Source: a bacterium (lineage in GTDB: Bacteria > Bdellovibrionota > Bdellovibrionia > Bdellovibrionales > Bdellovibrionaceae). Taken from it: a stretch of 64,000 bases of DNA. The DNA lies in NCBI GenBank assembly GCA_019752925.1, contig JAIELP010000005.1, forward strand, positions 62,001 to 126,000, read 5' to 3'. The notes under the pieces were generated by a model. That model saw nothing but the letters and a program-made list of their open reading frames with translations. It was not told where the DNA came from and made no database searches. The translations under genes were made by a program, and so were the position numbers. Positions 1 to 64,000 of the stretch are shown one piece after another. Each line of letters begins with the position of its first letter. Position 1 is the stretch's first letter.

Positions 1-3000
1 TCGCGATTGTCGAAAAGCTTTGCGAAAAATTCTAAAGAACTGTTCATATTTTTTACAGAATATAAAGCTTTTGCTTTGCCATAATTAACTAATGAACTGT
101 TTTCTATTTGGCCTGATTTCTCCAATAACCAGAGAGCTTTTTCGTAATCAGATTCAGCATCGGCAATCAGAGCTAAATAGTACAAGCCGATAGCGCGATT
201 TTCTTGAGTTGATGATATCTGTAGTGCGAGTTTTTCGGCGTCGTCTAATTTTTTATTTTGAATGCATGCATTTATGCTGGCTGCAGATAGATTTTTAACA
301 TCACATCTGTTTGCTGATGCTGTCGAACGTGTATTAAATGATGATTTTAATGAAATTTCATTAGGGTAGTAAGAATTGAGCTTACTAATATCTGGGTACT
401 TCACGCGCGGCTCCACAGTGTTTTCAATGCTGTGCTCATCCCATGCTATGATGTGGTTTTCATTAGAAGATAACTTTGAAATCTGTTTTAATGCGGAGTT
501 ATTGTTTTTGCGTTTTTCGGCAAAGGGCTCGGTAAGTTTTACTAATTCGGACTTAAGTGTTTTTTTATCTGCAGCACTTAAAGTTTCAGGCAAGGGCATA
601 TTACTGATGGCATCTATAAAGTGTGAGTAGACTCGGTCAATACCCTGTAATCCGCGCAATTGAATGGCATCTGATTTTGACATTTTAATTGCTGAAGAGA
701 AAGCGGTGAAGGCTTTATCCATTTTTTCGGTTTTCATTGCAATCACCATAGAAAATTTGCTTTCACGGGTTTTAACACTTTGGCTGACAAACTCCTGCTC
801 CAGTATCTGTGCCTGAATAAGCCGTGCTTCGGCTCTGAAGTCGGCATCCACAGGACGACTGTTGATTTTTAAACTTAAATTAAATGCTGAGGTGTAATCC
901 TTCTTTTCTAATAATTTTTTAGCCTGATTAATCAGTATTTCGGTAGCAAAAGGTTCTATGTTGGAAGAGAGAATTTGATTTTGTATCTCCAGATATTCAG
1001 AGTTGTTCTGATTATCAAAGGTTTTCATCATCTTAGATAAAATTTCTACTTTTTTAGATTTGTCAGCAATCGCAAAAATTACTTTATAACATTTACGTGA
1101 ATCTGCTAACTGGCGATTGATTTTAAGTAAATCACAGATCAATTCTTGGTGTTTGAGAGCTTGAGCTTTATCAGCGATAACTAAATCCTTTAAAGTACTG
1201 ATTGCTAAATTAATATGGCCTGAATCAACATAGGTTTTTGCGGCTTCTTTAAGTGCGTCTAAATTACGTTTATCGTCGGGATACTGCTTGATAAAAGATA
1301 AACTTAAATTGGCTCCGTTAACATCCAAGCCTTTTGCGTACGATAATGAAATAGCCTGCCAGTAAGCATCCTGTGCCAGCTTGCTTTGTTTGTGTTCTTC
1401 TGAAAACTTAACCAGTAAATCAATTTGCTTTTGAACAGCTAAATTTTTTGAATCTATCTGTATTTGCGAGTAGTGAGATTCTTCTGCAATTTTTTTCAGC
1501 GCCTGCTCTCGCTTAGAATTTGATGTGCGTTTTAAAATATCCTGAGATATTTTTTGGATTGTAACATAATCTTTTTTGATGTTGTAAATATCTAGAACCA
1601 AGTCTTCTGATTTAAGTTTGATCTCTTCAGAGGCTTTGGTCATTAAAGGTTTAACATAGTTGAGTGAAAGATCGTAATCGTTCTGTTTATAGGCGATATA
1701 ACCCAGTTTGTACTGGATTTCGCTAGCGTGTTCTCCTGAGCTAAATTCTTTAATATAGCGTATGCCTAAAGTTTTTTGTTTTTCGGTGTAGGCAGCGTTT
1801 TCTTTTTTATCGAGAATTTTTTCTATAGAAAATAAAGCGGCATATAGCGAATCATGGGCCAGAGCTTTGTCTAAGCCTGGGTGTGTTGAAACCTGTTCGT
1901 AGTTTTGTGCCGCTTGTTCAAATTTAGATTGTTGGAAAAGTAATTCGGCAAATGCGTAACGGGATTTTGAATCGGGTTGTGTAGAGGTGTCGGTTGAAAG
2001 TAGATTTTCAAAGGCCTGTTCAGTTAAAGCTGAAAACTCGGCATTTTTTTTGTTTTTAAGCCAGATTTCCCACCATTTTTTTGAAATCTCTAGGCTCACC
2101 TTACGGAACTCTGTATAGCACGACGGATCTACTTTATCTTTTTTACAGAACTGAGACATTTCAGTTAAGTTTTCGATAACTTTAGGTCTGAGTTTTAGAG
2201 TTTCATTGGTTTCAATTAATTTAGTATAACACTTTGGTGCCTGTGAGCTCAGTGGGTGTGCTTTTATAAACTGGTAAGTAAATACGCTGATCTCTTTAAA
2301 GCGTGAATGTGATTCGTAAAGCCCCGCTAAAGCGATAATAATTTCGCCCAACTCTTCAGGGGTAGTGATTTTTTCGAAAAATCCGTAGACTTCATTAGGT
2401 TCAAGAGTTTCACCTACGAATAATGTTAAATCCCTTAAAGCTTCTTTACGCAGATTGTATTTGCGGTCATTTTTACTATCGGCAGGATTTTGTTTCACAA
2501 CGATAAGCAACTGATCAATGGCTGCATCGGTATTTTTCATATTATATAAACACCAAGCAGATTTATATAAACCATAAGGATAAGCTTTTGAGTTTGGATA
2601 TTTTTCCAGTTGTTTGAATTTTTCAAGAGCTGTATTGAAGTTCTGCTGATTGTAATAGATTTCGCCTAATTCAAGTAAAGCGTCCGGTAAAAGGCTTGAT
2701 CGCTGGTACTGGCTAATAAGTTGAGTGAAAAGGCTTTTAGCTTTTTCTGTTTCTTTCATCTGTAAGCGGGCTAAAGCACTGTTAAACAGTACAAAATCAA
2801 GATCCTCGAATTTAGGGAAGCGGCGTTGGATTTCGTCGTATATTTTAAGAGCATCTTTTAAAGAAGCCTGTGTTTTTTCATTGGCGAAACCTTGCTTTTT
2901 TAAACGGTCCTCAAAGCGCTGGTCTAAGTCGAAGAAGCGTCCTGATTTTGATCTACGCATGTAAAGTTCGGCTAAACGGAAAAGTAAGCTCACTTCTTCC

Positions 3001-3227
3001 GGAGTGTTGTAGTTTTTTTTGATGATCTTTTTCAGGGTATCAATAGCTTTGTTTTCGGTTTTAGTTATTAAAACTTCAGACTGAAAAGATTTTTCCTGAT
3101 TTTTGTCTTCGTTATCTTTAGTTAAAGAAACTTCTGGAAGCAGACCTTTTGTCTCTTCTGATAAAGCTACAGCGTGAGTGGCTGCTAAACTTAAGATAAT
3201 AATCAGGTTCAGAACATGGCGCTTCAT
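1..3227 (-). CDS. Large secreted TPR-repeat protein, partial (3' end beyond window); Agl/Glt-type motor operon
   Basis: The minus-strand frame is open from an ATG at 3227 to the window edge (about 1075 codons) with no stop; the ORF track omits it because it has no end here. The first residues, MKRHVLNLIIILSLAATHAV, read as a signal peptide. After it I see many degenerate tetratricopeptide-type helices, for example LLPDALLELGEIYYNQQNF followed by ALEKFKQLEKYPNSKAYPYG. TPR proteins of this kind are usually periplasmic scaffolds; large TPR proteins accompany TolQ/TolR-type motors in the Myxococcus gliding machinery (AglT and relatives). It starts 11 bases after the upstream ExbD stop, so it is the last visible gene of that operon. 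The exact family and the C-terminus are unknown. Confidence 0.85.
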   Translation of the reverse strand, partial: MKRHVLNLIIILSLAATHAVALSEETKGLLPEVSLTKDNEDKNQEKSFQSEVLITKTENKAIDTLKKIIKKNYNTPEEVSLLFRLAELYMRRSKSGRFFDLDQRFEDRLKKQGFANEKTQASLKDALKIYDEIQRRFPKFEDLDFVLFNSALARLQMKETEKAKSLFTQLISQYQRSSLLPDALLELGEIYYNQQNFNTALEKFKQLEKYPNSKAYPYGLYKSAWCLYNMKNTDAAIDQLLIVVKQNPADSKNDRKYNLRKEALRDLTLFVGETLEPNEVYGFFEKITTPEELGEIIIALAGLYESHSRFKEISVFTYQFIKAHPLSSQAPKCYTKLIETNETLKLRPKVIENLTEMSQFCKKDKVDPSCYTEFRKVSLEISKKWWEIWLKNKKNAEFSALTEQAFENLLSTDTSTQPDSKSRYAFAELLFQQSKFEQAAQNYEQVSTHPGLDKALAHDSLYAALFSIEKILDKKENAAYTEKQKTLGIRYIKEFSSGEHASEIQYKLGYIAYKQNDYDLSLNYVKPLMTKASEEIKLKSEDLVLDIYNIKKDYVTIQKISQDILKRTSNSKREQALKKIAEESHYSQIQIDSKNLAVQKQIDLLVKFSEEHKQSKLAQDAYWQAISLSYAKGLDVNGANLSLSFIKQYPDDKRNLDALKEAAKTYVDSGHINLAISTLKDLVIADKAQALKHQELICDLLKINRQLADSRKCYKVIFAIADKSKKVEILSKMMKTFDNQNNSEYLEIQNQILSSNIEPFATEILINQAKKLLEKKDYTSAFNLSLKINSRPVDADFRAEARLIQAQILEQEFVSQSVKTRESKFSMVIAMKTEKMDKAFTAFSSAIKMSKSDAIQLRGLQGIDRVYSHFIDAISNMPLPETLSAADKKTLKSELVKLTEPFAEKRKNNNSALKQISKLSSNENHIIAWDEHSIENTVEPRVKYPDISKLNSYYPNEISLKSSFNTRSTASANRCDVKNLSAASINACIQNKKLDDAEKLALQISSTQENRAIGLYYLALIADAESDYEKALWLLEKSGQIENSSLVNYGKAKALYSVKNMNSSLEFFAKLFDNR

Positions 3228-3238
3228 TTGATCTCCGC

Positions 3239-3727
3239 TCAGTTACCTGCAACAGTAACTAGTTTTAAATTCGGAAAGCCGGCCTGTGAGGCGGTGTACA
3301 TGACTTTACGTAGAGTTGCGTAGGGAAGTTCTTGATCCGCTTGAAATAAGATACGGCCGAGTTTGTCTTTTGACGTGGATTCGTTGTTGATTTTTTGTAG
3401 TGCAGTAAATAATGGCTTAATAAAGTTGGAATCGTTGTTGTCGATAGAGCCTGATTCAAACTCATTGTTTTTTACATGAGCCAGAATGGTCTGGTCCAAC
3501 TTTAACTCATCCTGACTCAACGAAATTTTAACACCATAAACCGGATTTTTTTCGGTGTTGGATGAAGGAAGTCTCAGTCCCATGACATTTTCAATCTGAA
3601 CTTCAGATGTATTGTAAGTCTGCAATAAGAAAACCAGCAATATGGTAAACATATCTGTCATTGAAGTAATGTTCAGTGCAAAAGTCTGATTTCTTTTTAT
3701 TTCCGGTTTGTATCTGGTTCTACGCAT
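3239..3727 (-). CDS. ExbD/TolR-type motor protein with intact membrane Asp
   Basis: A 162-residue protein with a short basic cytoplasmic N-terminus, one membrane helix (about residues 20-38) and a periplasmic domain, the normal ExbD/TolR plan. The helix contains TSMTDMFTILLVFLL; Asp25 sits where ExbD/TolR/MotB proteins carry the proton-accepting Asp. These proteins form the peptidoglycan- or partner-binding rotor/stator part of proton-driven TolQR/ExbBD/AglRQS complexes. It starts directly after the stop of the other ExbD gene (no intergenic bases) and is followed by the TPR gene after 11 bases. By order it would match AglS or AglQ of the Myxococcus motor, but I cannot decide which. Confidence 0.85.
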   Translation of the reverse strand: MRRTRYKPEIKRNQTFALNITSMTDMFTILLVFLLQTYNTSEVQIENVMGLRLPSSNTEKNPVYGVKISLSQDELKLDQTILAHVKNNEFESGSIDNNDSNFIKPLFTALQKINNESTSKDKLGRILFQADQELPYATLRKVMYTASQAGFPNLKLVTVAGN

Positions 3728-4273
3728 TTAGCCCTCCAGCGTATTAGCAAAAATGACTTCGGGGAACATATAGTCGGTATTGCTCAATTGACCTGTTTTT
3801 TCGTCTTTCACCGGAAAGCGGATGTCATTGGATTTGGTTTTACGAACTTCGTCCATGATTTTAACAATATCTTTGTAGCTGACATCAGCTGAGGGATTAA
3901 ATTCTATTTTAAAAATTTCTGGATGTAGCTTTTTAATTTCTTGAATTGCTAAATGAATTTTTTCAAAATCAAATTCGTTTTTAGGCAGCATTGAAATTTG
4001 TTTTATCTTTTCGTTCCCGGCTTCGTTAACAATAATATTAACACCTTGCTTTTTATCGATCTCCATACTGATTGTCACTTTAGGATTTATGTCCTGTTTA
4101 GCTAAGGCCTGCTGAACCACCTGGGGTAGTTCAGTTTCTATAATCATCATTTGTACGAATGCTGAAGATACAAGTAACACGGGTACAAGTTTAACCATTA
4201 CGGCCAGCAACGGCGCCAGATCCAGCTCGAATTCGGAATTGTGATTGATGTTGGGTTTATAGCGTCCTGCCAT
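3728..4273 (-). CDS. ExbD/TolR-type protein lacking the proton-carrying Asp
   Basis: A 181-residue single-pass protein of ExbD/TolR shape: polar N-terminus, one helix around residues 19-40, then a periplasmic domain ending in a region like the TolR fold (SYKDIVKIMDEVRK). In the helix, LDLAPLLAVMVKLVPVLLV aligns to the usual TPMIDVMLxLLIIFMV pattern, which puts Ala24 in place of the conserved Asp and adds a Lys (Lys28) inside the helix. It probably cannot carry protons itself and may pair with the Asp-bearing paralogue encoded immediately downstream. It sits 9 bases after the TolQ-type gene. The family call is firm; the consequence of the missing Asp is inference. Confidence 0.82.
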   Translation of the reverse strand: MAGRYKPNINHNSEFELDLAPLLAVMVKLVPVLLVSSAFVQMMIIETELPQVVQQALAKQDINPKVTISMEIDKKQGVNIIVNEAGNEKIKQISMLPKNEFDFEKIHLAIQEIKKLHPEIFKIEFNPSADVSYKDIVKIMDEVRKTKSNDIRFPVKDEKTGQLSNTDYMFPEVIFANTLEG

Positions 4274-4282
4274 AATGACTCC

Positions 4283-4999
4283 TTAAGATACTTTCGTATT
4301 GGTTGGAGGAGGTGCGGCTTTGCCGTTTTTCAAATTCGGATTTTCGGGATAAACCAATTCTTTATTTAGACCCTGCATGTGCGAATTAGTGAGAACCTCG
4401 GTTAGTTTAGAACATTTTTCGGTTAACTGTTCGAGTAATTCATTTTGTTTGGAGGTTAAAAATGAGAAGGCCACCATGGCCGGAATTGCAACCGCTAATC
4501 CTAAAGCTGTCGTATACATCGAAACGGCGATACCACTGGCTAACATGGCTTGTTTTTGTGCGGGATCGGCTTGGGCTACCGCTTGGAAGGAAAGAATAAG
4601 ACCATGAATGGTACCTAACAGACCAAGAAGGGTGGCCACGTTGGCTAGCATCGATAAATAGTGAAGACGTTTTGTGTAAAGAGGAACGATTTCAGCCATG
4701 GCTATATCTTGAGCCTGAAAAATTGTTTCATCATCACGGTCGGATTTTTCTAGAATAACTTTAAAGGCTTTGGCTAATGGTTTATCTTCCATCTGTGCGC
4801 ATAATACGATAGCTTCTTCGTGCTTGCGGCCTAGAACAAAACTTTGTACTCGGCTTGTGAATTCATCTACGTTCAGGGCATATTTAAAATACAGCGTGCG
4901 AGAACGCTCGATGATGAGTGCTATTACAACAGCACCGGTAAACATAATGATCCAACCTACTACACCTGATTGTACTACGAAGTTTAAAAAACCTGACAT
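4283..4999 (-). CDS. MotA/TolQ/ExbB-type proton channel (AglR-like)
   Basis: A 238-residue inner-membrane protein with the TolQ/ExbB layout: one N-terminal helix (VGWIIMFTGAVVIALIIE), a cytoplasmic region, then two adjacent helices (LSMLANVATLLGLLGTIHGL and ASGIAVSMYTTALGLAVAIP). The GLLGTIHGL and ALGLAVAIP stretches are the family signature. With ExbD-type partners it forms a proton-motive-force-driven motor that acts on periplasmic or outer-membrane partners. The ribosome-binding site GGAGGA lies just before the ATG. The order TolQ-ExbD-ExbD-TPR resembles AglRQS plus a TPR partner of myxobacterial gliding; this analogy is inference, and a Tol-Pal role is less likely because no tolA, tolB or pal follows. 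Confidence 0.9.
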   Translation of the reverse strand: MSGFLNFVVQSGVVGWIIMFTGAVVIALIIERSRTLYFKYALNVDEFTSRVQSFVLGRKHEEAIVLCAQMEDKPLAKAFKVILEKSDRDDETIFQAQDIAMAEIVPLYTKRLHYLSMLANVATLLGLLGTIHGLILSFQAVAQADPAQKQAMLASGIAVSMYTTALGLAVAIPAMVAFSFLTSKQNELLEQLTEKCSKLTEVLTNSHMQGLNKELVYPENPNLKNGKAAPPPTNTKVS

Positions 5000-5048
5000 G
5001 TATCCTCCTTGATTAGTAACTAGCTATTCCTCAGCTAATAAAATTTAA

Positions 5049-5606
5049 TTATGCAGCTTTATCGATCCACTTTTTGATCTGTTCAACACCTATATTTTGT
5101 ATTTCATTAAATCGAACAGCATAGTAAAGTCCTGATTTAGAATTTAAACGTTGTTTGGAATAATTTTTACGTATAATTTCGCATTCTACGTTAAACGAAT
5201 CACTATCAACCGGTTTAACATGAATTTTAATCTGATCACCGACTTGAACAAGTGGAGAATTTAACAAGCAAAGTGCGCCACTTTCAGATATCGATACAAT
5301 TTCACCGTCAAAAAAGCGTATTGAGTTGTGACCGATAATTGGAATTTTAACTTCTACGCGCTGACCTTTACGTTTGATAAATGAAGACAAGTATTCAGAT
5401 TCTTTTTGCAGTAATAATTCAAAGCGATCTTTGCTGAACTCTTCCAGTTGGTAAATAGGTGTCCAGGCTTCCAGATGTTCAGCCCATACGTAGTTAAAAT
5501 CCATTAGCTGGTTGGACTGGATCATCTGAATTACGGTTTTATAATCATAAGGACCGTATTTTTGTTCACCTATTAAGACAAACCAAGATGTGTTTTCGCT
5601 TTTCAT
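5049..5606 (-). CDS. GYF_2 plus PilZ two-domain protein
   Basis: I start at the ATG at 5606 (AGGAG seven bases upstream) rather than the track's longer start; this gives 185 residues. Residues 8-58 (WFVLIGEQKYGPYDYKTV onward) match the GYF_2 (DUF4339-type) fold often found at the front of bacterial regulatory or membrane proteins. Residues about 73-180 are a PilZ domain: R79-KGQ-R83 fits RxxxR, and S105-I-S-E-S-G110 is the second motif with Ser in place of the usual Asp/Asn. PilZ domains bind cyclic-di-GMP, so this cytoplasmic protein could tie the downstream TolQ/ExbD motor to that messenger. The changed first residue of the second motif may weaken binding. Confidence 0.8.
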   Translation of the reverse strand: MKSENTSWFVLIGEQKYGPYDYKTVIQMIQSNQLMDFNYVWAEHLEAWTPIYQLEEFSKDRFELLLQKESEYLSSFIKRKGQRVEVKIPIIGHNSIRFFDGEIVSISESGALCLLNSPLVQVGDQIKIHVKPVDSDSFNVECEIIRKNYSKQRLNSKSGLYYAVRFNEIQNIGVEQIKKWIDKAA

Positions 5607-5616
5607 CCGCAATCTC

Positions 5617-6666
5617 CTAGTTAACACTTTCAGGGTCAAAGTTAATTGTTACGTTGGCGCCAGCACTTGGCACGTAAGTACCATGTATTGAAACCGAATT
5701 GGTTACTGAATCATAAGTCCAACCATTAGTTGCATCCTGAGGAACAACCACTCCTTCACTGATCACGCGTATTGAGGAAAGTATCGGTGTGCGTGTTAAG
5801 AAGAATTGCGCTTTAATTTGGTCGGCAATGTGAGTACTGATATTGTTCAGCACTGTATCGAAGTTAGAGCACAGTGAATTTTTAGACCCGCCGGTAGCAT
5901 CGGCCAATTGCATATAACGAGTGCCGATTTTGCGTCCCGATCCTAAAGCTGAACGACAGGTGGCATCTAAAATTGAAATAGTGGAAACTGCAAAGTCAGT
6001 AATGGCTTTCCCACTGGTAAATGTTTCTAAAAAGGTTTTATAACTCGTTACTGAATGTAATGTAGGCTGTGAGTAAGACTCGTTTAAATTAATATCGTCA
6101 TGCGAAAAATCTTCCTCATCCGAAACTATAATAACTGAAAGATAAGCAGAGCTGCGGTGAAAGCCTGTGTTGTAAGAGCTATTAAGTGCAGCTTTAAAGC
6201 TCGAGAAAGCACGTTCGTCTCCGCTACCGCTGGTACCAACATTTACATTTTGTGCAAACACAGATTCTAGATTGGGTGTGTTGGTATCGATTACATAAAT
6301 TCTTGGTGTGGTTCCAGATCTGAATCGTGCTTGTTGGGTATTGCAAAGTGAACAGCCTGAAGTTACGAACTGATCACCGTAAAAGGCATCACTTGTAGTG
6401 ACTGCAATTTTAAAATCGTAGCCGCGGTTTTTAAAGTAGTTAATAAATGACGGAAAATTATTGGCTAAGCTGGTTTGTGATGAACTCATTGAGCCGGAAT
6501 TGTCCACAACAAACAAAACGTCAAGTTTGCGCGGTTCAAATGTGGCTTGCTGCTGGTATTGGGCTGATTCGGATAAAACCGAAAACTGACTTCCACCTTT
6601 ATCGCAAGCAGACAATAGCAATAGCGAACTCATCATACTGATGTGTGCTAAAGGGTTTAAGTTCAT
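5617..6666 (-). CDS. von Willebrand factor A domain lipoprotein
   Basis: I chose the ATG at 6666 because AGGAGG lies seven bases upstream and the product then begins with a lipoprotein signal (LLLLSA-C21). The result is 349 residues. The VWA domain starts at about residue 47 with KLDVLFVVDNSGSM, giving the MIDAS signature D55-x-S57-x-S59; the later SVIIVSDEEDFS segment is the usual central strand and metal-site loop. Such lipoproteins bind ligands or partner proteins through a metal ion in the periplasm or at the cell surface. It is the first gene of the envelope-motor operon, with 10 bases to the GYF-PilZ gene. Its ligand is unknown. Confidence 0.85.
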   Translation of the reverse strand: MNLNPLAHISMMSSLLLLSACDKGGSQFSVLSESAQYQQQATFEPRKLDVLFVVDNSGSMSSSQTSLANNFPSFINYFKNRGYDFKIAVTTSDAFYGDQFVTSGCSLCNTQQARFRSGTTPRIYVIDTNTPNLESVFAQNVNVGTSGSGDERAFSSFKAALNSSYNTGFHRSSAYLSVIIVSDEEDFSHDDINLNESYSQPTLHSVTSYKTFLETFTSGKAITDFAVSTISILDATCRSALGSGRKIGTRYMQLADATGGSKNSLCSNFDTVLNNISTHIADQIKAQFFLTRTPILSSIRVISEGVVVPQDATNGWTYDSVTNSVSIHGTYVPSAGANVTINFDPESVN

Positions 6667-6702
6667 TGTATCCTCCTGATACCTCATCGCTATATTCATA
6701 AA

Positions 6703-6721
6703 TTTCTTATCGTCTAAGAAA
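6703..6721 (-). repeat. Inverted repeat upstream of VWA lipoprotein gene
   Basis: TTTCTTA and TAAGAAA are perfect 7-base arms around a 5-base loop. The repeat ends 37 bases before the chosen start of the VWA lipoprotein gene. It could be a hairpin in the 5' untranslated region or an operator. The role is inference; the repeat itself is directly visible. Confidence 0.45.
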
Positions 6722-6814
6722 GGCATAGCCGAGAGTGAATATCAGTGTATTCGTAACTTTTTTTAATGCGAGTTTGGGCTTAACATGGTGTTTTGCCTTT
6801 GTTTTTCGGAAAAC

Positions 6815-6831
6815 TGTTTCAAATTGAAACA
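6815..6831. promoter_or_regulatory. Perfect 17-base palindrome, candidate operator
   Basis: TGTTTCAAATTGAAACA is symmetric with 8-base arms around one central base. It lies between the mazG end and the leftward envelope-motor operon, about 150 bases before its first start codon. Size and symmetry suit a dimeric helix-turn-helix regulator, but no regulator is encoded next to it. No second copy was noticed, though I could not search every position. Confidence 0.4.
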
Positions 6832-6966
6832 ACCTAGGTGATTGATATTACTGGAATTGAGTAAATTTCACAGAAATATAAAAAAAATGTTTGATTACAA
6901 GATAGACACTATTTTTTAATTTAAAATAGTAAATCGTTTTTTTTGTAAATAAAATGAACGGAAAAG

Positions 6967-7770
6967 CTAATTTTGTTGTTTAGCAACATGCCATAGTTTT
7001 TCTTTTTCGTTAGCGGGCAGTGCAATAAAGTCCTCTAAAGAGTTTTTCAGCGAAATCATTTTTTCAAAACGTGAAATAAAGCGGCGATTGGCTTCGCGCA
7101 AATCGGATTCGGGCTCAGTGTTTAGATGGCGAGCCAATTGAGCAGCCGAAAACAAAACATCTCCCATTTCATGTCGGATATGTTGCTGCTTTTGAGGTGA
7201 GTTTTGTTCTTTAAGAGCTTCTTCAAGCTCCGTAATTTCTGCCTTGAGTTGGGCGATTACCTGAGTCGGCTCACTCCAGTCAAATTTGTATTTTTCCGTT
7301 TTCTCACCGATTTTGTGTGACTTCTGTAAAGCAGGCAAACTTTTCGGAATATCAAAAAGTGTGGAGGAAGGTTTTTTATTTTTCTTTTCCTGTTTTTTAA
7401 TTTCATCCCAGTTTTTCATTACATCCTCAGCGCCACTTACCTTGGTGTCTGAAAACACATGGGGATGACGTCTAACAATTTTACTATTGATGGACTCGAT
7501 AACATCGAAAATATCAAAGGCGTTACGTTCCTTGGCTAATTGTGCGTGCAAAATAACCTGAAATAATACATCACCTAACTCTTCACACATGTGGGCGTCA
7601 TCGCCACTTTCAATGGCTTCAGCCATTTCGTGGGTTTCTTCAATGGCATAGGGAGCAAGGCTTTTATGGGTTTGCTCTTTATCCCAAGGGCAACCATCCG
7701 GACCGCGAAGGTCTTTAATAATTTGCAATAGAGCTTCAAAATTGTTGAGTGTTTTAGGTGCTTGAGGCAT
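6967..7770 (-). CDS. mazG: Nucleoside triphosphate pyrophosphohydrolase MazG
   Basis: A 267-residue all-alpha NTP pyrophosphohydrolase that hydrolyses (d)NTPs to the monophosphate and PPi, clearing aberrant nucleotides in the cytoplasm. The N-terminal MazG domain begins with GPDGCPWDKEQTHKSLAPYA and continues with EETHEMAEAI and EELGDVLFQVILHA, the helices that carry the metal-binding Glu/Asp residues. A second MazG-like half includes HEMGDVLFSAAQLARHL, so this is the long tandem form found in enterobacterial MazG. The start lies 14 bases from the start of the divergent ybeY gene, so the two promoters must reach into each other's coding sequence. The identity is secure. Confidence 0.95.
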   Translation of the reverse strand: MPQAPKTLNNFEALLQIIKDLRGPDGCPWDKEQTHKSLAPYAIEETHEMAEAIESGDDAHMCEELGDVLFQVILHAQLAKERNAFDIFDVIESINSKIVRRHPHVFSDTKVSGAEDVMKNWDEIKKQEKKNKKPSSTLFDIPKSLPALQKSHKIGEKTEKYKFDWSEPTQVIAQLKAEITELEEALKEQNSPQKQQHIRHEMGDVLFSAAQLARHLNTEPESDLREANRRFISRFEKMISLKNSLEDFIALPANEKEKLWHVAKQQN

Positions 7771-7784
7771 ATTGGGATTGTTGC

Positions 7785-8306
7785 ATGAAACTAAACATAG
7801 TCAATGAATCTCCAGAACGTAAAGCGTCTAAAGAAATGCTCTCAAAAAAAGAGCTGCAGACTGCAATTGATAAGATTCGTACGAACCTGCTTAAATATAA
7901 AGTGCGCAACTCTATTTTGCTGAAACAGAAGAAAGAACTTACCGTTGTTTTTTTAAACTCAAAGCAGATGAAAAAAATTAATCATCAGTTTCGCAAAAAA
8001 AATAAGCCCACAGATATTTTAAGTTTTAGCAGCGAAGATCCCGATTCGCTCGGTGAGCTGCTTATTTGTACTGAAGTTTTAAATAAGCAAGCTATCGATC
8101 AAGGTCACACTTTAAAACATGAAAGCGTGTATATGCTGATTCATGGAGTGCTACATTTGCTCGGATATGATCACGAACTCTCTCTTAAAGAAGAGAAGTT
8201 GATGTTTAAACTACAAGATTGTTGCTTTAGCGATTTAGGTCTAGTCCAGAACCCTAAAACAGGCTCAAAAAACAACGGAATTTTAGTTAAATTTCGTTTA
8301 AAATAA
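7785..8306 (+). CDS. ybeY: Endoribonuclease YbeY (rRNA maturation/quality control)
   Basis: A metal-dependent endoribonuclease of 173 residues acting in 16S rRNA 3'-end maturation and ribosome quality control. The zinc-site signature is plain: HGVLHLLGYDHE, with three His residues. The upstream DILSFSS stretch is also typical of the family. The track's GTG start at 7758 would overlap the divergent mazG start; the ATG at 7785 is preferred. The 25-residue tail after the signature (CFSDLGLVQNPKTGSKNNG onward) is longer than usual. No strong ribosome-binding site is visible. Confidence 0.93.
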   Translation: MKLNIVNESPERKASKEMLSKKELQTAIDKIRTNLLKYKVRNSILLKQKKELTVVFLNSKQMKKINHQFRKKNKPTDILSFSSEDPDSLGELLICTEVLNKQAIDQGHTLKHESVYMLIHGVLHLLGYDHELSLKEEKLMFKLQDCCFSDLGLVQNPKTGSKNNGILVKFRLK

Positions 8307-8340
8307 ATCCATACTCAAAAGAATTTTTACGAGGTCAAAT

Positions 8341-10065
8341 ATGAAGATTTTAGCCGGTCTGTTATTTTTATTTTCAACAACAGCTTACTCTTACAAAGTA
8401 GAGATTAAAACTTACGATACAGTTCGTAAAATTGCAGGAGCTGCAGACAAAGTAGATGAAGTTGAGCAATCTTTGCTGGTTTATGACTCGCCCGATTCAA
8501 AACTTAAAAACAAAACCTATATGCACACGGTGGAAAGCTGGGCAACAGCGAAAAATCAGGAACGCACTCGTTTAGATTATTTAATGAAGATGTTTTACGC
8601 TAATACAAAAGACTTTTCAAACAAAGGTCAGCGTCATGCCGGCTGCTTTTTGGGTGAAGCTGAAAACGTTGCGCGTTCATTTTTTAACGACAATTTACCT
8701 ATAGCGTTTGTCGATGATGTATACATTACAGTCAGCGAAGACCGTAAAATGTTAGGCGTTGAATTTAAATACGCCAATACTGTTCCTAAAAACGGAACGC
8801 TTCACTTCAGAATGCCTCACTGTATTCATGGAGGAAAAGCCCCGCTACTTCACTTAGAAAAAATTAAGACTGCTCAAATTCCCTCGCCGGTAAATTCGCG
8901 CTCTGTAGCCAGTGCACCGGTAGTGCGGGGACCTGCGGCGGCAAAAATTGCAGAAAATGGATTTGATATTTACGACAAGCCGAGCAAGGCGGATTTAAAT
9001 ACCGAGATGCAAAAAAAACTTCCGGTGTTTAAGTTGCGCGCCGACTATGACCAGATCGTTCCCAAAGCTACGAGCCGCCCTTGGAAGGGTATGGATATCA
9101 GCACGGAGGCGGGAGGACAGAAGTTTGCTCAATTGGTTCTGGATTTTTTCTATGACAGTTTAGTTCAGGATTTAAAAAACAATAATAACAATTTTATAGC
9201 TCAGAATATTGCGCCAGATAAATCTCAGTGGTGTCATATGCCATGGTTGAATGTGGGCGATTCCGGCCGCGAAATGGTTCACGGTTTAACTAAAGAGCGT
9301 GATTTGGAAAGATCAGAAATTTATCCTGCAGTGGGAACTTCAAAAGAAAAAGAAGGTTCGGACTGGGGAATCGGTTTTTACAATGATATCGCCTGTGCAT
9401 CTATTCACAATGTATTCGGCTCGCAGCCCCGCACTTTAGAAGCTCCGGATTTTTCAAAAAAATGGTTTCCAGATGGAAGTGTTTCGGTGAAAATTCTTTT
9501 CACGACAGCTCAGTTAGACGAATTGAACGGAAGTTTCACATGGACCGCCAATGTGAGCCTGGCTAAATCAACTTCCCGCAAGTTACGCGATGTTAAAATG
9601 GTTCAGATCGACATCGCCGTAAAAGATTCCAGCCTTATCGGTGCCCGTAAAGAAGTAGATGGTTGGGTTATGACAACTTTCTATTACGATGCTTCCTACA
9701 AAGCCGCGTCTAAACACAATTATCCGGCTAACTTAGCGGGACTTTTAAAAATGCGTCCAATCGGAATTCAAACTGGATTTGATCCTAAAACATCTCTTAT
9801 CTTTAAAGGTTCAAAAACTAACAGTGCCGACAATGTTTACTACGGAGCACGTCCGATGCTCATGAACGGACCGGCTGATAATCCTAAAGGTTCATGTATG
9901 TCGTGCCATGGCGCTGCAGGTACAACAGTTAAAATGGTTCCGGGTATGAAAGACTTTAATGAATATGTAAAACACCGTGATGTAGGTTTAGACTTCAGTC
10001 AGCAAATGGCGCTTGCTAAACGTAACTATGAAACACGTTACGGTCAGAAAAAAGCTACGAGATAG
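8341..10065 (+). CDS. Secreted protein with one C-terminal c-type haem motif; family unknown
   Basis: A 574-residue protein with a clean signal peptide (MKILAGLLFLFSTTAYS) and a good ribosome-binding site (GAGG). The only recognised motif is CMSCH near the C-terminus (GSCMSCHGAAG), a CxxCH site for covalent haem, so a periplasmic redox or sensing role is likely. The middle contains conserved-looking stretches such as PWLNVGDSGREMVHGLTKER and WGIGFYNDIACASIHNVFG, which I cannot place in a named family. The protein is mostly not cytochrome-like; the haem part is a short tail without an obvious distal Met pattern. It overlaps no clear operon partner except the GNAT gene that follows five bases later. 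The function is unknown. Confidence 0.85.
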   Translation: MKILAGLLFLFSTTAYSYKVEIKTYDTVRKIAGAADKVDEVEQSLLVYDSPDSKLKNKTYMHTVESWATAKNQERTRLDYLMKMFYANTKDFSNKGQRHAGCFLGEAENVARSFFNDNLPIAFVDDVYITVSEDRKMLGVEFKYANTVPKNGTLHFRMPHCIHGGKAPLLHLEKIKTAQIPSPVNSRSVASAPVVRGPAAAKIAENGFDIYDKPSKADLNTEMQKKLPVFKLRADYDQIVPKATSRPWKGMDISTEAGGQKFAQLVLDFFYDSLVQDLKNNNNNFIAQNIAPDKSQWCHMPWLNVGDSGREMVHGLTKERDLERSEIYPAVGTSKEKEGSDWGIGFYNDIACASIHNVFGSQPRTLEAPDFSKKWFPDGSVSVKILFTTAQLDELNGSFTWTANVSLAKSTSRKLRDVKMVQIDIAVKDSSLIGARKEVDGWVMTTFYYDASYKAASKHNYPANLAGLLKMRPIGIQTGFDPKTSLIFKGSKTNSADNVYYGARPMLMNGPADNPKGSCMSCHGAAGTTVKMVPGMKDFNEYVKHRDVGLDFSQQMALAKRNYETRYGQKKATR

Positions 10066-10069
10066 TTTC

Positions 10070-10486
10070 GTGATCAAAGAAATTCCCGAAAATGAAATTA
10101 TGAGTGTATACGCAGTTTTAAAAGAACTGCGTCCGCATATTACTGAAGAAGAATTCAGTGAAATCTATCATCATGCACGCAAGGCCGATGATTATACTTT
10201 TTATGGCTACTTTGTAGGCCCGGAATGTGTTGGCCTTATGGGGCTAAGATACATTAACGATTACGTCCACAGGTTCCATCTTTACATTGATGATTTAGTT
10301 GTCTCAAAGGATCATCGATCGCAGCAAATAGGAGCAAAATTACTCAAGTTTGCTGAAACTTTGGCGCAGGAAAAAAACTGTACAGGTTTAAGGCTCTGTA
10401 CCGGTGTTGATAATAAAGACGGCATGCGTTTTTACGAGCGTGAACACTGGGCTTTAAGAGCCGTGGCGTATAAAAAGAAGGTTTAG
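10070..10486 (+). CDS. GNAT-family N-acetyltransferase
   Basis: A small cytoplasmic acetyl-CoA-dependent acyltransferase. The central GNAT strands are visible (FYGYFVGPECVGLMGLRYI, then HLYIDDLVVSKDHRSQQIG), the latter being motif A with the R/Q-x-x-G-x-G/A acetyl-CoA loop in variant form (RSQQIGAKLL). The end (MRFYEREHWALRAVAYKK) is the usual motif B with FYE. I prefer a GTG start at 10070, which gives 138 residues and avoids overlap with the haem protein; the track's ATG at 10013 would add 19 residues that do not look like this family. The substrate is unknown. Confidence 0.8.
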   Translation: MIKEIPENEIMSVYAVLKELRPHITEEEFSEIYHHARKADDYTFYGYFVGPECVGLMGLRYINDYVHRFHLYIDDLVVSKDHRSQQIGAKLLKFAETLAQEKNCTGLRLCTGVDNKDGMRFYEREHWALRAVAYKKKV

Positions 10487-10492
10487 AAGTTC

Positions 10493-10521
10493 TTGACCTG
10501 TTAGCGATCCTCACCCAGACT
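10493..10521 (+). promoter_or_regulatory. Candidate promoter of prfB, possibly giving a leaderless mRNA
   Basis: TTGACC and CAGACT are separated by 17 bases. The -10-like box ends only seven bases before the prfB ATG at 10529 and no Shine-Dalgarno sequence is visible, so transcription would begin at or near the start codon. The -35 match is strong and the -10 match weak. Confidence 0.45.
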
Positions 10522-10528
10522 GTGGTCT

Positions 10529-11681
10529 ATGTCTTTAGTAGCAGAACTTTCAGAAGTTAAAAAAGAAATCATCGCATTAGAAAAGTTTTCGGCGGAGCTT
10601 CGGGGGTATCTTTGACCTCGATCGCAAGAAAAAACGTTTAGACGAACTGGCATTGGCATCGGAAAATCCGGCCATCTGGGGTAAGCCTCAGGAAATGCAA
10701 AAACTTAATAAAGAAAAATCAATTCTCGAAAAATCAGTTAATGAGTGGAGCGATTTCAACGGTAAGCTGGAAGACGTAAAAGTTCTTCTGGAAATGTCAG
10801 TGGAAGCTCACGATGAAGATACTTTTAAAGAAGTTAAATCCGAAATTAAAGAAATTCAGAAAATCGGCGAAGCGCTTGAATTAAAACGCGTGTTAAGCGG
10901 CGAGCTCGATGCCAACAGTGCCTATGTTTCGATTAACTCAGGAGCGGGCGGAACGGAAAGCTGTGACTGGGCTCAGATGTTATTTAGAATGTACACGCGC
11001 TATGCAGATATGCACGGCTACAAGTGTGAAATTCTTGATATGACTGACGGTGAAGAGGCCGGAATTAAATCCTGCACTCTGTTGATCTCAGGCGAATATG
11101 CCTATGGTTACTTAAAATCAGAATCTGGAGTTCACCGTTTAGTGAGAATTTCTCCGTTTGACTCAAATGCACGACGACATACTTCGTTTGCGTCGGTGTT
11201 TGTGTGGGCCGAAGTAGACGATGATATCAATATCGAAGTAAAACCAGATGATATCGTGGTTGAAACCTACAGATCCAGCGGCGCCGGCGGTCAGCATGTT
11301 AATAAAACAGACTCAGCCGTTCGTATGCGCCATTTACCTTCGGGAATAGTTGTGGCGTCGCAAACTCAGCGTTCACAGATTCAAAATCGTGAAAAAGCTA
11401 TGAAAATGTTAAAAGCTGCTCTTTACGAAAAAGAAGTTGAAAAACGCAATCGTGAAAAAGATGAAATGAACTCTCAGAAAAAAGCCAATGAGTGGGGCTC
11501 GCAGATCCGATCTTACGTTATGCACCCTTACCAAATGGTAAAAGATCACAGAACATCGCATGTGACCAATCAGGTTAACAATGTGATGAATGGTGAGCTG
11601 GATGATTTTATCATGTCTTATCTTAAAGCTCAGTTAGCCGGAACTCTTGGGCAAAATGCTGGTGGAGACGATCTCGAATGA
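10529..11681 (+). CDS. prfB: Peptide chain release factor 2, with +1 programmed frameshift
   Basis: RF2 recognises UAA/UGA and triggers peptide release. The real start is the ATG at 10529: 28 codons (MSLVAELSEVKK...) run to an in-frame TGA at 10613, and translation must shift +1 at CTT-TGA-C to continue in the frame tracked as 10653-11681, giving about 383 residues. The catalytic loop SGAGGQHVNK (GGQ) and the SPF stop-recognition motif (RISPFDSN) are intact. The C-terminus carries a short extra tail (LAGTLGQNAGGDDLE). It overlaps lolC by four bases (ATGA). The track start is an internal TTG, so the tracked ORF is truncated at the N-terminus. Confidence 0.96.
10601..10616 (+). promoter_or_regulatory. 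RF2 programmed +1 frameshift site
   Basis: The bases CGGGGGTATCTTTGAC reproduce the Escherichia coli prfB site (AGGGGGTATCTTTGAC) apart from the first base. It has an internal Shine-Dalgarno-like G-run, three spacer bases, the slippery CTT codon and the TGA stop. In the known mechanism low RF2 makes the ribosome pause at TGA and shift +1, so RF2 regulates its own synthesis. Confidence 0.95.
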
Positions 11682-12892
11682 GATTAAACTTTTGGATTGC
11701 CTACAGGCTTCTTTTTTCAAGACAAATTTTGTTCGGCGGTTCTGCTCCGTTATCATTTTTGGGTTTAGTGCTTGGCGTAGCGGCGCTTGTGGCTTCTATG
11801 GCCGTTATGAGTGGCTATGTTGAAACTCTGAAATTGGCTATGACAGACGTAACCAGTGATTTGCAAGTTGTAAGGCGCGGTAAGTTGGTCGAAGATTGGG
11901 CGACCTTTTCAAAAAAAATAAAAGAGCAGGAACCCCGCATTGAAAGTATGATGCGTTTTGGATACGCCGAAGCGGTAATGGCACGTAAAGGACAGGTATC
12001 AGGAGTATTATTTCAGGGGGTAGAAGAGGCTGAACTGGCTAAAGTTCTGAATATAACAAAGCGTGTGAAGCACGGGCAATTACAACTGGGCCCGGATCAA
12101 ATTGCCATAGGGATCGGACTTTCTAAAAAATATAACGTAGTTGTCGGTGAAAAAATTTATCTCGTTGTGCCGCTCGCTACACCTTTTGATTCTTCCGGAT
12201 TTAAAAGACAATCCAAAGAGTTTGTGGTAACAGCAGTTATTGATTTTGGCAAAAACGACTGGAATGAGCGCTTGGTTATTGGCAACCTTAAATCCCTTCA
12301 ACAGTTAACTGAAATTGGTGATCGTTATACCGGAGCCTTTATCAAGTTGAAAGATCGGGAAACTGCGAATGAGGCAGCTATAAATTTGGAAGCTAAATTA
12401 GGTACCGGTTTTTCAGTTATGACCTGGTACGATGTCAACCGCAATATTTTTGAAGCTGTTGTCATAGAACGAGCCGTTATTTTCTTTGTTGTGCTACTCA
12501 TTGTTATTGTCGCTGCTTTTAATATTTCAAGTACATTGTATGTATTTATCCGTCAGAAATATTCCGATATTGCAATTCTCAAAACACTGGGCCTCAGTCA
12601 GAAAAAAATACGGCTTATTTTTTTAAGCCAAGGTTTAATTGTAGGAACATTGGGAACTATCATTGGAGTTATTATTGGTTATGATTTGTGTTTTGCATTT
12701 ATGTATTTACAGGATCACTATGCTTTGATTTCCGGTTCAGTTTATAAAATCGATAAAATTTATACCGACATCAGATTTATAGATCTGTTTGCAATATGTG
12801 CTGCTACTCAGTTGATTTGTTTAGTGGCCACATATTTTCCGGCCTACAAGGGCAGCCAACTTGAAGTGGTAGAGGGATTAAAAAATGGATAA
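11678..12892 (+). CDS. lolC: Lipoprotein-releasing ABC permease, LolC/LolE family
   Basis: A 404-residue inner-membrane permease that, with LolD, extracts outer-membrane lipoproteins from the inner membrane and passes them to LolA. I see the family plan: an N-terminal helix (LSFLGLVLGVAALVASMAVM), a large periplasmic MacB-type domain, and three C-terminal helices starting with AVIFFVVLLIVIVAAFNISS. The cytoplasmic coupling region (YSDIAILKTLGLSQKKIRLI) is characteristic. The next gene, lolD, overlaps by eight bases. Only one permease gene is present, so the transporter may be a homodimer (LolF-like) as in organisms without separate LolC and LolE. Confidence 0.9.
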   Translation: MRLNFWIAYRLLFSRQILFGGSAPLSFLGLVLGVAALVASMAVMSGYVETLKLAMTDVTSDLQVVRRGKLVEDWATFSKKIKEQEPRIESMMRFGYAEAVMARKGQVSGVLFQGVEEAELAKVLNITKRVKHGQLQLGPDQIAIGIGLSKKYNVVVGEKIYLVVPLATPFDSSGFKRQSKEFVVTAVIDFGKNDWNERLVIGNLKSLQQLTEIGDRYTGAFIKLKDRETANEAAINLEAKLGTGFSVMTWYDVNRNIFEAVVIERAVIFFVVLLIVIVAAFNISSTLYVFIRQKYSDIAILKTLGLSQKKIRLIFLSQGLIVGTLGTIIGVIIGYDLCFAFMYLQDHYALISGSVYKIDKIYTDIRFIDLFAICAATQLICLVATYFPAYKGSQLEVVEGLKNG

Positions 12893-13580
12893 TACCGTTT
12901 ATAGTTTTAAGAAAAGTATTATTGAAGTCGCCAATTTAACTAAGACGTACTCAACAGGAGCTTCCGAGCTTGAAGTTTTAAAAGATATCAGCTTCAGCAT
13001 TCAGCAGGGTGAAGCTGTTTGTTTGCTGGGTGCTTCTGGTGCAGGTAAGTCGACCTTGCTGCAAATTATAGGTACATTAGATCGTCCGACGTCGGGCTCT
13101 GTGGTTTTTCAGGGTGAGGATGTATTTGCTCTGAATGATGAAAATTTAGCGCAATTCCGAAACAAGAAAATGGGGTTCGTATTTCAGTTTCATCATCTGA
13201 TTCAGGAGATGACGGCTCTAGAAAATATCATGTTGCCTGCGCTTATAGCAGGAGATGATCCTGAAGAAAGCAAAGCAGAAGCTTTGAAGTGGCTCGACTT
13301 CATGGGATTAGGTGAAAGAGCTGAACATTTCCCGCCGCAATTGAGCGGTGGAGAGTTGCAGAGAGTTGCTATTGCACGTGCTTTAATCAAAAAGCCTGAA
13401 GTTTTGCTTGCAGATGAGCCAACTGGCAACTTAGATTCTGAAAACTCACAAAAAATACAAGACCTGTTTTTTGAGCTTCGAAACAAACTTGGGTTGACTC
13501 TTGTTGTGGTTACTCACGACATGGCTTTTGCCAATAAATTTCCCCGTGTCTTTAAAGTCAAAGATGGACGTTTTGCGTAA
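12885..13580 (+). CDS. lolD: Lipoprotein-releasing ABC ATPase LolD
   Basis: A 231-residue ABC ATPase with Walker A GASGAGKST, Q-loop region FVFQFHHLIQEMTALENI, signature LSGGELQRVAIARAL, Walker B VLLADEPTGNLD and switch His (VVVTHDMAFA). The GEPTGNLD-type ending and the FQFHHL stretch are typical of the LolD/MacB/FtsE group. It powers lipoprotein release together with the overlapping lolC gene product. The neighbourhood (prfB, lolC, bamA, lpx genes) favours LolD over MacB or FtsE. Confidence 0.92.
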   Translation: MDNTVYSFKKSIIEVANLTKTYSTGASELEVLKDISFSIQQGEAVCLLGASGAGKSTLLQIIGTLDRPTSGSVVFQGEDVFALNDENLAQFRNKKMGFVFQFHHLIQEMTALENIMLPALIAGDDPEESKAEALKWLDFMGLGERAEHFPPQLSGGELQRVAIARALIKKPEVLLADEPTGNLDSENSQKIQDLFFELRNKLGLTLVVVTHDMAFANKFPRVFKVKDGRFA

Positions 13581-13608
13581 TAATCCGAGTTGAAATTTCG
13601 GCCCTTCT

Positions 13609-13637
13609 TTGACATCGACCTAGACTCTCGTTAGCCT
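13609..13637 (+). promoter_or_regulatory. Candidate promoter of bamA-lpx operon
   Basis: A perfect TTGACA box and TAGCCT are separated by 17 bases, ending nine bases before the GTG start of bamA. GGAG lies two bases before that GTG, so the leader would be very short. It is the only clear sigma-70-type promoter I see ahead of this operon. Confidence 0.5.
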
Positions 13638-13646
13638 TGTGGAGTT

Positions 13647-16028
13647 GTGCATAATAAGTTATTAAAAAAATTAGCTTTTTTGACTATTTTCGCGTTTGTG
13701 ATCCAGATCATTATGCCTTCAGTTCTGCATGCTCAATCTGTAAAATCTTCTAAGACTTTGCCAATCATTAAAGAAATTATTATTACGGGTTCCAAAAAAA
13801 TTGAAAAAGAAGCAATTATTGCACGCTTAATTTCAAAAGTAGGTGAAGCTTATTCTGAAAAAAATATTGCTGAAGATATTAAAACCGTATTTAAAATGGG
13901 ATTCTTTCTTGAAATTGAAGTTTCTAAAGATGATACACAGGGTGGCGTATCACTTGAATATAAAGTTGTAGAAAAACCAACAGTTTCGGAAATTATTTTT
14001 GAAGGCAATGAGGATGTAAAAACTGAAGACTTGGAAACCCAGATTCCTATCAAGCCTTACGAAATTTTAAATCACGCCAAAATTAAAGAGTCTGTCGTTA
14101 AGCTTGAAAAGTACTATGAAGAAAAAGGATTTTACCTTGTTAAGATTGAACCGGTCGTAGAAGAAGTTAAAACTGAGGAAACTGTTAAATTAAAATTCAG
14201 CATTACTGAGAGCGATAAAGTTAAGGTAAAAAAAATCACAATTATCGGAAATAATAAACTTAAAGATTCGTACTTAAAACCTTTGTTGTTAATTAAAGAA
14301 GCTGGTTTTTTTTCCGGCATGAGCAGTTCGGGTGCATTTAAGCAGGAAGCTTTTGAGCGCGACATAGCGGCCTTAAAATTTATTTACTGGAATCAAGGAT
14401 ACATCGAAGTAAAAGTAGACCGTCCATTGATTACGGTAACGCCCGATAAAAAATCTATTTACATTACTTACCATATTGAAGAAGGCGAGCAGTTCAATGT
14501 GGGCGAGATTGATTTCACAGGTGACTTACTGTTTGATAAATCAGAGCTTATGCAATCCGTTAAAATTAAAGATAACGGAATATTTTCTGTTGAGGTTATG
14601 CAAAAAGACATCGCGGATTTGCAATCTAAGTACGGCGACCTTGGATATGCGTTTACTAACGTAATCCCGCGCTACGACGTAGTTCGAAAAGACAGAATTG
14701 TTAATTTAGTTTTTGATTTTGAAAAAGGTAATAAGGTTTACTTTGGCACAATCAATGTTGTTAACAATAGTAAAACGCGCGACAAAGTTGTCAGACGTGA
14801 GCTTAAAATTCGTGAGGGCGAGCTTTACAATGAAACTCGCAAAAGGCTGTCTCAGGAAAATATCCAACGTTTGGGTTTTTTCGAAGAAGTAAATTTTAAA
14901 ACCAGTACGCCACCGGAAAGACCTGATGAGCTCAATATCGACATCGTCGTAAAAGAACGTAATACGGGGCAACTGCAGTTAACTGCCGGTTACGGTAATA
15001 TTCAGGGATTGAGTATCGGTGGGTCAATCCAACAGAATAACTTTCGTGGTTTAGGTCAAACTCTCGGCGCACGAATTGATGCTACAAAAAACCGTCAAGA
15101 TTATTCTCTTAGCTTAACTGAGCCTTATATATACGACAGCTTATGGTCTGCGGGTTTTGATGTTTTTTATACTGAAAATAAAGAACGAATCAATTACGAC
15201 AACCGCGTAACAGGTGCCGCCGTTAGATTCGGTCATCCTATTTGGGGTGATGATGTCCGCGCCTACATCCGGTATAAATTGGATAAAACAGATTTGTTTG
15301 CAAATGATTATACAGATCCGTTGCTGTTCCCCTTGTCGACTGCTCGCGGAACACGAAGTTCAGCTACGCTGACTCTTGAGTACGACACTCGTAATGACAG
15401 ATTCACTCCTTCAAAAGGTGTACTGGCTGATATATCTTACGAGTTTGCGGGTCTTGGTGGAGACCTTAAGTATCAGGAGCTGTCGACTCACTTAAGATTT
15501 TATAAAAATGTATTTCTTGATGTGGTGTGGAGAAATAACTTAGCTTTCTCTATGCTTCAGTCTTTAAACGATAACGAAGTTCCTTTCACACAGCGCTATC
15601 AAATGGGTGGAGCTTACACGTTGCGTGGTTTTGGTTCAGGAACTGTCGGGCGTAGATTGTTCTCGCAGTACCGTTACAATCAGATTGGTACTAATGATGG
15701 AAACCCTTTCTACGCTCCGGGTATTAGTGAAGCTGAACGCCAAAGACGTTCGAATCTGATTTTTGGTGGTACTAAACAAATGATTTTCCAAACGGAAATG
15801 CAGTATCCATTAATCAAAGAAGCCGGTCTTAACGGGGTGTTTTTCTACGACATAGGTCAGGCCGAAGACGAAATTATTAATACAAAGTTTGTGAGTGACA
15901 TAGGATTAGGTTTCAGATGGCAGTCACCATTAGGTCTGTTAAGATTCGAATGGGGATATCCGGTTAATTCCGATGATTTAGACAGAGACTCGGTCAATTT
16001 CGAATTTTCGATTGGACCGCCGTTTTAA
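13647..16028 (+). CDS. bamA: Outer membrane protein assembly factor BamA
   Basis: A 793-residue Omp85 protein, the core of the BAM complex that folds beta-barrel proteins into the outer membrane. After a signal peptide (ending about MPSVLHAQ) come five POTRA domains (from IIKEIIITGSKKIEKEAII to about residue 430; for example VSEIIFEGNEDVKTEDL and VKKITIIGNNKLKDSYL), then a 16-strand barrel. The barrel includes the family's VRGF/Y-type lid motif as YTLRGFGSG and ends with a C-terminal Phe (FEFSIGPPF). The start is GTG. It begins the outer membrane/LPS operon. Confidence 0.96.
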   Translation: MHNKLLKKLAFLTIFAFVIQIIMPSVLHAQSVKSSKTLPIIKEIIITGSKKIEKEAIIARLISKVGEAYSEKNIAEDIKTVFKMGFFLEIEVSKDDTQGGVSLEYKVVEKPTVSEIIFEGNEDVKTEDLETQIPIKPYEILNHAKIKESVVKLEKYYEEKGFYLVKIEPVVEEVKTEETVKLKFSITESDKVKVKKITIIGNNKLKDSYLKPLLLIKEAGFFSGMSSSGAFKQEAFERDIAALKFIYWNQGYIEVKVDRPLITVTPDKKSIYITYHIEEGEQFNVGEIDFTGDLLFDKSELMQSVKIKDNGIFSVEVMQKDIADLQSKYGDLGYAFTNVIPRYDVVRKDRIVNLVFDFEKGNKVYFGTINVVNNSKTRDKVVRRELKIREGELYNETRKRLSQENIQRLGFFEEVNFKTSTPPERPDELNIDIVVKERNTGQLQLTAGYGNIQGLSIGGSIQQNNFRGLGQTLGARIDATKNRQDYSLSLTEPYIYDSLWSAGFDVFYTENKERINYDNRVTGAAVRFGHPIWGDDVRAYIRYKLDKTDLFANDYTDPLLFPLSTARGTRSSATLTLEYDTRNDRFTPSKGVLADISYEFAGLGGDLKYQELSTHLRFYKNVFLDVVWRNNLAFSMLQSLNDNEVPFTQRYQMGGAYTLRGFGSGTVGRRLFSQYRYNQIGTNDGNPFYAPGISEAERQRRSNLIFGGTKQMIFQTEMQYPLIKEAGLNGVFFYDIGQAEDEIINTKFVSDIGLGFRWQSPLGLLRFEWGYPVNSDDLDRDSVNFEFSIGPPF

Positions 16029-16048
16029 CTTTAATAAAAGGAGAGTTT

Positions 16049-16558
16049 ATGAAAAACTTTTTAGTAGTAGTAGCAGTATTATTGGCCGCATCTTTTGCAT
16101 CAGCTGAATTTAAATTAGCTTATGTTGACGTTCAAAAGGCAATCGAACAAACATCTCTTGGTAAAAAAGCCAAAGAAGAAATGAAAAAAGAAGCCGATAA
16201 GAAAAATAAAGAGCTTGAAAAGAAAAAAGCCGATGTCGACAAAATGCGTGAAGACATCGAGAAAAAAAGATCGGTATTAGCGGAAGAAGCTTTTCAAAAA
16301 CGCGCTGAAGAACTTCAAATGGAAATGCAAAAATTCAACCAAATAGCTGCTAAAGCCCAGGCTGAATTACAGAAAAAAGAATCTGAACTTTTAGAGCCGA
16401 TAGTTAAAAAAATGAAAACTGTGATTGAAAAATTAGCCAAAGATAAAGGTATTTCTATGGTTATTCAAAGTAACCAAAATGCACAGATCGTTCTTTACGC
16501 TAATGCTGATACAGATTTAACTGACGATTTAGTTAAAGCGGTTGATAAAGAAAAATAG
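16049..16558 (+). CDS. OmpH/Skp-like periplasmic chaperone
   Basis: A 169-residue protein with a signal peptide (MKNFLVVVAVLLAASFASA) and the Skp start FKLAYVDVQKAIEQT. It continues as long Lys/Glu-rich coiled-coil arms (about residues 45-120) and closes with the small beta body (VIQSNQNAQIVLYANADTDL). Skp trimers hold unfolded outer-membrane proteins on the way to BamA, which fits its place 20 bases after bamA. The ribosome-binding site AAGGAG is strong. The length is in the family range. Confidence 0.92.
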   Translation: MKNFLVVVAVLLAASFASAEFKLAYVDVQKAIEQTSLGKKAKEEMKKEADKKNKELEKKKADVDKMREDIEKKRSVLAEEAFQKRAEELQMEMQKFNQIAAKAQAELQKKESELLEPIVKKMKTVIEKLAKDKGISMVIQSNQNAQIVLYANADTDLTDDLVKAVDKEK

Positions 16559-16559
16559 T

Positions 16560-17372
16560 ATGAAAATTCATCCTTCGAGTGTTTTATCATCTGACGTCGT
16601 GTTGGATGATGACGTTGAAATAGGTCCTTATTGTAACATCCAAGGCCAAGTAAAAATTGGACGCGGCACGTTTGTAGAGGGCCATGTAACTATAGGTTCC
16701 CGTCACGGCATAGTGGAGATTGGAAAAAACAATCACATTGCGCCAGGTGCAGTAATTGGTGGTCCTCCACAGGATATCGGTTACAAAGCTGAACCGACAA
16801 AGTTGATTATCGGTGACAATAACGTGATCCGCGAATTTTCTACTTTAAATATCGCTACCAGTAAAGGTGACGGTGCAACTGTGGTTGGTAACAACTGTTA
16901 TTTCATGGCTTATTCGCACGTTGGGCATGATTGCAAAATCGGAAACAACGTAATTGTAGCCAATAACTCTCACTTCGGTGGGCATTGCTATGTTGAAGAC
17001 AATGTGGTGATCGGCGGAGTGTGCGCATTTAATCAATTCAGTCGTATCGGTAAAAACTCTTTCGTAGCCGGCGGAAGCACGGTTAATAAAGATATTTTAC
17101 CTTTTTCGCGGGCTGGTGGAAATTGGGCACTTGTAAGAGCTACAAATAAAGTAGGACTTCTCCGAAAAGGTTTTTCTAAAGAAGAAGTCTCTAATATTCA
17201 TAAAGCCATTCGCATTGTGATTATGGGTTCGGCTACTTTAGATGAAGCTTACGAACGCATTGAAAAAGAATGCAGTCCTTCGGAAAACATTTCTTATTTG
17301 GTTAATTTTATTAAAACTTCTAAACGTGGTATCGCTATTTCACGTGGCGCAAGTTCGCCTTCGGAAGAGTAG
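16560..17372 (+). CDS. lpxA: UDP-N-acetylglucosamine acyltransferase LpxA
   Basis: The first lipid A enzyme, transferring a 3-hydroxyacyl chain from ACP to a UDP-GlcNAc-type sugar. I start at ATG 16560, one base after the ompH stop (270 residues). The left-handed beta-helix hexapeptides run from MKIHPSSVLSSDVV to about residue 190, followed by the helical C-terminal domain (LLRKGFSKEEVSNIHKAI). The catalytic His lies in SHVGHDCKIG. Because a gnnA-like gene follows directly, the substrate may be the 3-amino sugar (UDP-GlcNAc3N), giving an amide-linked chain; this is inference. lpxD and fabZ, common neighbours between ompH and lpxA, are missing here. Confidence 0.95.
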   Translation: MKIHPSSVLSSDVVLDDDVEIGPYCNIQGQVKIGRGTFVEGHVTIGSRHGIVEIGKNNHIAPGAVIGGPPQDIGYKAEPTKLIIGDNNVIREFSTLNIATSKGDGATVVGNNCYFMAYSHVGHDCKIGNNVIVANNSHFGGHCYVEDNVVIGGVCAFNQFSRIGKNSFVAGGSTVNKDILPFSRAGGNWALVRATNKVGLLRKGFSKEEVSNIHKAIRIVIMGSATLDEAYERIEKECSPSENISYLVNFIKTSKRGIAISRGASSPSEE

Positions 17373-17375
17373 TTT

Positions 17376-18296
17376 ATGAAATTACGCGCTGGTGTTGTTG
17401 GGGTTGGTTATTTAGGAACTTTTCATGCGCAAAAAATTAAAGCGCATGCTGAAGCTGAGCTAGTTGGAGTTTGCGATTACTCATTTGCGCAGGCCGAAAA
17501 AGTGGCTCATGATCTCGGCACTCAGGCGTTTCATAAACCTGAAGATTTGATCGGCAAGGTGGATTATGTTCACATTGCCGCATCTACTCAGTCTCACTAT
17601 GACCTGGCTCATTTGTTTTTACACAATAAAATTCCTGTATTAGTTGAAAAACCTATTGCGGCAAGTGTTGAGCAAGCCGAAAAACTTTGTGATCTGGCTG
17701 AAAAAAATAAAACTCTCTTAACAGTAGGCCATATTGAAAGATTCAACCCGGCATTCGCCTATTTAAAAGAAAACATCACAGCTGTGAGCTATTTAGAAAT
17801 AAATCGTTTGGCTCCTTTCAGAACCCGAGGCAGCGATGTGAGTGTACTTCATGATTTAACTATTCATGATATTGATCTGGTTCATTGGTTATTTGATAGC
17901 GCTATTGAGAGCTATGAAGTTGCCGGTAAAAAAATCATCAAAAATACATTTGATGATGTCTCTATTCGTTTAAAACTTAAAAATGGAACTCAGGTTACAA
18001 TTAATAACTCCCGCGTAAGTCCGCAGATCGTAAGAAACTATAGAGCGGTTGCTCCTCATCAGGTGATTGCAACTAATACGGCAACACTTGAAGCAGAAAT
18101 TCTAAAGCCTATAAATGCCGAGCCTTACCATACCGTTGAAAAAGTTCAAATCAATAAGGTCGATTCGCTCGCTTTGGAAGCCGATCACTTTATTCAGTGT
18201 ATTTTAGGTAAAAAACAACTGGCAATAACAGGCCAAGAGGCCATGTTAGCGCTGAAAAATGTTGAGAAATTTGTTTCTCATCTTGAGGGAAAATAG
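17376..18296 (+). CDS. gnnA: Gfo/Idh/MocA oxidoreductase, GnnA-like
   Basis: A 306-residue NAD(P)-dependent sugar oxidoreductase. The N-terminal Rossmann fold begins with AGVVGVGYLGTFHAQKI, followed by the EKP motif (VLVEKPIAAS) and the alpha/beta substrate domain (HIERFNPA, HDLTIHDIDLVHWL). In Acidithiobacillus and Leptospira, GnnA oxidises the 3-OH of UDP-GlcNAc and GnnB aminates it, giving the diamino precursor for LpxA. The gene between lpxA and lpxB is the classic gnnA position. No GnnB aminotransferase gene is visible in this window. The name is by context; other Gfo/Idh/MocA roles are not excluded. Confidence 0.78.
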   Translation: MKLRAGVVGVGYLGTFHAQKIKAHAEAELVGVCDYSFAQAEKVAHDLGTQAFHKPEDLIGKVDYVHIAASTQSHYDLAHLFLHNKIPVLVEKPIAASVEQAEKLCDLAEKNKTLLTVGHIERFNPAFAYLKENITAVSYLEINRLAPFRTRGSDVSVLHDLTIHDIDLVHWLFDSAIESYEVAGKKIIKNTFDDVSIRLKLKNGTQVTINNSRVSPQIVRNYRAVAPHQVIATNTATLEAEILKPINAEPYHTVEKVQINKVDSLALEADHFIQCILGKKQLAITGQEAMLALKNVEKFVSHLEGK

Positions 18297-19439
18297 TTGA
18301 AGCCGCAGATAATGATTATTGCAGCAGAAGCCTCAAGTGCCCACTATGCATTAAAGCTGATGGACCATTGGAAAACGCAAGGTAAGGATTATACTTACTT
18401 CGGTGTAGGTTCAGATGCGATGGAAGCAGTTGGTTTTGAACGTCTCGGTAAATCAGAAGAAATGGCAGTTGTAGGCGCAGCTGAAATTTTTGCGCAGTAC
18501 TCTCATCTTAAGGGTGTATTTAATAGTTTGGTGGCAGAAGCTACTAAGCGACGACCTAATGTTATTATCTTAATGGATTATCCCGAATTCAATCTGATGC
18601 TGGCAAAAAAAATGCACAAGATCGGATTAAAAAGTTTTTACTATATATCGCCACAGGTTTGGGCTTGGCGTAAGGGCCGTGTTGAAACTATTAAAAAGTA
18701 TTGTGAAAAAGCCTTTTTACTTTTTCCATTTGAAGCTGAATTTTACAAATCACGTCATGTTCCTTATGAATTTGTTGGACATCCTTTATTGGATGAATTC
18801 AGTGAAGAGCTGTTAGATCCTGTAAAAATTCAGTACAATAAAGAAAAATACGGAATTAAAAAAACTGAAAAGCTTCTGGCATTAATGCCGGGTTCTCGCC
18901 GTGGTGAGCTTAATCAGCATTTAGATATTCAGCTTGAAGTGGCCAGACGTTTACTTAAAAAATACGATCACTTACGCCTGGCTATCTTTGTGGCCCCTAC
19001 AATTAAAAAAGAAGAAATGCTCAGTCGTCTTGAGGATTTTAAATCGCCTTATATTCTATTACAAGATGATCCAAATAAAATGATTAGTTTAGCAGATTAT
19101 GTACTGGTGGCCTCAGGCACAGCGACCTTAATGGTTGGGCTGCTTCAAAAGCCTATGGTTATTATGTACAAACTTAAATGGCTCACTGGTGTATTCGGAG
19201 CTATTTTTATTAAAATCAAATATTTCGGTTTAGTTAATTTGATTTTAGATAAAGAAGCCGTACCGGAAAGAAAACAGGGCGAAGCTAACCCTGACGAGCT
19301 ATTTAAATTGATGGACCGTTACCTGAGTGATCCAACCTACACTCAGTCGGTTATTGAAGATTTAAAAAAAATACCTCAATACCTCGGTGAAAAAGGGGCT
19401 ACAAAACGGGTAGCAGAGAGCTTAGAAACTTATTTATGA
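18297..19439 (+). CDS. lpxB: Lipid-A-disaccharide synthase LpxB
   Basis: A 380-residue GT19 glycosyltransferase that joins UDP-diacylglucosamine and lipid X into the lipid A disaccharide at the inner membrane. Visible family stretches are IMIIAAEASSAHYALKLM (AxExSGD region in variant form), YISPQVWAWRKGRV, FVGHPLLDEF, LMPGSRRGELNQHL and LVASGTATLMVGLLQKPMV. The start is TTG, supported by GAGG seven bases upstream. It follows gnnA with no gap and overlaps lpxK by four bases. Confidence 0.95.
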   Translation: MKPQIMIIAAEASSAHYALKLMDHWKTQGKDYTYFGVGSDAMEAVGFERLGKSEEMAVVGAAEIFAQYSHLKGVFNSLVAEATKRRPNVIILMDYPEFNLMLAKKMHKIGLKSFYYISPQVWAWRKGRVETIKKYCEKAFLLFPFEAEFYKSRHVPYEFVGHPLLDEFSEELLDPVKIQYNKEKYGIKKTEKLLALMPGSRRGELNQHLDIQLEVARRLLKKYDHLRLAIFVAPTIKKEEMLSRLEDFKSPYILLQDDPNKMISLADYVLVASGTATLMVGLLQKPMVIMYKLKWLTGVFGAIFIKIKYFGLVNLILDKEAVPERKQGEANPDELFKLMDRYLSDPTYTQSVIEDLKKIPQYLGEKGATKRVAESLETYL

Positions 19440-20413
19440 TGAGTTTAAAGCCTATAGAAAAAATATATCATTTGCTGGTGGCTTCTAAAAACTACCTATA
19501 TGCTCAAAATTATTTTTCGATTAAAAAACTTCATGTACCGGTTGTTTCTGTAGGTAATTTATCTTTTGGTGGAGTCGGCAAAACCCCATGTATTATTTTT
19601 TTAGCAGGTGAGCTTTCTAAAAATAAAAAAATAAATATTATTACCAAAAGTTATAAAGCCAAGCTGAAATTTCCGGCAGCTGTAGATCTTGAAAACCCAT
19701 CGGCTGCCGCCATTTTTGGAGATGAAGCCTGTTTGATTCAAACTAAGCTGCCACAATGCCGTGTTTGGTCTGGTCCAGTCAAAGCCGATACAGCCCATGC
19801 GAGCTTGTTAGAAAGACCTGATATTTTGTTGTTAGACGACGGGTTCAGTCACCGTAAGCTTCACCGTAATTTTGATCTTGTACTTATCGATGCTACTCAA
19901 GGTTTTGATGATTATTTGCGTGAACCTATTTCCAGTTTGGTTCGTGCCAACGCAGTGTTGATCACAAAAGTCAATTTGGCTGATGAACAAAAAGTAATGA
20001 AAATAAAAGAAGCTGTGGCCACCTATGTACCTAAGTTAAAAAACAAAATATATTTAGCAAGAGCAAGAGCCGAGTTGGGATTTTCAAATCAACATCCTAT
20101 TTTTTTATTTTGCGGGCTGGCACAGCCCCAGAGTTTTGCTGAAGATTTGCAAAAGCAAGGCTACCGAATAGTTAAGTTTGAGTTTTACCCGGATCACCAC
20201 GCCTATTCGTCTTCAGATCAAAAAAAAATATTTGCATCCTACAAAAAAGAACTACAGTCGCAGCCGATGCTTAAGTTGGTTTGTACGCAAAAAGATTTTG
20301 TTAAATTGTCAGATGAAGATTTAAAAAACTTTATTAGCATTGCCGATTTGAGCTTTGAAATGCCAAACGACCAAAAGGAGGATCTGCTTGGAAACATCAG
20401 GAAATCTCTTTAG
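19436..20413 (+). CDS. lpxK: Tetraacyldisaccharide 4'-kinase LpxK
   Basis: A 325-residue membrane-associated P-loop kinase that phosphorylates the 4'-position of the lipid A disaccharide. The Walker A region is VGNLSFGGVGKTPCIIFLA, and the later DDGFSHRKLHRNFDLVLID stretch, including the catalytic Asp/His region, is family-specific. The N-terminal membrane anchor is short. Its presence suggests that at least a 4'-phosphate intermediate is made, which is of interest because B. bacteriovorus lipid A is reported to carry mannose instead of phosphate. It overlaps the next acyltransferase gene. Confidence 0.93.
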   Translation: MMSLKPIEKIYHLLVASKNYLYAQNYFSIKKLHVPVVSVGNLSFGGVGKTPCIIFLAGELSKNKKINIITKSYKAKLKFPAAVDLENPSAAAIFGDEACLIQTKLPQCRVWSGPVKADTAHASLLERPDILLLDDGFSHRKLHRNFDLVLIDATQGFDDYLREPISSLVRANAVLITKVNLADEQKVMKIKEAVATYVPKLKNKIYLARARAELGFSNQHPIFLFCGLAQPQSFAEDLQKQGYRIVKFEFYPDHHAYSSSDQKKIFASYKKELQSQPMLKLVCTQKDFVKLSDEDLKNFISIADLSFEMPNDQKEDLLGNIRKSL

Positions 20414-21263
20414 TCGTGTCATGGCTTTTTTATGGAACTTTTTTCCGTGGAGAATGAACTATTACTTTGCCAAAATACTGGCCTTCGTATGGATTGATAT
20501 ATTTCGTATTCGCCGGGAAGTGATTTATTCCAATATCGAAAGAGTCTTCCCTGGAATGAGCGATGAAAAAAAAAGACTGATTGCAAAAAAGTCCATGATT
20601 GCTTTATGTCGCAGTTTTTATGATGTTATGCGTATTCCTTATTTGACCGATGCTTGGATAAGTCAAAATGTAATTTTTGAAAATCCTGAAATATTTAAAA
20701 AAATCAAAGAGCAAAATGAAGGGATATTTTTTCTTTCATTACATCTTGGAAGCGGAGATTTAGCTGCGGCAGTTGTGAGCCGTACTTATAAGCCGATTAC
20801 AATTATAAGTAAACGTTTTGTGAATCGTTTTTTGGATGCTTTTTGGTTTGGGTTGCGAGAAAGATCACAGACACTTTTTATCAATGCGCACGCTAAAAAT
20901 AATGCATTTGAAATTTTAGCTGCCTTGAAGAAAAAAAGAGGTGTGGCATTTGTTCTTGATCAGTTTATGGGTAAACCCTATGGCGTCGAAACACAGTTTT
21001 TTGGAGTACCAACAGGCACAGCCTATGGTCTAGCTCTATTCAGCAAAAAAACCGAGCGCCCTGTATATCCACTTTATACATACTGGGACGATAGCTATAA
21101 GCTTCATGTTGTGGTAGACGAAGCAATTGATTTGAGTCGCGAACTAAGTGAAACTAACGAAGTGATTACGAACAAATTCAATGCGGTGCTTGAAAAAATA
21201 ATTTTAAAGCATCCAGAGCATTGGATGTGGGTTCATAAACGTTGGAAGACATTTAATGATTAA
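20388..21263 (+). CDS. lpxL: Lipid A late acyltransferase, LpxL/HtrB family
   Basis: A 291-residue inner-membrane-associated acyltransferase adding a secondary acyl chain to lipid A. I choose the TTG at 20388 because AGGAGG lies six bases upstream inside the lpxK end; the track's start at 20355 has no such support. The HX4D catalytic motif is in LSLHLGSGDLA; other family features are VFPGMSDEKKRLIAKKSM and FVLDQFMGKPYGVETQFFG. The last residues (HPEHWMWVHKRWK) are the usual LpxL/LpxM end. Whether it acts like LpxL or LpxM cannot be told. Confidence 0.88.
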   Translation: METSGNLFSRVMAFLWNFFPWRMNYYFAKILAFVWIDIFRIRREVIYSNIERVFPGMSDEKKRLIAKKSMIALCRSFYDVMRIPYLTDAWISQNVIFENPEIFKKIKEQNEGIFFLSLHLGSGDLAAAVVSRTYKPITIISKRFVNRFLDAFWFGLRERSQTLFINAHAKNNAFEILAALKKKRGVAFVLDQFMGKPYGVETQFFGVPTGTAYGLALFSKKTERPVYPLYTYWDDSYKLHVVVDEAIDLSRELSETNEVITNKFNAVLEKIILKHPEHWMWVHKRWKTFND

Positions 21264-22305
21264 AAATATTTTCTTTATTACTTTATGCAGCTTATTTATT
21301 TTGTCGTGCTCAAGCTTATTGAAGTATGACAAATCTCAAAGCGAATTTAAACACGAAGAATTTGATAAAAAAGTAAAAATTGTTGAGCCTGAAGAAGAAC
21401 CTGCTGAGCAAAAAAATACGGTTGAAACTGCTCCGCAAATGCCGGTGGTGGTTCCAGAAAAAATTCCTACTAAAACACCGATAGTTTTAGCTAAACCCAA
21501 AGCTTCTAAAAAAGTACCTAAAATTGCAGTCGCAGCTAAACCACTCAAGCGTCAGCCGGATATCGAAGACTCGGAAGGTTTTGAAAACCAGCGCCGCCCA
21601 CTTATTGACCCGTTCAAAGTAGGCGAGAAGGTTACACATGAAGTGAGTTACCTAGGAGCCACTGCAGGGGAATTAGTTTTGTGGGTTAAGCCTTATGCGA
21701 TGGTTAACGGACGTAAAAACTATAATTTCTTTATTGATGTAAAATCGACTTCGTTTTTTTCGAGAGTTTATGCTGTAGATGATCAGATTCAAACCTATGT
21801 TGATTTTGAAAATTTGGTTCCTGGCGTATTTAAACTGAATATCCGTGATTCTGGTCAGGTAAAAGAAGCCAAGTCTTACTTTGATTTTAACTCCCTTAAA
21901 GCTGATTACTGGGAGCATAAATATACTGAAAAAGACGGTCATCAAGAAAAAAAAATAAACTGGAGCATACTTCCATACTCACAAAATCCGTTCAGTGCTA
22001 TTTTTTATATGCGCGTGTTTAAATGGGTTGTAGGTAAAGAATATTCGTTCCGCGTTGCTGACGATGAAAAGAATGTTATATTTAAGGCTAAAGCTCTTGA
22101 AAAAACCAAGCTCAATACCGATGCTGGAGTCTTCAATGCCATTAAACTCAAAGCTGAAGTTGTTTCACGCGGGAATCTAGCGAAAGCTTCAGATTTTTAT
22201 ATGTGGCTTTCAGATGATGATCATAAATATGTTTTACGTATTGAAGTTAAGTTACCAGTAGGTTCGTTAGTTTCTGAAGTAACTGAAATTAAAGAGGGTA
22301 AGTAA
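21256..22305 (+). CDS. DUF3108-domain lipoprotein
   Basis: A 349-residue lipoprotein (lipobox LFILSCSS, Cys18) overlapping the acyltransferase gene by eight bases. Residues about 30-110 are a Pro/Lys/Glu-rich, probably unfolded linker (for example VVVPEKIPTKTPIVLAKPKA), long enough to span part of the periplasm. From about residue 118 (DPFKVGEKVTHEVSYLGATA) to the end it matches the DUF3108 beta-rich domain. The biochemical role of DUF3108 is not established. Its place in the lpx operon suggests an envelope or LPS-related role, but this is only context. Confidence 0.8.
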   Translation: MIKNIFFITLCSLFILSCSSLLKYDKSQSEFKHEEFDKKVKIVEPEEEPAEQKNTVETAPQMPVVVPEKIPTKTPIVLAKPKASKKVPKIAVAAKPLKRQPDIEDSEGFENQRRPLIDPFKVGEKVTHEVSYLGATAGELVLWVKPYAMVNGRKNYNFFIDVKSTSFFSRVYAVDDQIQTYVDFENLVPGVFKLNIRDSGQVKEAKSYFDFNSLKADYWEHKYTEKDGHQEKKINWSILPYSQNPFSAIFYMRVFKWVVGKEYSFRVADDEKNVIFKAKALEKTKLNTDAGVFNAIKLKAEVVSRGNLAKASDFYMWLSDDDHKYVLRIEVKLPVGSLVSEVTEIKEGK

Positions 22306-22307
22306 AA

Positions 22308-23351
22308 TTGAGTTTAAAACACAATCTTGTGATTCAAACTGCTTTCTTGGGTGATTTAATTTTATCTATTCCTACTTTAAAGCGAATCCGTGAAATTTAT
22401 CCTGAAGATAAGCTTATTGTCGTATGCAAAAATGGTCTTGGCGATTTTTTACTTAAGCAAAAAATTGTTGATCAGGTTATAGAGGTTGAAAAATCCAGTT
22501 CACAAAGCTATTCATCGGCTGCAAACCAGCTTAACCAGTTAAAAATACGTAATATATACTGTTTACATCGTTCGGTGAGAAGTCAGCTTTTTTCTGCTAA
22601 AATTTCGGCTCAGAAGAAAATAGGTTTTTCTTCATTGCTAGGCTTTTGGGTTTTTGATGATGTAATTGATTTTGTTCCAGAAAACCCCGAAGTCATCCGC
22701 CAGTTTAAAATACTTGAAAGCACGGATGAAAAAACATATCTCGAATTTAAAGATGCCGACTTCCATTTTTTGAATACACCTGATCACAACGGACATTTGC
22801 CAGCTGTTCCTGAGTATTTTTCTTTTCATCATTCTGTAAATAAACACATTTCAGCGCACAAGCGTATTGCTATTTTTCCGGGAAGCGTTTGGGCCACAAA
22901 AAGGTGGACTCAGGTAGGCTTTACACAGCTTGCAGAAATGTTTTTAAAGCAAAACTACCAAGTTGATTTACTCGGTGGGCCTGCTGAAGGCGATTTGTGC
23001 CGTGATATTGCGTCTCAAGCAGTTGGAGCACGTGTATTAGCTGGAACCCTGAGTATTGCCGAATCTATAGAAAAACTTTCGGAATATGATTTGGTCATTT
23101 CGAATGACAGTGCATCCACCCACATGGCCGCTTATAACAACATTCCTGTGGTGAGTATTTTTGGACCTACTACAGTGGCCATGGGATTCAGGCCTTGGAG
23201 CAATAATTCGTATATAGTTGAAGAAAAAGATCTGGAGTGCCGTCCTTGTGGTAAGCATGGACATAATATATGTCCACTCGGTCACCATAATTGTATGAAA
23301 CAAATTTCATCTTCGCAGGTTTATCAAACAGCTGCGAAGATTCTAGGTTAA
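22308..23351 (+). CDS. Glycosyltransferase family 9 (heptosyltransferase-type)
   Basis: A 347-residue GT-B enzyme of the ADP-heptose:LPS heptosyltransferase family. The N-terminal half shows VIQTAFLGDLILSIPTLKRI; the C-terminal half shows IFPGSVWATKRW, LVISNDSASTHMAAYNNIPV and SIFGPTTVAMGFRPW, the nucleotide-sugar site. It would add heptose to the LPS inner core, in line with the upstream lipid A genes. The start is TTG. The C-terminal CRPCGKHGHNICPLGHHNC stretch is Cys/His-rich, as in many GT9 proteins. It ends one base from the convergent regulator gene. Confidence 0.9.
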   Translation: MSLKHNLVIQTAFLGDLILSIPTLKRIREIYPEDKLIVVCKNGLGDFLLKQKIVDQVIEVEKSSSQSYSSAANQLNQLKIRNIYCLHRSVRSQLFSAKISAQKKIGFSSLLGFWVFDDVIDFVPENPEVIRQFKILESTDEKTYLEFKDADFHFLNTPDHNGHLPAVPEYFSFHHSVNKHISAHKRIAIFPGSVWATKRWTQVGFTQLAEMFLKQNYQVDLLGGPAEGDLCRDIASQAVGARVLAGTLSIAESIEKLSEYDLVISNDSASTHMAAYNNIPVVSIFGPTTVAMGFRPWSNNSYIVEEKDLECRPCGKHGHNICPLGHHNCMKQISSSQVYQTAAKILG

Positions 23352-23352
23352 T

Positions 23353-24774
23353 CTAGCTAAAGTCTTTTACGTTAATAGAGTATTTTCTAATTTTTCTGAG
23401 TAAAGTATTTTTTGGTATATTAGCCTGGGCAACAGTCTGATTAATTTTACCTTTGTTGGCTTTAAGAGCGCTTATAATAAATTCTTTTTCAGCTTGCTCC
23501 TTGAATAATTCAAAATTCAGAGGTTCCGAAGACGTAGCTGCAGTTGCAGGTTTTGTGCTCGCACTCGGCGCCACTGTATTAATCGTAGAGTCGACTTTAA
23601 TCTGATCCGGCAAACTGGTTTTTGTCATAACAGATGAAGACTCCACGATGAAAGCGCGTTCAACTATATTTTCAAGCTCACGGATATTTCCAGGCCAACG
23701 GTATTTTTTCATCAGCTCTAGGCATTCAGGATCGATGGAATTAATCTGCTTACCGTGTTCTTTAGAAAACTTCTGTAAAAAGCTGGTAGCTAAAACCGGA
23801 ATGTCATCAGGTCTTTCACGTAAAGGCGGAAGAAAAATCGGCATAACATTTAAACGGTAAAATAAATCTTCACGGAACTCCAAGGTTTCCATCATTTTTT
23901 CTAAATTACGATTAGTGGCTGCAATAATGCGGGCGTTAGTTTTAACTTCGCGGTTGCTGCCAACAGGAGTAAATTTTTTCTCTTGCAGAGCTCTTAAAAT
24001 TTTAACCTGCATCTCAGGTTTTAATTCGCCAATTTCATCTAAAAATAAAGTGCCGTTATTGGCTAACTGGAATTTACCGATTTTTCTTTCTACAGCTCCG
24101 GTAAAGGCACCTTTTTCGTGACCGAAAAATTCAGATTCCATTAAATTTTCAGGAATCGCGCCACAGTTGATTGCAACAAAAGCGCCACTTTTGCGAGGGG
24201 AGTTGAAGTGAATGGCACGGGCAACTAACTCTTTGCCGGTACCGTTTTCACCTCTAATTAGAACAGTGGTTTCAACTTTACAAAGTTTGTAAATTAAATT
24301 GAAAACCTCTTTCATTTTTGTATTGTTGCCAACAATTTCACTCTCGATATCATCGTCAAAAATAGGATTAGAGGCGGTTAAGTTAGAGATCATTTCATGA
24401 GCTTCTAAACTTTTTCTTACGATGTCGGTTAATTTCTCAGGGCTTACCGGTTTTTCTACATAGTCGTAGGCGCCGTCCTTAATAGCGAGAACTGCATCAT
24501 TCAAATTAGAATGCGCTGTCATAATAACTACGAATGTGCGTGGATCATGTTCTTTGATTTCTTTTAATGCATCAAGGCCGTTCATTTCCGGCATACGCAC
24601 ATCCATCAGAATTAAATCAAAAGGATGTTGCTTTACTTTATCAAGAGCTTCTTGGCCATTGCTGGCTTCTTCGATATCAAAATCAATTTGCAGATTAGTA
24701 TTTTTAAGAATAGAAACTACCGATTTTCTCAGTTCTGCTTCGTCATCCACAATAAGTGTTTTTAATTTCACCAT
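23353..24774 (-). CDS. NtrC-family sigma-54-dependent response regulator
   Basis: A 473-residue regulator with three parts: receiver domain (residues 1-120, phospho-acceptor in FDLILMDVRMPEMNG), AAA+ sigma-54 activator domain (Walker A GENGTGKELVARAI, loop GAFTGA intact, Walker B NGTLFLDEIGEL) and a Fis-type helix-turn-helix at the end (INQTVAQANIPKNTLLRKI). It would activate sigma-54 promoters on phosphorylation by the kinase encoded just upstream (18-base gap). A Pro/Ala/Thr-rich linker precedes the DNA-binding part. The targets are unknown. Confidence 0.95.
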   Translation of the reverse strand: MVKLKTLIVDDEAELRKSVVSILKNTNLQIDFDIEEASNGQEALDKVKQHPFDLILMDVRMPEMNGLDALKEIKEHDPRTFVVIMTAHSNLNDAVLAIKDGAYDYVEKPVSPEKLTDIVRKSLEAHEMISNLTASNPIFDDDIESEIVGNNTKMKEVFNLIYKLCKVETTVLIRGENGTGKELVARAIHFNSPRKSGAFVAINCGAIPENLMESEFFGHEKGAFTGAVERKIGKFQLANNGTLFLDEIGELKPEMQVKILRALQEKKFTPVGSNREVKTNARIIAATNRNLEKMMETLEFREDLFYRLNVMPIFLPPLRERPDDIPVLATSFLQKFSKEHGKQINSIDPECLELMKKYRWPGNIRELENIVERAFIVESSSVMTKTSLPDQIKVDSTINTVAPSASTKPATAATSSEPLNFELFKEQAEKEFIISALKANKGKINQTVAQANIPKNTLLRKIRKYSINVKDFS

Positions 24775-24792
24775 GTTTTACCTCTGTACGTT

Positions 24793-26643
24793 TTAAGTAC
24801 TATTTGTATCAGTTGTTTCAATAGGCAGCTTTACCAAAAATGCAGTGCCTTTTTTCAGCTCTGATTTCATTGAAATCTGTCCACCGTGAAGCTCAATAAA
24901 GTATTTCACCAAATATAAACCAAGTCCAGTGCCCTTGGTTTTGTAATCCTGTGATTTTCCTCTAACAAATTTTTTCCAAACCAATTCCTGATCTTCAGGT
25001 GCTATGCCTTCACCGCTGTCTTCTATTTCAACGCAGACATCAGTATCAGTTTCAAAAGACCGTATTGTGACGCGTCCTGATTCAGGAGTGTACTTGATAG
25101 CATTTTCAATAATATTTAAAAAAACTTCTGTCATGAGCGTAACGTCTATTTCGATCAGAAACATAGGTTCCAGATTAAGATAGAGCTCTATTTTTTTAGA
25201 GCGGGCTAGCGGGCTTAAGCGTTCAACTACATTTTCAATTATGCCGTTAATGTCTGCTGTTTCTTTTAAAATTTTAAAATCACGCGATTCAACACGCAAT
25301 ACTTTTAAAATAGACTGGATGTAACGGTTCAGTTCTTCGGAGTAGTCTTTAAGGCTGGATAAATCCGACTGTAGTTCCGGAGTCAACGGGCCTTGAGCAA
25401 GCACTCGATCCAGTACTGCTTGAATTTTAGCAATTGGAGTTTTCAGGTCGTGACTGATAAGGCTAACGAAATTATTTTTAAGCTGTTCTAGTTCGGCTAA
25501 ATAATTTTGCTGCTGTTGCAGGCGGGCATGAGCTTGTTCTATTTTTAAAGCCTGGTGGCCGATGAAGAGTACCCATACAAAAATAAATAGACTCATAGGG
25601 CTTACAATTGGTATCCAGATGTAGAAGCCATCAAATATCCATGCTGAAAAGGCGGCGCTCAGTGTTGCAAGCCAAACTAAAAAGAACAATGCGATGGCTT
25701 GTGGGTAGCTTGTGATAATTAAAATCGCAAAACACGTAAGGATTAGTAAAAAACCGGCATAAACTCCGCTTGAAAGTTTTTTAATAAAGCTGTGTGATAC
25801 AATATTTTCAGTAACTGTGGCCCAGAATTCATGGCGTGATAAAACCCCGATTGGTGTTTGTACCTGTGAGTTAATAGATTTCTCAGCACCTATAATGACA
25901 ATTTTATTTTTAAAAAAATCTTTAGGTAAATCGTTGCTTAAGACGTCTGAAAGAGAAACTTCCTGAAAAAGATGATGCCCCTTGTAATTAATTATCGGCA
26001 GACTTGAGGTCGTATGCTTGGTCAATACGGGCAGCATGCGTTCAGCAATGTTAGGAATAATGGAGTCGGGTGAAACGATTAAGCGTCTAACAACTCCGTC
26101 ATCGTCTTTCACTGTGTCGATATGTGCAATATTGGAACGGTCGGCTTTGGTAGCGATAGGAAGTGATAATTTTTCCGGTTCGTTGGAGTTGGCAGCCCAA
26201 ATAACTCTTGGGTCTTTGAAGGCTATAATTTCCTGAGTGGTTAAGCGAAGCTGGCCAACGTTGTCGCCGAAATAAAGAGTAATTCCCACTTTGGCGGGAT
26301 TGTCGGCCAGAACTTTTGTTAGAAGATCTTTCCAGAGGTCTCGGTCCCAGTAAAAGCTGTCGCTTAAATCCGATAGCTCGTTGGTGTTAATCAAACTGCT
26401 GGTTTTCAGATCATACATCTTAGAAAACTCAGTGTTTTTCAGGGTAATCAGTATAATGTTTTGAGATACTTTTTGGTCACCACGTAGTTGATAGCGGATG
26501 TCGTAGTTACCGTTTTCGTCGAACATTAGGAAAAAAAGCGAAAAAACCCAACAAAGGAGGGCTCTGAGCAAAAAGCCGCGTCTTTGATACAGCCAGCGCA
26601 TCCAAATAGAGATTCGAGATAAAGATTTTTTCACGCAACGCAA
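24793..26643 (-). CDS. CHASE2-domain sensor histidine kinase
   Basis: A 616-residue membrane kinase. After an N-terminal helix (LLRALLCWVFSLFFLMF) comes a periplasmic CHASE2 domain (YDIRYQLRGDQKVSQNIILI to about residue 280; KNKIVIIGAEKSINSQVQTP is typical). Three adjacent helices follow (residues about 290-365), then a coiled linker, HisKA (LISHDLKTPIAKIQ, phospho-His) and HATPase (IIENAIKYTPESG, GTGLGLYLVKYFIELHGG). CHASE2 senses an unidentified extracytoplasmic signal. It is the cognate partner of the NtrC-type regulator that follows. The start is TTG (or GTG at 26634). Confidence 0.92.
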   Translation of the reverse strand: MRCVKKSLSRISIWMRWLYQRRGFLLRALLCWVFSLFFLMFDENGNYDIRYQLRGDQKVSQNIILITLKNTEFSKMYDLKTSSLINTNELSDLSDSFYWDRDLWKDLLTKVLADNPAKVGITLYFGDNVGQLRLTTQEIIAFKDPRVIWAANSNEPEKLSLPIATKADRSNIAHIDTVKDDDGVVRRLIVSPDSIIPNIAERMLPVLTKHTTSSLPIINYKGHHLFQEVSLSDVLSNDLPKDFFKNKIVIIGAEKSINSQVQTPIGVLSRHEFWATVTENIVSHSFIKKLSSGVYAGFLLILTCFAILIITSYPQAIALFFLVWLATLSAAFSAWIFDGFYIWIPIVSPMSLFIFVWVLFIGHQALKIEQAHARLQQQQNYLAELEQLKNNFVSLISHDLKTPIAKIQAVLDRVLAQGPLTPELQSDLSSLKDYSEELNRYIQSILKVLRVESRDFKILKETADINGIIENVVERLSPLARSKKIELYLNLEPMFLIEIDVTLMTEVFLNIIENAIKYTPESGRVTIRSFETDTDVCVEIEDSGEGIAPEDQELVWKKFVRGKSQDYKTKGTGLGLYLVKYFIELHGGQISMKSELKKGTAFLVKLPIETTDTNST

Positions 26644-26695
26644 AAATAGCGAATTTCTGTCGTTATTTCAACTGGTTAATAGGTAAAATAGGGGC

Positions 26696-27628
26696 ATGAA
26701 ATGGATACGTTCACAGGATGAGGCCATCCCTCACTTTAAATCGTCAGTATTGACTATAGGAAGCTTCGACGGAGTTCACTTAGGTCATCAAAAGCTATTA
26801 AGTACGTTAGTGAGAGTGGCGAAGGAAAATAATACAGACTCTGTAGCTCTTACATTCCGCCCACACCCCCGTGAGATACTTCGCCCAGACCAGCCTCACA
26901 ATCGCATGTTTGACCATAAAGATCAGGTTGAAATGATGGCTCAATTAGGTGTTTCTTGTCTGGTTGAAGAAAAGTTCAGTAAAGATTTTTCTCTGATGAG
27001 TGCCGATGAATTTTTAACGGGTTATGTAGAAAAAATATTTAATCCCGTTCATATAGTTGTCGGTTACGATTTTAGTTTTGGTAAATCTCGCGATGGTAAC
27101 ATTGAATCATTAACGGCATACTGTTTGAAGCGCGGCATAGGCCTTACAATAGTAGAAGCTTGTGAGTTGGGTGGCCAGATTGTTTCGTCTTCACAAATTC
27201 GCAATTTTCTTGAAGTAGGTGAGCTAGAAAAGGCTATGGAATTTTTAGGTCGTCCGTATTACTTACGAGGACCAGTGCGGGTTGGTTACAAGCGCGGGCG
27301 TGTGCTTGGGGTTCCGACCGCAAACATCAGTCCTGAAATCGTATTTGTACCGCGCAAAGGCGTGTATTTTACGTGGGCTTATCTTGGCGACAAAAAGTTT
27401 CCTTCCATTACCAACATTGGCTACAATCCTACCTTTGAAACTTCAGACTCTTACCTGAAAGTCGAAACACATATTTTTAATTTTGATCAAGATATTTACG
27501 GCGAGCATATGAAAGTTGAATTATGTAAGTTTCACCGAGATGAAATGAAATTTAACTCGATTGATGCGTTGAAGTCTCAAATTTTCAGCGACCTTCAAGT
27601 TGCAAAAAAATATTTCGGTATTATATGA
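26696..27628 (+). CDS. ribF: Bifunctional riboflavin kinase/FAD synthetase RibF
   Basis: A 310-residue cytoplasmic enzyme making FMN and FAD from riboflavin. The N-terminal nucleotidyltransferase domain shows LTIGSFDGVHLGHQKLL and the SSSQIR motif (IVSSSQIRNFL); the C-terminal kinase domain shows GRPYYLRGPVRVGYKRGRVL, GVPTANI and the metal/phosphate site near SITNIGYNPTFE. A TAAAAT box ends six bases before the ATG and the only upstream purine run (AGGGG) is one base from it, so the leader is short. It overlaps the next gene by four bases. Confidence 0.95.
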   Translation: MKWIRSQDEAIPHFKSSVLTIGSFDGVHLGHQKLLSTLVRVAKENNTDSVALTFRPHPREILRPDQPHNRMFDHKDQVEMMAQLGVSCLVEEKFSKDFSLMSADEFLTGYVEKIFNPVHIVVGYDFSFGKSRDGNIESLTAYCLKRGIGLTIVEACELGGQIVSSSQIRNFLEVGELEKAMEFLGRPYYLRGPVRVGYKRGRVLGVPTANISPEIVFVPRKGVYFTWAYLGDKKFPSITNIGYNPTFETSDSYLKVETHIFNFDQDIYGEHMKVELCKFHRDEMKFNSIDALKSQIFSDLQVAKKYFGII

Positions 27629-28389
27629 AATATAAAATTTATAATTTGCTTGATCCGCGTGAAATTGAAAAAAATAAAAATGTAAAATGTGTTAAAGAAA
27701 ATTTCGAAATTATATCTGATGGCGAAATGCCGGCGGCGGCACTCATTGCAAAAAAATATAGTGCTATTGAAATTTCAGGTGAAAAATTTAACGAATTCGA
27801 ACCTTATATTACGGCAGTTGACTGGCGCACCAGCCAGGTTTCAACTCTAGATTGCTTAATTTTACAGAATGGAAAGTATAAAGCTTATCATCTGCTTGCA
27901 GATTCTATTTTACGAATTTTAAAAAAAATGCCTGACCGGGTAAACTCACAGCGTCCAGTTATTGTTATTGGTGACATATATTTTTTATACAGTGTTGTAA
28001 CTAAGTTGGCTTTGAGTGGATTTGTAGAAATTATTGTATCCCTGACTGATGAAGAAGATGCAATGCTTAAAGTGTTTGAGCAAAGAATTAAATCTTTTGT
28101 TTTTGATTTAAATCTTAAAACAGTTTCGATTAATGATCTGACAACAACAGAGCAGGCGGGTTATCTTTTGATATCAAACTTCCGCAAGGAAGATAACAAA
28201 GATGCCTATGAGCTTTTAACCTATTTTAACTTCCTTGCTGAAGGGGCTATTTTTATGGACTGTAACTCGATAAATGACAGTTATTTAGTCGATGATGCAA
28301 GGAAAGCAGAGATCTTTGTCATCGATGAAGAGCAGGTCCTGGAAAGTAAATATGATTACTTGCTTGAAATATTAAAAAACTCACCCTAA
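27625..28389 (+). CDS. Uncharacterised protein, possibly a degenerate nucleotide-binding fold
   Basis: A 254-residue cytoplasmic protein I do not recognise. It overlaps ribF by four bases (ATGA) and ends 40 bases before pilB. The middle (RPVIVIGDIYFLYSVVTKLA, then GFVEIIVSLTDEEDAMLKVF) reads like the beta-alpha-beta start of a Rossmann fold, as in the C-terminal half of shikimate dehydrogenase, but the GxGxxG dinucleotide motif is absent (IGDIYFLYS). The last third (GYLLISNFRK, FLAEGAIFMDCNSI) fits the same fold. It has no signal peptide or membrane helix. A degenerate AroE-like protein with a pilus-related or structural role is only a guess. Confidence 0.7.
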   Translation: MKYKIYNLLDPREIEKNKNVKCVKENFEIISDGEMPAAALIAKKYSAIEISGEKFNEFEPYITAVDWRTSQVSTLDCLILQNGKYKAYHLLADSILRILKKMPDRVNSQRPVIVIGDIYFLYSVVTKLALSGFVEIIVSLTDEEDAMLKVFEQRIKSFVFDLNLKTVSINDLTTTEQAGYLLISNFRKEDNKDAYELLTYFNFLAEGAIFMDCNSINDSYLVDDARKAEIFVIDEEQVLESKYDYLLEILKNSP

Positions 28390-28395
28390 GTCCAG

Positions 28396-28423
28396 TTACA
28401 AAAAACGTCACACTTATTAAAAT
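28396..28423 (+). promoter_or_regulatory. Candidate promoter of the pilB operon, possibly leaderless
   Basis: TTACAA and TAAAAT lie 16 bases apart in the 40-base gap before pilB. The -10 box ends six bases before the ATG and no Shine-Dalgarno sequence is present, so a leaderless transcript is predicted. Confidence 0.45.
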
Positions 28424-28429
28424 AATCAC

Positions 28430-30130
28430 ATGTTGCCGAATAAGTTGGGTGAAATTTTAGTTAAGCAAGGAATGTTGCGTCCGGATCAACTTCAAGCTGC
28501 GTTAACAGAAACTCAACGTACTAAAGGCCGACTTGGCCCAACACTTATTGCCGCCGGTATTCTTAAAGATAATCAAATATTACGCGCACTTGAAAAACAA
28601 TATGCTTTGCCTGGCGTTGACGTTTCCCAATTCGAAATTGATCAATCCGTTACAACCCTTGTCAGTCGCGAGTTCTGTGATAAACATTGTGTTGTTCCCC
28701 TATCAAAAGCTGGAACAACACTTGTTGTTGCCTTTTCAGATCCTAGTAATTTGCAAGTACGCGATGACTTGCGCTATTTAAGTAAATGTAAAATTCAGCC
28801 TGTAGTCGCAACTGAATCGACGATTATGCAGGCTATTGCAAAATACTATTCTATCTCTACAGATGAGCTGATTTCTAAGGGTGACGCAGCAGAAGCCGAA
28901 ATTCAGCTAAGTACAAAAACATCTACTGTTGAGGTGGGTGGCTCAGCCGCTGACGACGCGCCGGTAGTTAAATTCGTGAACGGAATTTTGCTGGAGTCAA
29001 TTCGCCGCAGAGCTTCTGATATCCATTTTGAAATTTATGAAAAAAAATACCGCGTAAGATTCCGTATCGATGGTAACTTGGTTGAAGCAGCATCGCCGCC
29101 AATCACTTCGGGTGCCGCGATCAGTTCACGTATTAAAATCATGTCCAAAATGGACATTGCCGAGAAACGCCGTCCGCAGGATGGTCGTTTAAAAATCGTT
29201 CTAAATAAAGAAAATCGCGAAATGGATTTTCGTGTGAGCTCTGTGCCGACAATGTGGGGCGAAAAAATCGTTATGCGTCTTCTTGATAAATCTAATCTTC
29301 AGCTTGATATGACAAAGCTTGGTTTTGAAGAAGAAGATCTTAAATTGTTTAAAGATTGTATTAATTTGCCTCAGGGAATGGTGTTGATTACAGGGCCTAC
29401 GGGTTCGGGTAAAACGACAACAATTTATTCTGCATTATCTGAACTAAATAAAATTGATGTGAATATCAGTACGGCTGAAGATCCTATCGAGTTCAACCTT
29501 GAAGGTATCAATCAGGTACAGATGAATTCCGATATTGATCTGACCTTCTCCAATGCTCTTCGTGCTTTCTTACGTCAAGATCCCGATGTTATTATGGTGG
29601 GGGAGATACGTGACTTAGAAACAGCCGAGATTGCTTTTAAAGCGGCCTCAACAGGTCACATGGTTGTAAGTACTCTGCATACTAACGATGCTCCGACAAC
29701 TATTACACGCTTAACTGAAATGGGAGTTCCTTCATACCTCATCACTTCAACTTTAAATTTGGTTGTAGCTCAGCGTCTTGTTGGGCGTATGTGTGAATCA
29801 TGTAAAGAACCTGTAAAAGTACCTGATGATATACTTTTAAAATTAGGTGTAGCTCACGAAGAGTTACATAAATTTAATGTTCACAAAGCCAAAGGTTGTA
29901 ATGCCTGTAATAACACCGGGATAAGAGGTCGACTGGCTATTTACGAGCTTATGCCTATTAATGAACAGATTAAGGACGCTATTCTGAGAAATGCCAGCAG
30001 TAATGAGCTTCGTAACATTTGTCGTACGATTGGCGTGCGCACATTGAGACGTAGTGCTTTATTAAAATTAGCTCGCGGACAAACATCAATTGAAGAAGTA
30101 ATCAATGCATCAGTAAGGGACGACGTATGA
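28430..30130 (+). CDS. pilB: Type IV pilus extension ATPase PilB
   Basis: A 566-residue hexameric ATPase powering pilus assembly. The N-terminal MshEN/GspE-II domain (LGEILVKQGMLRPDQLQAAL) is followed by the N2 and catalytic domains: Walker A ITGPTGSGKTTTI, Asp box around DPIEFNLEGINQVQ, Walker B DPDVIMVGEIRDLETAEIA and His box STLHTNDAPTT. A zinc-binding region CESCK...CNACNNTG lies between them and the end. All catalytic elements are intact. The following pilT-like gene overlaps by four bases. It should act with PilC (encoded two genes on) in the inner membrane. Confidence 0.96.
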   Translation: MLPNKLGEILVKQGMLRPDQLQAALTETQRTKGRLGPTLIAAGILKDNQILRALEKQYALPGVDVSQFEIDQSVTTLVSREFCDKHCVVPLSKAGTTLVVAFSDPSNLQVRDDLRYLSKCKIQPVVATESTIMQAIAKYYSISTDELISKGDAAEAEIQLSTKTSTVEVGGSAADDAPVVKFVNGILLESIRRRASDIHFEIYEKKYRVRFRIDGNLVEAASPPITSGAAISSRIKIMSKMDIAEKRRPQDGRLKIVLNKENREMDFRVSSVPTMWGEKIVMRLLDKSNLQLDMTKLGFEEEDLKLFKDCINLPQGMVLITGPTGSGKTTTIYSALSELNKIDVNISTAEDPIEFNLEGINQVQMNSDIDLTFSNALRAFLRQDPDVIMVGEIRDLETAEIAFKAASTGHMVVSTLHTNDAPTTITRLTEMGVPSYLITSTLNLVVAQRLVGRMCESCKEPVKVPDDILLKLGVAHEELHKFNVHKAKGCNACNNTGIRGRLAIYELMPINEQIKDAILRNASSNELRNICRTIGVRTLRRSALLKLARGQTSIEEVINASVRDDV

Positions 30131-31146
30131 TAGAAAACCTGTTAGAAATGTCGGTTTTTAAAAATGGTCATGAGATTTCTTTTATTCTCGGTCATAGAGT
30201 TTTGTCAAAATCGGGACGAGACTGGAATGAAGTTAAGGGTGAACCACTTTCGGTCAATGAATGGGAAGATTTAAAAGATCTTTGTCTTCTTGGTAATGAA
30301 AAAGTACAACTTGAAACCAAGGGTTATGTAGTCGGAGTTTACGAATCTAAAAAGTATAAATGGAAATTTTCATTCATAGAGCGCAAAGACTGCTTTAGGG
30401 CTCACCTGAGTTTGGTTAAAACTCAGGAAGAAACTTTATCGCAAATAGAAAACCCTTTATTTTGGGATACAGTTAAAAAAGAAAAAGGTCTTTTTATTGT
30501 AGCTGGCGAAAGACGTCAGGGAAAAACAGCGTTATTGCACGAGATTATAACGAATGACCAAAAACATAAGTTGTCGCTTGTCGGTATACACTCCGCTGTT
30601 CAAAACCAGAGCTGGGGAGAAATAGATTTAGTTGTGCAACTCGGCATCGATACTTTAGAATTGGATTTTAATCATATTTTGTACGAAGGTGTGGAAAGAA
30701 TTATTGTCGACACCAATTCAATTAAAAACTGGAAAAAATGGATTGAAATTGCAGAACAGGGACAATGTGTAATTTTGACGATAAGTTCAAACTCAGTTAA
30801 AACTATTCTGAATAAACTCACTTCTGAGCTAGACGCAAGCACTGCACTTAGATTATTTAATGTTTTAAATGGAATAGTTGTGCAGAAATTAGTTGGGCCA
30901 ACTTATCATCCCTGCAGCGAAATATTAATTATTAAAGAAAATCAGAAAAATGTTTTTAGCGAGTACCTTCAAAATAAAAACATTTCAGCAATAAATCTAG
31001 GACAGGAATTTAAAGAATCCTATCAGTCGTTGAATCAGGCTATTATCCAGAAACTTATTCGTCGAAAAATCGATGTGCAAGCGGCCTTCGACTCCTCTGA
31101 TGACCCTGAATCATTAGATGCCAATCTTAAGAAAATGGGGCTTTGA
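30127..31146 (+). CDS. PilT-like protein with degenerate ATPase motifs
   Basis: A 339-residue protein between pilB and pilC, where a retraction ATPase gene (pilT) is often found. The C-terminal half follows the PilT pattern, and Walker A is present as G127-ERRQ-G132-KT. The Walker B equivalent is RIIVDTNSIKNW, without the GE/RD residues seen in PilB (VGEIRD), and the His-box equivalent ILTISSNSVKTI has no His. ATP hydrolysis is therefore doubtful. It may act as a regulator or structural subunit beside PilB. B. bacteriovorus has a pilT gene in this position and a second copy elsewhere, as I recall; I cannot check this. No normal PilT is seen in this window. Confidence 0.75.
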   Translation: MIENLLEMSVFKNGHEISFILGHRVLSKSGRDWNEVKGEPLSVNEWEDLKDLCLLGNEKVQLETKGYVVGVYESKKYKWKFSFIERKDCFRAHLSLVKTQEETLSQIENPLFWDTVKKEKGLFIVAGERRQGKTALLHEIITNDQKHKLSLVGIHSAVQNQSWGEIDLVVQLGIDTLELDFNHILYEGVERIIVDTNSIKNWKKWIEIAEQGQCVILTISSNSVKTILNKLTSELDASTALRLFNVLNGIVVQKLVGPTYHPCSEILIIKENQKNVFSEYLQNKNISAINLGQEFKESYQSLNQAIIQKLIRRKIDVQAAFDSSDDPESLDANLKKMGL

Positions 31147-31149
31147 TAA

Positions 31150-32379
31150 ATGGCTAATTTTATATATCAGGCTAGAACCATTACAGGAAGCTTAGCAAAA
31201 GGAAAAGTCGAAGCCCGAGATGAAGCTGATGCGCGCATTAAATTGCGTGCTAAGCAATTAATTGTTGTTAAACTGACTGTTGCTACGGCTGATCAGATGA
31301 AGGGAGGCGAGTTTGAAGAAGCCATTAAAAAACTTATGGCTCCTAAGGTTGACACTAAAGAACTTAAAATTTTTACTCGCCAATTTTCTACATTAATTAA
31401 TTCAGGTATTCCTATTGCGGACGCACTTAAAATTCTTTCTGAGGGACAAAGTAGTCGTTTACTTAAAGAAACATTGATACAAATTCGAGCTTCCATCGAT
31501 ATGGGACGTAGACTTTCTGATTCGATGATTATTCATGAGCGTGTATTTGATAGATTATATTGTAATATGATTCAAGCCGGTGAAGAAGCCGGTATTATCG
31601 ATACAATTTTATTACGACTTTCAACCTATATCGAGAAAAATGAAAAAATTAAAAGCCAGGTAAAAGGTGCGCTTGTGATGCCACTATTAATTATGATAGT
31701 AGCGTTCATCGTTATTACTGGTATCATTGTGTTTATTATTCCAAAATTCCAGGAGTTTTACGCAGGTTCCGGAAAGGCGTTGCCTTTATTAACTCAGTTG
31801 ATTATTGATTTATCGAATACCTTGCGTGCTAAATGGTTTGTTTACATCTCGGTACTAGTTGGAGTTATTGGAGCGGTTACATATTATATCAATACACCTG
31901 AGGGTAAGAAAAACCTTGATATTACATTAATCAATGCTCCGGTTATAGGTGATGTGGTTCAAAAATCCAGCGTGGCGCGTATGACACGTACTTTGTCGAC
32001 ATTATTGTCTTCGGGTATCGGTTTAATTGAAGCGATTGAAATCGCATCCAGAACGGCAGGAAATTATGTTATCGAAAAAGCCTTGGCCGATTGTAAAGAG
32101 GCTGTGACTGTAGGTAAACCTTTCCATGTTCCTCTATCAAGACAAAAAGAAATACCCATGATGGTTTCGCAGATGGTTGGTATCGGTGAGCAGTCTGGTT
32201 CTTTGGATATTATGTTAGGTAAAATTGCTGATTTCTATGAGGAAGAAGTTGAAACAGCAGTTAAAGCCATGACATCTTTAATTGAACCTTTAATGATGGT
32301 TTTCCTTGGTGGTCTTATAGCGATTATTCTAGTTGCCATGTATCTGCCGATCTTCAGTCTTGGTGATACAATTGGATAG
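31150..32379 (+). CDS. pilC: Type IV pilus inner-membrane platform protein PilC
   Basis: A 409-residue polytopic protein of the GspF/PilC family. It has two T2SSF repeats: first about residues 75-195 (LKIFTRQFSTLINSGIPIAD), second from about residue 275 (SSVARMTRTLSTLLSSGIGL), each followed by membrane helices (MPLLIMIVAFIVITGIIVFI and the C-terminal LIEPLMMVFLGGLIAIILVA). The N-terminal part (YQARTITGSLAKGKVEARDE) is typical of PilC. It couples PilB to pilin polymerisation and starts three bases after the pilT-like gene. Confidence 0.95.
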   Translation: MANFIYQARTITGSLAKGKVEARDEADARIKLRAKQLIVVKLTVATADQMKGGEFEEAIKKLMAPKVDTKELKIFTRQFSTLINSGIPIADALKILSEGQSSRLLKETLIQIRASIDMGRRLSDSMIIHERVFDRLYCNMIQAGEEAGIIDTILLRLSTYIEKNEKIKSQVKGALVMPLLIMIVAFIVITGIIVFIIPKFQEFYAGSGKALPLLTQLIIDLSNTLRAKWFVYISVLVGVIGAVTYYINTPEGKKNLDITLINAPVIGDVVQKSSVARMTRTLSTLLSSGIGLIEAIEIASRTAGNYVIEKALADCKEAVTVGKPFHVPLSRQKEIPMMVSQMVGIGEQSGSLDIMLGKIADFYEEEVETAVKAMTSLIEPLMMVFLGGLIAIILVAMYLPIFSLGDTIG

Positions 32380-32388
32380 GGAGTAGAA

Positions 32389-33948
32389 TTGACTCAAACG
32401 ATGGGGTTTAACTTTTTAGGTAACGCTTATGCAAGACGTATTATACGTATTGTAACGCTGTTTATTTATTTTGTTATATTTCAGTCGTTGATCTTGTTGC
32501 AAAAACCATTTTTACAGTTTGATTTCATCATTGTATTTTATATGGCTTTTGGCGGTTTGTTTGCGCATCATCTGTTTTACCAATTTTTCCGACCTGAAAA
32601 CCTGCATAAAAAAAGTGGAGTATTTTCATACCTTTTTGACTTTCTTATTTTAATACTTTTTATGAAGTATTTCCCGTATTTGTCGAGTTTCATATTAGTG
32701 TTACAGCTTTTCTTGTTATTTGTGGCCAGCTTTGATCTGGATTTTTTTGAGCTTTCGCTACTTGGTTTTATAGCATCTCTAGGCGCTTCAGTTATTAATC
32801 TTTCGACGCATCAGTCAGGCTCTATTCAAAGTATACTTTCACTTACTTTATTTAATCTTTCTTATTTATCTGTGATAATAGTATCGCGACAGTTGCGGGC
32901 TGAATTTTTTAGTTTACAGACCGATCTTACGCAAACTCGTAAAAAATGGAAATCTCAGGAAGAATTTTCAAAAACTCTAATCGAAAAAATTCCTTTCGGA
33001 TTAGCCGTTTTAAATAACAGAGATTTTGTGTTGCAGAACTCTCAGTTAAAAGAAAAATTGAAGTTGTCTGCAAATCGCGTAAACGAGCTGATTGATATTT
33101 ACAGAATGCGCCAAAACAGTAAAAACTCAGATATTTCTCATTTAAATGATTTGTCAGAAAAAAGAATTTTCAGCTTTGATCAAACCCCGTACTTTGATGA
33201 AGAGATTAATGAAAACTTGGATATCTATCTTATCCGCGATGTAACTGAAGTTCGTGCTCTGGAAAATCAGTTGAAGCAAAGTGAAAAATTGGCAGCAGTT
33301 GGAACCTTGGCTGCCGGCATTGCTCACGAAATCCGTAACCCTCTTGCAGGAATTAGCGGAAGTATACAGATGTTGTCGCAAGATTCTTCTGATCCGACTC
33401 AGAGAAAATTAATGGATATAGTGTTGCGTGAAATTGACCGTTTAAATTTACTTATTACTGAATTTTTGGACTATGCTAAGCCTGAAAAAGCTCCGGATAC
33501 GGTTATTAACTTGGCTCAGGTGCTTGAAGAAGTTGTAGCAAATACTCGACGTCATCCTGATGTTTCTGAAAACTTTAAATGGACCGTAGATCTTAAGCCG
33601 GCCAATATTCTGGGTTTTCCTGAAAAACTGAAGCAGTCGTTTTTAAATATTATTATCAATGCTATCCAGGCTATGAAAAATGTAAGCTCTCCGAGTTTGG
33701 AGATTATACTTTCTTCTGATGACAAATACGCAATCTTGCAAATTAAAGACAGCGGTTCCGGTATGACGGAGGAAACCAAGAAAAAGATGTTTGAGCCATT
33801 CCATACCACAAAGCCTAAAGGTACTGGTCTTGGTTTGGCGATTACCCATAAGCTTTTAGAAACACACAGAGCTGAGATTGAAGTTAAAACAGCTTTAAAT
33901 GTTGGAACTGAATTTATAATTAAAATTCCCTTAGCGAAGGGTCTATAA
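32389..33948 (+). CDS. pilS: Sensor histidine kinase PilS
   Basis: A 519-residue kinase with about six N-terminal membrane helices (residues 15-170, for example IVTLFIYFVIFQSLILLQ), a PAS-like linker region, and a kinase core: AAGIAHEIRNPLAGISGSIQ (phospho-His), NIIINAIQAMKN (N box) and GTGLGLAITHKLLETH (G2 box). The architecture and its place before pilR match PilS, which in Pseudomonas and Myxococcus controls pilin expression. A GGAG sequence five bases upstream supports the TTG start. There is a ten-base gap to pilR. Confidence 0.9.
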   Translation: MTQTMGFNFLGNAYARRIIRIVTLFIYFVIFQSLILLQKPFLQFDFIIVFYMAFGGLFAHHLFYQFFRPENLHKKSGVFSYLFDFLILILFMKYFPYLSSFILVLQLFLLFVASFDLDFFELSLLGFIASLGASVINLSTHQSGSIQSILSLTLFNLSYLSVIIVSRQLRAEFFSLQTDLTQTRKKWKSQEEFSKTLIEKIPFGLAVLNNRDFVLQNSQLKEKLKLSANRVNELIDIYRMRQNSKNSDISHLNDLSEKRIFSFDQTPYFDEEINENLDIYLIRDVTEVRALENQLKQSEKLAAVGTLAAGIAHEIRNPLAGISGSIQMLSQDSSDPTQRKLMDIVLREIDRLNLLITEFLDYAKPEKAPDTVINLAQVLEEVVANTRRHPDVSENFKWTVDLKPANILGFPEKLKQSFLNIIINAIQAMKNVSSPSLEIILSSDDKYAILQIKDSGSGMTEETKKKMFEPFHTTKPKGTGLGLAITHKLLETHRAEIEVKTALNVGTEFIIKIPLAKGL

Positions 33949-33957
33949 GGAGCACAT

Positions 33958-35364
33958 ATGAAGTCACGCATTTTGGTGGTAGACGATGAAGAATCGATCC
34001 GCGAGTTTTTAGAGATCATGCTGAAAAAAGAAAATTATGAAGTTACTACTGCCGAAGACGGTCTGCGTGCTAAAGAAATTCTGTCAAAAAAATCATTTGA
34101 TATGGTTATTTCTGACATGCAAATGCCGAATATGACGGGTATTGAGCTTTTGAAGTATGTAAAAGAAAGCTATCCCGATATCGTATTTATGATGATTACA
34201 GCTTTTGGCACAACAGAAACTGCTGTAGACGCAATGAAGATGGGTGCTTACGACTACGTGACGAAGCCATTTAAAATCGATGAAGTAAGACTTAATATTG
34301 CGAATGCGTTAAGATCCAAAAATCTGGAAACAGAAGTACGTGTGCTTAAAAAAGAAATGGTCAAAGAGTATTCTTTCCAGAACATGGTGGGTAACTCACC
34401 GGCTATGCACGCAGTATTTGATCTGGTCAAAAGAGTTTCTCAGGCTCCGACAAATATTTTAGTAACTGGTGAATCCGGAACAGGTAAAGAGGTTGTTGCT
34501 AAAGCCATTCACTACAACGGCCCTTTAAAAGACAGACCTTTTGTGACTATTAACTGTGGTGCTATTCCTGAAAACTTAATGGAATCGGAAATGTTTGGTC
34601 ATAAAAAAGGTTCATTTACTGGTACGATTGTAGATAAAGCCGGTTTATTTGAAGTTGCTGACGGTGGTACATTATTCCTAGATGAGGTAGGTGAGTTACC
34701 TATGTCAATTCAGGTTAAGTTACTTCGTGCTATTCAAGAAAGAATTATCCGCAGAGTAGGTGCTACGGATGATATGAAAGTAGATGTACGTATTATCGCT
34801 GCAACCAATCGTAACCTAGAAGACATGGTTGCAAAAGGCAGTTTCCGTCAGGATTTATTTTACCGTTTGAATGTAATCGGTATAAGAACACCGGCGTTAA
34901 GAGAAAGAGCTGAAGATATTCCTCTTTTAGCGAATCACTTTCTGAAAAAATATAATGAAAAGCTGAATAAAGCTATTGCGGGCATTTCAACTGAGGCTAT
35001 GGAAATTTTAAAAGGATATAATTACCCGGGCAATGTGCGTGAACTTGAAAATATGATTGAAAGAACAGTGGCTCTTGAGGCCGGTTCGACAGTATTACCT
35101 GAATCTTTACCACCGATTGTCAATACAACTTCAGGCCGTAAAATGGCTTCCAGTAATGAAATCGAGATGGGAGATAACGGTCTTGATTTAGATAAAGTAA
35201 TGGGTCAGATCGAAAAAGAACTTTTGATTAAAGCCATTCATGCTGCAGGCGGAGTTAAAAAGAAAGCGGCCAAGTTATTACATATTTCATTCAGATCCAT
35301 GCGCTACAGAATTGAAAAATATAATCTCGGTGTTGTGGGTGATGACGAGCTCGATGACGAATAG
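33958..35364 (+). CDS. pilR: Sigma-54-dependent response regulator PilR
   Basis: A 468-residue NtrC-type regulator: receiver domain (FDMVISDMQMPNMTG), AAA+ domain (Walker A GESGTGKEVVAKAI, Walker B GGTLFLDEVGEL) and a Fis-type helix-turn-helix (GVKKKAAKLLHISFRSMRYR). The sigma-54 contact loop, normally GAFTGA, reads GSFTGT here (HKKGSFTGTIVDKAG): the Phe and Thr that touch sigma-54 are kept, but two Ala positions differ. Ribosome-binding site GGAG is clear. It is the partner of the PilS-type kinase and probably controls pilin genes located elsewhere. Confidence 0.93.
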   Translation: MKSRILVVDDEESIREFLEIMLKKENYEVTTAEDGLRAKEILSKKSFDMVISDMQMPNMTGIELLKYVKESYPDIVFMMITAFGTTETAVDAMKMGAYDYVTKPFKIDEVRLNIANALRSKNLETEVRVLKKEMVKEYSFQNMVGNSPAMHAVFDLVKRVSQAPTNILVTGESGTGKEVVAKAIHYNGPLKDRPFVTINCGAIPENLMESEMFGHKKGSFTGTIVDKAGLFEVADGGTLFLDEVGELPMSIQVKLLRAIQERIIRRVGATDDMKVDVRIIAATNRNLEDMVAKGSFRQDLFYRLNVIGIRTPALRERAEDIPLLANHFLKKYNEKLNKAIAGISTEAMEILKGYNYPGNVRELENMIERTVALEAGSTVLPESLPPIVNTTSGRKMASSNEIEMGDNGLDLDKVMGQIEKELLIKAIHAAGGVKKKAAKLLHISFRSMRYRIEKYNLGVVGDDELDDE

Positions 35365-35375
35365 AAAGTTGATAA

Positions 35376-36662
35376 ATGCAAATTGAACATCTGGGGGCGA
35401 CATTTTTTGCGGTAGCCCTTTTACACACATTCTTGGTTTCCTATTTTGCCAAATTAGCAAAAAAATTTGAAAAAGGTTCAGCTGCTGAAGCCTTTTTTCA
35501 TTTATTATCTGAAGTTGAAGTTGTTTTTGGCTTCTGGGCTTTTTTATTTCTTATTTGTTGGTCACTAATTGATGGGATACACCCAGTTATTGAGTATCAA
35601 CAGTCTCTGAATATGACCGAGCCGTTATTTATCTTTTGCATCATGATTGTCGCCTCTACAAGACCGGTAGTAACTGTTGCAAGGCAATTTATTTTACTAT
35701 GCAGTGGTACACTTTTAAAAGTATTTAAGATTAATCCGGTTATGGCTCAATTTTCAGTGCTGCTAATATTAGGACCACTGCTAGGTTCGCTTATCACCGA
35801 ACCTGCTGCCATTACGATTACAGCTTTATTGCTTTACCGCATGCTAGATAAAAATCTGGACAGCTCACTGCTGTACCCACTTATTGCTTTGTTATTTGTA
35901 AATATATCTGTAGGTGGCGCACTCACACACTTTGCTGCACCTCCTATTTTGGTTGTGGCACGAACATGGGGATGGTCGTTGTCTGACGTGTTTATTATGT
36001 TAGGTGAAGCTTCCATTGCCGCCGTAGTTTTAAATACATTAATATTTGCCTTAATATACAGAAAAAAAATAGTTCAGATGCTAATGCCTATTGAAGTCGA
36101 TCAATACCCAATGCCTAAATGGGTTTCATTGAGTCATTTAGTGTTTTTAGCCGCTATCGTAGCGACGTCTCACTACACGCAGGTTTCGTTCGGTATTTTT
36201 TTGATTTTTGTCGGTCTTGTGACAGTAACAAAAAATTATCAGGATCAACTTAAATTTAAAGAAGGATTTTTGGTGGCTTTTTTCTTGTCAGGACTAATTG
36301 TATTTGGGTCCTTTCAGAGATGGTGGTTGGAGCCATTAATTTTAGGTTTAAATAATGTAGCACTTTATTTGGGTGCTATAGGTCTAACAGCGGTTACGGA
36401 TAACGCAGCTTTAACTTATTTGGGTTCACAGGTTCCGAATTTAAGTGACTTATCAAAATGGGCTTTGGTTTCGGGAGCTTTAGTAGGCGGTGGACTTACT
36501 ATTTTAGCCAATGCGCCAAATCCGGCAGGCTTTTCGATTTTAAGTTCTAAGTTTGAAAACTCGTCACTAAACGCTTTCAAATTATTTAAAGCAGCGCTGC
36601 TGCCAACCTTCATAGCGATGCTTTGCTTTTATATAAAAATTTTTATTCTTGCTCAGTTCTGA
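35376..36662 (+). CDS. Putative Na+/H+ antiporter family membrane protein
   Basis: A 428-residue polytopic inner-membrane protein with roughly 11-12 hydrophobic helices. Stretches such as HLLSEVEVVFGFWAFLFLIC, STRPVVTVARQFILL, GPLLGSLITEPAAITITALL and VTDNAALTYLGSQV match, as far as I can recall, the Pfam putative Na+/H+ antiporter group found in chlamydiae and deltaproteobacteria. Acidic residues in GSLITEPAAIT and AVTDNAAL could be ion-binding. It starts 11 bases after pilR, so it may share that transcript. Its stop overlaps the 3' end of the convergent glycosyltransferase gene by 20 bases. Ion specificity is unproven. Confidence 0.75.
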   Translation: MQIEHLGATFFAVALLHTFLVSYFAKLAKKFEKGSAAEAFFHLLSEVEVVFGFWAFLFLICWSLIDGIHPVIEYQQSLNMTEPLFIFCIMIVASTRPVVTVARQFILLCSGTLLKVFKINPVMAQFSVLLILGPLLGSLITEPAAITITALLLYRMLDKNLDSSLLYPLIALLFVNISVGGALTHFAAPPILVVARTWGWSLSDVFIMLGEASIAAVVLNTLIFALIYRKKIVQMLMPIEVDQYPMPKWVSLSHLVFLAAIVATSHYTQVSFGIFLIFVGLVTVTKNYQDQLKFKEGFLVAFFLSGLIVFGSFQRWWLEPLILGLNNVALYLGAIGLTAVTDNAALTYLGSQVPNLSDLSKWALVSGALVGGGLTILANAPNPAGFSILSSKFENSSLNAFKLFKAALLPTFIAMLCFYIKIFILAQF

Positions 36663-38658
36663 TATAAATCTCTTCTTGAGGTAATTCGGTTTCGGTTAGA
36701 AAAATATCAATGCGAGAAAAATTATTTGTTTTAACTTTTAACTTCAGACGTATGCTGATTTGGGTGTTATTAATGGGGTTAAGCTTATAAACATATTGGT
36801 TCTGTACGAGGAAATAGCCTAAATATTTTTTAGGCGTTAATTCCACATTGTTGGCCTTAACATCTAATACCTCATAATTCGGTTCGTAGGCCGGCCAGTA
36901 TCTTGCATTGTCATCTACCAGTAAATTTAAATATGGATAAGTGCCGCTTTCGGCGTAAAAATCTAAATTAATGATATCTATGTCTTTGAGATTTTTTACA
37001 AATGCAGAAGGCATAATTAAAGCACTATTGTGCCAGTTTTCAAAAAGAAGCATTTTGCCTTGTCTGCTAAAATATGAAATTTTTAATTTCTTAGGTAATG
37101 TTTCAGAACTCATCTCAGTAATTTGTAAGGCATTACTTGGATCGGATTTAAGTCCATTGAGATTTTTAAGCTGAACAAGCCAGTTATCCTGAATTTGCTC
37201 TCTTTTAATTTCCTCAGAGTATTTAACTTGATTGCCTGTGCGCATAGTATAAAGAGAAAAATAGGGAATGGTCTGCGCCCAGTTCATTTCTTTTAAGCGG
37301 AACTTATTCACAGCGCGACCGTGAAGATAATTAAAAGGATCTTCTTTCATATGAACGTTTTTTATAAGAAAATCGTAAAGATATTGTTTGTTTTTTAGAT
37401 TGAGCTCCAAGTTATCGTTATTGGTGTGGTGGCTGCGGCCTGATACTTCCTGTGCTTGAATCATTTTAAAGTTAAAATAGGCATAAAAAATAAAAGTAAA
37501 AACAAAAATATAGCGGACTTTTTGTAAGATAAAACCTTTGGTGGAGAGCCCTAAGTGAAGTCCGTAACTGATAATAATAAATTGTATGGGGTAAAGGCAC
37601 AACCCATAGCGGTAAGGAACCTGTTCTTTGTTTTTCAGTATTAAAATTGAAATGATGAAGAATAAAAAATGTAGAAGTAAGAAAAAATCAAAAGGCTTAC
37701 GGTTTTTACGGTAGCTAGCAATAATATTAGCTAAACCGTAGGCCAGTAGTGCGAAATAAATTATATTCAGCAAAACACTTAAAAATTTGACACTTCCGGA
37801 TGCAATTAAACCCAATTCAGATAGGGTTTTAAAGAAAAGTGTAAACAAATCATAGTCCTTTAGGTCCAGTATATTGAGTGAAATGTGGTAGCTTAAGTCG
37901 AACAATCGCTCTAAAAGGTGAGGGTTGGAGCCATAAAAATTACTGAGCTGAGTATTAAATTCTGGAACAAAATTAAAAAAATACCAAACGATGAGCCATA
38001 CAATCAGCTTTGCCATTACAGCTAGCTGGACTATTTTAATTTTACGCTCAATCTGCTTTGAAGATAAAATCGTAAAAACTATGGCAGAATACATAACTAA
38101 GATAGAAAAGTGAACCTGCATTCCGACAAACGCAGTTGTTGTCATAAGCCATATCCACAAAACACGTGGAGAATTAAGAAATTTTAAAAAAAATATAAGT
38201 TGTAAACTGTTAAAAAGAACTATCAAAGAAGGGTTCCAAAGGTTTCTACTGGTTAAGATGTAAACCGGCATTAAGGAAAACAATAATAAAAAGTCGATTA
38301 ATACATTTTCACCAAGCATTTTTTTTATTTCACGCGTTAGCATTAACAATACGCAATACACGGCTATGCTTTTAACAAAAAGTATAAAAATAACTGAATT
38401 AAAAAGTTTTAAAGGGGCCATTAGCCAGTAGTAGAGAGGGCCAGGCAATTTTTTGTAATCCCAGCCCATTTCTGGTCCGAGCCAGTTAGCTGGATTAATA
38501 TTTAGCCAGTCTTGCGCGCGCGCGAGATCGCGAGCCATATGTGTATTGAACCAAGTGAGATCAATTTTATAGATACAGAATATAAAAGAAATGAAAAGAA
38601 GTAATTGGGGAAGATAACTTTTAAAAGATTTAATTTTTTGAAATATATTCATATTCAT
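36643..38658 (-). CDS. Polytopic ArnT/GT39-like glycosyltransferase
   Basis: A 671-residue membrane protein. The first half contains about ten hydrophobic helices; the first periplasmic loop has THMARDLARAQDWLNI and then KKLPGPLYYWLMAPL, the plan of GT-C enzymes such as ArnT and protein mannosyltransferases, which use a polyprenyl-phosphate sugar donor and a conserved acidic residue in loop 1. The last 270 residues form a soluble, probably periplasmic domain. It is the last gene of a four-gene glycan cluster. The acceptor may be LPS, lipid A or a protein; nothing in the sequence decides this. The start overlaps the deacetylase gene by 29 bases. Confidence 0.72.
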   Translation of the reverse strand: MNMNIFQKIKSFKSYLPQLLLFISFIFCIYKIDLTWFNTHMARDLARAQDWLNINPANWLGPEMGWDYKKLPGPLYYWLMAPLKLFNSVIFILFVKSIAVYCVLLMLTREIKKMLGENVLIDFLLLFSLMPVYILTSRNLWNPSLIVLFNSLQLIFFLKFLNSPRVLWIWLMTTTAFVGMQVHFSILVMYSAIVFTILSSKQIERKIKIVQLAVMAKLIVWLIVWYFFNFVPEFNTQLSNFYGSNPHLLERLFDLSYHISLNILDLKDYDLFTLFFKTLSELGLIASGSVKFLSVLLNIIYFALLAYGLANIIASYRKNRKPFDFFLLLHFLFFIISILILKNKEQVPYRYGLCLYPIQFIIISYGLHLGLSTKGFILQKVRYIFVFTFIFYAYFNFKMIQAQEVSGRSHHTNNDNLELNLKNKQYLYDFLIKNVHMKEDPFNYLHGRAVNKFRLKEMNWAQTIPYFSLYTMRTGNQVKYSEEIKREQIQDNWLVQLKNLNGLKSDPSNALQITEMSSETLPKKLKISYFSRQGKMLLFENWHNSALIMPSAFVKNLKDIDIINLDFYAESGTYPYLNLLVDDNARYWPAYEPNYEVLDVKANNVELTPKKYLGYFLVQNQYVYKLNPINNTQISIRLKLKVKTNNFSRIDIFLTETELPQEEIYIRTEQE

Positions 38659-39334
38659 GTTTTCGCGCTATGCCGCCGGTTGAATTAGTATGATGTATAC
38701 TTTCTGTACTGGGATGAAAAAAGAAAATATCCTGCTGACTTCCCTGAAACTTAAACGACTCAAATATTGTTTCTATGCCCAAATGTCCATTGAACGCTCC
38801 GTATAAGTGGCTATTCGTATTAATTTTATTTACTTGTAAGAGCTTTGTGAAACCCACATTAAAATAAGCAAGGAGATTCAGGTACAGGTAATCACTTAAT
38901 TTTTTGGTACTGCGTATAGTAGTTGGAATGAGGCAAGATCTGATATAAAAATTCTCAGGAATTTTTTGTGTGGCAATAATGCCAATCAGAGATTTGCGTA
39001 TGATGGGGTAGATCTGGCAGTGCATGTGCCCATCTATATAGTTTGGAAAAAAACCAAATTTAAATTTAAAAAGTCGCAGTTGTTCCTTAATTTCAGCATT
39101 CAGAGCTTGCTGATTGAAAATGTATTTTAAATAATTCCCTATAGGGCTTTCTTTGAACAAATCAAGATGTAACCCAATTTTCAATTCAGGACAGTTTTTA
39201 AGGCGAATGGCATCGTACGAACTACATTCTTTAATGAGAACGGAAACAGAACATATTTTTTTCATTTGGATTAAATTTAGTATAGCCGCATTAACCTGCG
39301 GAGCTAGACCATAGTCGTCAGCGCATATATTCAT
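38630..39334 (-). CDS. ChbG/YdjC-family carbohydrate deacetylase
   Basis: A 234-residue protein that begins MNICADDYGLAPQVNAAIL, the metal-binding ADDfG motif and start of the YdjC/ChbG family. Further metal ligands fit GLHLDLF and DGHMHCQIYP. Family members remove acetyl groups from N-acetylated sugars (ChbG acts on diacetylchitobiose; HpnK-type members act in hopanoid synthesis). The gene overlaps both neighbours, which suggests translational coupling with the GT and the ArnT-like gene. By analogy with the ArnC-ArnD-ArnT route it may unmask an amino sugar on a lipid carrier before transfer; this is inference. Confidence 0.85.
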   Translation of the reverse strand: MNICADDYGLAPQVNAAILNLIQMKKICSVSVLIKECSSYDAIRLKNCPELKIGLHLDLFKESPIGNYLKYIFNQQALNAEIKEQLRLFKFKFGFFPNYIDGHMHCQIYPIIRKSLIGIIATQKIPENFYIRSCLIPTTIRSTKKLSDYLYLNLLAYFNVGFTKLLQVNKINTNSHLYGAFNGHLGIETIFESFKFQGSQQDIFFFHPSTESIHHTNSTGGIARKHEYEYISKN

Positions 39335-40376
39335 TTTTATCCTTTTCGATGAACAGTAGTTGCGCCCTGATGTTTACTACCGCCAGATCGTAATTGTACT
39401 TATAATCGGTTTGGCTTTCGGCCTTTAATGCGTTTATCTGCGCATAGGTTTCATTGGAATTTAATATTTTTAAGCCTCTATTCTCGGCAATTAAGCTGTT
39501 AACGTATTGCTCAGAGTGACTCGGTAAGGCTTCAATGAGCGCTTTTTTATTTAAATAAAGACATTCGGTTAAGCTAGATTGACCCGAGTTACAAATAACA
39601 AGTGATGCTGAGATAAGATTGTCGGTATTATCTTTTTGCAATCCGTCAGTTAAAAAAGTGTAACCGGATAATGGCCCCTGATTCAAAAGGGAAATGCCGG
39701 ATTCGACATTTGAGCTGCTCGACATAACCAAAACATGATCATGTGATGTTTGGTTGTGTTTTTGATGTTTATCAATCAGACATTTTCTAATAAGCGGTGC
39801 GCACAGAAGTACTTTTTTGAATGCTGAAGTATTTTCTTCGTTAAAATTATATCCGAGGCACGGGCATACAACATAGTTACAGAATAAATAGTGGGTTAAA
39901 AAATCAACCAGTTCTACAAAAAGAGAAGGGATTAGGCTGAGCTTAATAGTTTTTGGATTTTTAGCGAGGTAAGATAAAACTTCATAGGAGTTATTAACGC
40001 CTACGATATTTTTGTTTCGGATACTCAGTGCATTTAGTATAAAACCGTAATCCGAATCATAAAAAATCGCTTCATACTTTTTTTGAGCCTGAATGTTTTT
40101 TTGAATGCGAAAGTTGCGTACAAGTCTACTGAAAAAGTGCGGCACATATTTCAGATAATATTTAAAGCTGCCGAATTTAATTCTTTGTTGCAGGTTCAGA
40201 TCAATCTGTTTGTACAAATTGGCAATTTTGGAGTTACTTTTGTAGTAGTCATAAGCCTTGTCGGATGTAATTACATCAATATTGTACTGATTGGCTAAAA
40301 TATCCATTAATGAATCACAGCGGGTCGCGTTCCCCATGCCAAAGCCGTTAATAATGAAAAGTACCGATTTATTCAT
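39318..40376 (-). CDS. GT-B glycosyltransferase, MurG/GT28-like
   Basis: A 352-residue cytoplasmic GT-B-type enzyme. The N-terminus, VLFIINGFGMGNATRCDSLM, has the glycine-rich GxGHxxR-like loop (Asn in place of His) found in MurG-related and archaeal-type nucleotide-sugar transferases. The C-terminal half shows ASLVICNSGQSSLTECLYLN and ALIEALPSHSEQYVNSL, the usual donor-sugar site (G-x-x-S/T-x-x-E and H-x-E-Q). It overlaps the ChbG-type gene by 17 bases and the double methyltransferase gene by eight. Donor and acceptor are unknown. Confidence 0.8.
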   Translation of the reverse strand: MNKSVLFIINGFGMGNATRCDSLMDILANQYNIDVITSDKAYDYYKSNSKIANLYKQIDLNLQQRIKFGSFKYYLKYVPHFFSRLVRNFRIQKNIQAQKKYEAIFYDSDYGFILNALSIRNKNIVGVNNSYEVLSYLAKNPKTIKLSLIPSLFVELVDFLTHYLFCNYVVCPCLGYNFNEENTSAFKKVLLCAPLIRKCLIDKHQKHNQTSHDHVLVMSSSSNVESGISLLNQGPLSGYTFLTDGLQKDNTDNLISASLVICNSGQSSLTECLYLNKKALIEALPSHSEQYVNSLIAENRGLKILNSNETYAQINALKAESQTDYKYNYDLAVVNIRAQLLFIEKDKNEYMR

Positions 40377-41607
40377 CTATCTTAATGATAAATAGATTAT
40401 TTAAAAAGCCACCATTTATTTTATGGATTTTGTATCTTTTAGCTGATTTATTGAGGCTGAGTGTTAAGCTTGTCTCAATATCGGTATTAAGTCTGCCGGA
40501 TTGGGCATTATGAAACTTCTTATAAAAGAAATAGGGAAAGTTATATTCATTAGGTATAAGTAAAACAACATTGGCTCCCGGTGCGGTTAACGAAAGCAGT
40601 TTATGGAAAAACAGGGGTAGGTCTGATACAAACTCGGCCACGCCCAGCGCAAAGACCAGATCAAATTTTTCAGTGCTGTTAAATTGCTCTAATGAAATTG
40701 GCTTAAAAGAATAGGTTTCTGTATTGAAATGATTTTTGGTGCTAACCGAGGGGTCAATGGCAATTAAAGACAGAGGCTCAAGAGCAACTAGCCAGCGCGT
40801 GTAAAAACCGTAACCTGAGCCTATTTCCAGAACATTTCTATTTTTCACTGGTGGTGCATTCTTTTGAATTAGATTAAATTCTTTTTTCTTCAGAAAACGT
40901 TCAGTTATTCCGTAAACGCCGTTTTTTTCTGAAAAATAGCGATCAATTAAAAATATCCTAAAGTCTGCGTGAAAGCTTTCAGGTAAATTGTGTACAAAAG
41001 AACCGAATGATAGCCGAACATTTTGAATGAACTGTAAATTATTTGCGGGTTGCATTAAAAATTTTATTTGCTCTTGTGAAAAGGTGCGGGGCTGGTATTT
41101 GATATTATTTTTACGACTGATTAAAAAAGAAAACACTTTGTGCAGATTTTTTTTCCATGAATTCGTTTTCAGAGAAAATGAATGTACGTGGAAGCGAAAC
41201 TTATTTTGAGTTAGTAGTGATCTAATTTCTTCATCCGATAGCCAGTCAAATAGACCGGCACTGATAAAATAGTCAGCCTCTATATTTTGAATTTTATCGG
41301 CTTCTTGGCAATGCCATTGGACATGGGGTGATTCGGGATAGTCGTTTTTAGCCGCCTGAATGGCTTCGTGAGAAATATCATAACCGGTAAAGTGTATATT
41401 TTTTTTATTACGTATCAACCCGTAAAGCTTACCGGAACCGCAACCGACTTCAACAACGCGTGAACCTTCAGGTATTTGGTTGAGAATGAAAGCCAGATAC
41501 TCTTGGCGGTATCGAAGGCTGGAATAAAACAGATCTGAAAAGTAGCCCTGATATCTTTGCTTTTCCCATTTAGTGATTTCGGTAATCCAAAAATTCTGCT
41601 GAGCCAT
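40369..41607 (-). CDS. Protein with two SAM-methyltransferase domains
   Basis: A 412-residue protein carrying two class I methyltransferase folds. The first has motif I VVEVGCGSGKLYG (residues 51-63) followed by FTGYDISHEAI; the second has NVLEIGSGYGFYTRW (residues 258-272) followed by LIAIDPS and later FDLVFALGVAEFV. Both glycine-rich SAM loops look intact. Tandem domains on one chain are found in some sugar- and lipid-modifying clusters. It is the first gene of the glycan cluster. No clear ribosome-binding site precedes the ATG, and a TATAAA box overlaps it, so the start is uncertain. Substrate unknown. Confidence 0.82.
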   Translation of the reverse strand: MAQQNFWITEITKWEKQRYQGYFSDLFYSSLRYRQEYLAFILNQIPEGSRVVEVGCGSGKLYGLIRNKKNIHFTGYDISHEAIQAAKNDYPESPHVQWHCQEADKIQNIEADYFISAGLFDWLSDEEIRSLLTQNKFRFHVHSFSLKTNSWKKNLHKVFSFLISRKNNIKYQPRTFSQEQIKFLMQPANNLQFIQNVRLSFGSFVHNLPESFHADFRIFLIDRYFSEKNGVYGITERFLKKKEFNLIQKNAPPVKNRNVLEIGSGYGFYTRWLVALEPLSLIAIDPSVSTKNHFNTETYSFKPISLEQFNSTEKFDLVFALGVAEFVSDLPLFFHKLLSLTAPGANVVLLIPNEYNFPYFFYKKFHNAQSGRLNTDIETSLTLSLNKSAKRYKIHKINGGFLNNLFIIKIDE

Positions 41608-41627
41608 TTATACATTTTGGGGAGCAA

Positions 41628-41660
41628 AAATAAAAAAGGCAACTGAGAGTTGCTTTTTTA
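41628..41660 (-). terminator. Rho-independent terminator after EamA-type transporter gene
   Basis: Read on the minus strand, GCAACT, loop CTC and AGTTGC form a perfect six-base stem followed by CTTTTTTATTTTT. It lies about 20 bases beyond the stop of the transporter gene and just before the double-methyltransferase gene, so it isolates the glycan cluster from upstream transcription. Confidence 0.8.
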
Positions 41661-41681
41661 TTGCACACAGAAAAGCCTCTC

Positions 41682-42590
41682 TTATTCCTTCGAACTCAGC
41701 AAGAGGTCGGCGCGGGACTTGATTTTTTGCGCTGAGCTTTTGAGTGCTGGATAAAATAAAATCAACACCGAAATAAATGTTAATGTGAATGATATCCAGG
41801 CGTATTCGCTGATGTGTTCGCCAAATATAAAATAGGCCATTATGGCCGCCAAAACAGGTTCAAGTTGTTTACCGCAGCTCATCACTGTGAGATTCATATG
41901 ATGAACCAGATAAGTGAAGCTCAGATGTCCCATGAATGTAGGAAGTAGTACTAATCCGGCTACAGCTATCCATGAAATGTCGTCATAGCCAGTCATGTTT
42001 GCCCCAGTTCCCAGAATGCAGAACCAGAACAGTAGGGCGCAAACTGAGTACTGAATCAGAGAGTAGTAGGTGTTGTCGTAGTAGTGACGTGCCTTTTTTC
42101 CAGTCAGCATATAGCAGGCGTAAAACACTGCAGAGGCTACTGCAGACCAGTCTCCGTAATTGACTTGATTGCTCACCTTAAGATCATGGGCCACCAATAA
42201 ATAAACTCCGAACAGGGCCAGCACATAGGCGAAGATGATTCTTTTATTAATGTGTTCTTTGAAAAAAGCGACGGCACCTAGCGAGGCCCATATCGGGTTG
42301 GAAGAAAAAAGAATCATGGTGTTGGAGACGCTGGTGTTTTTTGAGGCGTATTTGTAAGTCCAAAGGTGTAAAAAAAAGAAAGCCCCGGAAACCACGATCC
42401 ATATCATGTTTTTACTGAACTTCGGGCGAGGTGCTGAATGTTTAACGACCATCCACAATCCAACAAGTAACGCCGCAATGAATAAGCGCCAAAACCCGAG
42501 CACTTCGACGGGCATATGATTAAGCTTAGCCCAGTTAGGTGAGCTTGAAAGGCAAAGCAGAGCTAAAAAATAAAGCGATGTGTGCAGCAT
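41682..42590 (-). CDS. EamA/DMT-superfamily transporter
   Basis: A 302-residue inner-membrane protein with ten predicted helices in two EamA repeats, the second starting near DWSAVASAVFYACYMLTGKK. Typical stretches are LRLFIAALLVGLWM-like (EVLGFWRLFIAALLVGLWMV), NTMILFSSNPIWASLGAVAF and KQLEPVLAAIMAYFIFGEHI. Members export amino acids, sugars or other metabolites; the substrate here is unknown. It is followed by a strong terminator and is divergent from the fkpA-like gene. Confidence 0.88.
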   Translation of the reverse strand: MLHTSLYFLALLCLSSSPNWAKLNHMPVEVLGFWRLFIAALLVGLWMVVKHSAPRPKFSKNMIWIVVSGAFFFLHLWTYKYASKNTSVSNTMILFSSNPIWASLGAVAFFKEHINKRIIFAYVLALFGVYLLVAHDLKVSNQVNYGDWSAVASAVFYACYMLTGKKARHYYDNTYYSLIQYSVCALLFWFCILGTGANMTGYDDISWIAVAGLVLLPTFMGHLSFTYLVHHMNLTVMSCGKQLEPVLAAIMAYFIFGEHISEYAWISFTLTFISVLILFYPALKSSAQKIKSRADLLLSSKE

Positions 42591-42672
42591 GTTATGTGTT
42601 TGAAATCTTAGAGAATTCGATCATGCTTTAGCATTGAAGACAACATTTAAAGTTCAATGAAAGGAACATCAA

Positions 42673-43377
42673 ATGAATAAACTATTAGTAATCGCAGCTG
42701 CAGGTCTTATGTTGACTTTAACGGCTTGTAACAAACCGGATCTTAAATCTGATAAAGGCCAAGCGTCATACGCTATCGGTCAACAAATCGGTAAGAATCT
42801 TAAAGCTCAAAACATTGAAGTAGACCCTAAAACTCTAGCGGCTTCTTTAGCTGATGCGACTCAAGGTAAATCATCTATGACAGATGAAGAAATTCAAAAA
42901 GCCATGATGAAATTACAAGAAATGGCTATGAAAAAACAACAAGAAGAAGGCGAAAATAACAAAAAGAAATCGGCTGAGTTCTTAGAAAAAAACAAAACAG
43001 CTGAAGGTGTTAAAGTAACTGCTTCGGGTTTACAATACCAAGTAATGAAAGAGGGCGAAGGCGCAATTCCTACTAAAGCTGACAATGTTAAATGTCACTA
43101 TGTAGGTACTTTAGTTGATGGAACTAAATTTGACTCTTCTGTTGACCGTGGTCAACCCGCTGAATTCCCAGTTTCTGGAGTTATCCCAGGTTGGACAGAG
43201 GCGTTACAAATGATGAAAGTTGGATCTAAATACAAATTATTCATTCCACCAGAATTAGCTTACGGTCCTGCAGGTCGTCCGGGTATTCCACCAAATTCTG
43301 CTTTAGTATTCGAAGTTGAATTACTGGAAATCGTTAAATCTGCCGCAGCTCCGGCTCCTAAAAAAGGTAAAAAGTAG
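42673..43377 (+). CDS. FKBP-type peptidyl-prolyl isomerase lipoprotein (FkpA/Mip-like)
   Basis: A 234-residue lipoprotein (lipobox LTLTAC, Cys19). Residues about 27-110 form the helical FKBP_N dimerisation domain (QASYAIGQQIGKNLKAQNIE), and residues 118-228 the FKBP catalytic domain (VKCHYVGTLVDGTKFDSSVD, FELPVSGVIPGW-like loop EFPVSGVIPGWTEALQMM, ELAYGPAGRPGIPPNSALVF). It should speed proline isomerisation and act as a chaperone in the periplasm. The ribosome-binding site AAAGGA is good. The C-terminus is a Lys/Ala/Pro-rich tail. Confidence 0.93.
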   Translation: MNKLLVIAAAGLMLTLTACNKPDLKSDKGQASYAIGQQIGKNLKAQNIEVDPKTLAASLADATQGKSSMTDEEIQKAMMKLQEMAMKKQQEEGENNKKKSAEFLEKNKTAEGVKVTASGLQYQVMKEGEGAIPTKADNVKCHYVGTLVDGTKFDSSVDRGQPAEFPVSGVIPGWTEALQMMKVGSKYKLFIPPELAYGPAGRPGIPPNSALVFEVELLEIVKSAAAPAPKKGKK

Positions 43378-43383
43378 TAACTA

Positions 43384-43974
43384 ATGAGCTTTGATTTTAA
43401 GAATGATCCTATAGATAATTTCTTAAAATTATATAAAGAGGCTCAGATTAAAGGAGTGCCGGAAGCTAATGCTATGGCACTTGCTACAGTTAATAAACAA
43501 AACCAACCCTCGGTCAGAATCGTCTTTATGAAAGACGTGGATGAGCGGGGGTTTTGTTTTTATACTAACTACGAGGGGCGTAAAGCCCATGATATTGAAG
43601 TTAATAATCAGGTCTCGGCCAATTTCTTCTGGCCTCATCTTGATCAACAAGTTCGTATCGAAGGACAGGTTGAAAAATTAACACGTGAAGAATCTGAAAA
43701 ATATTTTGCAACAAGAGCGAGAAACAGTCAGATAGGGGCCTGGGCATCTAATCAATCTGAAAAACTCGATTCTTATAAAATTTTCCAGCAAAAATTTGAA
43801 GAGTTTGAAAATAAATTTAAAAATAGTCCTGTGCCGTGTCCACCTAACTGGGGCGGTTACCGCATTAAACCTACAGAAATAGAGTTTTGGTTCGGCAAGA
43901 GCGGGCGCTTACACGAGCGCTATGTTTATCATAAAATACCATCTGGCTGGGAAAAGTTTCTCAGATCTCCGTAA
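43384..43974 (+). CDS. pdxH: Pyridoxamine 5'-phosphate oxidase PdxH
   Basis: A 196-residue FMN enzyme that oxidises pyridoxine/pyridoxamine 5'-phosphate to PLP. Visible family features are PEANAMALATVNKQNQPSVR, VRIVFMKDVDERGFCFYTNY (FMN site), QVRIEGQVEKL and the C-terminal WGGYRIKPTEIEFWFGKSGR with HERYVY. Length and motifs fit E. coli PdxH. It starts seven bases after the FKBP gene and overlaps pcp by one base. Confidence 0.95.
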   Translation: MSFDFKNDPIDNFLKLYKEAQIKGVPEANAMALATVNKQNQPSVRIVFMKDVDERGFCFYTNYEGRKAHDIEVNNQVSANFFWPHLDQQVRIEGQVEKLTREESEKYFATRARNSQIGAWASNQSEKLDSYKIFQQKFEEFENKFKNSPVPCPPNWGGYRIKPTEIEFWFGKSGRLHERYVYHKIPSGWEKFLRSP

Positions 43975-44561
43975 TGAAAATTTTGGTTACTGGGTTTAAA
44001 CCTTTTTTGGGTCAGCAACTTAATCCTAGCGAATTGCTAGCTACGGATATATCTAAAAAAAATAACAGCGTTGAATCTATAGTTTTGCCAGTTGAATTTA
44101 CAGCCAGTTTTAACATTTTAAAAAAAAAGCTGCAAAGTGATCAATTTGATTATTTGATTATGTTGGGGCAGGCGGCAGGTAGAAACAAAGTTTCACTCGA
44201 AAAGATTGCGCTTAACTGGATTCAAACGGCTAATCAAGATGAAGCCGGACAGGCGCCTATTACAGGTAAAATTAATGAGTCTGAGCCTTTGGCTTATATG
44301 TCTCTATTTCCTATTGATTCAATTTACCAAGAGTTGAAGGCGCAGTTTTTGCCAATTGAAATTTCTTTTTCTGCTGGAGCTTATGTTTGTAACGATTTGT
44401 ACTTCAGAGTTTGTAGCGAATTTAAAAATTTAAAATCTGTGTTTGTTCATGTGCCGTTGATCGAAGAGCAGGTATTGCCACATCAACCGAGGCCTTTTTT
44501 AAAATATGAAGAACAGCTTAAGATTGTATCTTTAATTGTGTCAGAGTTGGAAAAAAAATAA
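43974..44561 (+). CDS. pcp: Pyroglutamyl-peptidase I
   Basis: A 195-residue peptidase of family C15 that removes N-terminal pyroglutamate. It begins KILVTGFKPFLGQQLNPSEL, close to the family's VTGFEPFGGxxxNPS. The catalytic triad is recognisable: Glu in KVSLEKIALNW, Cys in SAGAYVCNDLYF, and His in VFVHVPLIEEQ. It overlaps pdxH by one base. It is somewhat shorter than the usual 210-215 residues. Confidence 0.9.
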   Translation: MKILVTGFKPFLGQQLNPSELLATDISKKNNSVESIVLPVEFTASFNILKKKLQSDQFDYLIMLGQAAGRNKVSLEKIALNWIQTANQDEAGQAPITGKINESEPLAYMSLFPIDSIYQELKAQFLPIEISFSAGAYVCNDLYFRVCSEFKNLKSVFVHVPLIEEQVLPHQPRPFLKYEEQLKIVSLIVSELEKK

Positions 44562-44565
44562 ATTA

Positions 44566-44955
44566 TTAATTAACTGCAGATGGTGCAATTAGGTAGAATT
44601 CTGGTATGACGACATCAAAGGTTTCGCCATCTTCGCCAACAAACTGATAAGTTCCACTCATTGTACCTGAGCTGGTTCTAAGTGGGCAGGCGCTGTCATA
44701 TTCAAAAATTTGCCCACCGGTTATTTTTGGTTGTAAACCAACAACGCCGGGGCCACGAACTTCTTCAATGTGCCCGAGGGAATCTGTAATAACCCAATGG
44801 CGACTCATGAGTTGAGCTGTAGAAGTGCCTTGGTTTTTAATTGTAATTTTGTATGCAAAAAAATAGCGATGCTGATCAGGTGCAGATTCTGATTCAACGT
44901 AAACTGTTGTAGCAGTAATTTTGAATTCAGTTTGTTGCGCTTTTTTTAAACTCAT
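44566..44955 (-). CDS. apaG: ApaG-family protein
   Basis: A 129-residue single-domain beta-sandwich protein. The family signature is easily read: FAYKITIKNQGTSTAQLMSR, HWVITDSLGHIEEVRGPGVV, GLQPKITGGQIFEYDSACPL and MSGTYQFVGEDGETFDVVIP. In Salmonella CorD (ApaG) affects Co2+/Mg2+ resistance, but the molecular role is not settled. It is encoded 17 bases after the EEP-family gene and convergent with pcp. Confidence 0.93.
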   Translation of the reverse strand: MSLKKAQQTEFKITATTVYVESESAPDQHRYFFAYKITIKNQGTSTAQLMSRHWVITDSLGHIEEVRGPGVVGLQPKITGGQIFEYDSACPLRTSSGTMSGTYQFVGEDGETFDVVIPEFYLIAPSAVN

Positions 44956-44972
44956 CTGTTATTAGGCTCTCA

Positions 44973-46013
44973 TCAAAATTCGATGTTTTCAAGACTAAAA
45001 AAAAGAGGGTAATGATCTGAGGCAAGTTTAGCTTTCTCATCCATGCTCTTGGGTGTATCAAAAGGAAATCCAAACTCATCTTTGTATCGATATATTCTGG
45101 CATCAGTTTTGACGAGCTTATCAAATAAGTTTTTAGAAATAAAACAATAGTCGATTTGCTTACCTTCGGCACGCCCGCCATTCTTTATTTGGTAAAAACT
45201 TGAACGCTTATCAATACTTATATTGGCTATCTCAAGAACATCTTCAAGGTCGGTTTCATTATACAAAGGTAAAAACTCAGGATCTGTATTGGGTTTTCCG
45301 GCGTAACCATTCATGTCACCGGCCAATATTATCGGAGTTTTTGGAAACTGGGTTTGTAATTCTTTATAGATATCCACAGTTGTGCGTAGCTCGGCCGAGC
45401 GTCTTTCTGTGCCACCTGGGTCAATGCGTTCAGGGTCTAGGCGTGACTTTAAATGAGTCAGTAAAAGAATCATAAAGGGCAGCTCTTTTGCTTTAGTAAA
45501 CAAACGAAGCTCAACACAGTCCCGCGAAAAAAACTGCGATTGGCCTTTTATGGGATAGCCGGTTTTTTTAGAGAGGTTTTCATGTGGATATAAAAAATTA
45601 AGCGGGCGGTGCTTGTTACTGGCTATGTCAAAAAAGAATTGGACATCTTTTTTAATCAAAAAGCCCACGTCAATATTACGATCTGAGTTACCTTCAAGGA
45701 GGGCTACATAATACTGATTACCTAGGAATAATTTATTGAAGTTGTTCAGAGACTCAACGCCTCCGACCTCACAAAGCATCATAATGTCGGGATCATTTTC
45801 TTTAATGATCTGCGCTATTGTGGTGCATTTGGCAAGAGCCTTGTTCTCGTAGATTGCGTTGGAGAGTTTTTGCCACTGTGCTTCGTTTAATTTTTGGTAG
45901 TGGGGCGGGACTTCCTGATCAAATATAAGAAATAAATTTTCAGCATTAAACAACCCGAGTTTTAAATTAAGTTTGGCGTTTGAATGGCTGTTATTAGTTG
46001 ATCCTGATGTCAT
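44973..46013 (-). CDS. Endonuclease/exonuclease/phosphatase (EEP) family hydrolase
   Basis: A 346-residue DNase I-like fold protein. The metal site is complete by eye: KLGLFNAENLFLI (Asn), DPDIMMLCEVGGVESL (Glu), LTHLKSR (His), ILAGDMNGY (Asp/Asn) and ASDHYPLFF (Asp-His). No signal peptide is seen, so it is probably cytoplasmic, unless exported by another route. Members cut DNA, RNA, or phospholipid/inositol phosphates, and I cannot choose. The gene is followed by apaG. Confidence 0.87.
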   Translation of the reverse strand: MTSGSTNNSHSNAKLNLKLGLFNAENLFLIFDQEVPPHYQKLNEAQWQKLSNAIYENKALAKCTTIAQIIKENDPDIMMLCEVGGVESLNNFNKLFLGNQYYVALLEGNSDRNIDVGFLIKKDVQFFFDIASNKHRPLNFLYPHENLSKKTGYPIKGQSQFFSRDCVELRLFTKAKELPFMILLLTHLKSRLDPERIDPGGTERRSAELRTTVDIYKELQTQFPKTPIILAGDMNGYAGKPNTDPEFLPLYNETDLEDVLEIANISIDKRSSFYQIKNGGRAEGKQIDYCFISKNLFDKLVKTDARIYRYKDEFGFPFDTPKSMDEKAKLASDHYPLFFSLENIEF

Positions 46014-46063
46014 AGTTAAGGCAACATTATATCAAATTACCTTTGTCTAAGATAGGATATTCC

Positions 46064-47581
46064 ATGAATGTGCAATCAGTCTTGAAATCTAAATTTCAAT
46101 TTGAGATAAACTCTAAAGTAGCGCCTAAAGCTCAGGCTTTTGTATATGTTTTAGGTGATGTATCAGAAGCTCGACGTAAAGCGGATTTAAAAAAAATCAT
46201 CGAGCAGCATTCATTCAGCCAGCAAACAGTTCAACTGCTGGGTTTAGATAAAAGAGTCGTTAACTTTATAGGCCAGTTTGGTTCTGTATGGATTCTTCAA
46301 AACGCTGCAATTAAAAAAAGTGGTCACCAAGGTTTATTAGATGAAACGGCCTATGCATGGTTCCGCGATCAGGCCGGTACGTTGCTAGGACAGTTAAAAA
46401 ATAACTCTTTAGAAAATGTAGTATTTAATTTCATTGAAGTTGATGAGTCAATTCTACGAGCTGTGGTGATCGGGCTTGAACTTGCAAATTATAATTTTGT
46501 GAACACCTACAATTCTGTACCGGCAAAAAATCAGAAGTTCTATTTATCTGTTAGTGGAAAAAAGAAAATCAAATTGGATCAAAAATTTATTGATAAGGCT
46601 TTGCTTGAAGCTCAGTCGGTTCAATTAGCTCGTCATCTTGTTAACCTGCCACCGAACGATATTAATCCGGCTTCTATTGAGGCCATAGCTAAAAAAGAAT
46701 TAGCATTTCCTAAAACAGTAACAGTTGAAGTATGGGATCATAAAAAGTTAGCAGCAGAAAATATGAATTTGCATTTAGCCGTAGGTAAGGGGTCAGACAC
46801 TCCGCCGAGAATGCTGCGTATTAAATACCGCCCTAAAAAGAAATCTTCTAAAAAGCCAATTGCATTTGTAGGTAAGGGCATTACTTTTGATACTGGTGGT
46901 TTAGACATCAAGCCATCTTCAGGAATGAGACTGATGAAAAAAGATATGGGTGGGGCCGCAGCGGTGCTAGGCATTGCTTACTGGGCCGCTCATTCTAATT
47001 ACGAGCGTCCCTGTGATTTTTATTTGGCGCTAGCCGAAAACAGTGTTGATGCTAATTCAATGCGCCCGAGTGATTTATACCGTTCTCGTGCGGGCTATTT
47101 GGTTGAAATTGATAACACAGATGCCGAAGGCCGTTTGGTTTTAGCCGATGTTATGGATGTGGCTGCAAAACAAAAAGGTGCAGATGAGCCGGAATACTTA
47201 ATTGATATTGCTACACTCACTGGAGCCATTAAAGTTGCGCTGGGTGCTGATGTGGCTGGCTTATTTACGAATGACGATGCTTTAGCAAATCAGCTCCAAC
47301 TTGCAGGTCAAAAAACCGGTGAGCAAAACTGGAGAATGCCATTGGTTCAAAGATATTTTGGATCAATGACTTCTAACTTTGCAGATTTTAAAAATTCTGC
47401 CGATGGCTTCGGTGGAGCGATTACGGCAGCTCTGTTCTTAGAAAAATTCTGTGCTGGAAAAAAATGGGCTCATTTAGATGTGTACTGCTGGAATGATAAA
47501 GTTACCGGAGCATTGAGTTTTGCCGGTGGAAGCGGGCAGCCGGTGCAGTCTATGATTGAATGGCTTAAGTCGCGAGCTTAA
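46064..47581 (+). CDS. pepA: Leucyl aminopeptidase (M17)
   Basis: A 505-residue cytoplasmic di-metal aminopeptidase. I start at ATG 46064 (AGGA eight bases upstream) instead of the track's TTG at 46043. The C-terminal catalytic domain contains KPIAFVGKGITFDTGGLDIK (metal-binding Lys/Asp), MKKDMGGAAAVLG, the signature NTDAEGRLVLADVM and an ending GGSGQPVQSMIEW. The N-terminal macro-like domain is divergent. Its 3' end shares bases with the convergent gene at 47578 (four-base overlap). Confidence 0.93.
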   Translation: MNVQSVLKSKFQFEINSKVAPKAQAFVYVLGDVSEARRKADLKKIIEQHSFSQQTVQLLGLDKRVVNFIGQFGSVWILQNAAIKKSGHQGLLDETAYAWFRDQAGTLLGQLKNNSLENVVFNFIEVDESILRAVVIGLELANYNFVNTYNSVPAKNQKFYLSVSGKKKIKLDQKFIDKALLEAQSVQLARHLVNLPPNDINPASIEAIAKKELAFPKTVTVEVWDHKKLAAENMNLHLAVGKGSDTPPRMLRIKYRPKKKSSKKPIAFVGKGITFDTGGLDIKPSSGMRLMKKDMGGAAAVLGIAYWAAHSNYERPCDFYLALAENSVDANSMRPSDLYRSRAGYLVEIDNTDAEGRLVLADVMDVAAKQKGADEPEYLIDIATLTGAIKVALGADVAGLFTNDDALANQLQLAGQKTGEQNWRMPLVQRYFGSMTSNFADFKNSADGFGGAITAALFLEKFCAGKKWAHLDVYCWNDKVTGALSFAGGSGQPVQSMIEWLKSRA

Positions 47582-48945
47582 GCCAACATTTTATGAATAG
47601 CTTCGGGTACGAGTTTTTTCCAGCTTTTATCTTTTTTCTTAATTAACTTTAAAACATCGTCTGAGTGGATGAACTCTTTGAGTTCATCGCAACCTGCAAT
47701 ATCCTGAATCATATTGTTATCGATAAAATGTTTATAAATATTTTTAACTTCAGGTTTTGGAAAGAAGCTTTTTGTCAGTAAACAAATTTCATTCGTTTTA
47801 TGAGGATAAATGTAAAGTCTTGAGAATCGCCCAAGTAACTTAGACATACCCTCAAGTAAGCCTCCCTTAAGGTCAAAATAGAAGCTCTCATCAAAAAGTT
47901 TTTCAAGATGAGTGGCACCAATCACAATACCTAAAGGAGATGTTGTTGATAATCTGATAAATTCTTTTAACTGGTAAAAAAGTGTAAAGCCAGTAACCAA
48001 TACCGGAATATTTAACTGATTGATCATCTGTACTCGCTTGAAAGCTTCGTCGGTGCTCAAATGTGTTTTCTTAACGCGATTGTCGATAGTAAATTCAAAT
48101 ACTGGTAGAATATCCTGACTCTTTAAAGAAAATTCTTTTTTAAAGTGATCTTGTCCGCGCTTAAAAATATCTAAGTGTGTGTTAGTTACGGGTTGGAAGA
48201 ATCCTCGTTGAATTAACAGAGATTTATTCCAGAAAAAATCTGATGGGTTTTGTACTTTGCCGTTCTGGTCGATAAAGCAGGCAGCGCTGAACCCTTTTTC
48301 CACTAACATTAGATTAAAATAAATTTCATCGAATTTTTTAAATTCAGAGCCTGTAAAGTAAATAGCATCAACAGATAAAGCGTCGGATTTAATTTGGTCA
48401 AAAAGTCCGTTTAAGAAATCATTCGTATTTTTTCTTTTGTAAAAACAGCAGTGAATTAAATTAACGCCGAGCTTGCTAAGAGTTTCCTGTTGTTGCAAGC
48501 GGTGTTTGTCCAGCATGCGCACATGAAGCATAACGGTTTGAGCTTCTGATTTTGGCGAAAACTGGAATTTAACCCCCATCCAGCCGTGGCAATTGCCTGA
48601 CCCAGTAGCGACCGTATCCGCAAAACTAAAAAAACAAGTATTATCGGCGCGGGTAGGGCCAAGACGCTCAATTAATTTTTCATACTCGCGGTCGAGCATT
48701 TTTTCAAGACGGGGTTTGCAAACATAGCGTCCTGATTTTTCTTTTCCGTAAATGATATCACTATAGGTCATATCATAAGCTGAAATTGTTAATGCAATTG
48801 TTTGTGAGGCTTTACCAGCTTGAAAAAACTGACGGGCCACCTCTTGCCCTGCGCCGATTTCTGCGAATGTTCCATAAAACAAAGGATCTAAATTTACATC
48901 GAGGGCTTTTTCTAAAATTGTTTTAGAGCGGCTTTGTTCTGACAT
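47578..48945 (-). CDS. Conserved uncharacterised protein of 455 residues
   Basis: A cytoplasmic protein without signal or membrane segment. The N-terminus (EKALDVNLDPLFYGTFAEIG, then AGQEVARQFFQAGKASQTIA and SAYDMTYSDIIYG) and FFSFADTVATGSGN strongly resemble a widely distributed bacterial family that automated pipelines label variously as TonB-dependent receptor or nicotinate-nucleotide adenylyltransferase; neither name is supported by what I see here. The conservation of GTFAEIGAGQEVAR suggests a nucleotide- or substrate-binding loop. It is encoded eight bases after the DUF502 gene. The function is unknown. Confidence 0.8.
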   Translation of the reverse strand: MSEQSRSKTILEKALDVNLDPLFYGTFAEIGAGQEVARQFFQAGKASQTIALTISAYDMTYSDIIYGKEKSGRYVCKPRLEKMLDREYEKLIERLGPTRADNTCFFSFADTVATGSGNCHGWMGVKFQFSPKSEAQTVMLHVRMLDKHRLQQQETLSKLGVNLIHCCFYKRKNTNDFLNGLFDQIKSDALSVDAIYFTGSEFKKFDEIYFNLMLVEKGFSAACFIDQNGKVQNPSDFFWNKSLLIQRGFFQPVTNTHLDIFKRGQDHFKKEFSLKSQDILPVFEFTIDNRVKKTHLSTDEAFKRVQMINQLNIPVLVTGFTLFYQLKEFIRLSTTSPLGIVIGATHLEKLFDESFYFDLKGGLLEGMSKLLGRFSRLYIYPHKTNEICLLTKSFFPKPEVKNIYKHFIDNNMIQDIAGCDELKEFIHSDDVLKLIKKKDKSWKKLVPEAIHKMLA

Positions 48946-48953
48946 AGGGTTCT

Positions 48954-49553
48954 CTATTTCTGGTTAGAGTCGGTTTTAATCCAAGCGGTCAGAGCCAGAC
49001 TCATGGCTTTTTCTACCGGTATATCGATTGGGGTGATCTGGCTTTTGTTCACTAAAATAGTGTAACCGCCTAGTCCGTAACTCATAGGAATGTAGACTGC
49101 TATTTTATCCGGGTTGATTTTAAGATTTGAATCTAAATCGTTGAAGTGTTCACGTGTAACAAGGCCCAGAACTTCTTTGTAACCATCAAACTGAACTAAT
49201 ACGACTTTTTGTAATTCGCTACCGCCACGACCTTTAGAAAATAAGTTCATTAAATCGCGTAGGGGTGAATAAACTACTTTTATCAACGGAATTTCTGTCA
49301 GTTTTTCTTGCAATCTTAGTAGTAGTCCTGCTGTTACGAAATTATTGAGCAAAAGACCTAGTAAAAAAATTAAAACCATTGTGGCTAAAAAGCCAAATCC
49401 GGGAATATAGGTATCTGTAGGCAGGGCTGAGCGCAGGAAATTGCCTAATAAGTTCTCTACAATCGTTACACCAGCATATACGATATAGATAGTAACAGCC
49501 AAAGGTAAAAAACTGATAAGTCCACTGACGAAAATCTTTTGTAGTTTATTCAT
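48954..49553 (-). CDS. DUF502 family membrane protein
   Basis: A 199-residue protein with two N-terminal helices (FVSGLISFLPLAVTIYIVYA and FLATMVLIFLLGLLLNNFVT) and a soluble C-terminal part containing IKVVYSPLRDLMNLF and VAVYIPMSYGLGGYTILVNK-like text (IAVYIPMSYGLGGYTILV). This is the standard DUF502 pattern. The family is common in diderms and plants (COV proteins) and has no settled biochemical role. It precedes the 455-residue conserved gene and is divergent from the OmpA-family gene. Confidence 0.9.
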   Translation of the reverse strand: MNKLQKIFVSGLISFLPLAVTIYIVYAGVTIVENLLGNFLRSALPTDTYIPGFGFLATMVLIFLLGLLLNNFVTAGLLLRLQEKLTEIPLIKVVYSPLRDLMNLFSKGRGGSELQKVVLVQFDGYKEVLGLVTREHFNDLDSNLKINPDKIAVYIPMSYGLGGYTILVNKSQITPIDIPVEKAMSLALTAWIKTDSNQK

Positions 49554-49682
49554 TTGCTATATGATTCATGAGGTCAAAAGCAGAGTCAAGAGCGGCTTTA
49601 AGCTTGTCACTGAGTTTAAAAAATGATTATTCTTCAAAACATAAATTTTTAAACAAGCATAACAAATAATACGGAGTTATTT

Positions 49683-50717
49683 ATGAATAAATTGTTCTCA
49701 TGTTTGGCAGTTTTGCTGTTCGTAGTGACTGTAAATGCGCAAGATAGATTTGAGTTAGGTATAGGTGCTGGTACAACACATCCTGTGGGTGGCGATACCT
49801 TTAAAAGTAACGCTTCAACAGGCGATGGTCAAAACTACTGGTTAGGTTACGGTTTTAATAAAAACTGGGGTGTTGAGGCCGGTTTAGATAATTTAGATTT
49901 CGATAAAGCCAACTCTAAACACAAGGCTATTAATCTTTCTGGAGTTTACAGATTTGCGGCTAATAACTGGATTCATCCAATTGCTAAATTAGGTGTTACT
50001 TCTGTTGAATCTAAAGATTCAGCTGATGTTAAAACAACTTCTTTAGGTGGAAAAGCGGCAGCCGGTCTTGAAGCTGACTGGAAATACATTTCTGCTGGTG
50101 CTTTATTTAATTACTACTATGTTTCTAAATCAGATGTAACATTAAACCTTAAAGACACACAAGCTTTCCAGCCGGCAGTTTTTATTGCTATTCATAATGC
50201 TTTGGACGGATCAGATGATGATAAATCTGTAAGTGAAGCCCCTGCAGCTGCAGTAGCAAAAAAAGACACCGATAAAGACGGCGTAGTTGATGAAGATGAC
50301 AAATGCCCCAATACAGCTTCAGGTGTTGTGGTGAATGCATTCGGTTGTTCTGAAACAGAAAAAGCAAGTGTAAAACTTCAAATTGAGTTTGCTTCTGGTA
50401 AATCAGATTTAAATGCGAAATATAATTCGGAAATTGAAAACTTAGCAAACTTCATGAAAAAGTTTCCGGAAACAAAAGTTGAAATAGCTGGCCACACGGA
50501 TAATAGAGGTGCAGCTGCCGCCAATACTTCATTATCGGAAAAACGTGCAGAAGCAGTAAAAGCAGCCTTGGTGAAAGCTGGTATTGATACTTCTCGAGTA
50601 ACTGCAAAAGGTTACGGTCCTGCGCAACCTGTAGCCGATAATAAAACAAAAGCGGGTCGCGATCAAAACCGCCGTGTAACTGCGGAAATTTCGGTTACCA
50701 CTGAAAAGAAAAAGTAA
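49683..50717 (+). CDS. OmpA-family outer membrane protein (OprF-like)
   Basis: A 344-residue protein: signal peptide (MNKLFSCLAVLLFVVTVNAQ), eight-strand-type beta-barrel (residues about 21-178), a hinge with one thrombospondin type 3-like calcium repeat (DTDKDGVVDEDDKCPNTA), and an OmpA peptidoglycan-binding domain (AGHTDNRGAAAANTSLSEKR). It probably links the outer membrane to the cell wall and may be an abundant porin-like protein. The ribosome-binding site ACGGAG and the strong terminator behind it suggest a well-expressed single gene. Confidence 0.93.
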   Translation: MNKLFSCLAVLLFVVTVNAQDRFELGIGAGTTHPVGGDTFKSNASTGDGQNYWLGYGFNKNWGVEAGLDNLDFDKANSKHKAINLSGVYRFAANNWIHPIAKLGVTSVESKDSADVKTTSLGGKAAAGLEADWKYISAGALFNYYYVSKSDVTLNLKDTQAFQPAVFIAIHNALDGSDDDKSVSEAPAAAVAKKDTDKDGVVDEDDKCPNTASGVVVNAFGCSETEKASVKLQIEFASGKSDLNAKYNSEIENLANFMKKFPETKVEIAGHTDNRGAAAANTSLSEKRAEAVKAALVKAGIDTSRVTAKGYGPAQPVADNKTKAGRDQNRRVTAEISVTTEKKK

Positions 50718-50747
50718 TATTTAACTTTTCTCATAGTGAAACAGTTT

Positions 50748-50779
50748 AAAAAGGGCCGTTTTGAGACGGCCTTTTTTTA
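50748..50779 (+). terminator. Rho-independent terminator after OmpA-family gene
   Basis: GGCCGT, a six-base loop and ACGGCC form a perfect GC-rich stem followed by seven T residues. It begins about 30 bases after the stop codon of the OmpA-family gene. Flanking A and T runs extend the pairing. Confidence 0.93.
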
Positions 50780-50890
50780 TTGTTAAAAAAGATGTAAATA
50801 AGTTTTTCATTTTAGTTCGACTTACGCACTATTTTGAGAGAATAAAGCACTCATATTTAGTTGTCTGGGGCTATCCCCGATAATAGATAC

Positions 50891-52726
50891 ATGTCGAAAA
50901 TGATCTGTAGCCTGAGTGCTATTTTAATGCTGTTTTTCTCAAATCTTGTGTTAGCTCAGGCTCCACGTTCTGTTGCGGGTGAGTACATCGTTAAATTCAA
51001 AAAATCAGCTACGGGCTCTTCGCGTATTAGTAAATTGAGTGCGGGGGTTTTGGTTAAGTCTACTTTTTCAGGTTCAGAAATGGTTCACGTGAAAGTTTCA
51101 GGAAGTGCCGCACGCGATGCGCTTTACTCTAATCCGGATGTCGAGTTTATTGAGCCTAATTATATTTTAAGTGTAAATCCAACGGAAGTCAGCGCGCTGG
51201 GGTCTGCGCCAGAATCAACTGACGATTACAATCAGTCTAATGCAAATGTTCAGGTAAAAGATGCTTGGAATATCCAAAAGCCTTATGACCAAGGAACCAA
51301 AACAATAGTAGCTGTGATCGATACTGGTCTAGATCGAAACCACTTATTATTTAAAGACTCAGGCGCTATCTGGGAAAATACCACCGAAATAAATGGTGTT
51401 GCCGGAGTTGATGATGATGGCAATGGGTTAATTGATGATATTAATGGATGGAACTATGTTGCCAATACTGCAAATGTGCACGATGACAATAAGCATGGTA
51501 CGCACGTATCGGGTATAGTGCTAGGTGTAGGACAGGATGTAACATCTTATCCGGTAAGAGAATCAAAAGTAAAAATTTTGCCACTTAAATTTCTTGATTC
51601 GGCTGGTTCAGGTTCAACAGCTAATGCTGTAAGTGCTATTTACTATGCGGTGTCTAAAGGTGCTAAAGTTATTAATAACTCGTGGGGCGATTCTTCTTAC
51701 TCACAATCTCTGCATGAAGCCTATACATATGCCTATAATCACGGTGTATTAATCGTATCTGCGGCTGGAAACTACGGAACTAATAACGATACATCACCTC
51801 TTTATCCAGCCAATATGGATTCGCCAAACAACATAAGTGTATTGGCTTCAACAGATACAGATCAAAAAGCAAATTTTTCAAATTATGGTGCAACCACAGT
51901 TAATATTGCGGCTCCAGGTTCAATGATTTTAAGTTCGGTTCCTGGAACTGGATGTTTAGTTCCGGGTTGTTTCCAGATGATGTCAGGTACATCAATGGCT
52001 ACTCCGTTTGTTGCAGGTCTTGCAGCTCTTGTTGTACGTGAGGCGCCACAGTTATCGGCTTACCAGGTGAGAAGTATAGTATTAGGTTCTATTGATACGA
52101 TTTCTTCACTCTCAGGGAAAGTTAGCACCGGTGGGCGTGTGAATGCCTACAAAACTACGGTTAGTGCTAAGGCTCAAGCCGCTACGGCAACGTGGAGTCC
52201 GGCTTATGTACCGGATTACAATAAAGCCAGCCGTAATGTGGCTTCAGATGCAGAAAGTTCAGCTCCGGCTGGAGGTTGCGGTTTAGTTAAAGCTTTAACT
52301 GACAACGCTGGTGGCGGCGGTAATGGTTCGGCTGCTTCTGATTTAGCGGTCATTTTATCGATTATGTTGTTACCAGTGGTTATTGCACTTAATTTACGTT
52401 CGAAAGAGTTATTTAAAGCTTCAAATCGTCGTAGCTATGACCGTTTTGCAGTAAACAAAAATGCAATACTTGAAATTTATGGTGAAAAAATCAGTGTAAC
52501 AACTGAAGATATTTCATTAGGCGGGATTTCATTCAGATCAGCGATGAATTTACAAAAAGGTCAGGTCGTTCGTGTACGACTGGGCGATTACGGCGATGAA
52601 AAAATTGCAGCCGAAGTTGTGTGGTCATCCGAAGCTCAGGCGTATGGCCTTAAATTTTTAAATCTTTCAGATAGCATCAGATATCAAATCAGATCATGGA
52701 CTGCTGGGTTAGTACCTAGCACATAA
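50891..52726 (+). CDS. Subtilisin-like protease with transmembrane helix and C-terminal PilZ domain
   Basis: I start at ATG 50891 (611 residues). In order: signal peptide (1-23, ending VLAQ), I9-type propeptide (about 30-95), S8 catalytic domain with D144 (AVIDTGLD), H202 (HGTHVSG), N294 (AAGN) and S368 (SGTSMATPF), a linker with GGCG (461-464) and a Gly-rich stretch, a membrane helix at about 485-503 (LAVILSIMLLPVVIALNL), then a PilZ domain (510-611). PilZ has R514-SYD-R518 and D540-IS-LG-G545, fitting the full c-di-GMP-binding consensus. The predicted topology places the protease outside the inner membrane and PilZ in the cytoplasm. The fusion is unusual; the GGCG-linker-helix part also resembles C-terminal sorting signals. 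It may be a c-di-GMP-controlled protease. Confidence 0.88.
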   Translation: MSKMICSLSAILMLFFSNLVLAQAPRSVAGEYIVKFKKSATGSSRISKLSAGVLVKSTFSGSEMVHVKVSGSAARDALYSNPDVEFIEPNYILSVNPTEVSALGSAPESTDDYNQSNANVQVKDAWNIQKPYDQGTKTIVAVIDTGLDRNHLLFKDSGAIWENTTEINGVAGVDDDGNGLIDDINGWNYVANTANVHDDNKHGTHVSGIVLGVGQDVTSYPVRESKVKILPLKFLDSAGSGSTANAVSAIYYAVSKGAKVINNSWGDSSYSQSLHEAYTYAYNHGVLIVSAAGNYGTNNDTSPLYPANMDSPNNISVLASTDTDQKANFSNYGATTVNIAAPGSMILSSVPGTGCLVPGCFQMMSGTSMATPFVAGLAALVVREAPQLSAYQVRSIVLGSIDTISSLSGKVSTGGRVNAYKTTVSAKAQAATATWSPAYVPDYNKASRNVASDAESSAPAGGCGLVKALTDNAGGGGNGSAASDLAVILSIMLLPVVIALNLRSKELFKASNRRSYDRFAVNKNAILEIYGEKISVTTEDISLGGISFRSAMNLQKGQVVRVRLGDYGDEKIAAEVVWSSEAQAYGLKFLNLSDSIRYQIRSWTAGLVPST

Positions 52727-52734
52727 CCCAAAGT

Positions 52735-54087
52735 TTAAAGAAGAGTTCCTTTTAAAATCAAACTCGCACAGGTGAAATAAATTATAAGGCCTGTTACGTC
52801 TACGATAGTGGCAACAGCAGGCGCAGATGCAGAAGCTGGATCCAGCTTAAATTTACGTAAAATAAATGGAAGCATTGATCCTGAAATGGTTCCCCATAAA
52901 ACAACACCAATAACTGAAGCGGCAACTGTAGCAGCTATAAGCGCATAATGATCGCCGTACATTTCATTGCGCCAAGGCCAGAAGTAAATACGGAGCATGC
53001 CCACAATACCAAGGCAAAGCCCAAGGCAAAGTCCTGTAGCGACTTCTCGTACGAAAACTTTCCACCAGTCTTTTAATTTTACTTCTCCTAGTGCCATAGC
53101 GCGAATAATAAGAGTAGAGGCTTGAGAACCCGAGTTACCGCCAGAACTGATAATTAAAGGTAAGAACATAGATAAAACCAGAGCGCGGTGTAATTCATCT
53201 TCAAAAAATCCCATGGCGCTAGCTGTAAACATTTCGCCTATGAATAGTATTAATAACCAGCCGGCGCGTTTTTTTATCATTTCGAAAAAAGAAATTTGTA
53301 GATAGGGAGCATCTAAAGTTTCAACGGCACCGATTTTATGAATGTCTTCAGTCGCTTCTTCTTGTACCGCTTGCGCGATGTCATCGAAAGTAACGATACC
53401 CACCATTTTGTTGTCGGCATCAATAACCGGAACGGCCATAAGTTCATATTTACTGAAAATCTGACCGATTTGCTCTTGATCCAGATCAACCGGAATTTTG
53501 ATCGTATCCGTATGCATGATTTCTTCTACTTTTTTATTGGCAGAAGAGGCAAATAACTCACGGAATGAAACTACGCCCACTAATTTTTGTTCCGGATCTA
53601 AAACATAAGAGTAATAAACTGTTTCAACTTGAGTTTTAGCTTGAATGCGGATGTAGCTGATGGCTTCGTCCACATTCATATTAGGGCGTAAACGTATAAA
53701 GCGGGAATTCATCAGACCACCGGCTTTATCTTCGGCATAAGCTAACAGGGCCGAAACTTCGCGCTTAGTCTGAGGGTCTAATAATGAAAGGTATTCTTCT
53801 CTTTTTTCGTGATCAACTTCCTGAATTAAATCGGCGGCATCATCGGGCGCTAACAGGCGTAACCAAGAGCGGATTTCAAGATTGCTGAGTTCAGATATAA
53901 GTTCATATTGGTCGGATGCGCCTAAGTTTAAAAAAAGCTCTTCGGCGTCGGTGCGATTCAGGGAATTAAATTTAGTTTTACGTTTTTCTTTATTAAGCTG
54001 TGACCAGTCGTCTTGAATTATAGAAATATCTTGGTCTGCAGATTGGTTATCATTAATATCAGGGGTTTGGTTTTCATCATTTTGCAT
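52735..54087 (-). CDS. mgtE: Magnesium transporter MgtE
   Basis: A 450-residue inner-membrane Mg2+ channel. The N-terminal helical MgtE_N domain (about 20-130, RLLAPDDAADLIQEVDHEKR) is followed by two CBS domains (PNMNVDEAISYIRI, then EEIMHTDTIKIPVDLDQEQI) and a five-helix pore (PLIISSGGNSGSQASTLIIR with the conserved P-x-x-x-x-x-G-N-x-G-x-Q motif). The ribosome-binding site GGGGGG is seven bases from the ATG. An acidic N-terminal extension precedes the domain. No M-box riboswitch is apparent in the 70-base upstream gap. Confidence 0.95.
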   Translation of the reverse strand: MQNDENQTPDINDNQSADQDISIIQDDWSQLNKEKRKTKFNSLNRTDAEELFLNLGASDQYELISELSNLEIRSWLRLLAPDDAADLIQEVDHEKREEYLSLLDPQTKREVSALLAYAEDKAGGLMNSRFIRLRPNMNVDEAISYIRIQAKTQVETVYYSYVLDPEQKLVGVVSFRELFASSANKKVEEIMHTDTIKIPVDLDQEQIGQIFSKYELMAVPVIDADNKMVGIVTFDDIAQAVQEEATEDIHKIGAVETLDAPYLQISFFEMIKKRAGWLLILFIGEMFTASAMGFFEDELHRALVLSMFLPLIISSGGNSGSQASTLIIRAMALGEVKLKDWWKVFVREVATGLCLGLCLGIVGMLRIYFWPWRNEMYGDHYALIAATVAASVIGVVLWGTISGSMLPFILRKFKLDPASASAPAVATIVDVTGLIIYFTCASLILKGTLL

Positions 54088-54157
54088 TGATTCCCCCCTT
54101 TTGACGCGCGCTTAACAGCTATTAAAGTTTATTTACTATTCATCGTTTTGAGAGAAT

Positions 54158-55909
54158 CTACCTTGATTCTTTAAAAGCCTCAAGAACTACTTTTGTGGGG
54201 CCGATTTTTTTCACACAGCCGTGATCGAGCCATAAAATCTGATCGCAGTCCTCAACGGTCTGTAATCGATGGGCTATGCGTATTTGGGTTTTATCGGCCA
54301 ATAGCTCGGTCAATGCTTTATTCATAAGAGTTTCTGATTGTGGGTCCACATTAGAGGTGGCTTCATCAAATATAAAGATCTGTGCATTTTGTAAAAGACC
54401 GCGGGCTAGGCTGAGTAATTGTTTTTCACCGTATGATAGGTTTTGGCCCTTTTCGATAACCTGATCATTTAATGAATATTTAAGGCCAACTTTTTTCAAT
54501 ACATTTTCCAGTTCCTGGTTTGTATTTTTACGGAATAGATCGAGGTTGTCGCGGATACTTCCTGTTAAAAATAATTGATCCTGGGAAATAACTGAAAATA
54601 AAGAACGGTGCCTTTCGGTGTCGGGTTCATTGGTGCCGTTAATCATGATGACCCCTTTTTCAAAAGGGTATATTTTGAGTAGAACGGATATGAGAGTGGT
54701 TTTTCCTGAGCCGGTACGTCCGATGATACCCAGCTTTTCACCTCTTTTAAGCTTAAATGATATTTGATTTAACACTAAATCTTTAGAGCTCGGATATTTA
54801 AAGCTGAGATTTTCAACCTGAATCTGATCTTCATGTTGAACAGTCGAAGTGTTGGCGGAAATAGGATCATGCTTGCTTTTTTTAGGATGCGAAGTGGAAA
54901 AGTCAGAATAGCTCGGAAGCTTAACTCCCGGCTCAATGGGGTGGCGTATGTATTCATCCATTTTTTCAACTCCGGCAAAAGCCTCTTCAAACTGTGAGAA
55001 CCATTCAAAAAACATTTGCAATGTGTTCGTGGCTAAAAGAGAAAAACTCAGTACAACTGCCGTTAGGCCTATGCCCATGATATTATTTTTCATCAAATGG
55101 ACGCAGATGAGGCCATTCACTGCAAAAAGTACGGTTGATAAAATATTAAGTTCCATTGAAAAGCGTGTTACTCGCCAGAAAACCGACCACTTGGTAACTA
55201 AATACTTAGAATCAAACTCGGTAAACTTAGCGACAAAGGTATTTTCTTTGAGATTCTGCCTGATAATTGTAGAACCTTGAACCGTTTCTGAAAAATGTGA
55301 AATTGATGGAGCCCGAAGAGTAGAAAGTTCACGACGCGTTTTTCGTAAGCTGCTTTGATTTTTAACCAGCAGAATGTAATAGACTGAGGATGAAGCAACA
55401 ATTGTAATTAAAAAGTACGGATGTATGAGTACCATTAAAATAACAATTGAGATTAAATCAAAAAGGATTGATAAAAATTCGGCCAAAGGTCCGCCGAAAA
55501 GCCTGAATACATTTCCATAGTCACTGGAAAAACGTGTTGTAATTTTGCCTACGGGCTGATTTTCGAAAAAACTGATCGGGAAGCGCGATACACGGTAGGT
55601 GGTTTCATCGTAAATACGCGACACAGCCAAAGCGGACAAGCTTGAAAAAACTGTTCGAAAAAGCATGGTCAGAGCAAATGAAATAAGAATGAGAGTAAGA
55701 AGTTTGTAAAACAATACACTCATGTTTTCTGAATTTATTTCGACATGTTTATCTAGGAAATCACCTATAATCTGGGCATTGGATAGTATTAAAAAACGTC
55801 CTAAAAATCCAACAACTATTAAAAGTAGAATTCTCAGCATGAACGGACGGTACGCCTGCAATAAGGTGTCGTAGACTGTTTTTGAGTAAGAGTCGTCCTT
55901 TATTCTCAT
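54158..55909 (-). CDS. ABC exporter half-transporter (catalytically competent NBD)
   Basis: A 583-residue type IV ABC exporter half: six-helix membrane domain (about 25-320) and nucleotide-binding domain with Walker A GRTGSGKTTL, signature variant LSYGEKQLLSLARG (LSGGQ expected), Walker B IFIFDEATSNVD with the catalytic Glu, and switch His (RIAHRL). It overlaps the upstream ABC gene by four bases (ATGA). Its partner has a normal signature but Asp in place of the catalytic Glu, so the pair should form one working and one degenerate ATP site, as in ABCC-type or TM287/288-type heterodimers. The substrate is unknown. Confidence 0.9.
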   Translation of the reverse strand: MRIKDDSYSKTVYDTLLQAYRPFMLRILLLIVVGFLGRFLILSNAQIIGDFLDKHVEINSENMSVLFYKLLTLILISFALTMLFRTVFSSLSALAVSRIYDETTYRVSRFPISFFENQPVGKITTRFSSDYGNVFRLFGGPLAEFLSILFDLISIVILMVLIHPYFLITIVASSSVYYILLVKNQSSLRKTRRELSTLRAPSISHFSETVQGSTIIRQNLKENTFVAKFTEFDSKYLVTKWSVFWRVTRFSMELNILSTVLFAVNGLICVHLMKNNIMGIGLTAVVLSFSLLATNTLQMFFEWFSQFEEAFAGVEKMDEYIRHPIEPGVKLPSYSDFSTSHPKKSKHDPISANTSTVQHEDQIQVENLSFKYPSSKDLVLNQISFKLKRGEKLGIIGRTGSGKTTLISVLLKIYPFEKGVIMINGTNEPDTERHRSLFSVISQDQLFLTGSIRDNLDLFRKNTNQELENVLKKVGLKYSLNDQVIEKGQNLSYGEKQLLSLARGLLQNAQIFIFDEATSNVDPQSETLMNKALTELLADKTQIRIAHRLQTVEDCDQILWLDHGCVKKIGPTKVVLEAFKESR

Positions 55910-57561
55910 ACGAGGCCTCTTAAAAATGAATCATAGTTCGGATTCATTAAAAAACTTGAAGAGGGCCCATCATACTCAATAACTCCGTTATTTAAAAATA
56001 TAATACGGCTGCAATGAGGCAAAGCCGTAAATCGTTGAGTTGTCAGTAGGACTGAGCAGCCACGGTCTTTAAATTTCGTGAACTCATCGATCATCTTTTT
56101 TTCAGTAGAGATGTCAACTGCGCTTAAAGGATCATCGAGTATGAGTAATTGATTAGGCTCCATCAACTGACGCGCAAGACTAACTCTTTGCTTCTGTCCC
56201 CCAGATAAATTTAGTCCGCGCTCGCCGATAACGGTTTCAAGCCCATTTTCTACTCGGTCCAATTCAAAATTAAACTGTGCCTGAGACAAATGCTGCATAA
56301 TTTTTTCATCGTATTCAGGAGGAGATTGGTAATAAAAATTCATATTGTCGCGCAGGCTGGCACTCATAATAAAATGTTCTTGCGAAAGGTAACTGGTTTT
56401 TTCTTTATAAAATACATCAGCGGTATAAGGAGTTTCATTAATAATAGATTTAACCAATAAGCTCTTGCCAGAGCCTACAGGGCCGATAAGTGCGATCATT
56501 TCGCCACCTGAAATGTCAACATTGATATTTTTTAATAATTCACGGCCTGCAATCTGCAAATTCAGATTCTTAATTTCGAGAATATGGCTTTCATTAGTTC
56601 GGGCGCAGGATTTTACAACTTCCGCCTGGTTTTCTAAATTTAAAAAGTCAGCAAGCCTTTTAAATGAAGTCCATGCATCAAACACAAATGTAAAAAACCA
56701 AGGAAGCTGTCTGAGAGGACGAGATAAAAATACAGTAGTAACCCATAACAGAGATATGATATCGGCTTTAGAAAAACTTTTATCATAAAACCAAATAAAA
56801 AATCCGAGCATGGCTAAATTCAGAACAAACATTATGCTGGAAGAAATAGTATTCATTACCTGTCCGTTGGTCAGCATATGTATACGGTTAACTGTTTCTT
56901 CACGACGCTTTTTGATGATTTTATTTTCAAAACCTTCAATCCAGTTTAATATTTTAAGCCCGCGGATATTTTGAATCCATTCGTTAACAAGCCCCATGCG
57001 GTCAGCAGCTAGGATTTTAAATCTAAAAAAGAATATGGACTGACGATAAGCCATAATGCTGTTCAGAATAACTAGAGCTAAGACTAAGCTTAGACTGAAT
57101 GAAAGCGACAGATCATAAAAATGATGTAAAAACACAGGAGTAAGTACTAGCGGAATTATAGTTGTAAGCCCGTAAGGCAGCGATTGCTCGAGCCAAACTG
57201 TTGCACTGGGAACATCGGTTGCGTAAAGAGAAACAACTTCACCTACGCTGCGCTTTTGTAGAGTAAGAGGTTTAAGATGCAAGTTATGGCGGTAAATTAA
57301 TTCAGCTAATTTACGCTGCGCTTGAATGGATTCATTCTATCCTACAAATAAAGTCAGTTGATTAAACATTAAATAAGCCAATGACAAGACTACGCAAAGA
57401 GCTAAAGAAGTGTAATCAAGATTTAGTGAAAATATTTTTTGATAGTAGGGTACTGATAATCCTAATACAGCCGCAAGAATAGATAAAAAAAGAATAAGCA
57501 CTCGGTAATGAGGACGATCAAGAAAAATAGTTTTTAATATAATTTTATTGCCGTTTTTCAT
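55906..57561 (-). pseudogene. ABC exporter half-transporter gene interrupted by an in-frame TAG
   Basis: Two tracked ORFs (57337-57561, 74 residues; 55906-57282, 458 residues) lie in one reading frame, separated only by TAG at 57337-57339. The 18 codons after the stop (NESIQAQRKLAELIYRHN) continue the membrane domain normally, so a single nonsense change splits a 551-codon gene. The NBD has Walker A GPVGSGKSLLV, signature LSGGQKQRVSLARQL, Walker B LLILDDPLSAVD (Asp for Glu) and a switch region TTQRF without His, the degenerate partner type. A restart at 57282 would lack the first helices. Either a real inactivation, stop readthrough or a sequence error. Confidence 0.82.
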
Positions 57562-58148
57562 CTACGTATCCAGCCGGTAAGAGTGTATCTGGTTTTATGG
57601 GTTTTGAGTACTTCATGCTCGAGTTCGCTGTTGAACAGGATCATTTGACCCATTCGAGGTTCGATGCTGAAAATTTTTTCTGCACCTAAGTATCCCGCCA
57701 GTTGACCACCGTCCTCAGCATTCCACGACTCATTTAAATAAACAACAAAGGAAAAAACTCTTTTGTTGTTTTGTATGGTTGCATCGCGGTGTTTGTGGTA
57801 AAAGTGCCCATCGTTATATACGGCATAGTGGCATTCTATTTCGTTGAGCCCGATTCTGAAATATTCTTTGAGCTGTAGAGATAAGGTTTCTATTTGCACT
57901 AAAACTTCTTGATCCGTTTTATTCATAAGCGGGGAGTTTTTATCAAGCCAGAAAATACTATCGTTGCGAATAGAGGTTTCAAGCTGGGTGCTTTGGCTTA
58001 GTGTAGCTGGCTTAAACTGTTTGGCTGTAAACTTAGACTCTGCCGATTTTCGTAGCTTCTGGCCTGAATCCAAAGCAATTGGAATGAGAGTCCAATTTTT
58101 CTGCGCCAATTCTTCAAAATATTGTTCTAGATTGTTTGCTGGAAACAC
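57558..58148 (-). CDS. 2-oxoglutarate/Fe(II)-dependent oxygenase, prolyl-4-hydroxylase type
   Basis: A SM-20/EGLN-like dioxygenase. The iron ligands are HKHRD (H-x-D) in HYAVYNDGHFYHKHRDA and the distal His in NSELEHEVL, with the 2-oxoglutarate-binding Arg in TRYTLTGWIRR. SFVVYLNESWNAEDGGQL is the typical middle strand. The track's start at 58247 would overlap the divergent flavoprotein gene by 65 bases or more; I prefer a GTG at 58148 (196 residues), just before the recognisable domain, though without a clear ribosome-binding site. It overlaps the interrupted ABC gene by four bases (ATGA), so it may modify whatever that exporter handles. Its target is unknown. Confidence 0.75.
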   Translation of the reverse strand: MFPANNLEQYFEELAQKNWTLIPIALDSGQKLRKSAESKFTAKQFKPATLSQSTQLETSIRNDSIFWLDKNSPLMNKTDQEVLVQIETLSLQLKEYFRIGLNEIECHYAVYNDGHFYHKHRDATIQNNKRVFSFVVYLNESWNAEDGGQLAGYLGAEKIFSIEPRMGQMILFNSELEHEVLKTHKTRYTLTGWIRR

Positions 58149-58182
58149 AAAGTAAGTGTAGCATTTTGAATATAGGTTGAAA

Positions 58183-59256
58183 ATGAGTAACTCACAAAGA
58201 AATAGAAGAAATTTCATCAAAAGCGCATTGATCGGTGCAGCCGGCATCTCTTCATATTCAATGCTGTCATCTTGCTCATCATTTGATGATTATTTATTTG
58301 AAGACCGTTACAGTTTTCAGGATGAGGTTATGATTATAGGTGGAGGTATCTCTGGATTGTATCTCGCCTATAAATTAAGAAGCAAAGGAACCGAGTTTAG
58401 ATTATTTGAAGGTAGTAATGTTTTTGGTGGCCGGATTAAGTCCAACACTGGTATAGATTATGGAGCTTCAGTTTTGTCATCCCAGAATATTTTATCTAAT
58501 GATTTAGTAAAATATTTAAAACTTGAAACTAAAAATCTGGATAAAGATTCCATTTACATTACATCAGGTATGCAGTCGCTATCGGATACTTTAGTTGAAC
58601 GAATTATTGGTTTAATTCCTTACCGTAACTTTCGGCTACGCTGGAAGTTAGTTGCTATTGAAAAAATGAGTGCGGGCTACGAAATGACTTTTGAAAACCC
58701 CACCGGACAAAAAAAGTTTAATTGTAGGAAAGTGGCTTTGGCCATTCCGCCTTCACAATGGACATCGATAACAGGGTTGCTGGATTTACCTGAAATGAAG
58801 TGGGCTAAAAGTTGGCTTACCAGCATGGAGATTCAGAACACTATTAAAATTATTTTACCAATAGGTGCTGTTCCCGTAAGCTCTAAGCCATTAGTTACTG
58901 TTGAACATGAGAATGTAATATTACGTCAGGTTATTAAAAAAGCCCGCAGTTCACCGATAGTTGAGGTGGATGTTAGCTATTTAACGAAAAGCGACATATC
59001 AATAGATTATATTTATGGTGCTCTGAAAAAGAAGCTTCAGATTAACTATCCGTTCCAGAAACTATCGACGGAACAGTTTTATGACTGGAATCAGGTTAAG
59101 TTGATTAACGGCTCAGGCTTTAAAAACTTTATGGCCGTTCCTGAGTCAGTTAACCGCAACTTTCAGGTTATAGGCGACTTCACAGCTCATAGTGGTATTT
59201 ATACTTTGGAAGGAGCTTTGCAGTCGGCGTCCCAGGCTTCTGAGTTATTTTTATAG
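58183..59256 (+). CDS. FAD-dependent amine oxidase-like protein with Tat lipoprotein signal
   Basis: A 357-residue flavoprotein. The N-terminus has a twin-arginine-type motif (RRNFIKSALIGAAG) followed by a lipobox-like SMLSSCSS, so it is probably exported folded by Tat and anchored as a lipoprotein. The FAD-binding site is VMIIGGGISGLYLAYKLRSK, with the second motif GGRIKS; the C-terminal end (VIGDFTAHSGIYTLEGALQS) is the usual amine oxidase/protoporphyrinogen oxidase FAD loop. I chose ATG 58183, two codons after the track start. AGGTTG lies near the start. Its substrate is unknown. Confidence 0.82.
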   Translation: MSNSQRNRRNFIKSALIGAAGISSYSMLSSCSSFDDYLFEDRYSFQDEVMIIGGGISGLYLAYKLRSKGTEFRLFEGSNVFGGRIKSNTGIDYGASVLSSQNILSNDLVKYLKLETKNLDKDSIYITSGMQSLSDTLVERIIGLIPYRNFRLRWKLVAIEKMSAGYEMTFENPTGQKKFNCRKVALAIPPSQWTSITGLLDLPEMKWAKSWLTSMEIQNTIKIILPIGAVPVSSKPLVTVEHENVILRQVIKKARSSPIVEVDVSYLTKSDISIDYIYGALKKKLQINYPFQKLSTEQFYDWNQVKLINGSGFKNFMAVPESVNRNFQVIGDFTAHSGIYTLEGALQSASQASELFL

Positions 59257-59338
59257 ATTCTATCGATTAGCCTATTATTCATTTGGATTTAAGCCTTGTT
59301 TTTTGTAGACTGCCATCCTTGATCAAGGGCAGGTGTAC

Positions 59339-60004
59339 ATGAGTCAAAAAACCTTTACTGAAAACAGAGCTTTAGAAATCTTAACTAATGTAAGACCATC
59401 GCCAACAGTTATATCGGATCTGAGCTGTGAAGAAAAAGTTGAAAAAATTCAATCTCACTTTACCGAAATATTAACAACTTTGGGCCTTGATTTAACTGAT
59501 GATAGCTTGAGAGAAACTCCAAAACGTATTGCTAAGATGTACGTTAACGAAGTGTTCAGTGGCCTGGATCCTAAAAACTTTCCTAAAATTACTGTTATTG
59601 ATAACACCATGGGCTATGACCAGATGGTTTGTGTGCAGGACATTGAATTAGTTTCTATGTGCGAACATCATTTTCAGCCTATTGATGGCTTTGCCACAGT
59701 GGCCTATATCCCTAAAAAGAAAGTTATTGGTCTTTCAAAACTTAACCGCATAGTTGAGTTTTTCGCTAAGAGACCCCAGGTTCAAGAGCGTTTAACTAAA
59801 CAGGTAGCCGATTGTTTACAGTACATTTTAGAAACAGAAGATGTGGCAGTTCATATTAATGCCAAACACTACTGTGTTATAGCTAGAGGTGTTCAAGATA
59901 ACCACAGTACAACAACAACTTCGGACCTACGCGGTAGCTTTAAAAATTTACCGGAAACACGCACTGAGTTTTTAAAACAGTGCAGAATGCGTTTCCAGTC
60001 GTAA
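59339..60004 (+). CDS. folE: GTP cyclohydrolase I
   Basis: A 221-residue zinc enzyme making 7,8-dihydroneopterin triphosphate, the first step to folate. The signature parts are [40 protein letters not shown] (zinc Cys/His), [20 protein letters not shown] and a second Cys in [18 protein letters not shown] use ATG 59339 because AGGGCAGG lies just upstream; the track's GTG is six bases earlier. It is convergent with the L,D-transpeptidase gene, with four bases between the stop codons. Confidence 0.96.
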
Positions 60005-60008
60005 TGAC

Positions 60009-61484
60009 TTAAGGTTTTACTTCGTCAGATTGAATTTCGGGTTCTTCGATACCCATGATTTTATTGTACATTAATAGATCTATCCCATAAGCATCATTCA
60101 GGATTACAATTTTTGAATCATTTTTCAAAAACTGAGTTAAGTAAAAGAGATAAACTGGGATATTTCTTTTTGTTTTAAGCCATGTTTGCTCAGTGGCTTG
60201 CATAGGATTTTCTTCAGTAGCCATTTTTAAAGTGTCCACTGTCCATTTAGGATTTTCTAAAATTTTCTCGGCTAGCTCAAAAGGTTGCTGTAGGCGTACA
60301 CAGCCTGAGCTGAACAATCTTTCGGATTTAGCAAACAGATTGCGCGAATCGGTATCGTGCAAGTAGATAGCATAAGGGTTTTGTAACGGGAATTTAATAA
60401 ATCCCAGAGCATTCCAAGGGCCTGGCAACTGCACTAATGTGTAGTGTAGATTAGTTGCATCCATCTGGCTCCAGTCAACCGAATAGGGATCAGTTTCTTG
60501 ACCTGTTAAATCGTCAATCAGTTTCATATTTAAGCGTGCAATCACACCCGGGTCCTGTTGAATTAAAGGAAGCTTATCTTTAACAAAAATTGAAAATGGA
60601 ACGGTCCAAGTTGGATTTAAAACAACATTTTTAATCATATCGATCATCATAGGAGTTTGGCGGTCTAAGCGTCCGTTGATGGTATTAAAATCCATGACAA
60701 TTTGATTGTTTTGATAAAACTTAAAATTCTGCTCGGCTAAATTTACAAATATACGTTCACTTTCTAGGCTATCTGGCAACCATCTTGTACGGTCTAAATT
60801 AATTAGGGCTTGTGTAATTAACTGATTGATATCGCGGTTTAAGTAAGTCCAAGACTTGCTGCCTACAACACCATCGGCTTCCAGTTTGTGATCGTTTTGA
60901 AAATCCATTACCAGAGCTGCAAGCTCGATATCAAAAACAGTATTTGTAATATCGCTTGTGTAGCCTAAGTTCGCTAAGCGGGCTCTTAAGTATTTAATTG
61001 AGTTGGGCGCATTAGAGCCGATTTTAAGAAGAGGCAGTGTTCCTCTTGGAGCATTGGCCCATCCTGAATTTTTCATCGCTTTCAAATGATTTAAAATACG
61101 CAATTGCTGAATATAAAGTTGATTTTTAGGTTCAATCTGTAAAAACAAATCATTCAGCGAAATAGTTTCGTTAAGGTATTTCTGTACTTCTGCTTGCTTA
61201 GTGAATTTTTTAGGATTGATGCGTACTCGGTCTGAAATATCAGTAGGTAAAATATGTCCACGAGATAAATCGGACGCAATAAGGCTAGCTATTTTTACAA
61301 TTTCTGCTTGATTTAAAATTGCTGGAGTTGTGTCGTTTATGTAGATATCACGAGGTAAGCCACGCGAATCCGCTGCACTCAATAAATTCTCAAGGAGTAT
61401 TTGTTGGCGGCTCATGTTGACTTCAGTTTGAGCTTGCAACTGTATATTGAAGACTAAACCTAAAACTAAAATTAGAGATCTCAT
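60009..61484 (-). CDS. L,D-transpeptidase, YcbB/LdtD-like
   Basis: A 491-residue exported enzyme. A signal peptide (LILVLGLVFNIQLQAQ) is followed by a helical N-terminal region, a peptidoglycan-binding-1 domain (DFQNDHKLEADGVVGSKSWT) and the YkuD catalytic domain with His (YAIYLHDTD) and Cys (SSGCVRLQQ). This layout matches YcbB, which makes 3-3 crosslinks in peptidoglycan and can attach amino acids. Predatory relatives encode many such enzymes for remodelling their own or prey cell walls. The following small gene overlaps the start by four bases. Confidence 0.93.
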   Translation of the reverse strand: MRSLILVLGLVFNIQLQAQTEVNMSRQQILLENLLSAADSRGLPRDIYINDTTPAILNQAEIVKIASLIASDLSRGHILPTDISDRVRINPKKFTKQAEVQKYLNETISLNDLFLQIEPKNQLYIQQLRILNHLKAMKNSGWANAPRGTLPLLKIGSNAPNSIKYLRARLANLGYTSDITNTVFDIELAALVMDFQNDHKLEADGVVGSKSWTYLNRDINQLITQALINLDRTRWLPDSLESERIFVNLAEQNFKFYQNNQIVMDFNTINGRLDRQTPMMIDMIKNVVLNPTWTVPFSIFVKDKLPLIQQDPGVIARLNMKLIDDLTGQETDPYSVDWSQMDATNLHYTLVQLPGPWNALGFIKFPLQNPYAIYLHDTDSRNLFAKSERLFSSGCVRLQQPFELAEKILENPKWTVDTLKMATEENPMQATEQTWLKTKRNIPVYLFYLTQFLKNDSKIVILNDAYGIDLLMYNKIMGIEEPEIQSDEVKP

Positions 61485-61765
61485 TTTTTGATCTCCTTGA
61501 CCGATTCAATTAGGCTCACTTCTCCAGCGGTAACGTTCAGTGTGATAGGACCTTTTTTAAACTTGGCGGCCTGCAGTTTCTGGCTGATATCTGCAAAGTT
61601 GTCATTACTCTGTGCAAGATAATAAATAGCCATGTGATTTTGCGAATCTGTGGTAATAATTTTAACGCCTTCATCATCTTTTACCATATTGGCGATGTTA
61701 ACATTGATGTCTTTTGCAGACGCAAAAACACTCAAAAGAAAAACGACAGAAAATAAAATGCGCAT
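61481..61765 (-). CDS. Small secreted protein upstream of L,D-transpeptidase
   Basis: A 94-residue protein with a signal peptide (MRILFSVVFLLSVFASA) and a mature part of about 77 residues (KDINVNIANMVKDDEGVKII to ESVKEIKK). I do not recognise it. It overlaps the transpeptidase gene by four bases (ATGA), so the two are probably co-translated, and a periplasmic partner or inhibitor role is possible. No cysteines are present in the mature part. Confidence 0.7.
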   Translation of the reverse strand: MRILFSVVFLLSVFASAKDINVNIANMVKDDEGVKIITTDSQNHMAIYYLAQSNDNFADISQKLQAAKFKKGPITLNVTAGEVSLIESVKEIKK

Positions 61766-61851
61766 ATGAAACTCCAGTTAATTGTTTTCTTATAGCGCAT
61801 TTGTTAAGATATTGAAATTAGGACTGAAAAAACACCTTAAGTGTCAAAAGA

Positions 61852-64000
61852 TTAGACACATCCTTCGAGCAATTCACGTGAATTTTTAGAGAGAGTAGGC
61901 TCCGCTAAAACACGTTTAATTTCAGTTTGGGCCAATACCTTGAGGTTTTCAGGATACTTCTTAACGAAGTTAAAACAACCGCAAACACGGGCTGCAACCT
62001 GAGGGTTCTTTTTATCGATTTTCAGGATTTCATCACAGAGCCATTTAAAGGTGCTGCCATCCGGCTTTTGCATAGCTAAATAGTTGTCGCCGAAGATGCC
62101 GTGAAGCGAGTAAATATTATTAGGGTTTTCAAGACTGAATGGCGCTGTTTGAGTGATTTTTTTAACAGTTTCAAAAGCACTTGGTAAAGCCGCAGAAGAC
62201 TGAACTTGCAGCCATTTGTTAAATACAACTGCGTCGTCTTTCCAGCGTTCAAAGAAGGCGGCGAGTGCTTTATCTTTTTCAGGGGCATCAGTTTGGCAAA
62301 GACTCATCATAGCGCTCAATTTGTCAGTCATATTTTTAGCTGAGTTAAATTGTTCGAAAGCCATTGCAACTGATTTTGAATTTTTCGCATCAATTAAGAA
62401 GCGTAAAATTTTATTTTTAAGAGCGCGGTCGCCTGAGGTATTATTTAAGTGGTGCTTGAAGTAAAGTGTAATTAAATCCGTTTCGTATTTAGTTACAAAA
62501 GCTGTTACTAAAGTTTGGTAAGCTTTATTGAAAGCGACAGCATCTAATACATTTTCTTCCTGAGCTAAAATATCATCGTCAGGCAATTGCAGCATTAAAG
62601 CTTTAAATTGCGGATCGATACTTGAGTCTTTTAAAATGTGTCCTAAAGCTTCAACGATTTCAGGCTTAGCAGTTAAATCGGTTTTACTGTGGTAGCAACC
62701 GATTAATCTTTGTAGCTCTTGTAAAGTCATTTTAAAGCTGGCTTCACGGCGGTTGAATGAATCACTATCGTATTTAATTAAATGCAATAATTCAGCCTGA
62801 GTAGCTTTCCAGTTTAATTTGATCGGAGCTGAGAACTCACGGTTCAAAGATAACACTGGTTTTTCGTTTACATCCGTAAATACAAAAGACTGAGTGGCTT
62901 GCTTTAAGTGAACAACTGCTTTTTCGTCTGTATTGAAAGTTACATCTTTTGATTTAATGGCAATGTTATTACCTTTTGAATCAATTAAGCCGATCAATAA
63001 TGGAATATGGAAAGGTTTTTTTACCGGTTGTTTTTCAGTTACGGCACAAGTTTGAGTAAGAGTTAGCGTGTATTCTTTTTTAGAAGAATCATAAGCTTCA
63101 GTTACAGAAACTTCAGGAGTGCCTGATTGGCTGTACCATAATTTAAATTGCGAAAAGTCTGCTTTGTTCGGAGTGGCAATCGCATCTGCAAAATCAATAA
63201 TCGTTACAGCTTGTCCGTCGTGGCGTTTAAAGTATTCGTCCATACCATGGCGGAAACCTTTAGTTCCGACAATTGTTTGCATCATGCGGATCACTTCAGA
63301 ACCTTTTTCGTAAATCGTAGGAGTGTAGAAGTTATCAACGGCTAAACAGCTTTCAGGGCGCACCGGATGCGAGTTCGGACCGGCGTCTTCAGCAAACTGG
63401 CTACCGCGTAAAGCATCAACATCTTTAATACGTTGAACGGCGCGCGAATTTAAATCAGAAGAAAACTCCTGATCACGGAAAACGGTTAAACCTTCTTTTA
63501 ACGAAAGTTCAAACCAGTTACGGCAAGTAACGCGATTACCTGTCCAGTTATGGAAGTACTCGTGGCCCACAACGGACTCAATACGGTCGAAGTCAGTATC
63601 CGTAGCTGATTCTGGGTCTGCTAATACTAAACGTGAATTGAAAATATTAAGACCTTTGTTTTCCATGGCTCCCATATTGAAGTCGTCAATTGAAACAATC
63701 ATGTAAGTATTAAGGTCGTATTCTAGACCAAATCTTTCTTCGTCCCACTTCATTGATTTCTTTAAAGACTCTAAGGCATGGTAACAGCGCGATTGCTTGC
63801 CGTGTGAAGCATAAACTTCTAGTTTCACTTCGCGTCCAGACATTGTTTTAAATGTATCGCTCACAACGCCGATATCTCCGGCTACTAAAGCAAAAAGATA
63901 GCTTGGCTTTTTAAACGGGTCTTTCCATACGGCTTGGTGTTTTCCACCGTCTAAATCTTTTTTAGAAATTAAATCGCCGTTAGAAAGTAAAACCGGATAT
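61852..64000 (-). CDS. pepN: Aminopeptidase N (M1), partial at window edge
   Basis: A large cytoplasmic zinc aminopeptidase. The frame is open past the track's internal Met at 63864 to the window end, adding [15 protein letters not shown] and other conserved residues; the true start lies beyond 64000. GAMEN ([11 protein letters not shown]), HEXXH ([12 protein letters not shown]) and the third zinc ligand ([14 protein letters not shown]) are intact. The C-terminal half carries the DUF3458-type and ERAP1-like helical domains as in E. coli PepN. It ends with ELLEGCV. Confidence 0.95.

Follow-up and report, generated by a model that had tools for sequence, protein, structure and literature searches.

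Among described systems, the AglRQS-Glt machinery of Myxococcus xanthus with CglB is built from one TolQ-like and two ExbD-like genes together with GltG, GltC, a barrel, TPR partners, and a VWA lipoprotein. In Bdellovibrio bacteriovorus HD100, Bd1473-Bd1483 (here set I) belongs to the four agl/gliding operons already in the literature, and both its PilZ gene Bd1482 (PMC3271064) and its VWA gene Bd1483 (PMC2277423, PMC11003981) have been described as members. Luciano et al. found HD100 to be without GltH, GltI, GltJ, and GltK, and favoured set III (Bd0828-0838) as the gliding motor (PMC3169522). A 2026 review counts the motor of Bdellovibrio gliding, its adhesins, and its force path as still unidentified (PMC13104615).

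Gene content and orthology of the operon

The window analysed here, a stretch of 64,000 nucleotides from a Bdellovibrionaceae genome, begins with six genes on the minus strand. They encode a VWA/MIDAS lipoprotein (5617..6666, start Met at 6666, ORF open from 6726), a GYF-PilZ protein (5049..5606), the TolQ-like channel subunit AglR (4283..4999), a first ExbD in the AglQ position (3728..4273), a second ExbD in the AglS position (3239..3727), and a large, probably periplasmic TPR protein (1..3227). The first four are orthologues of Bd1483, Bd1482, Bd1481, and Bd1480, respectively, and in HD100 the second ExbD is Bd1479. The TPR gene runs 402 bases beyond base 1 and encodes 1209 aa, 1075 of them inside the window. 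A sequence-only reading had described six genes on one strand spaced by 0-49 bases, and positions, strand, and spacing were all confirmed (gaps of 10, 49, 9, 0, and 11 bases from the VWA to the TPR gene). The protein types it had assigned were also recovered. Pfam matched both ExbDs (60.8 and 62.8 bits), MotA_ExbB in AglR (90 bits), GYF_2 and PilZ above cut-off, and TPR families; the VWA domain was weak by Pfam and clear by AlphaFold and Foldseek. However, the six genes, all present, do not make up the complete envelope machine that had been suggested, as the operon has ten genes. The sequence left of base 1, which the reading had suggested obtaining, contains the other four, coding for a GltG-like protein (474 aa), an outer-membrane barrel (264 aa), a GltC-like protein (667 aa), and a coiled-coil protein (216 aa). 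The window is a left-truncated view of this ten-gene Agl/Glt operon. Upstream of the operon no Rfam riboswitch was matched, and promoter-like sites were no commoner than in shuffled sequence. Terminator-like sites were in excess (20 versus 12 expected), none of them linked to the operon end. A search among plasmids gave no match.

The operon is the orthologue of HD100 Bd1473-Bd1483, a minus-strand locus at 1.40 Mb with the same ten genes in identical order and orientation; sequence divergence was the sole difference seen (66% identity for AglR). Gene order was conserved in nearly all of 26 Bdellovibrionaceae loci, and other families of the order share it except for changes at the operon head. 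Because the order recurs in this way, the six-gene arrangement is not due to chance, and the consistent co-occurrence on which the earlier proposal depended was found. In the AglR phylogeny, the window protein fell into the set I clade (support 100/95), apart from the genome's own TolQ/ExbB. The Bdellovibrionaceae set I clade (100/100) included the set I AglR of HD100, apart from its three other sets. Set I AglR was present in 63 of 66 Bdellovibrionaceae genomes (52 of the 53 good ones), and the epibiotic Ca. B. qaytius has all ten genes (L046), so that an association of set I loss with epibiotic life was rejected. Set III resembles set I in being of the Agl/Glt type and near-universal in the family (63 of 66 genomes), so that the four candidate sets are narrowed to these two. 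Unlike set I, set III has Asp in both ExbDs, no GYF-PilZ gene in the locus, and an AglR without a tail, and this AglR groups with myxobacterial AglR-like sequences (98/95), whereas set I AglR does not. Set III was not found in the window assembly (94% complete). Since RpoN, MetK, and PyrG, the flanks of set III in relatives, are missing as well, this absence is probably an assembly gap, and the idea that set I occurs alone in this genome and therefore suffices was discarded.

The resemblance to AglRQS-type motors noted earlier was borne out by Glt family matches, phylogeny, and synteny. A TolQ-like gene is followed by two ExbD-like genes, as in Agl/Glt machinery. The GltG-like protein (NCBIfam GltG, 154 bits of 650 needed) and the GltC-like protein (92 of 450) are relatives, not equivalogs; the AgmX/PglI C-terminal domain of the former (112 bits, cut-off 40) and OMP_myx_plus in the barrel (85 bits, cut-off 60) exceeded their thresholds. 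Within the operon, GltH, GltI, GltJ, and GltK were not found; all that it has in common with GltJ is the tail domain and a GYF domain resembling the one in GltJ. Set I further differs from the M. xanthus system in that the VWA gene lies inside the operon, the GYF domain is part of a PilZ protein and not of GltJ, the first ExbD has no Asp, and AglR falls in a different clade than the sampled myxobacterial relatives. The PilZ and VWA genes, previously taken for additional parts, are present, but they were already known from the Bdellovibrio operon. The TPR protein seems to be two TPR proteins fused into one, each of which has its own gene in other families; five loci (L067, L068, L073, L075, and L077) have two adjacent TPR ORFs, one of roughly 970 aa and the other of 220-320 aa. 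The smaller ORF in L075 weakly matches GltE; the window gene is classed as a TPR protein.

An ordinary Tol-Pal or TonB-ExbBD system, which the sequence-only reading had named as one outcome that would overturn it, has a negligible probability. TolQ/ExbD homology and the TonB_C-like C terminus of the GltG-like protein are what such a system would show, but the equivalog scores were far under cut-off (tolQ 67.5 of 221, tolR 27.4 of 127, exbB 48.6 of 206, exbD 29.6 of 153). The operon contains no Pal, TolB, or TonB receptor, and the genome has two other TolQ/ExbB-ExbD loci elsewhere, which split off at 100/99. On scores and phylogeny this identity was rejected.

The ExbD pair

Both ExbDs were expected to carry a transmembrane Asp, an expectation of our own and not a published criterion, but the first ExbD of the window has Ala. 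Among 30 Bdellovibrionaceae sequences this column holds Ala in 26, Ser in 4, and Asp in none, and Lys is found at +4 in all 30. The second ExbD keeps its Asp in 30/30 Bdellovibrionaceae and in 127/127 loci, and in sets II-IV both subunits have Asp (17 of 17 pairs). Because the first ExbD is without the proton-carrying Asp, the residue pattern indicates one proton site in the Bdellovibrionaceae pair and not two. As far as the literature found shows, this fixed loss is new. Asn or Ser was likewise found at the first-ExbD position in Agl-type loci of other phyla, and seven changes on the AglR tree mark a recurrent loss with retention of the gene. Given that the first site is lost repeatedly in Agl-type motors of other phyla and the second almost never, the two ExbDs would be non-equivalent in this motor class.

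We assume that the two ExbDs pair with each other in a single heterodimer, which would sit inside an AglR pentamer. Alternatively, they could be separate homodimers, the Asp-less one being non-conducting and serving a regulatory or plugging role; this concerns the stator step alone, is compatible with gliding, and appears less likely. Loss of Asp combined with the fixed Lys could seal a pore, but in Agl loci the two genes lie side by side in an invariant order, and the repeated loss of Asp occurred without gene loss. The heterodimer forms part of a tentative model, rather doubtful as a whole, of a single-proton-site Agl motor, in which an AglR pentamer surrounds a heterodimer of two unlike ExbDs, one with Asp and the other with Lys and no Asp, and a GYF-PilZ protein acts as a c-di-GMP clutch on the AglR tail. 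The one-Asp pair bears on the stepping of pentamer:dimer motors, as a working one-site motor would mean that the sites need not alternate.

The GYF-PilZ protein, the AglR tail, and the VWA lipoprotein

The best solved structure for the GYF-PilZ profile was the GltJ/AgmX GYF domain (7z3c, E 2.4e-6), and the nearest PilZ folds were those of MotI, MapZ, BcsA, and YcgR. MotI/DgrA and YcgR, c-di-GMP brakes acting on MotA stators, share the PilZ fold and the RxxxR motif with GYF-PilZ, where the motif is invariant (19/19 proteins), and GYF-PilZ, too, is proposed to act on a MotA-superfamily protein. In contrast to these brakes, GYF-PilZ has a degenerate DxSxxG motif, its Asp replaced by Ser in Bdellovibrionaceae and mostly by Glu in others; a GYF domain takes the place of the YcgR N-terminal domain, and the proposed target is a different one. 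We propose a c-di-GMP-responsive regulator of the motor, although c-di-GMP binding is uncertain because the second motif is without its Asp.

The candidate ligand of the GYF domain is the C-terminal tail of the adjacent AglR (4286..4390, minus strand; PPP...KVS), which is predicted to be cytoplasmic. Set I AglR tails have a median length of 34 aa with Pro-Pro in 35 of 46, compared with 10 aa and 1 of 106 for other AglR-like proteins. The tail is present in 43 of 44 loci with GYF-PilZ and absent from both loci without it (L064 and L084), losses that represent only two or three events. Some set I tails have no Pro-Pro despite the presence of GYF-PilZ (family f10, L066). The confinement of a long, usually Pro-Pro-containing tail to set I appears to be new, judged by the literature found.

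B. exovorus has cleanly lost the other nine set I genes and kept GYF-PilZ, which is also new on the same basis. The gene had appeared broken by three stops, but the ORF is intact; the stops arose where the model extended past it. Its retention after motor loss weakens the view that GYF-PilZ serves this motor only and implies another partner or role.

The VWA protein has the lipobox LSAC and a DxSxS motif, and its AlphaFold model matched the integrin beta headpiece best in Foldseek (E 6e-8). A role as surface adhesin is proposed. It shares lipobox and VWA fold with the Bd0875-type MIDAS adhesin, but is not a member of that family (NF052240, MIDASAdhsBdello, 64 bits, cut-off 700), and it also fell below the CglD cut-off (55 of 400).

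Gliding and other possible functions

The most likely function of set I is to power or steer slow gliding on surfaces, an assignment that we hold with modest confidence. In its favour, bd1480 is up-regulated on surfaces, its expression being dependent on Bd0367, the cGAMP enzyme that governs gliding (PMC9140294), and transposon mutants in Bd1481 and Bd1483 prey less on biofilms (PMC2277423). Against it, the AglR that groups with myxobacterial sequences is that of set III, the set preferred as gliding motor by Luciano et al. (PMC3169522), and no clean set I motor mutant assayed for gliding was found in the literature. By analogy with M. xanthus, proton flow through AglR would turn or rock the ExbD pair. 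The GltG-like protein, a transducer of the TonB type, and the TPR proteins would relay the force to the barrel in the outer membrane and on to the VWA protein at the cell surface, an adhesin that would grip and then release the substrate. Through its GYF domain, GYF-PilZ would dock onto the Pro-rich AglR tail, and c-di-GMP sensed by PilZ would engage or disengage the motor, as with MotI and YcgR on MotA.

Less probable, though deserving serious consideration, is an Agl/Glt envelope machine that does not move the cell but, for instance, transports or arranges polymers or lipoproteins of the cell surface. A parallel is Nfs, which among M. xanthus systems is closest to Glt and functions in sporulation (PMC3169522). 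Up-regulation of the operon in host-independent growth and down-regulation in early predation (PMC2797640) would agree with such a role, and four sets per genome imply different tasks; a VWA surface lipoprotein like that of myxobacterial focal adhesions argues instead for motility, as does the induction of bd1480 on surfaces alongside the control of gliding (PMC9140294). The sequence-only reading had left motility and invasion side by side. Gliding fits the induction of bd1480, while a motor for prey invasion or prey exit is improbable because a Bd1483 deletion in HD100 invades normally (PMC11003981) and the whole operon persists in the epibiotic Ca. B. qaytius. Transposon insertions in Bd1481 and Bd1483 likewise only reduced biofilm clearing and predation, and the mutants still make haloes (PMC2277423). 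In favour of invasion, the operon is found in predators, the epibiotic predator B. exovorus has deleted the motor, and other sets could mask the loss of set I.

The natural deletion in B. exovorus and a detached part, Bd3099-Bd3100, are available as test cases. The latter genes encode the same pair of protein types as the head of set I (VWA plus GYF-GYF-PilZ) and lie apart from motor genes in Bdellovibrionaceae, whereas in other families related genes stand at the start of the operon. Bd3099-Bd3100 thus appears to be an operon head that became separated, not described in the literature found, and bd3099 and bd1480 are both induced on surfaces (PMC9140294).

Content of the operon and its relation to the HD100 agl sets

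The six tightly spaced genes described in the sequence-only reading are real: they lie on the minus strand with gaps matching its figures, and Pfam recognized two ExbD proteins, one MotA/TolQ/ExbB protein, GYF_2 plus PilZ, and TPR repeats. The window covers bases 62001-126000 of contig 6 in an assembly of 2.74 Mb (14 contigs, 94%-complete). Sequence left of base 1 was obtained (locus L007) and contained the rest of the TPR protein (1209 aa at full length) followed by four further minus-strand genes. These encode a GltG-like protein of 474 aa (GltG match 154 bits; AgmX/PglI C-terminal domain 112 bits, cut-off 40), an outer-membrane barrel of 264 aa (OMP_myx_plus 85 bits, cut-off 60), a GltC-like protein of 667 aa (GltC match 92 bits) and a coiled-coil protein of 216 aa. 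About 310 bases separate the TPR gene from the GltG-like gene, enough to accommodate an internal promoter. LysR and HD-domain genes flank the operon on the left, MazG and YbeY on the right (names from ORF reading). The order of the ten genes is conserved in nearly all of 26 Bdellovibrionaceae loci, and other families of the order keep it with a changed head. A tandem pair of VWA lipoprotein genes follows the operon in one of these families (f4; L067:16397-19001).

Four agl sets have been described in B. bacteriovorus HD100 (PMC2797640). By position and content, Bd0412-0420 corresponds to L167, Bd0828-0838 (set III) to L168, Bd1473-1483 to L163 and Bd2368-2377 to L169. The window operon is of the Bd1473-1483 type (set I). 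The PilZ and VWA parts, initially taken as additions to an AglRQS-type motor, are present but are known parts of the Bdellovibrio operon, since Bd1482 and Bd1483 have already been published; the PilZ gene Bd1482 was placed at the 5' end of a gliding operon, with the suggestion that its product might receive c-di-GMP (PMC3271064). The gene content of the window operon is that of an ordinary orthologue of an operon already known; what sets it apart is a fixed variant of the motor.

The one-Asp ExbD pair

In subunits of the ExbD type the proton is bound by a single transmembrane Asp, a residue that has been called essential in MotB/ExbD/TolR (PMC12204202). At the proton site of the window's first ExbD, PLLAVMVKLVPVLL, Asp is replaced by Ala. 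The first ExbD lacks Asp in 30/30 set I loci of the family (26 Ala, 4 Ser) and always has Lys four residues after the site, and Asp is present in all 30 second ExbDs. Sets II-IV have Asp in both ExbDs (17/17 each). Across 127 Agl-type loci, the first/second residues were Asp/Asp in 66, Ala/Asp in 30, Asn/Asp in 24 and Ser/Asp in 7, the second always being Asp, and the first-site residue changed at least 7 times on a quick AglR tree. Outside set I, Asn or Ser occupied the site in 27 of 98 first ExbDs, and 103 of 104 second ExbDs had Asp. Loci of other phyla with Asn or Ser include L097, L101, L102, L128, L140 and L155. Both ExbDs are assumed here to sit in the same AglR pentamer. No mention of a one-Asp ExbD pair was found in the literature consulted, most of it outside subscription journals.

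GYF-PilZ, the AglR tail and a probable detached operon head

Between the same neighbours (YceI, LysR, MazG, YbeY), B. exovorus has only one gene of the operon, GYF-PilZ (L221:12397-12954), an intact 185-aa ORF 58% identical to that of the window. The other nine genes are gone in a clean loss, which indicates that the set I machine is dispensable for an epibiotic predator and that GYF-PilZ is of some use without the motor. Ca. B. qaytius, likewise epibiotic, has kept all ten genes (L046).

In GYF-PilZ, RxxxR is invariant (19/19), and in DxSxxG the Asp is replaced by Ser in Bdellovibrionaceae and mostly by Glu elsewhere. The top solved-structure match of the family profile was the GYF domain of GltJ/AgmX (7z3c, E 2.4e-6). 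In an AlphaFold model (pLDDT 76, built from only 4 sequences), the PilZ part was nearest to MotI, MapZ, BcsA, Alg44 and YcgR, and the GltJ GYF domain was also found. MotI, like FlgZ, targets stator units (PMC8203827).

The C-terminal tail of set I AglR, the TolQ-like channel subunit, has a median of 34 aa with Pro-Pro in 35/46; in 106 other AglR-like proteins the median is 10 and one has Pro-Pro. The tail is present in 43 of 44 loci with GYF-PilZ and absent in the two without it, L064 and L084 (Fisher P 0.003, uncorrected for kinship and with few events; absence of GYF-PilZ in L084 was judged at the locus only). A simple pairing of GYF-PilZ and tail is opposed by tails that lack Pro-Pro (family f10, L066) and by the lone GYF-PilZ of B. 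exovorus. In L064, AglR ends right where the Pro-rich tail would begin, and the large TPR protein is likewise reduced, to 882 aa; the operon there lacks the short GYF-PilZ, and a long GYF-GYF-PilZ is kept elsewhere in that genome (G019).

Such a longer GYF-GYF-PilZ stands at the operon head in other families, often with a VWA gene. Its relative in Bdellovibrionaceae sits away from the operon and nests with the operon-head forms in a tree. In HD100 it adjoins a VWA gene at 3.008-3.010 Mb, and the pair is Bd3100-Bd3099 by position and published annotation (PMC2797640, PMC9140294). On surfaces bd3099 is induced along with bd1480 (PMC9140294), so Bd3099-3100 may be part of the set I machine.

Distribution of the sets and role of set I

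In a tree of 57 AglR-like proteins, the set I AglRs of the family formed a clade (100/100), which operons of other families joined at 100/95. The likeness to an AglRQS-type motor held up, as set I AglR was set apart from the TolQ and ExbB of the window's own genome (100/99). Set III AglR grouped with Myxococcota sequences (98/95). Set I AglR occurs as a single copy in 63/66 family genomes, B. exovorus being the only good-quality one without it. Set III is likewise found in 63/66; sets II and IV, counted jointly, have a patchy distribution (52/66).

The window's genome is the only good-quality one without set III. RpoN, MetK and PyrG, which flank set III in relatives, were not found there either, in searches without their own positive control. 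These proteins are 84-90% identical between B. exovorus and G004, so that a sensitivity miss is unlikely; with the flanking genes missing too, the absence is most likely an assembly gap.

We consider gliding the likeliest role of set I, at somewhat better than even confidence. A biofilm-predation screen hit Bd1481 (aglR) and Bd1483 (PMC2277423), and bd1480 is up on surfaces and down when the cGAMP enzyme is mutated (PMC9140294). Luciano et al. favoured Bd0828-0838 as the gliding set by phylogeny (PMC3169522), and a 2026 review still calls the gliding machinery unidentified (PMC13104615). The invasion role, also proposed initially, is disfavoured, as a Bd1483 deletion mutant showed no invasion defect (PMC11003981) and the operon is complete in the epibiotic Ca. 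B. qaytius.

Set III lies between Kds genes and LptB-RpoN, an LPS-biogenesis neighbourhood (gene names from ORF reading), in B. exovorus, G004, Ca. B. qaytius and HD100 (L168, L170, L173; flanks L234-L241). G053 (L225) and G038 (L226) yielded no set I AglR but do have GYF-PilZ, TPR, GltG-like and barrel genes; another AglR may serve, or there may be an assembly gap. A further Agl-type set (set V) in L174 of Ca. B. qaytius and in L180 forms its own long-branched clade on the AglR tree; near this set are a VWA gene and, on the opposite strand, an ORF weakly resembling GYF-PilZ.
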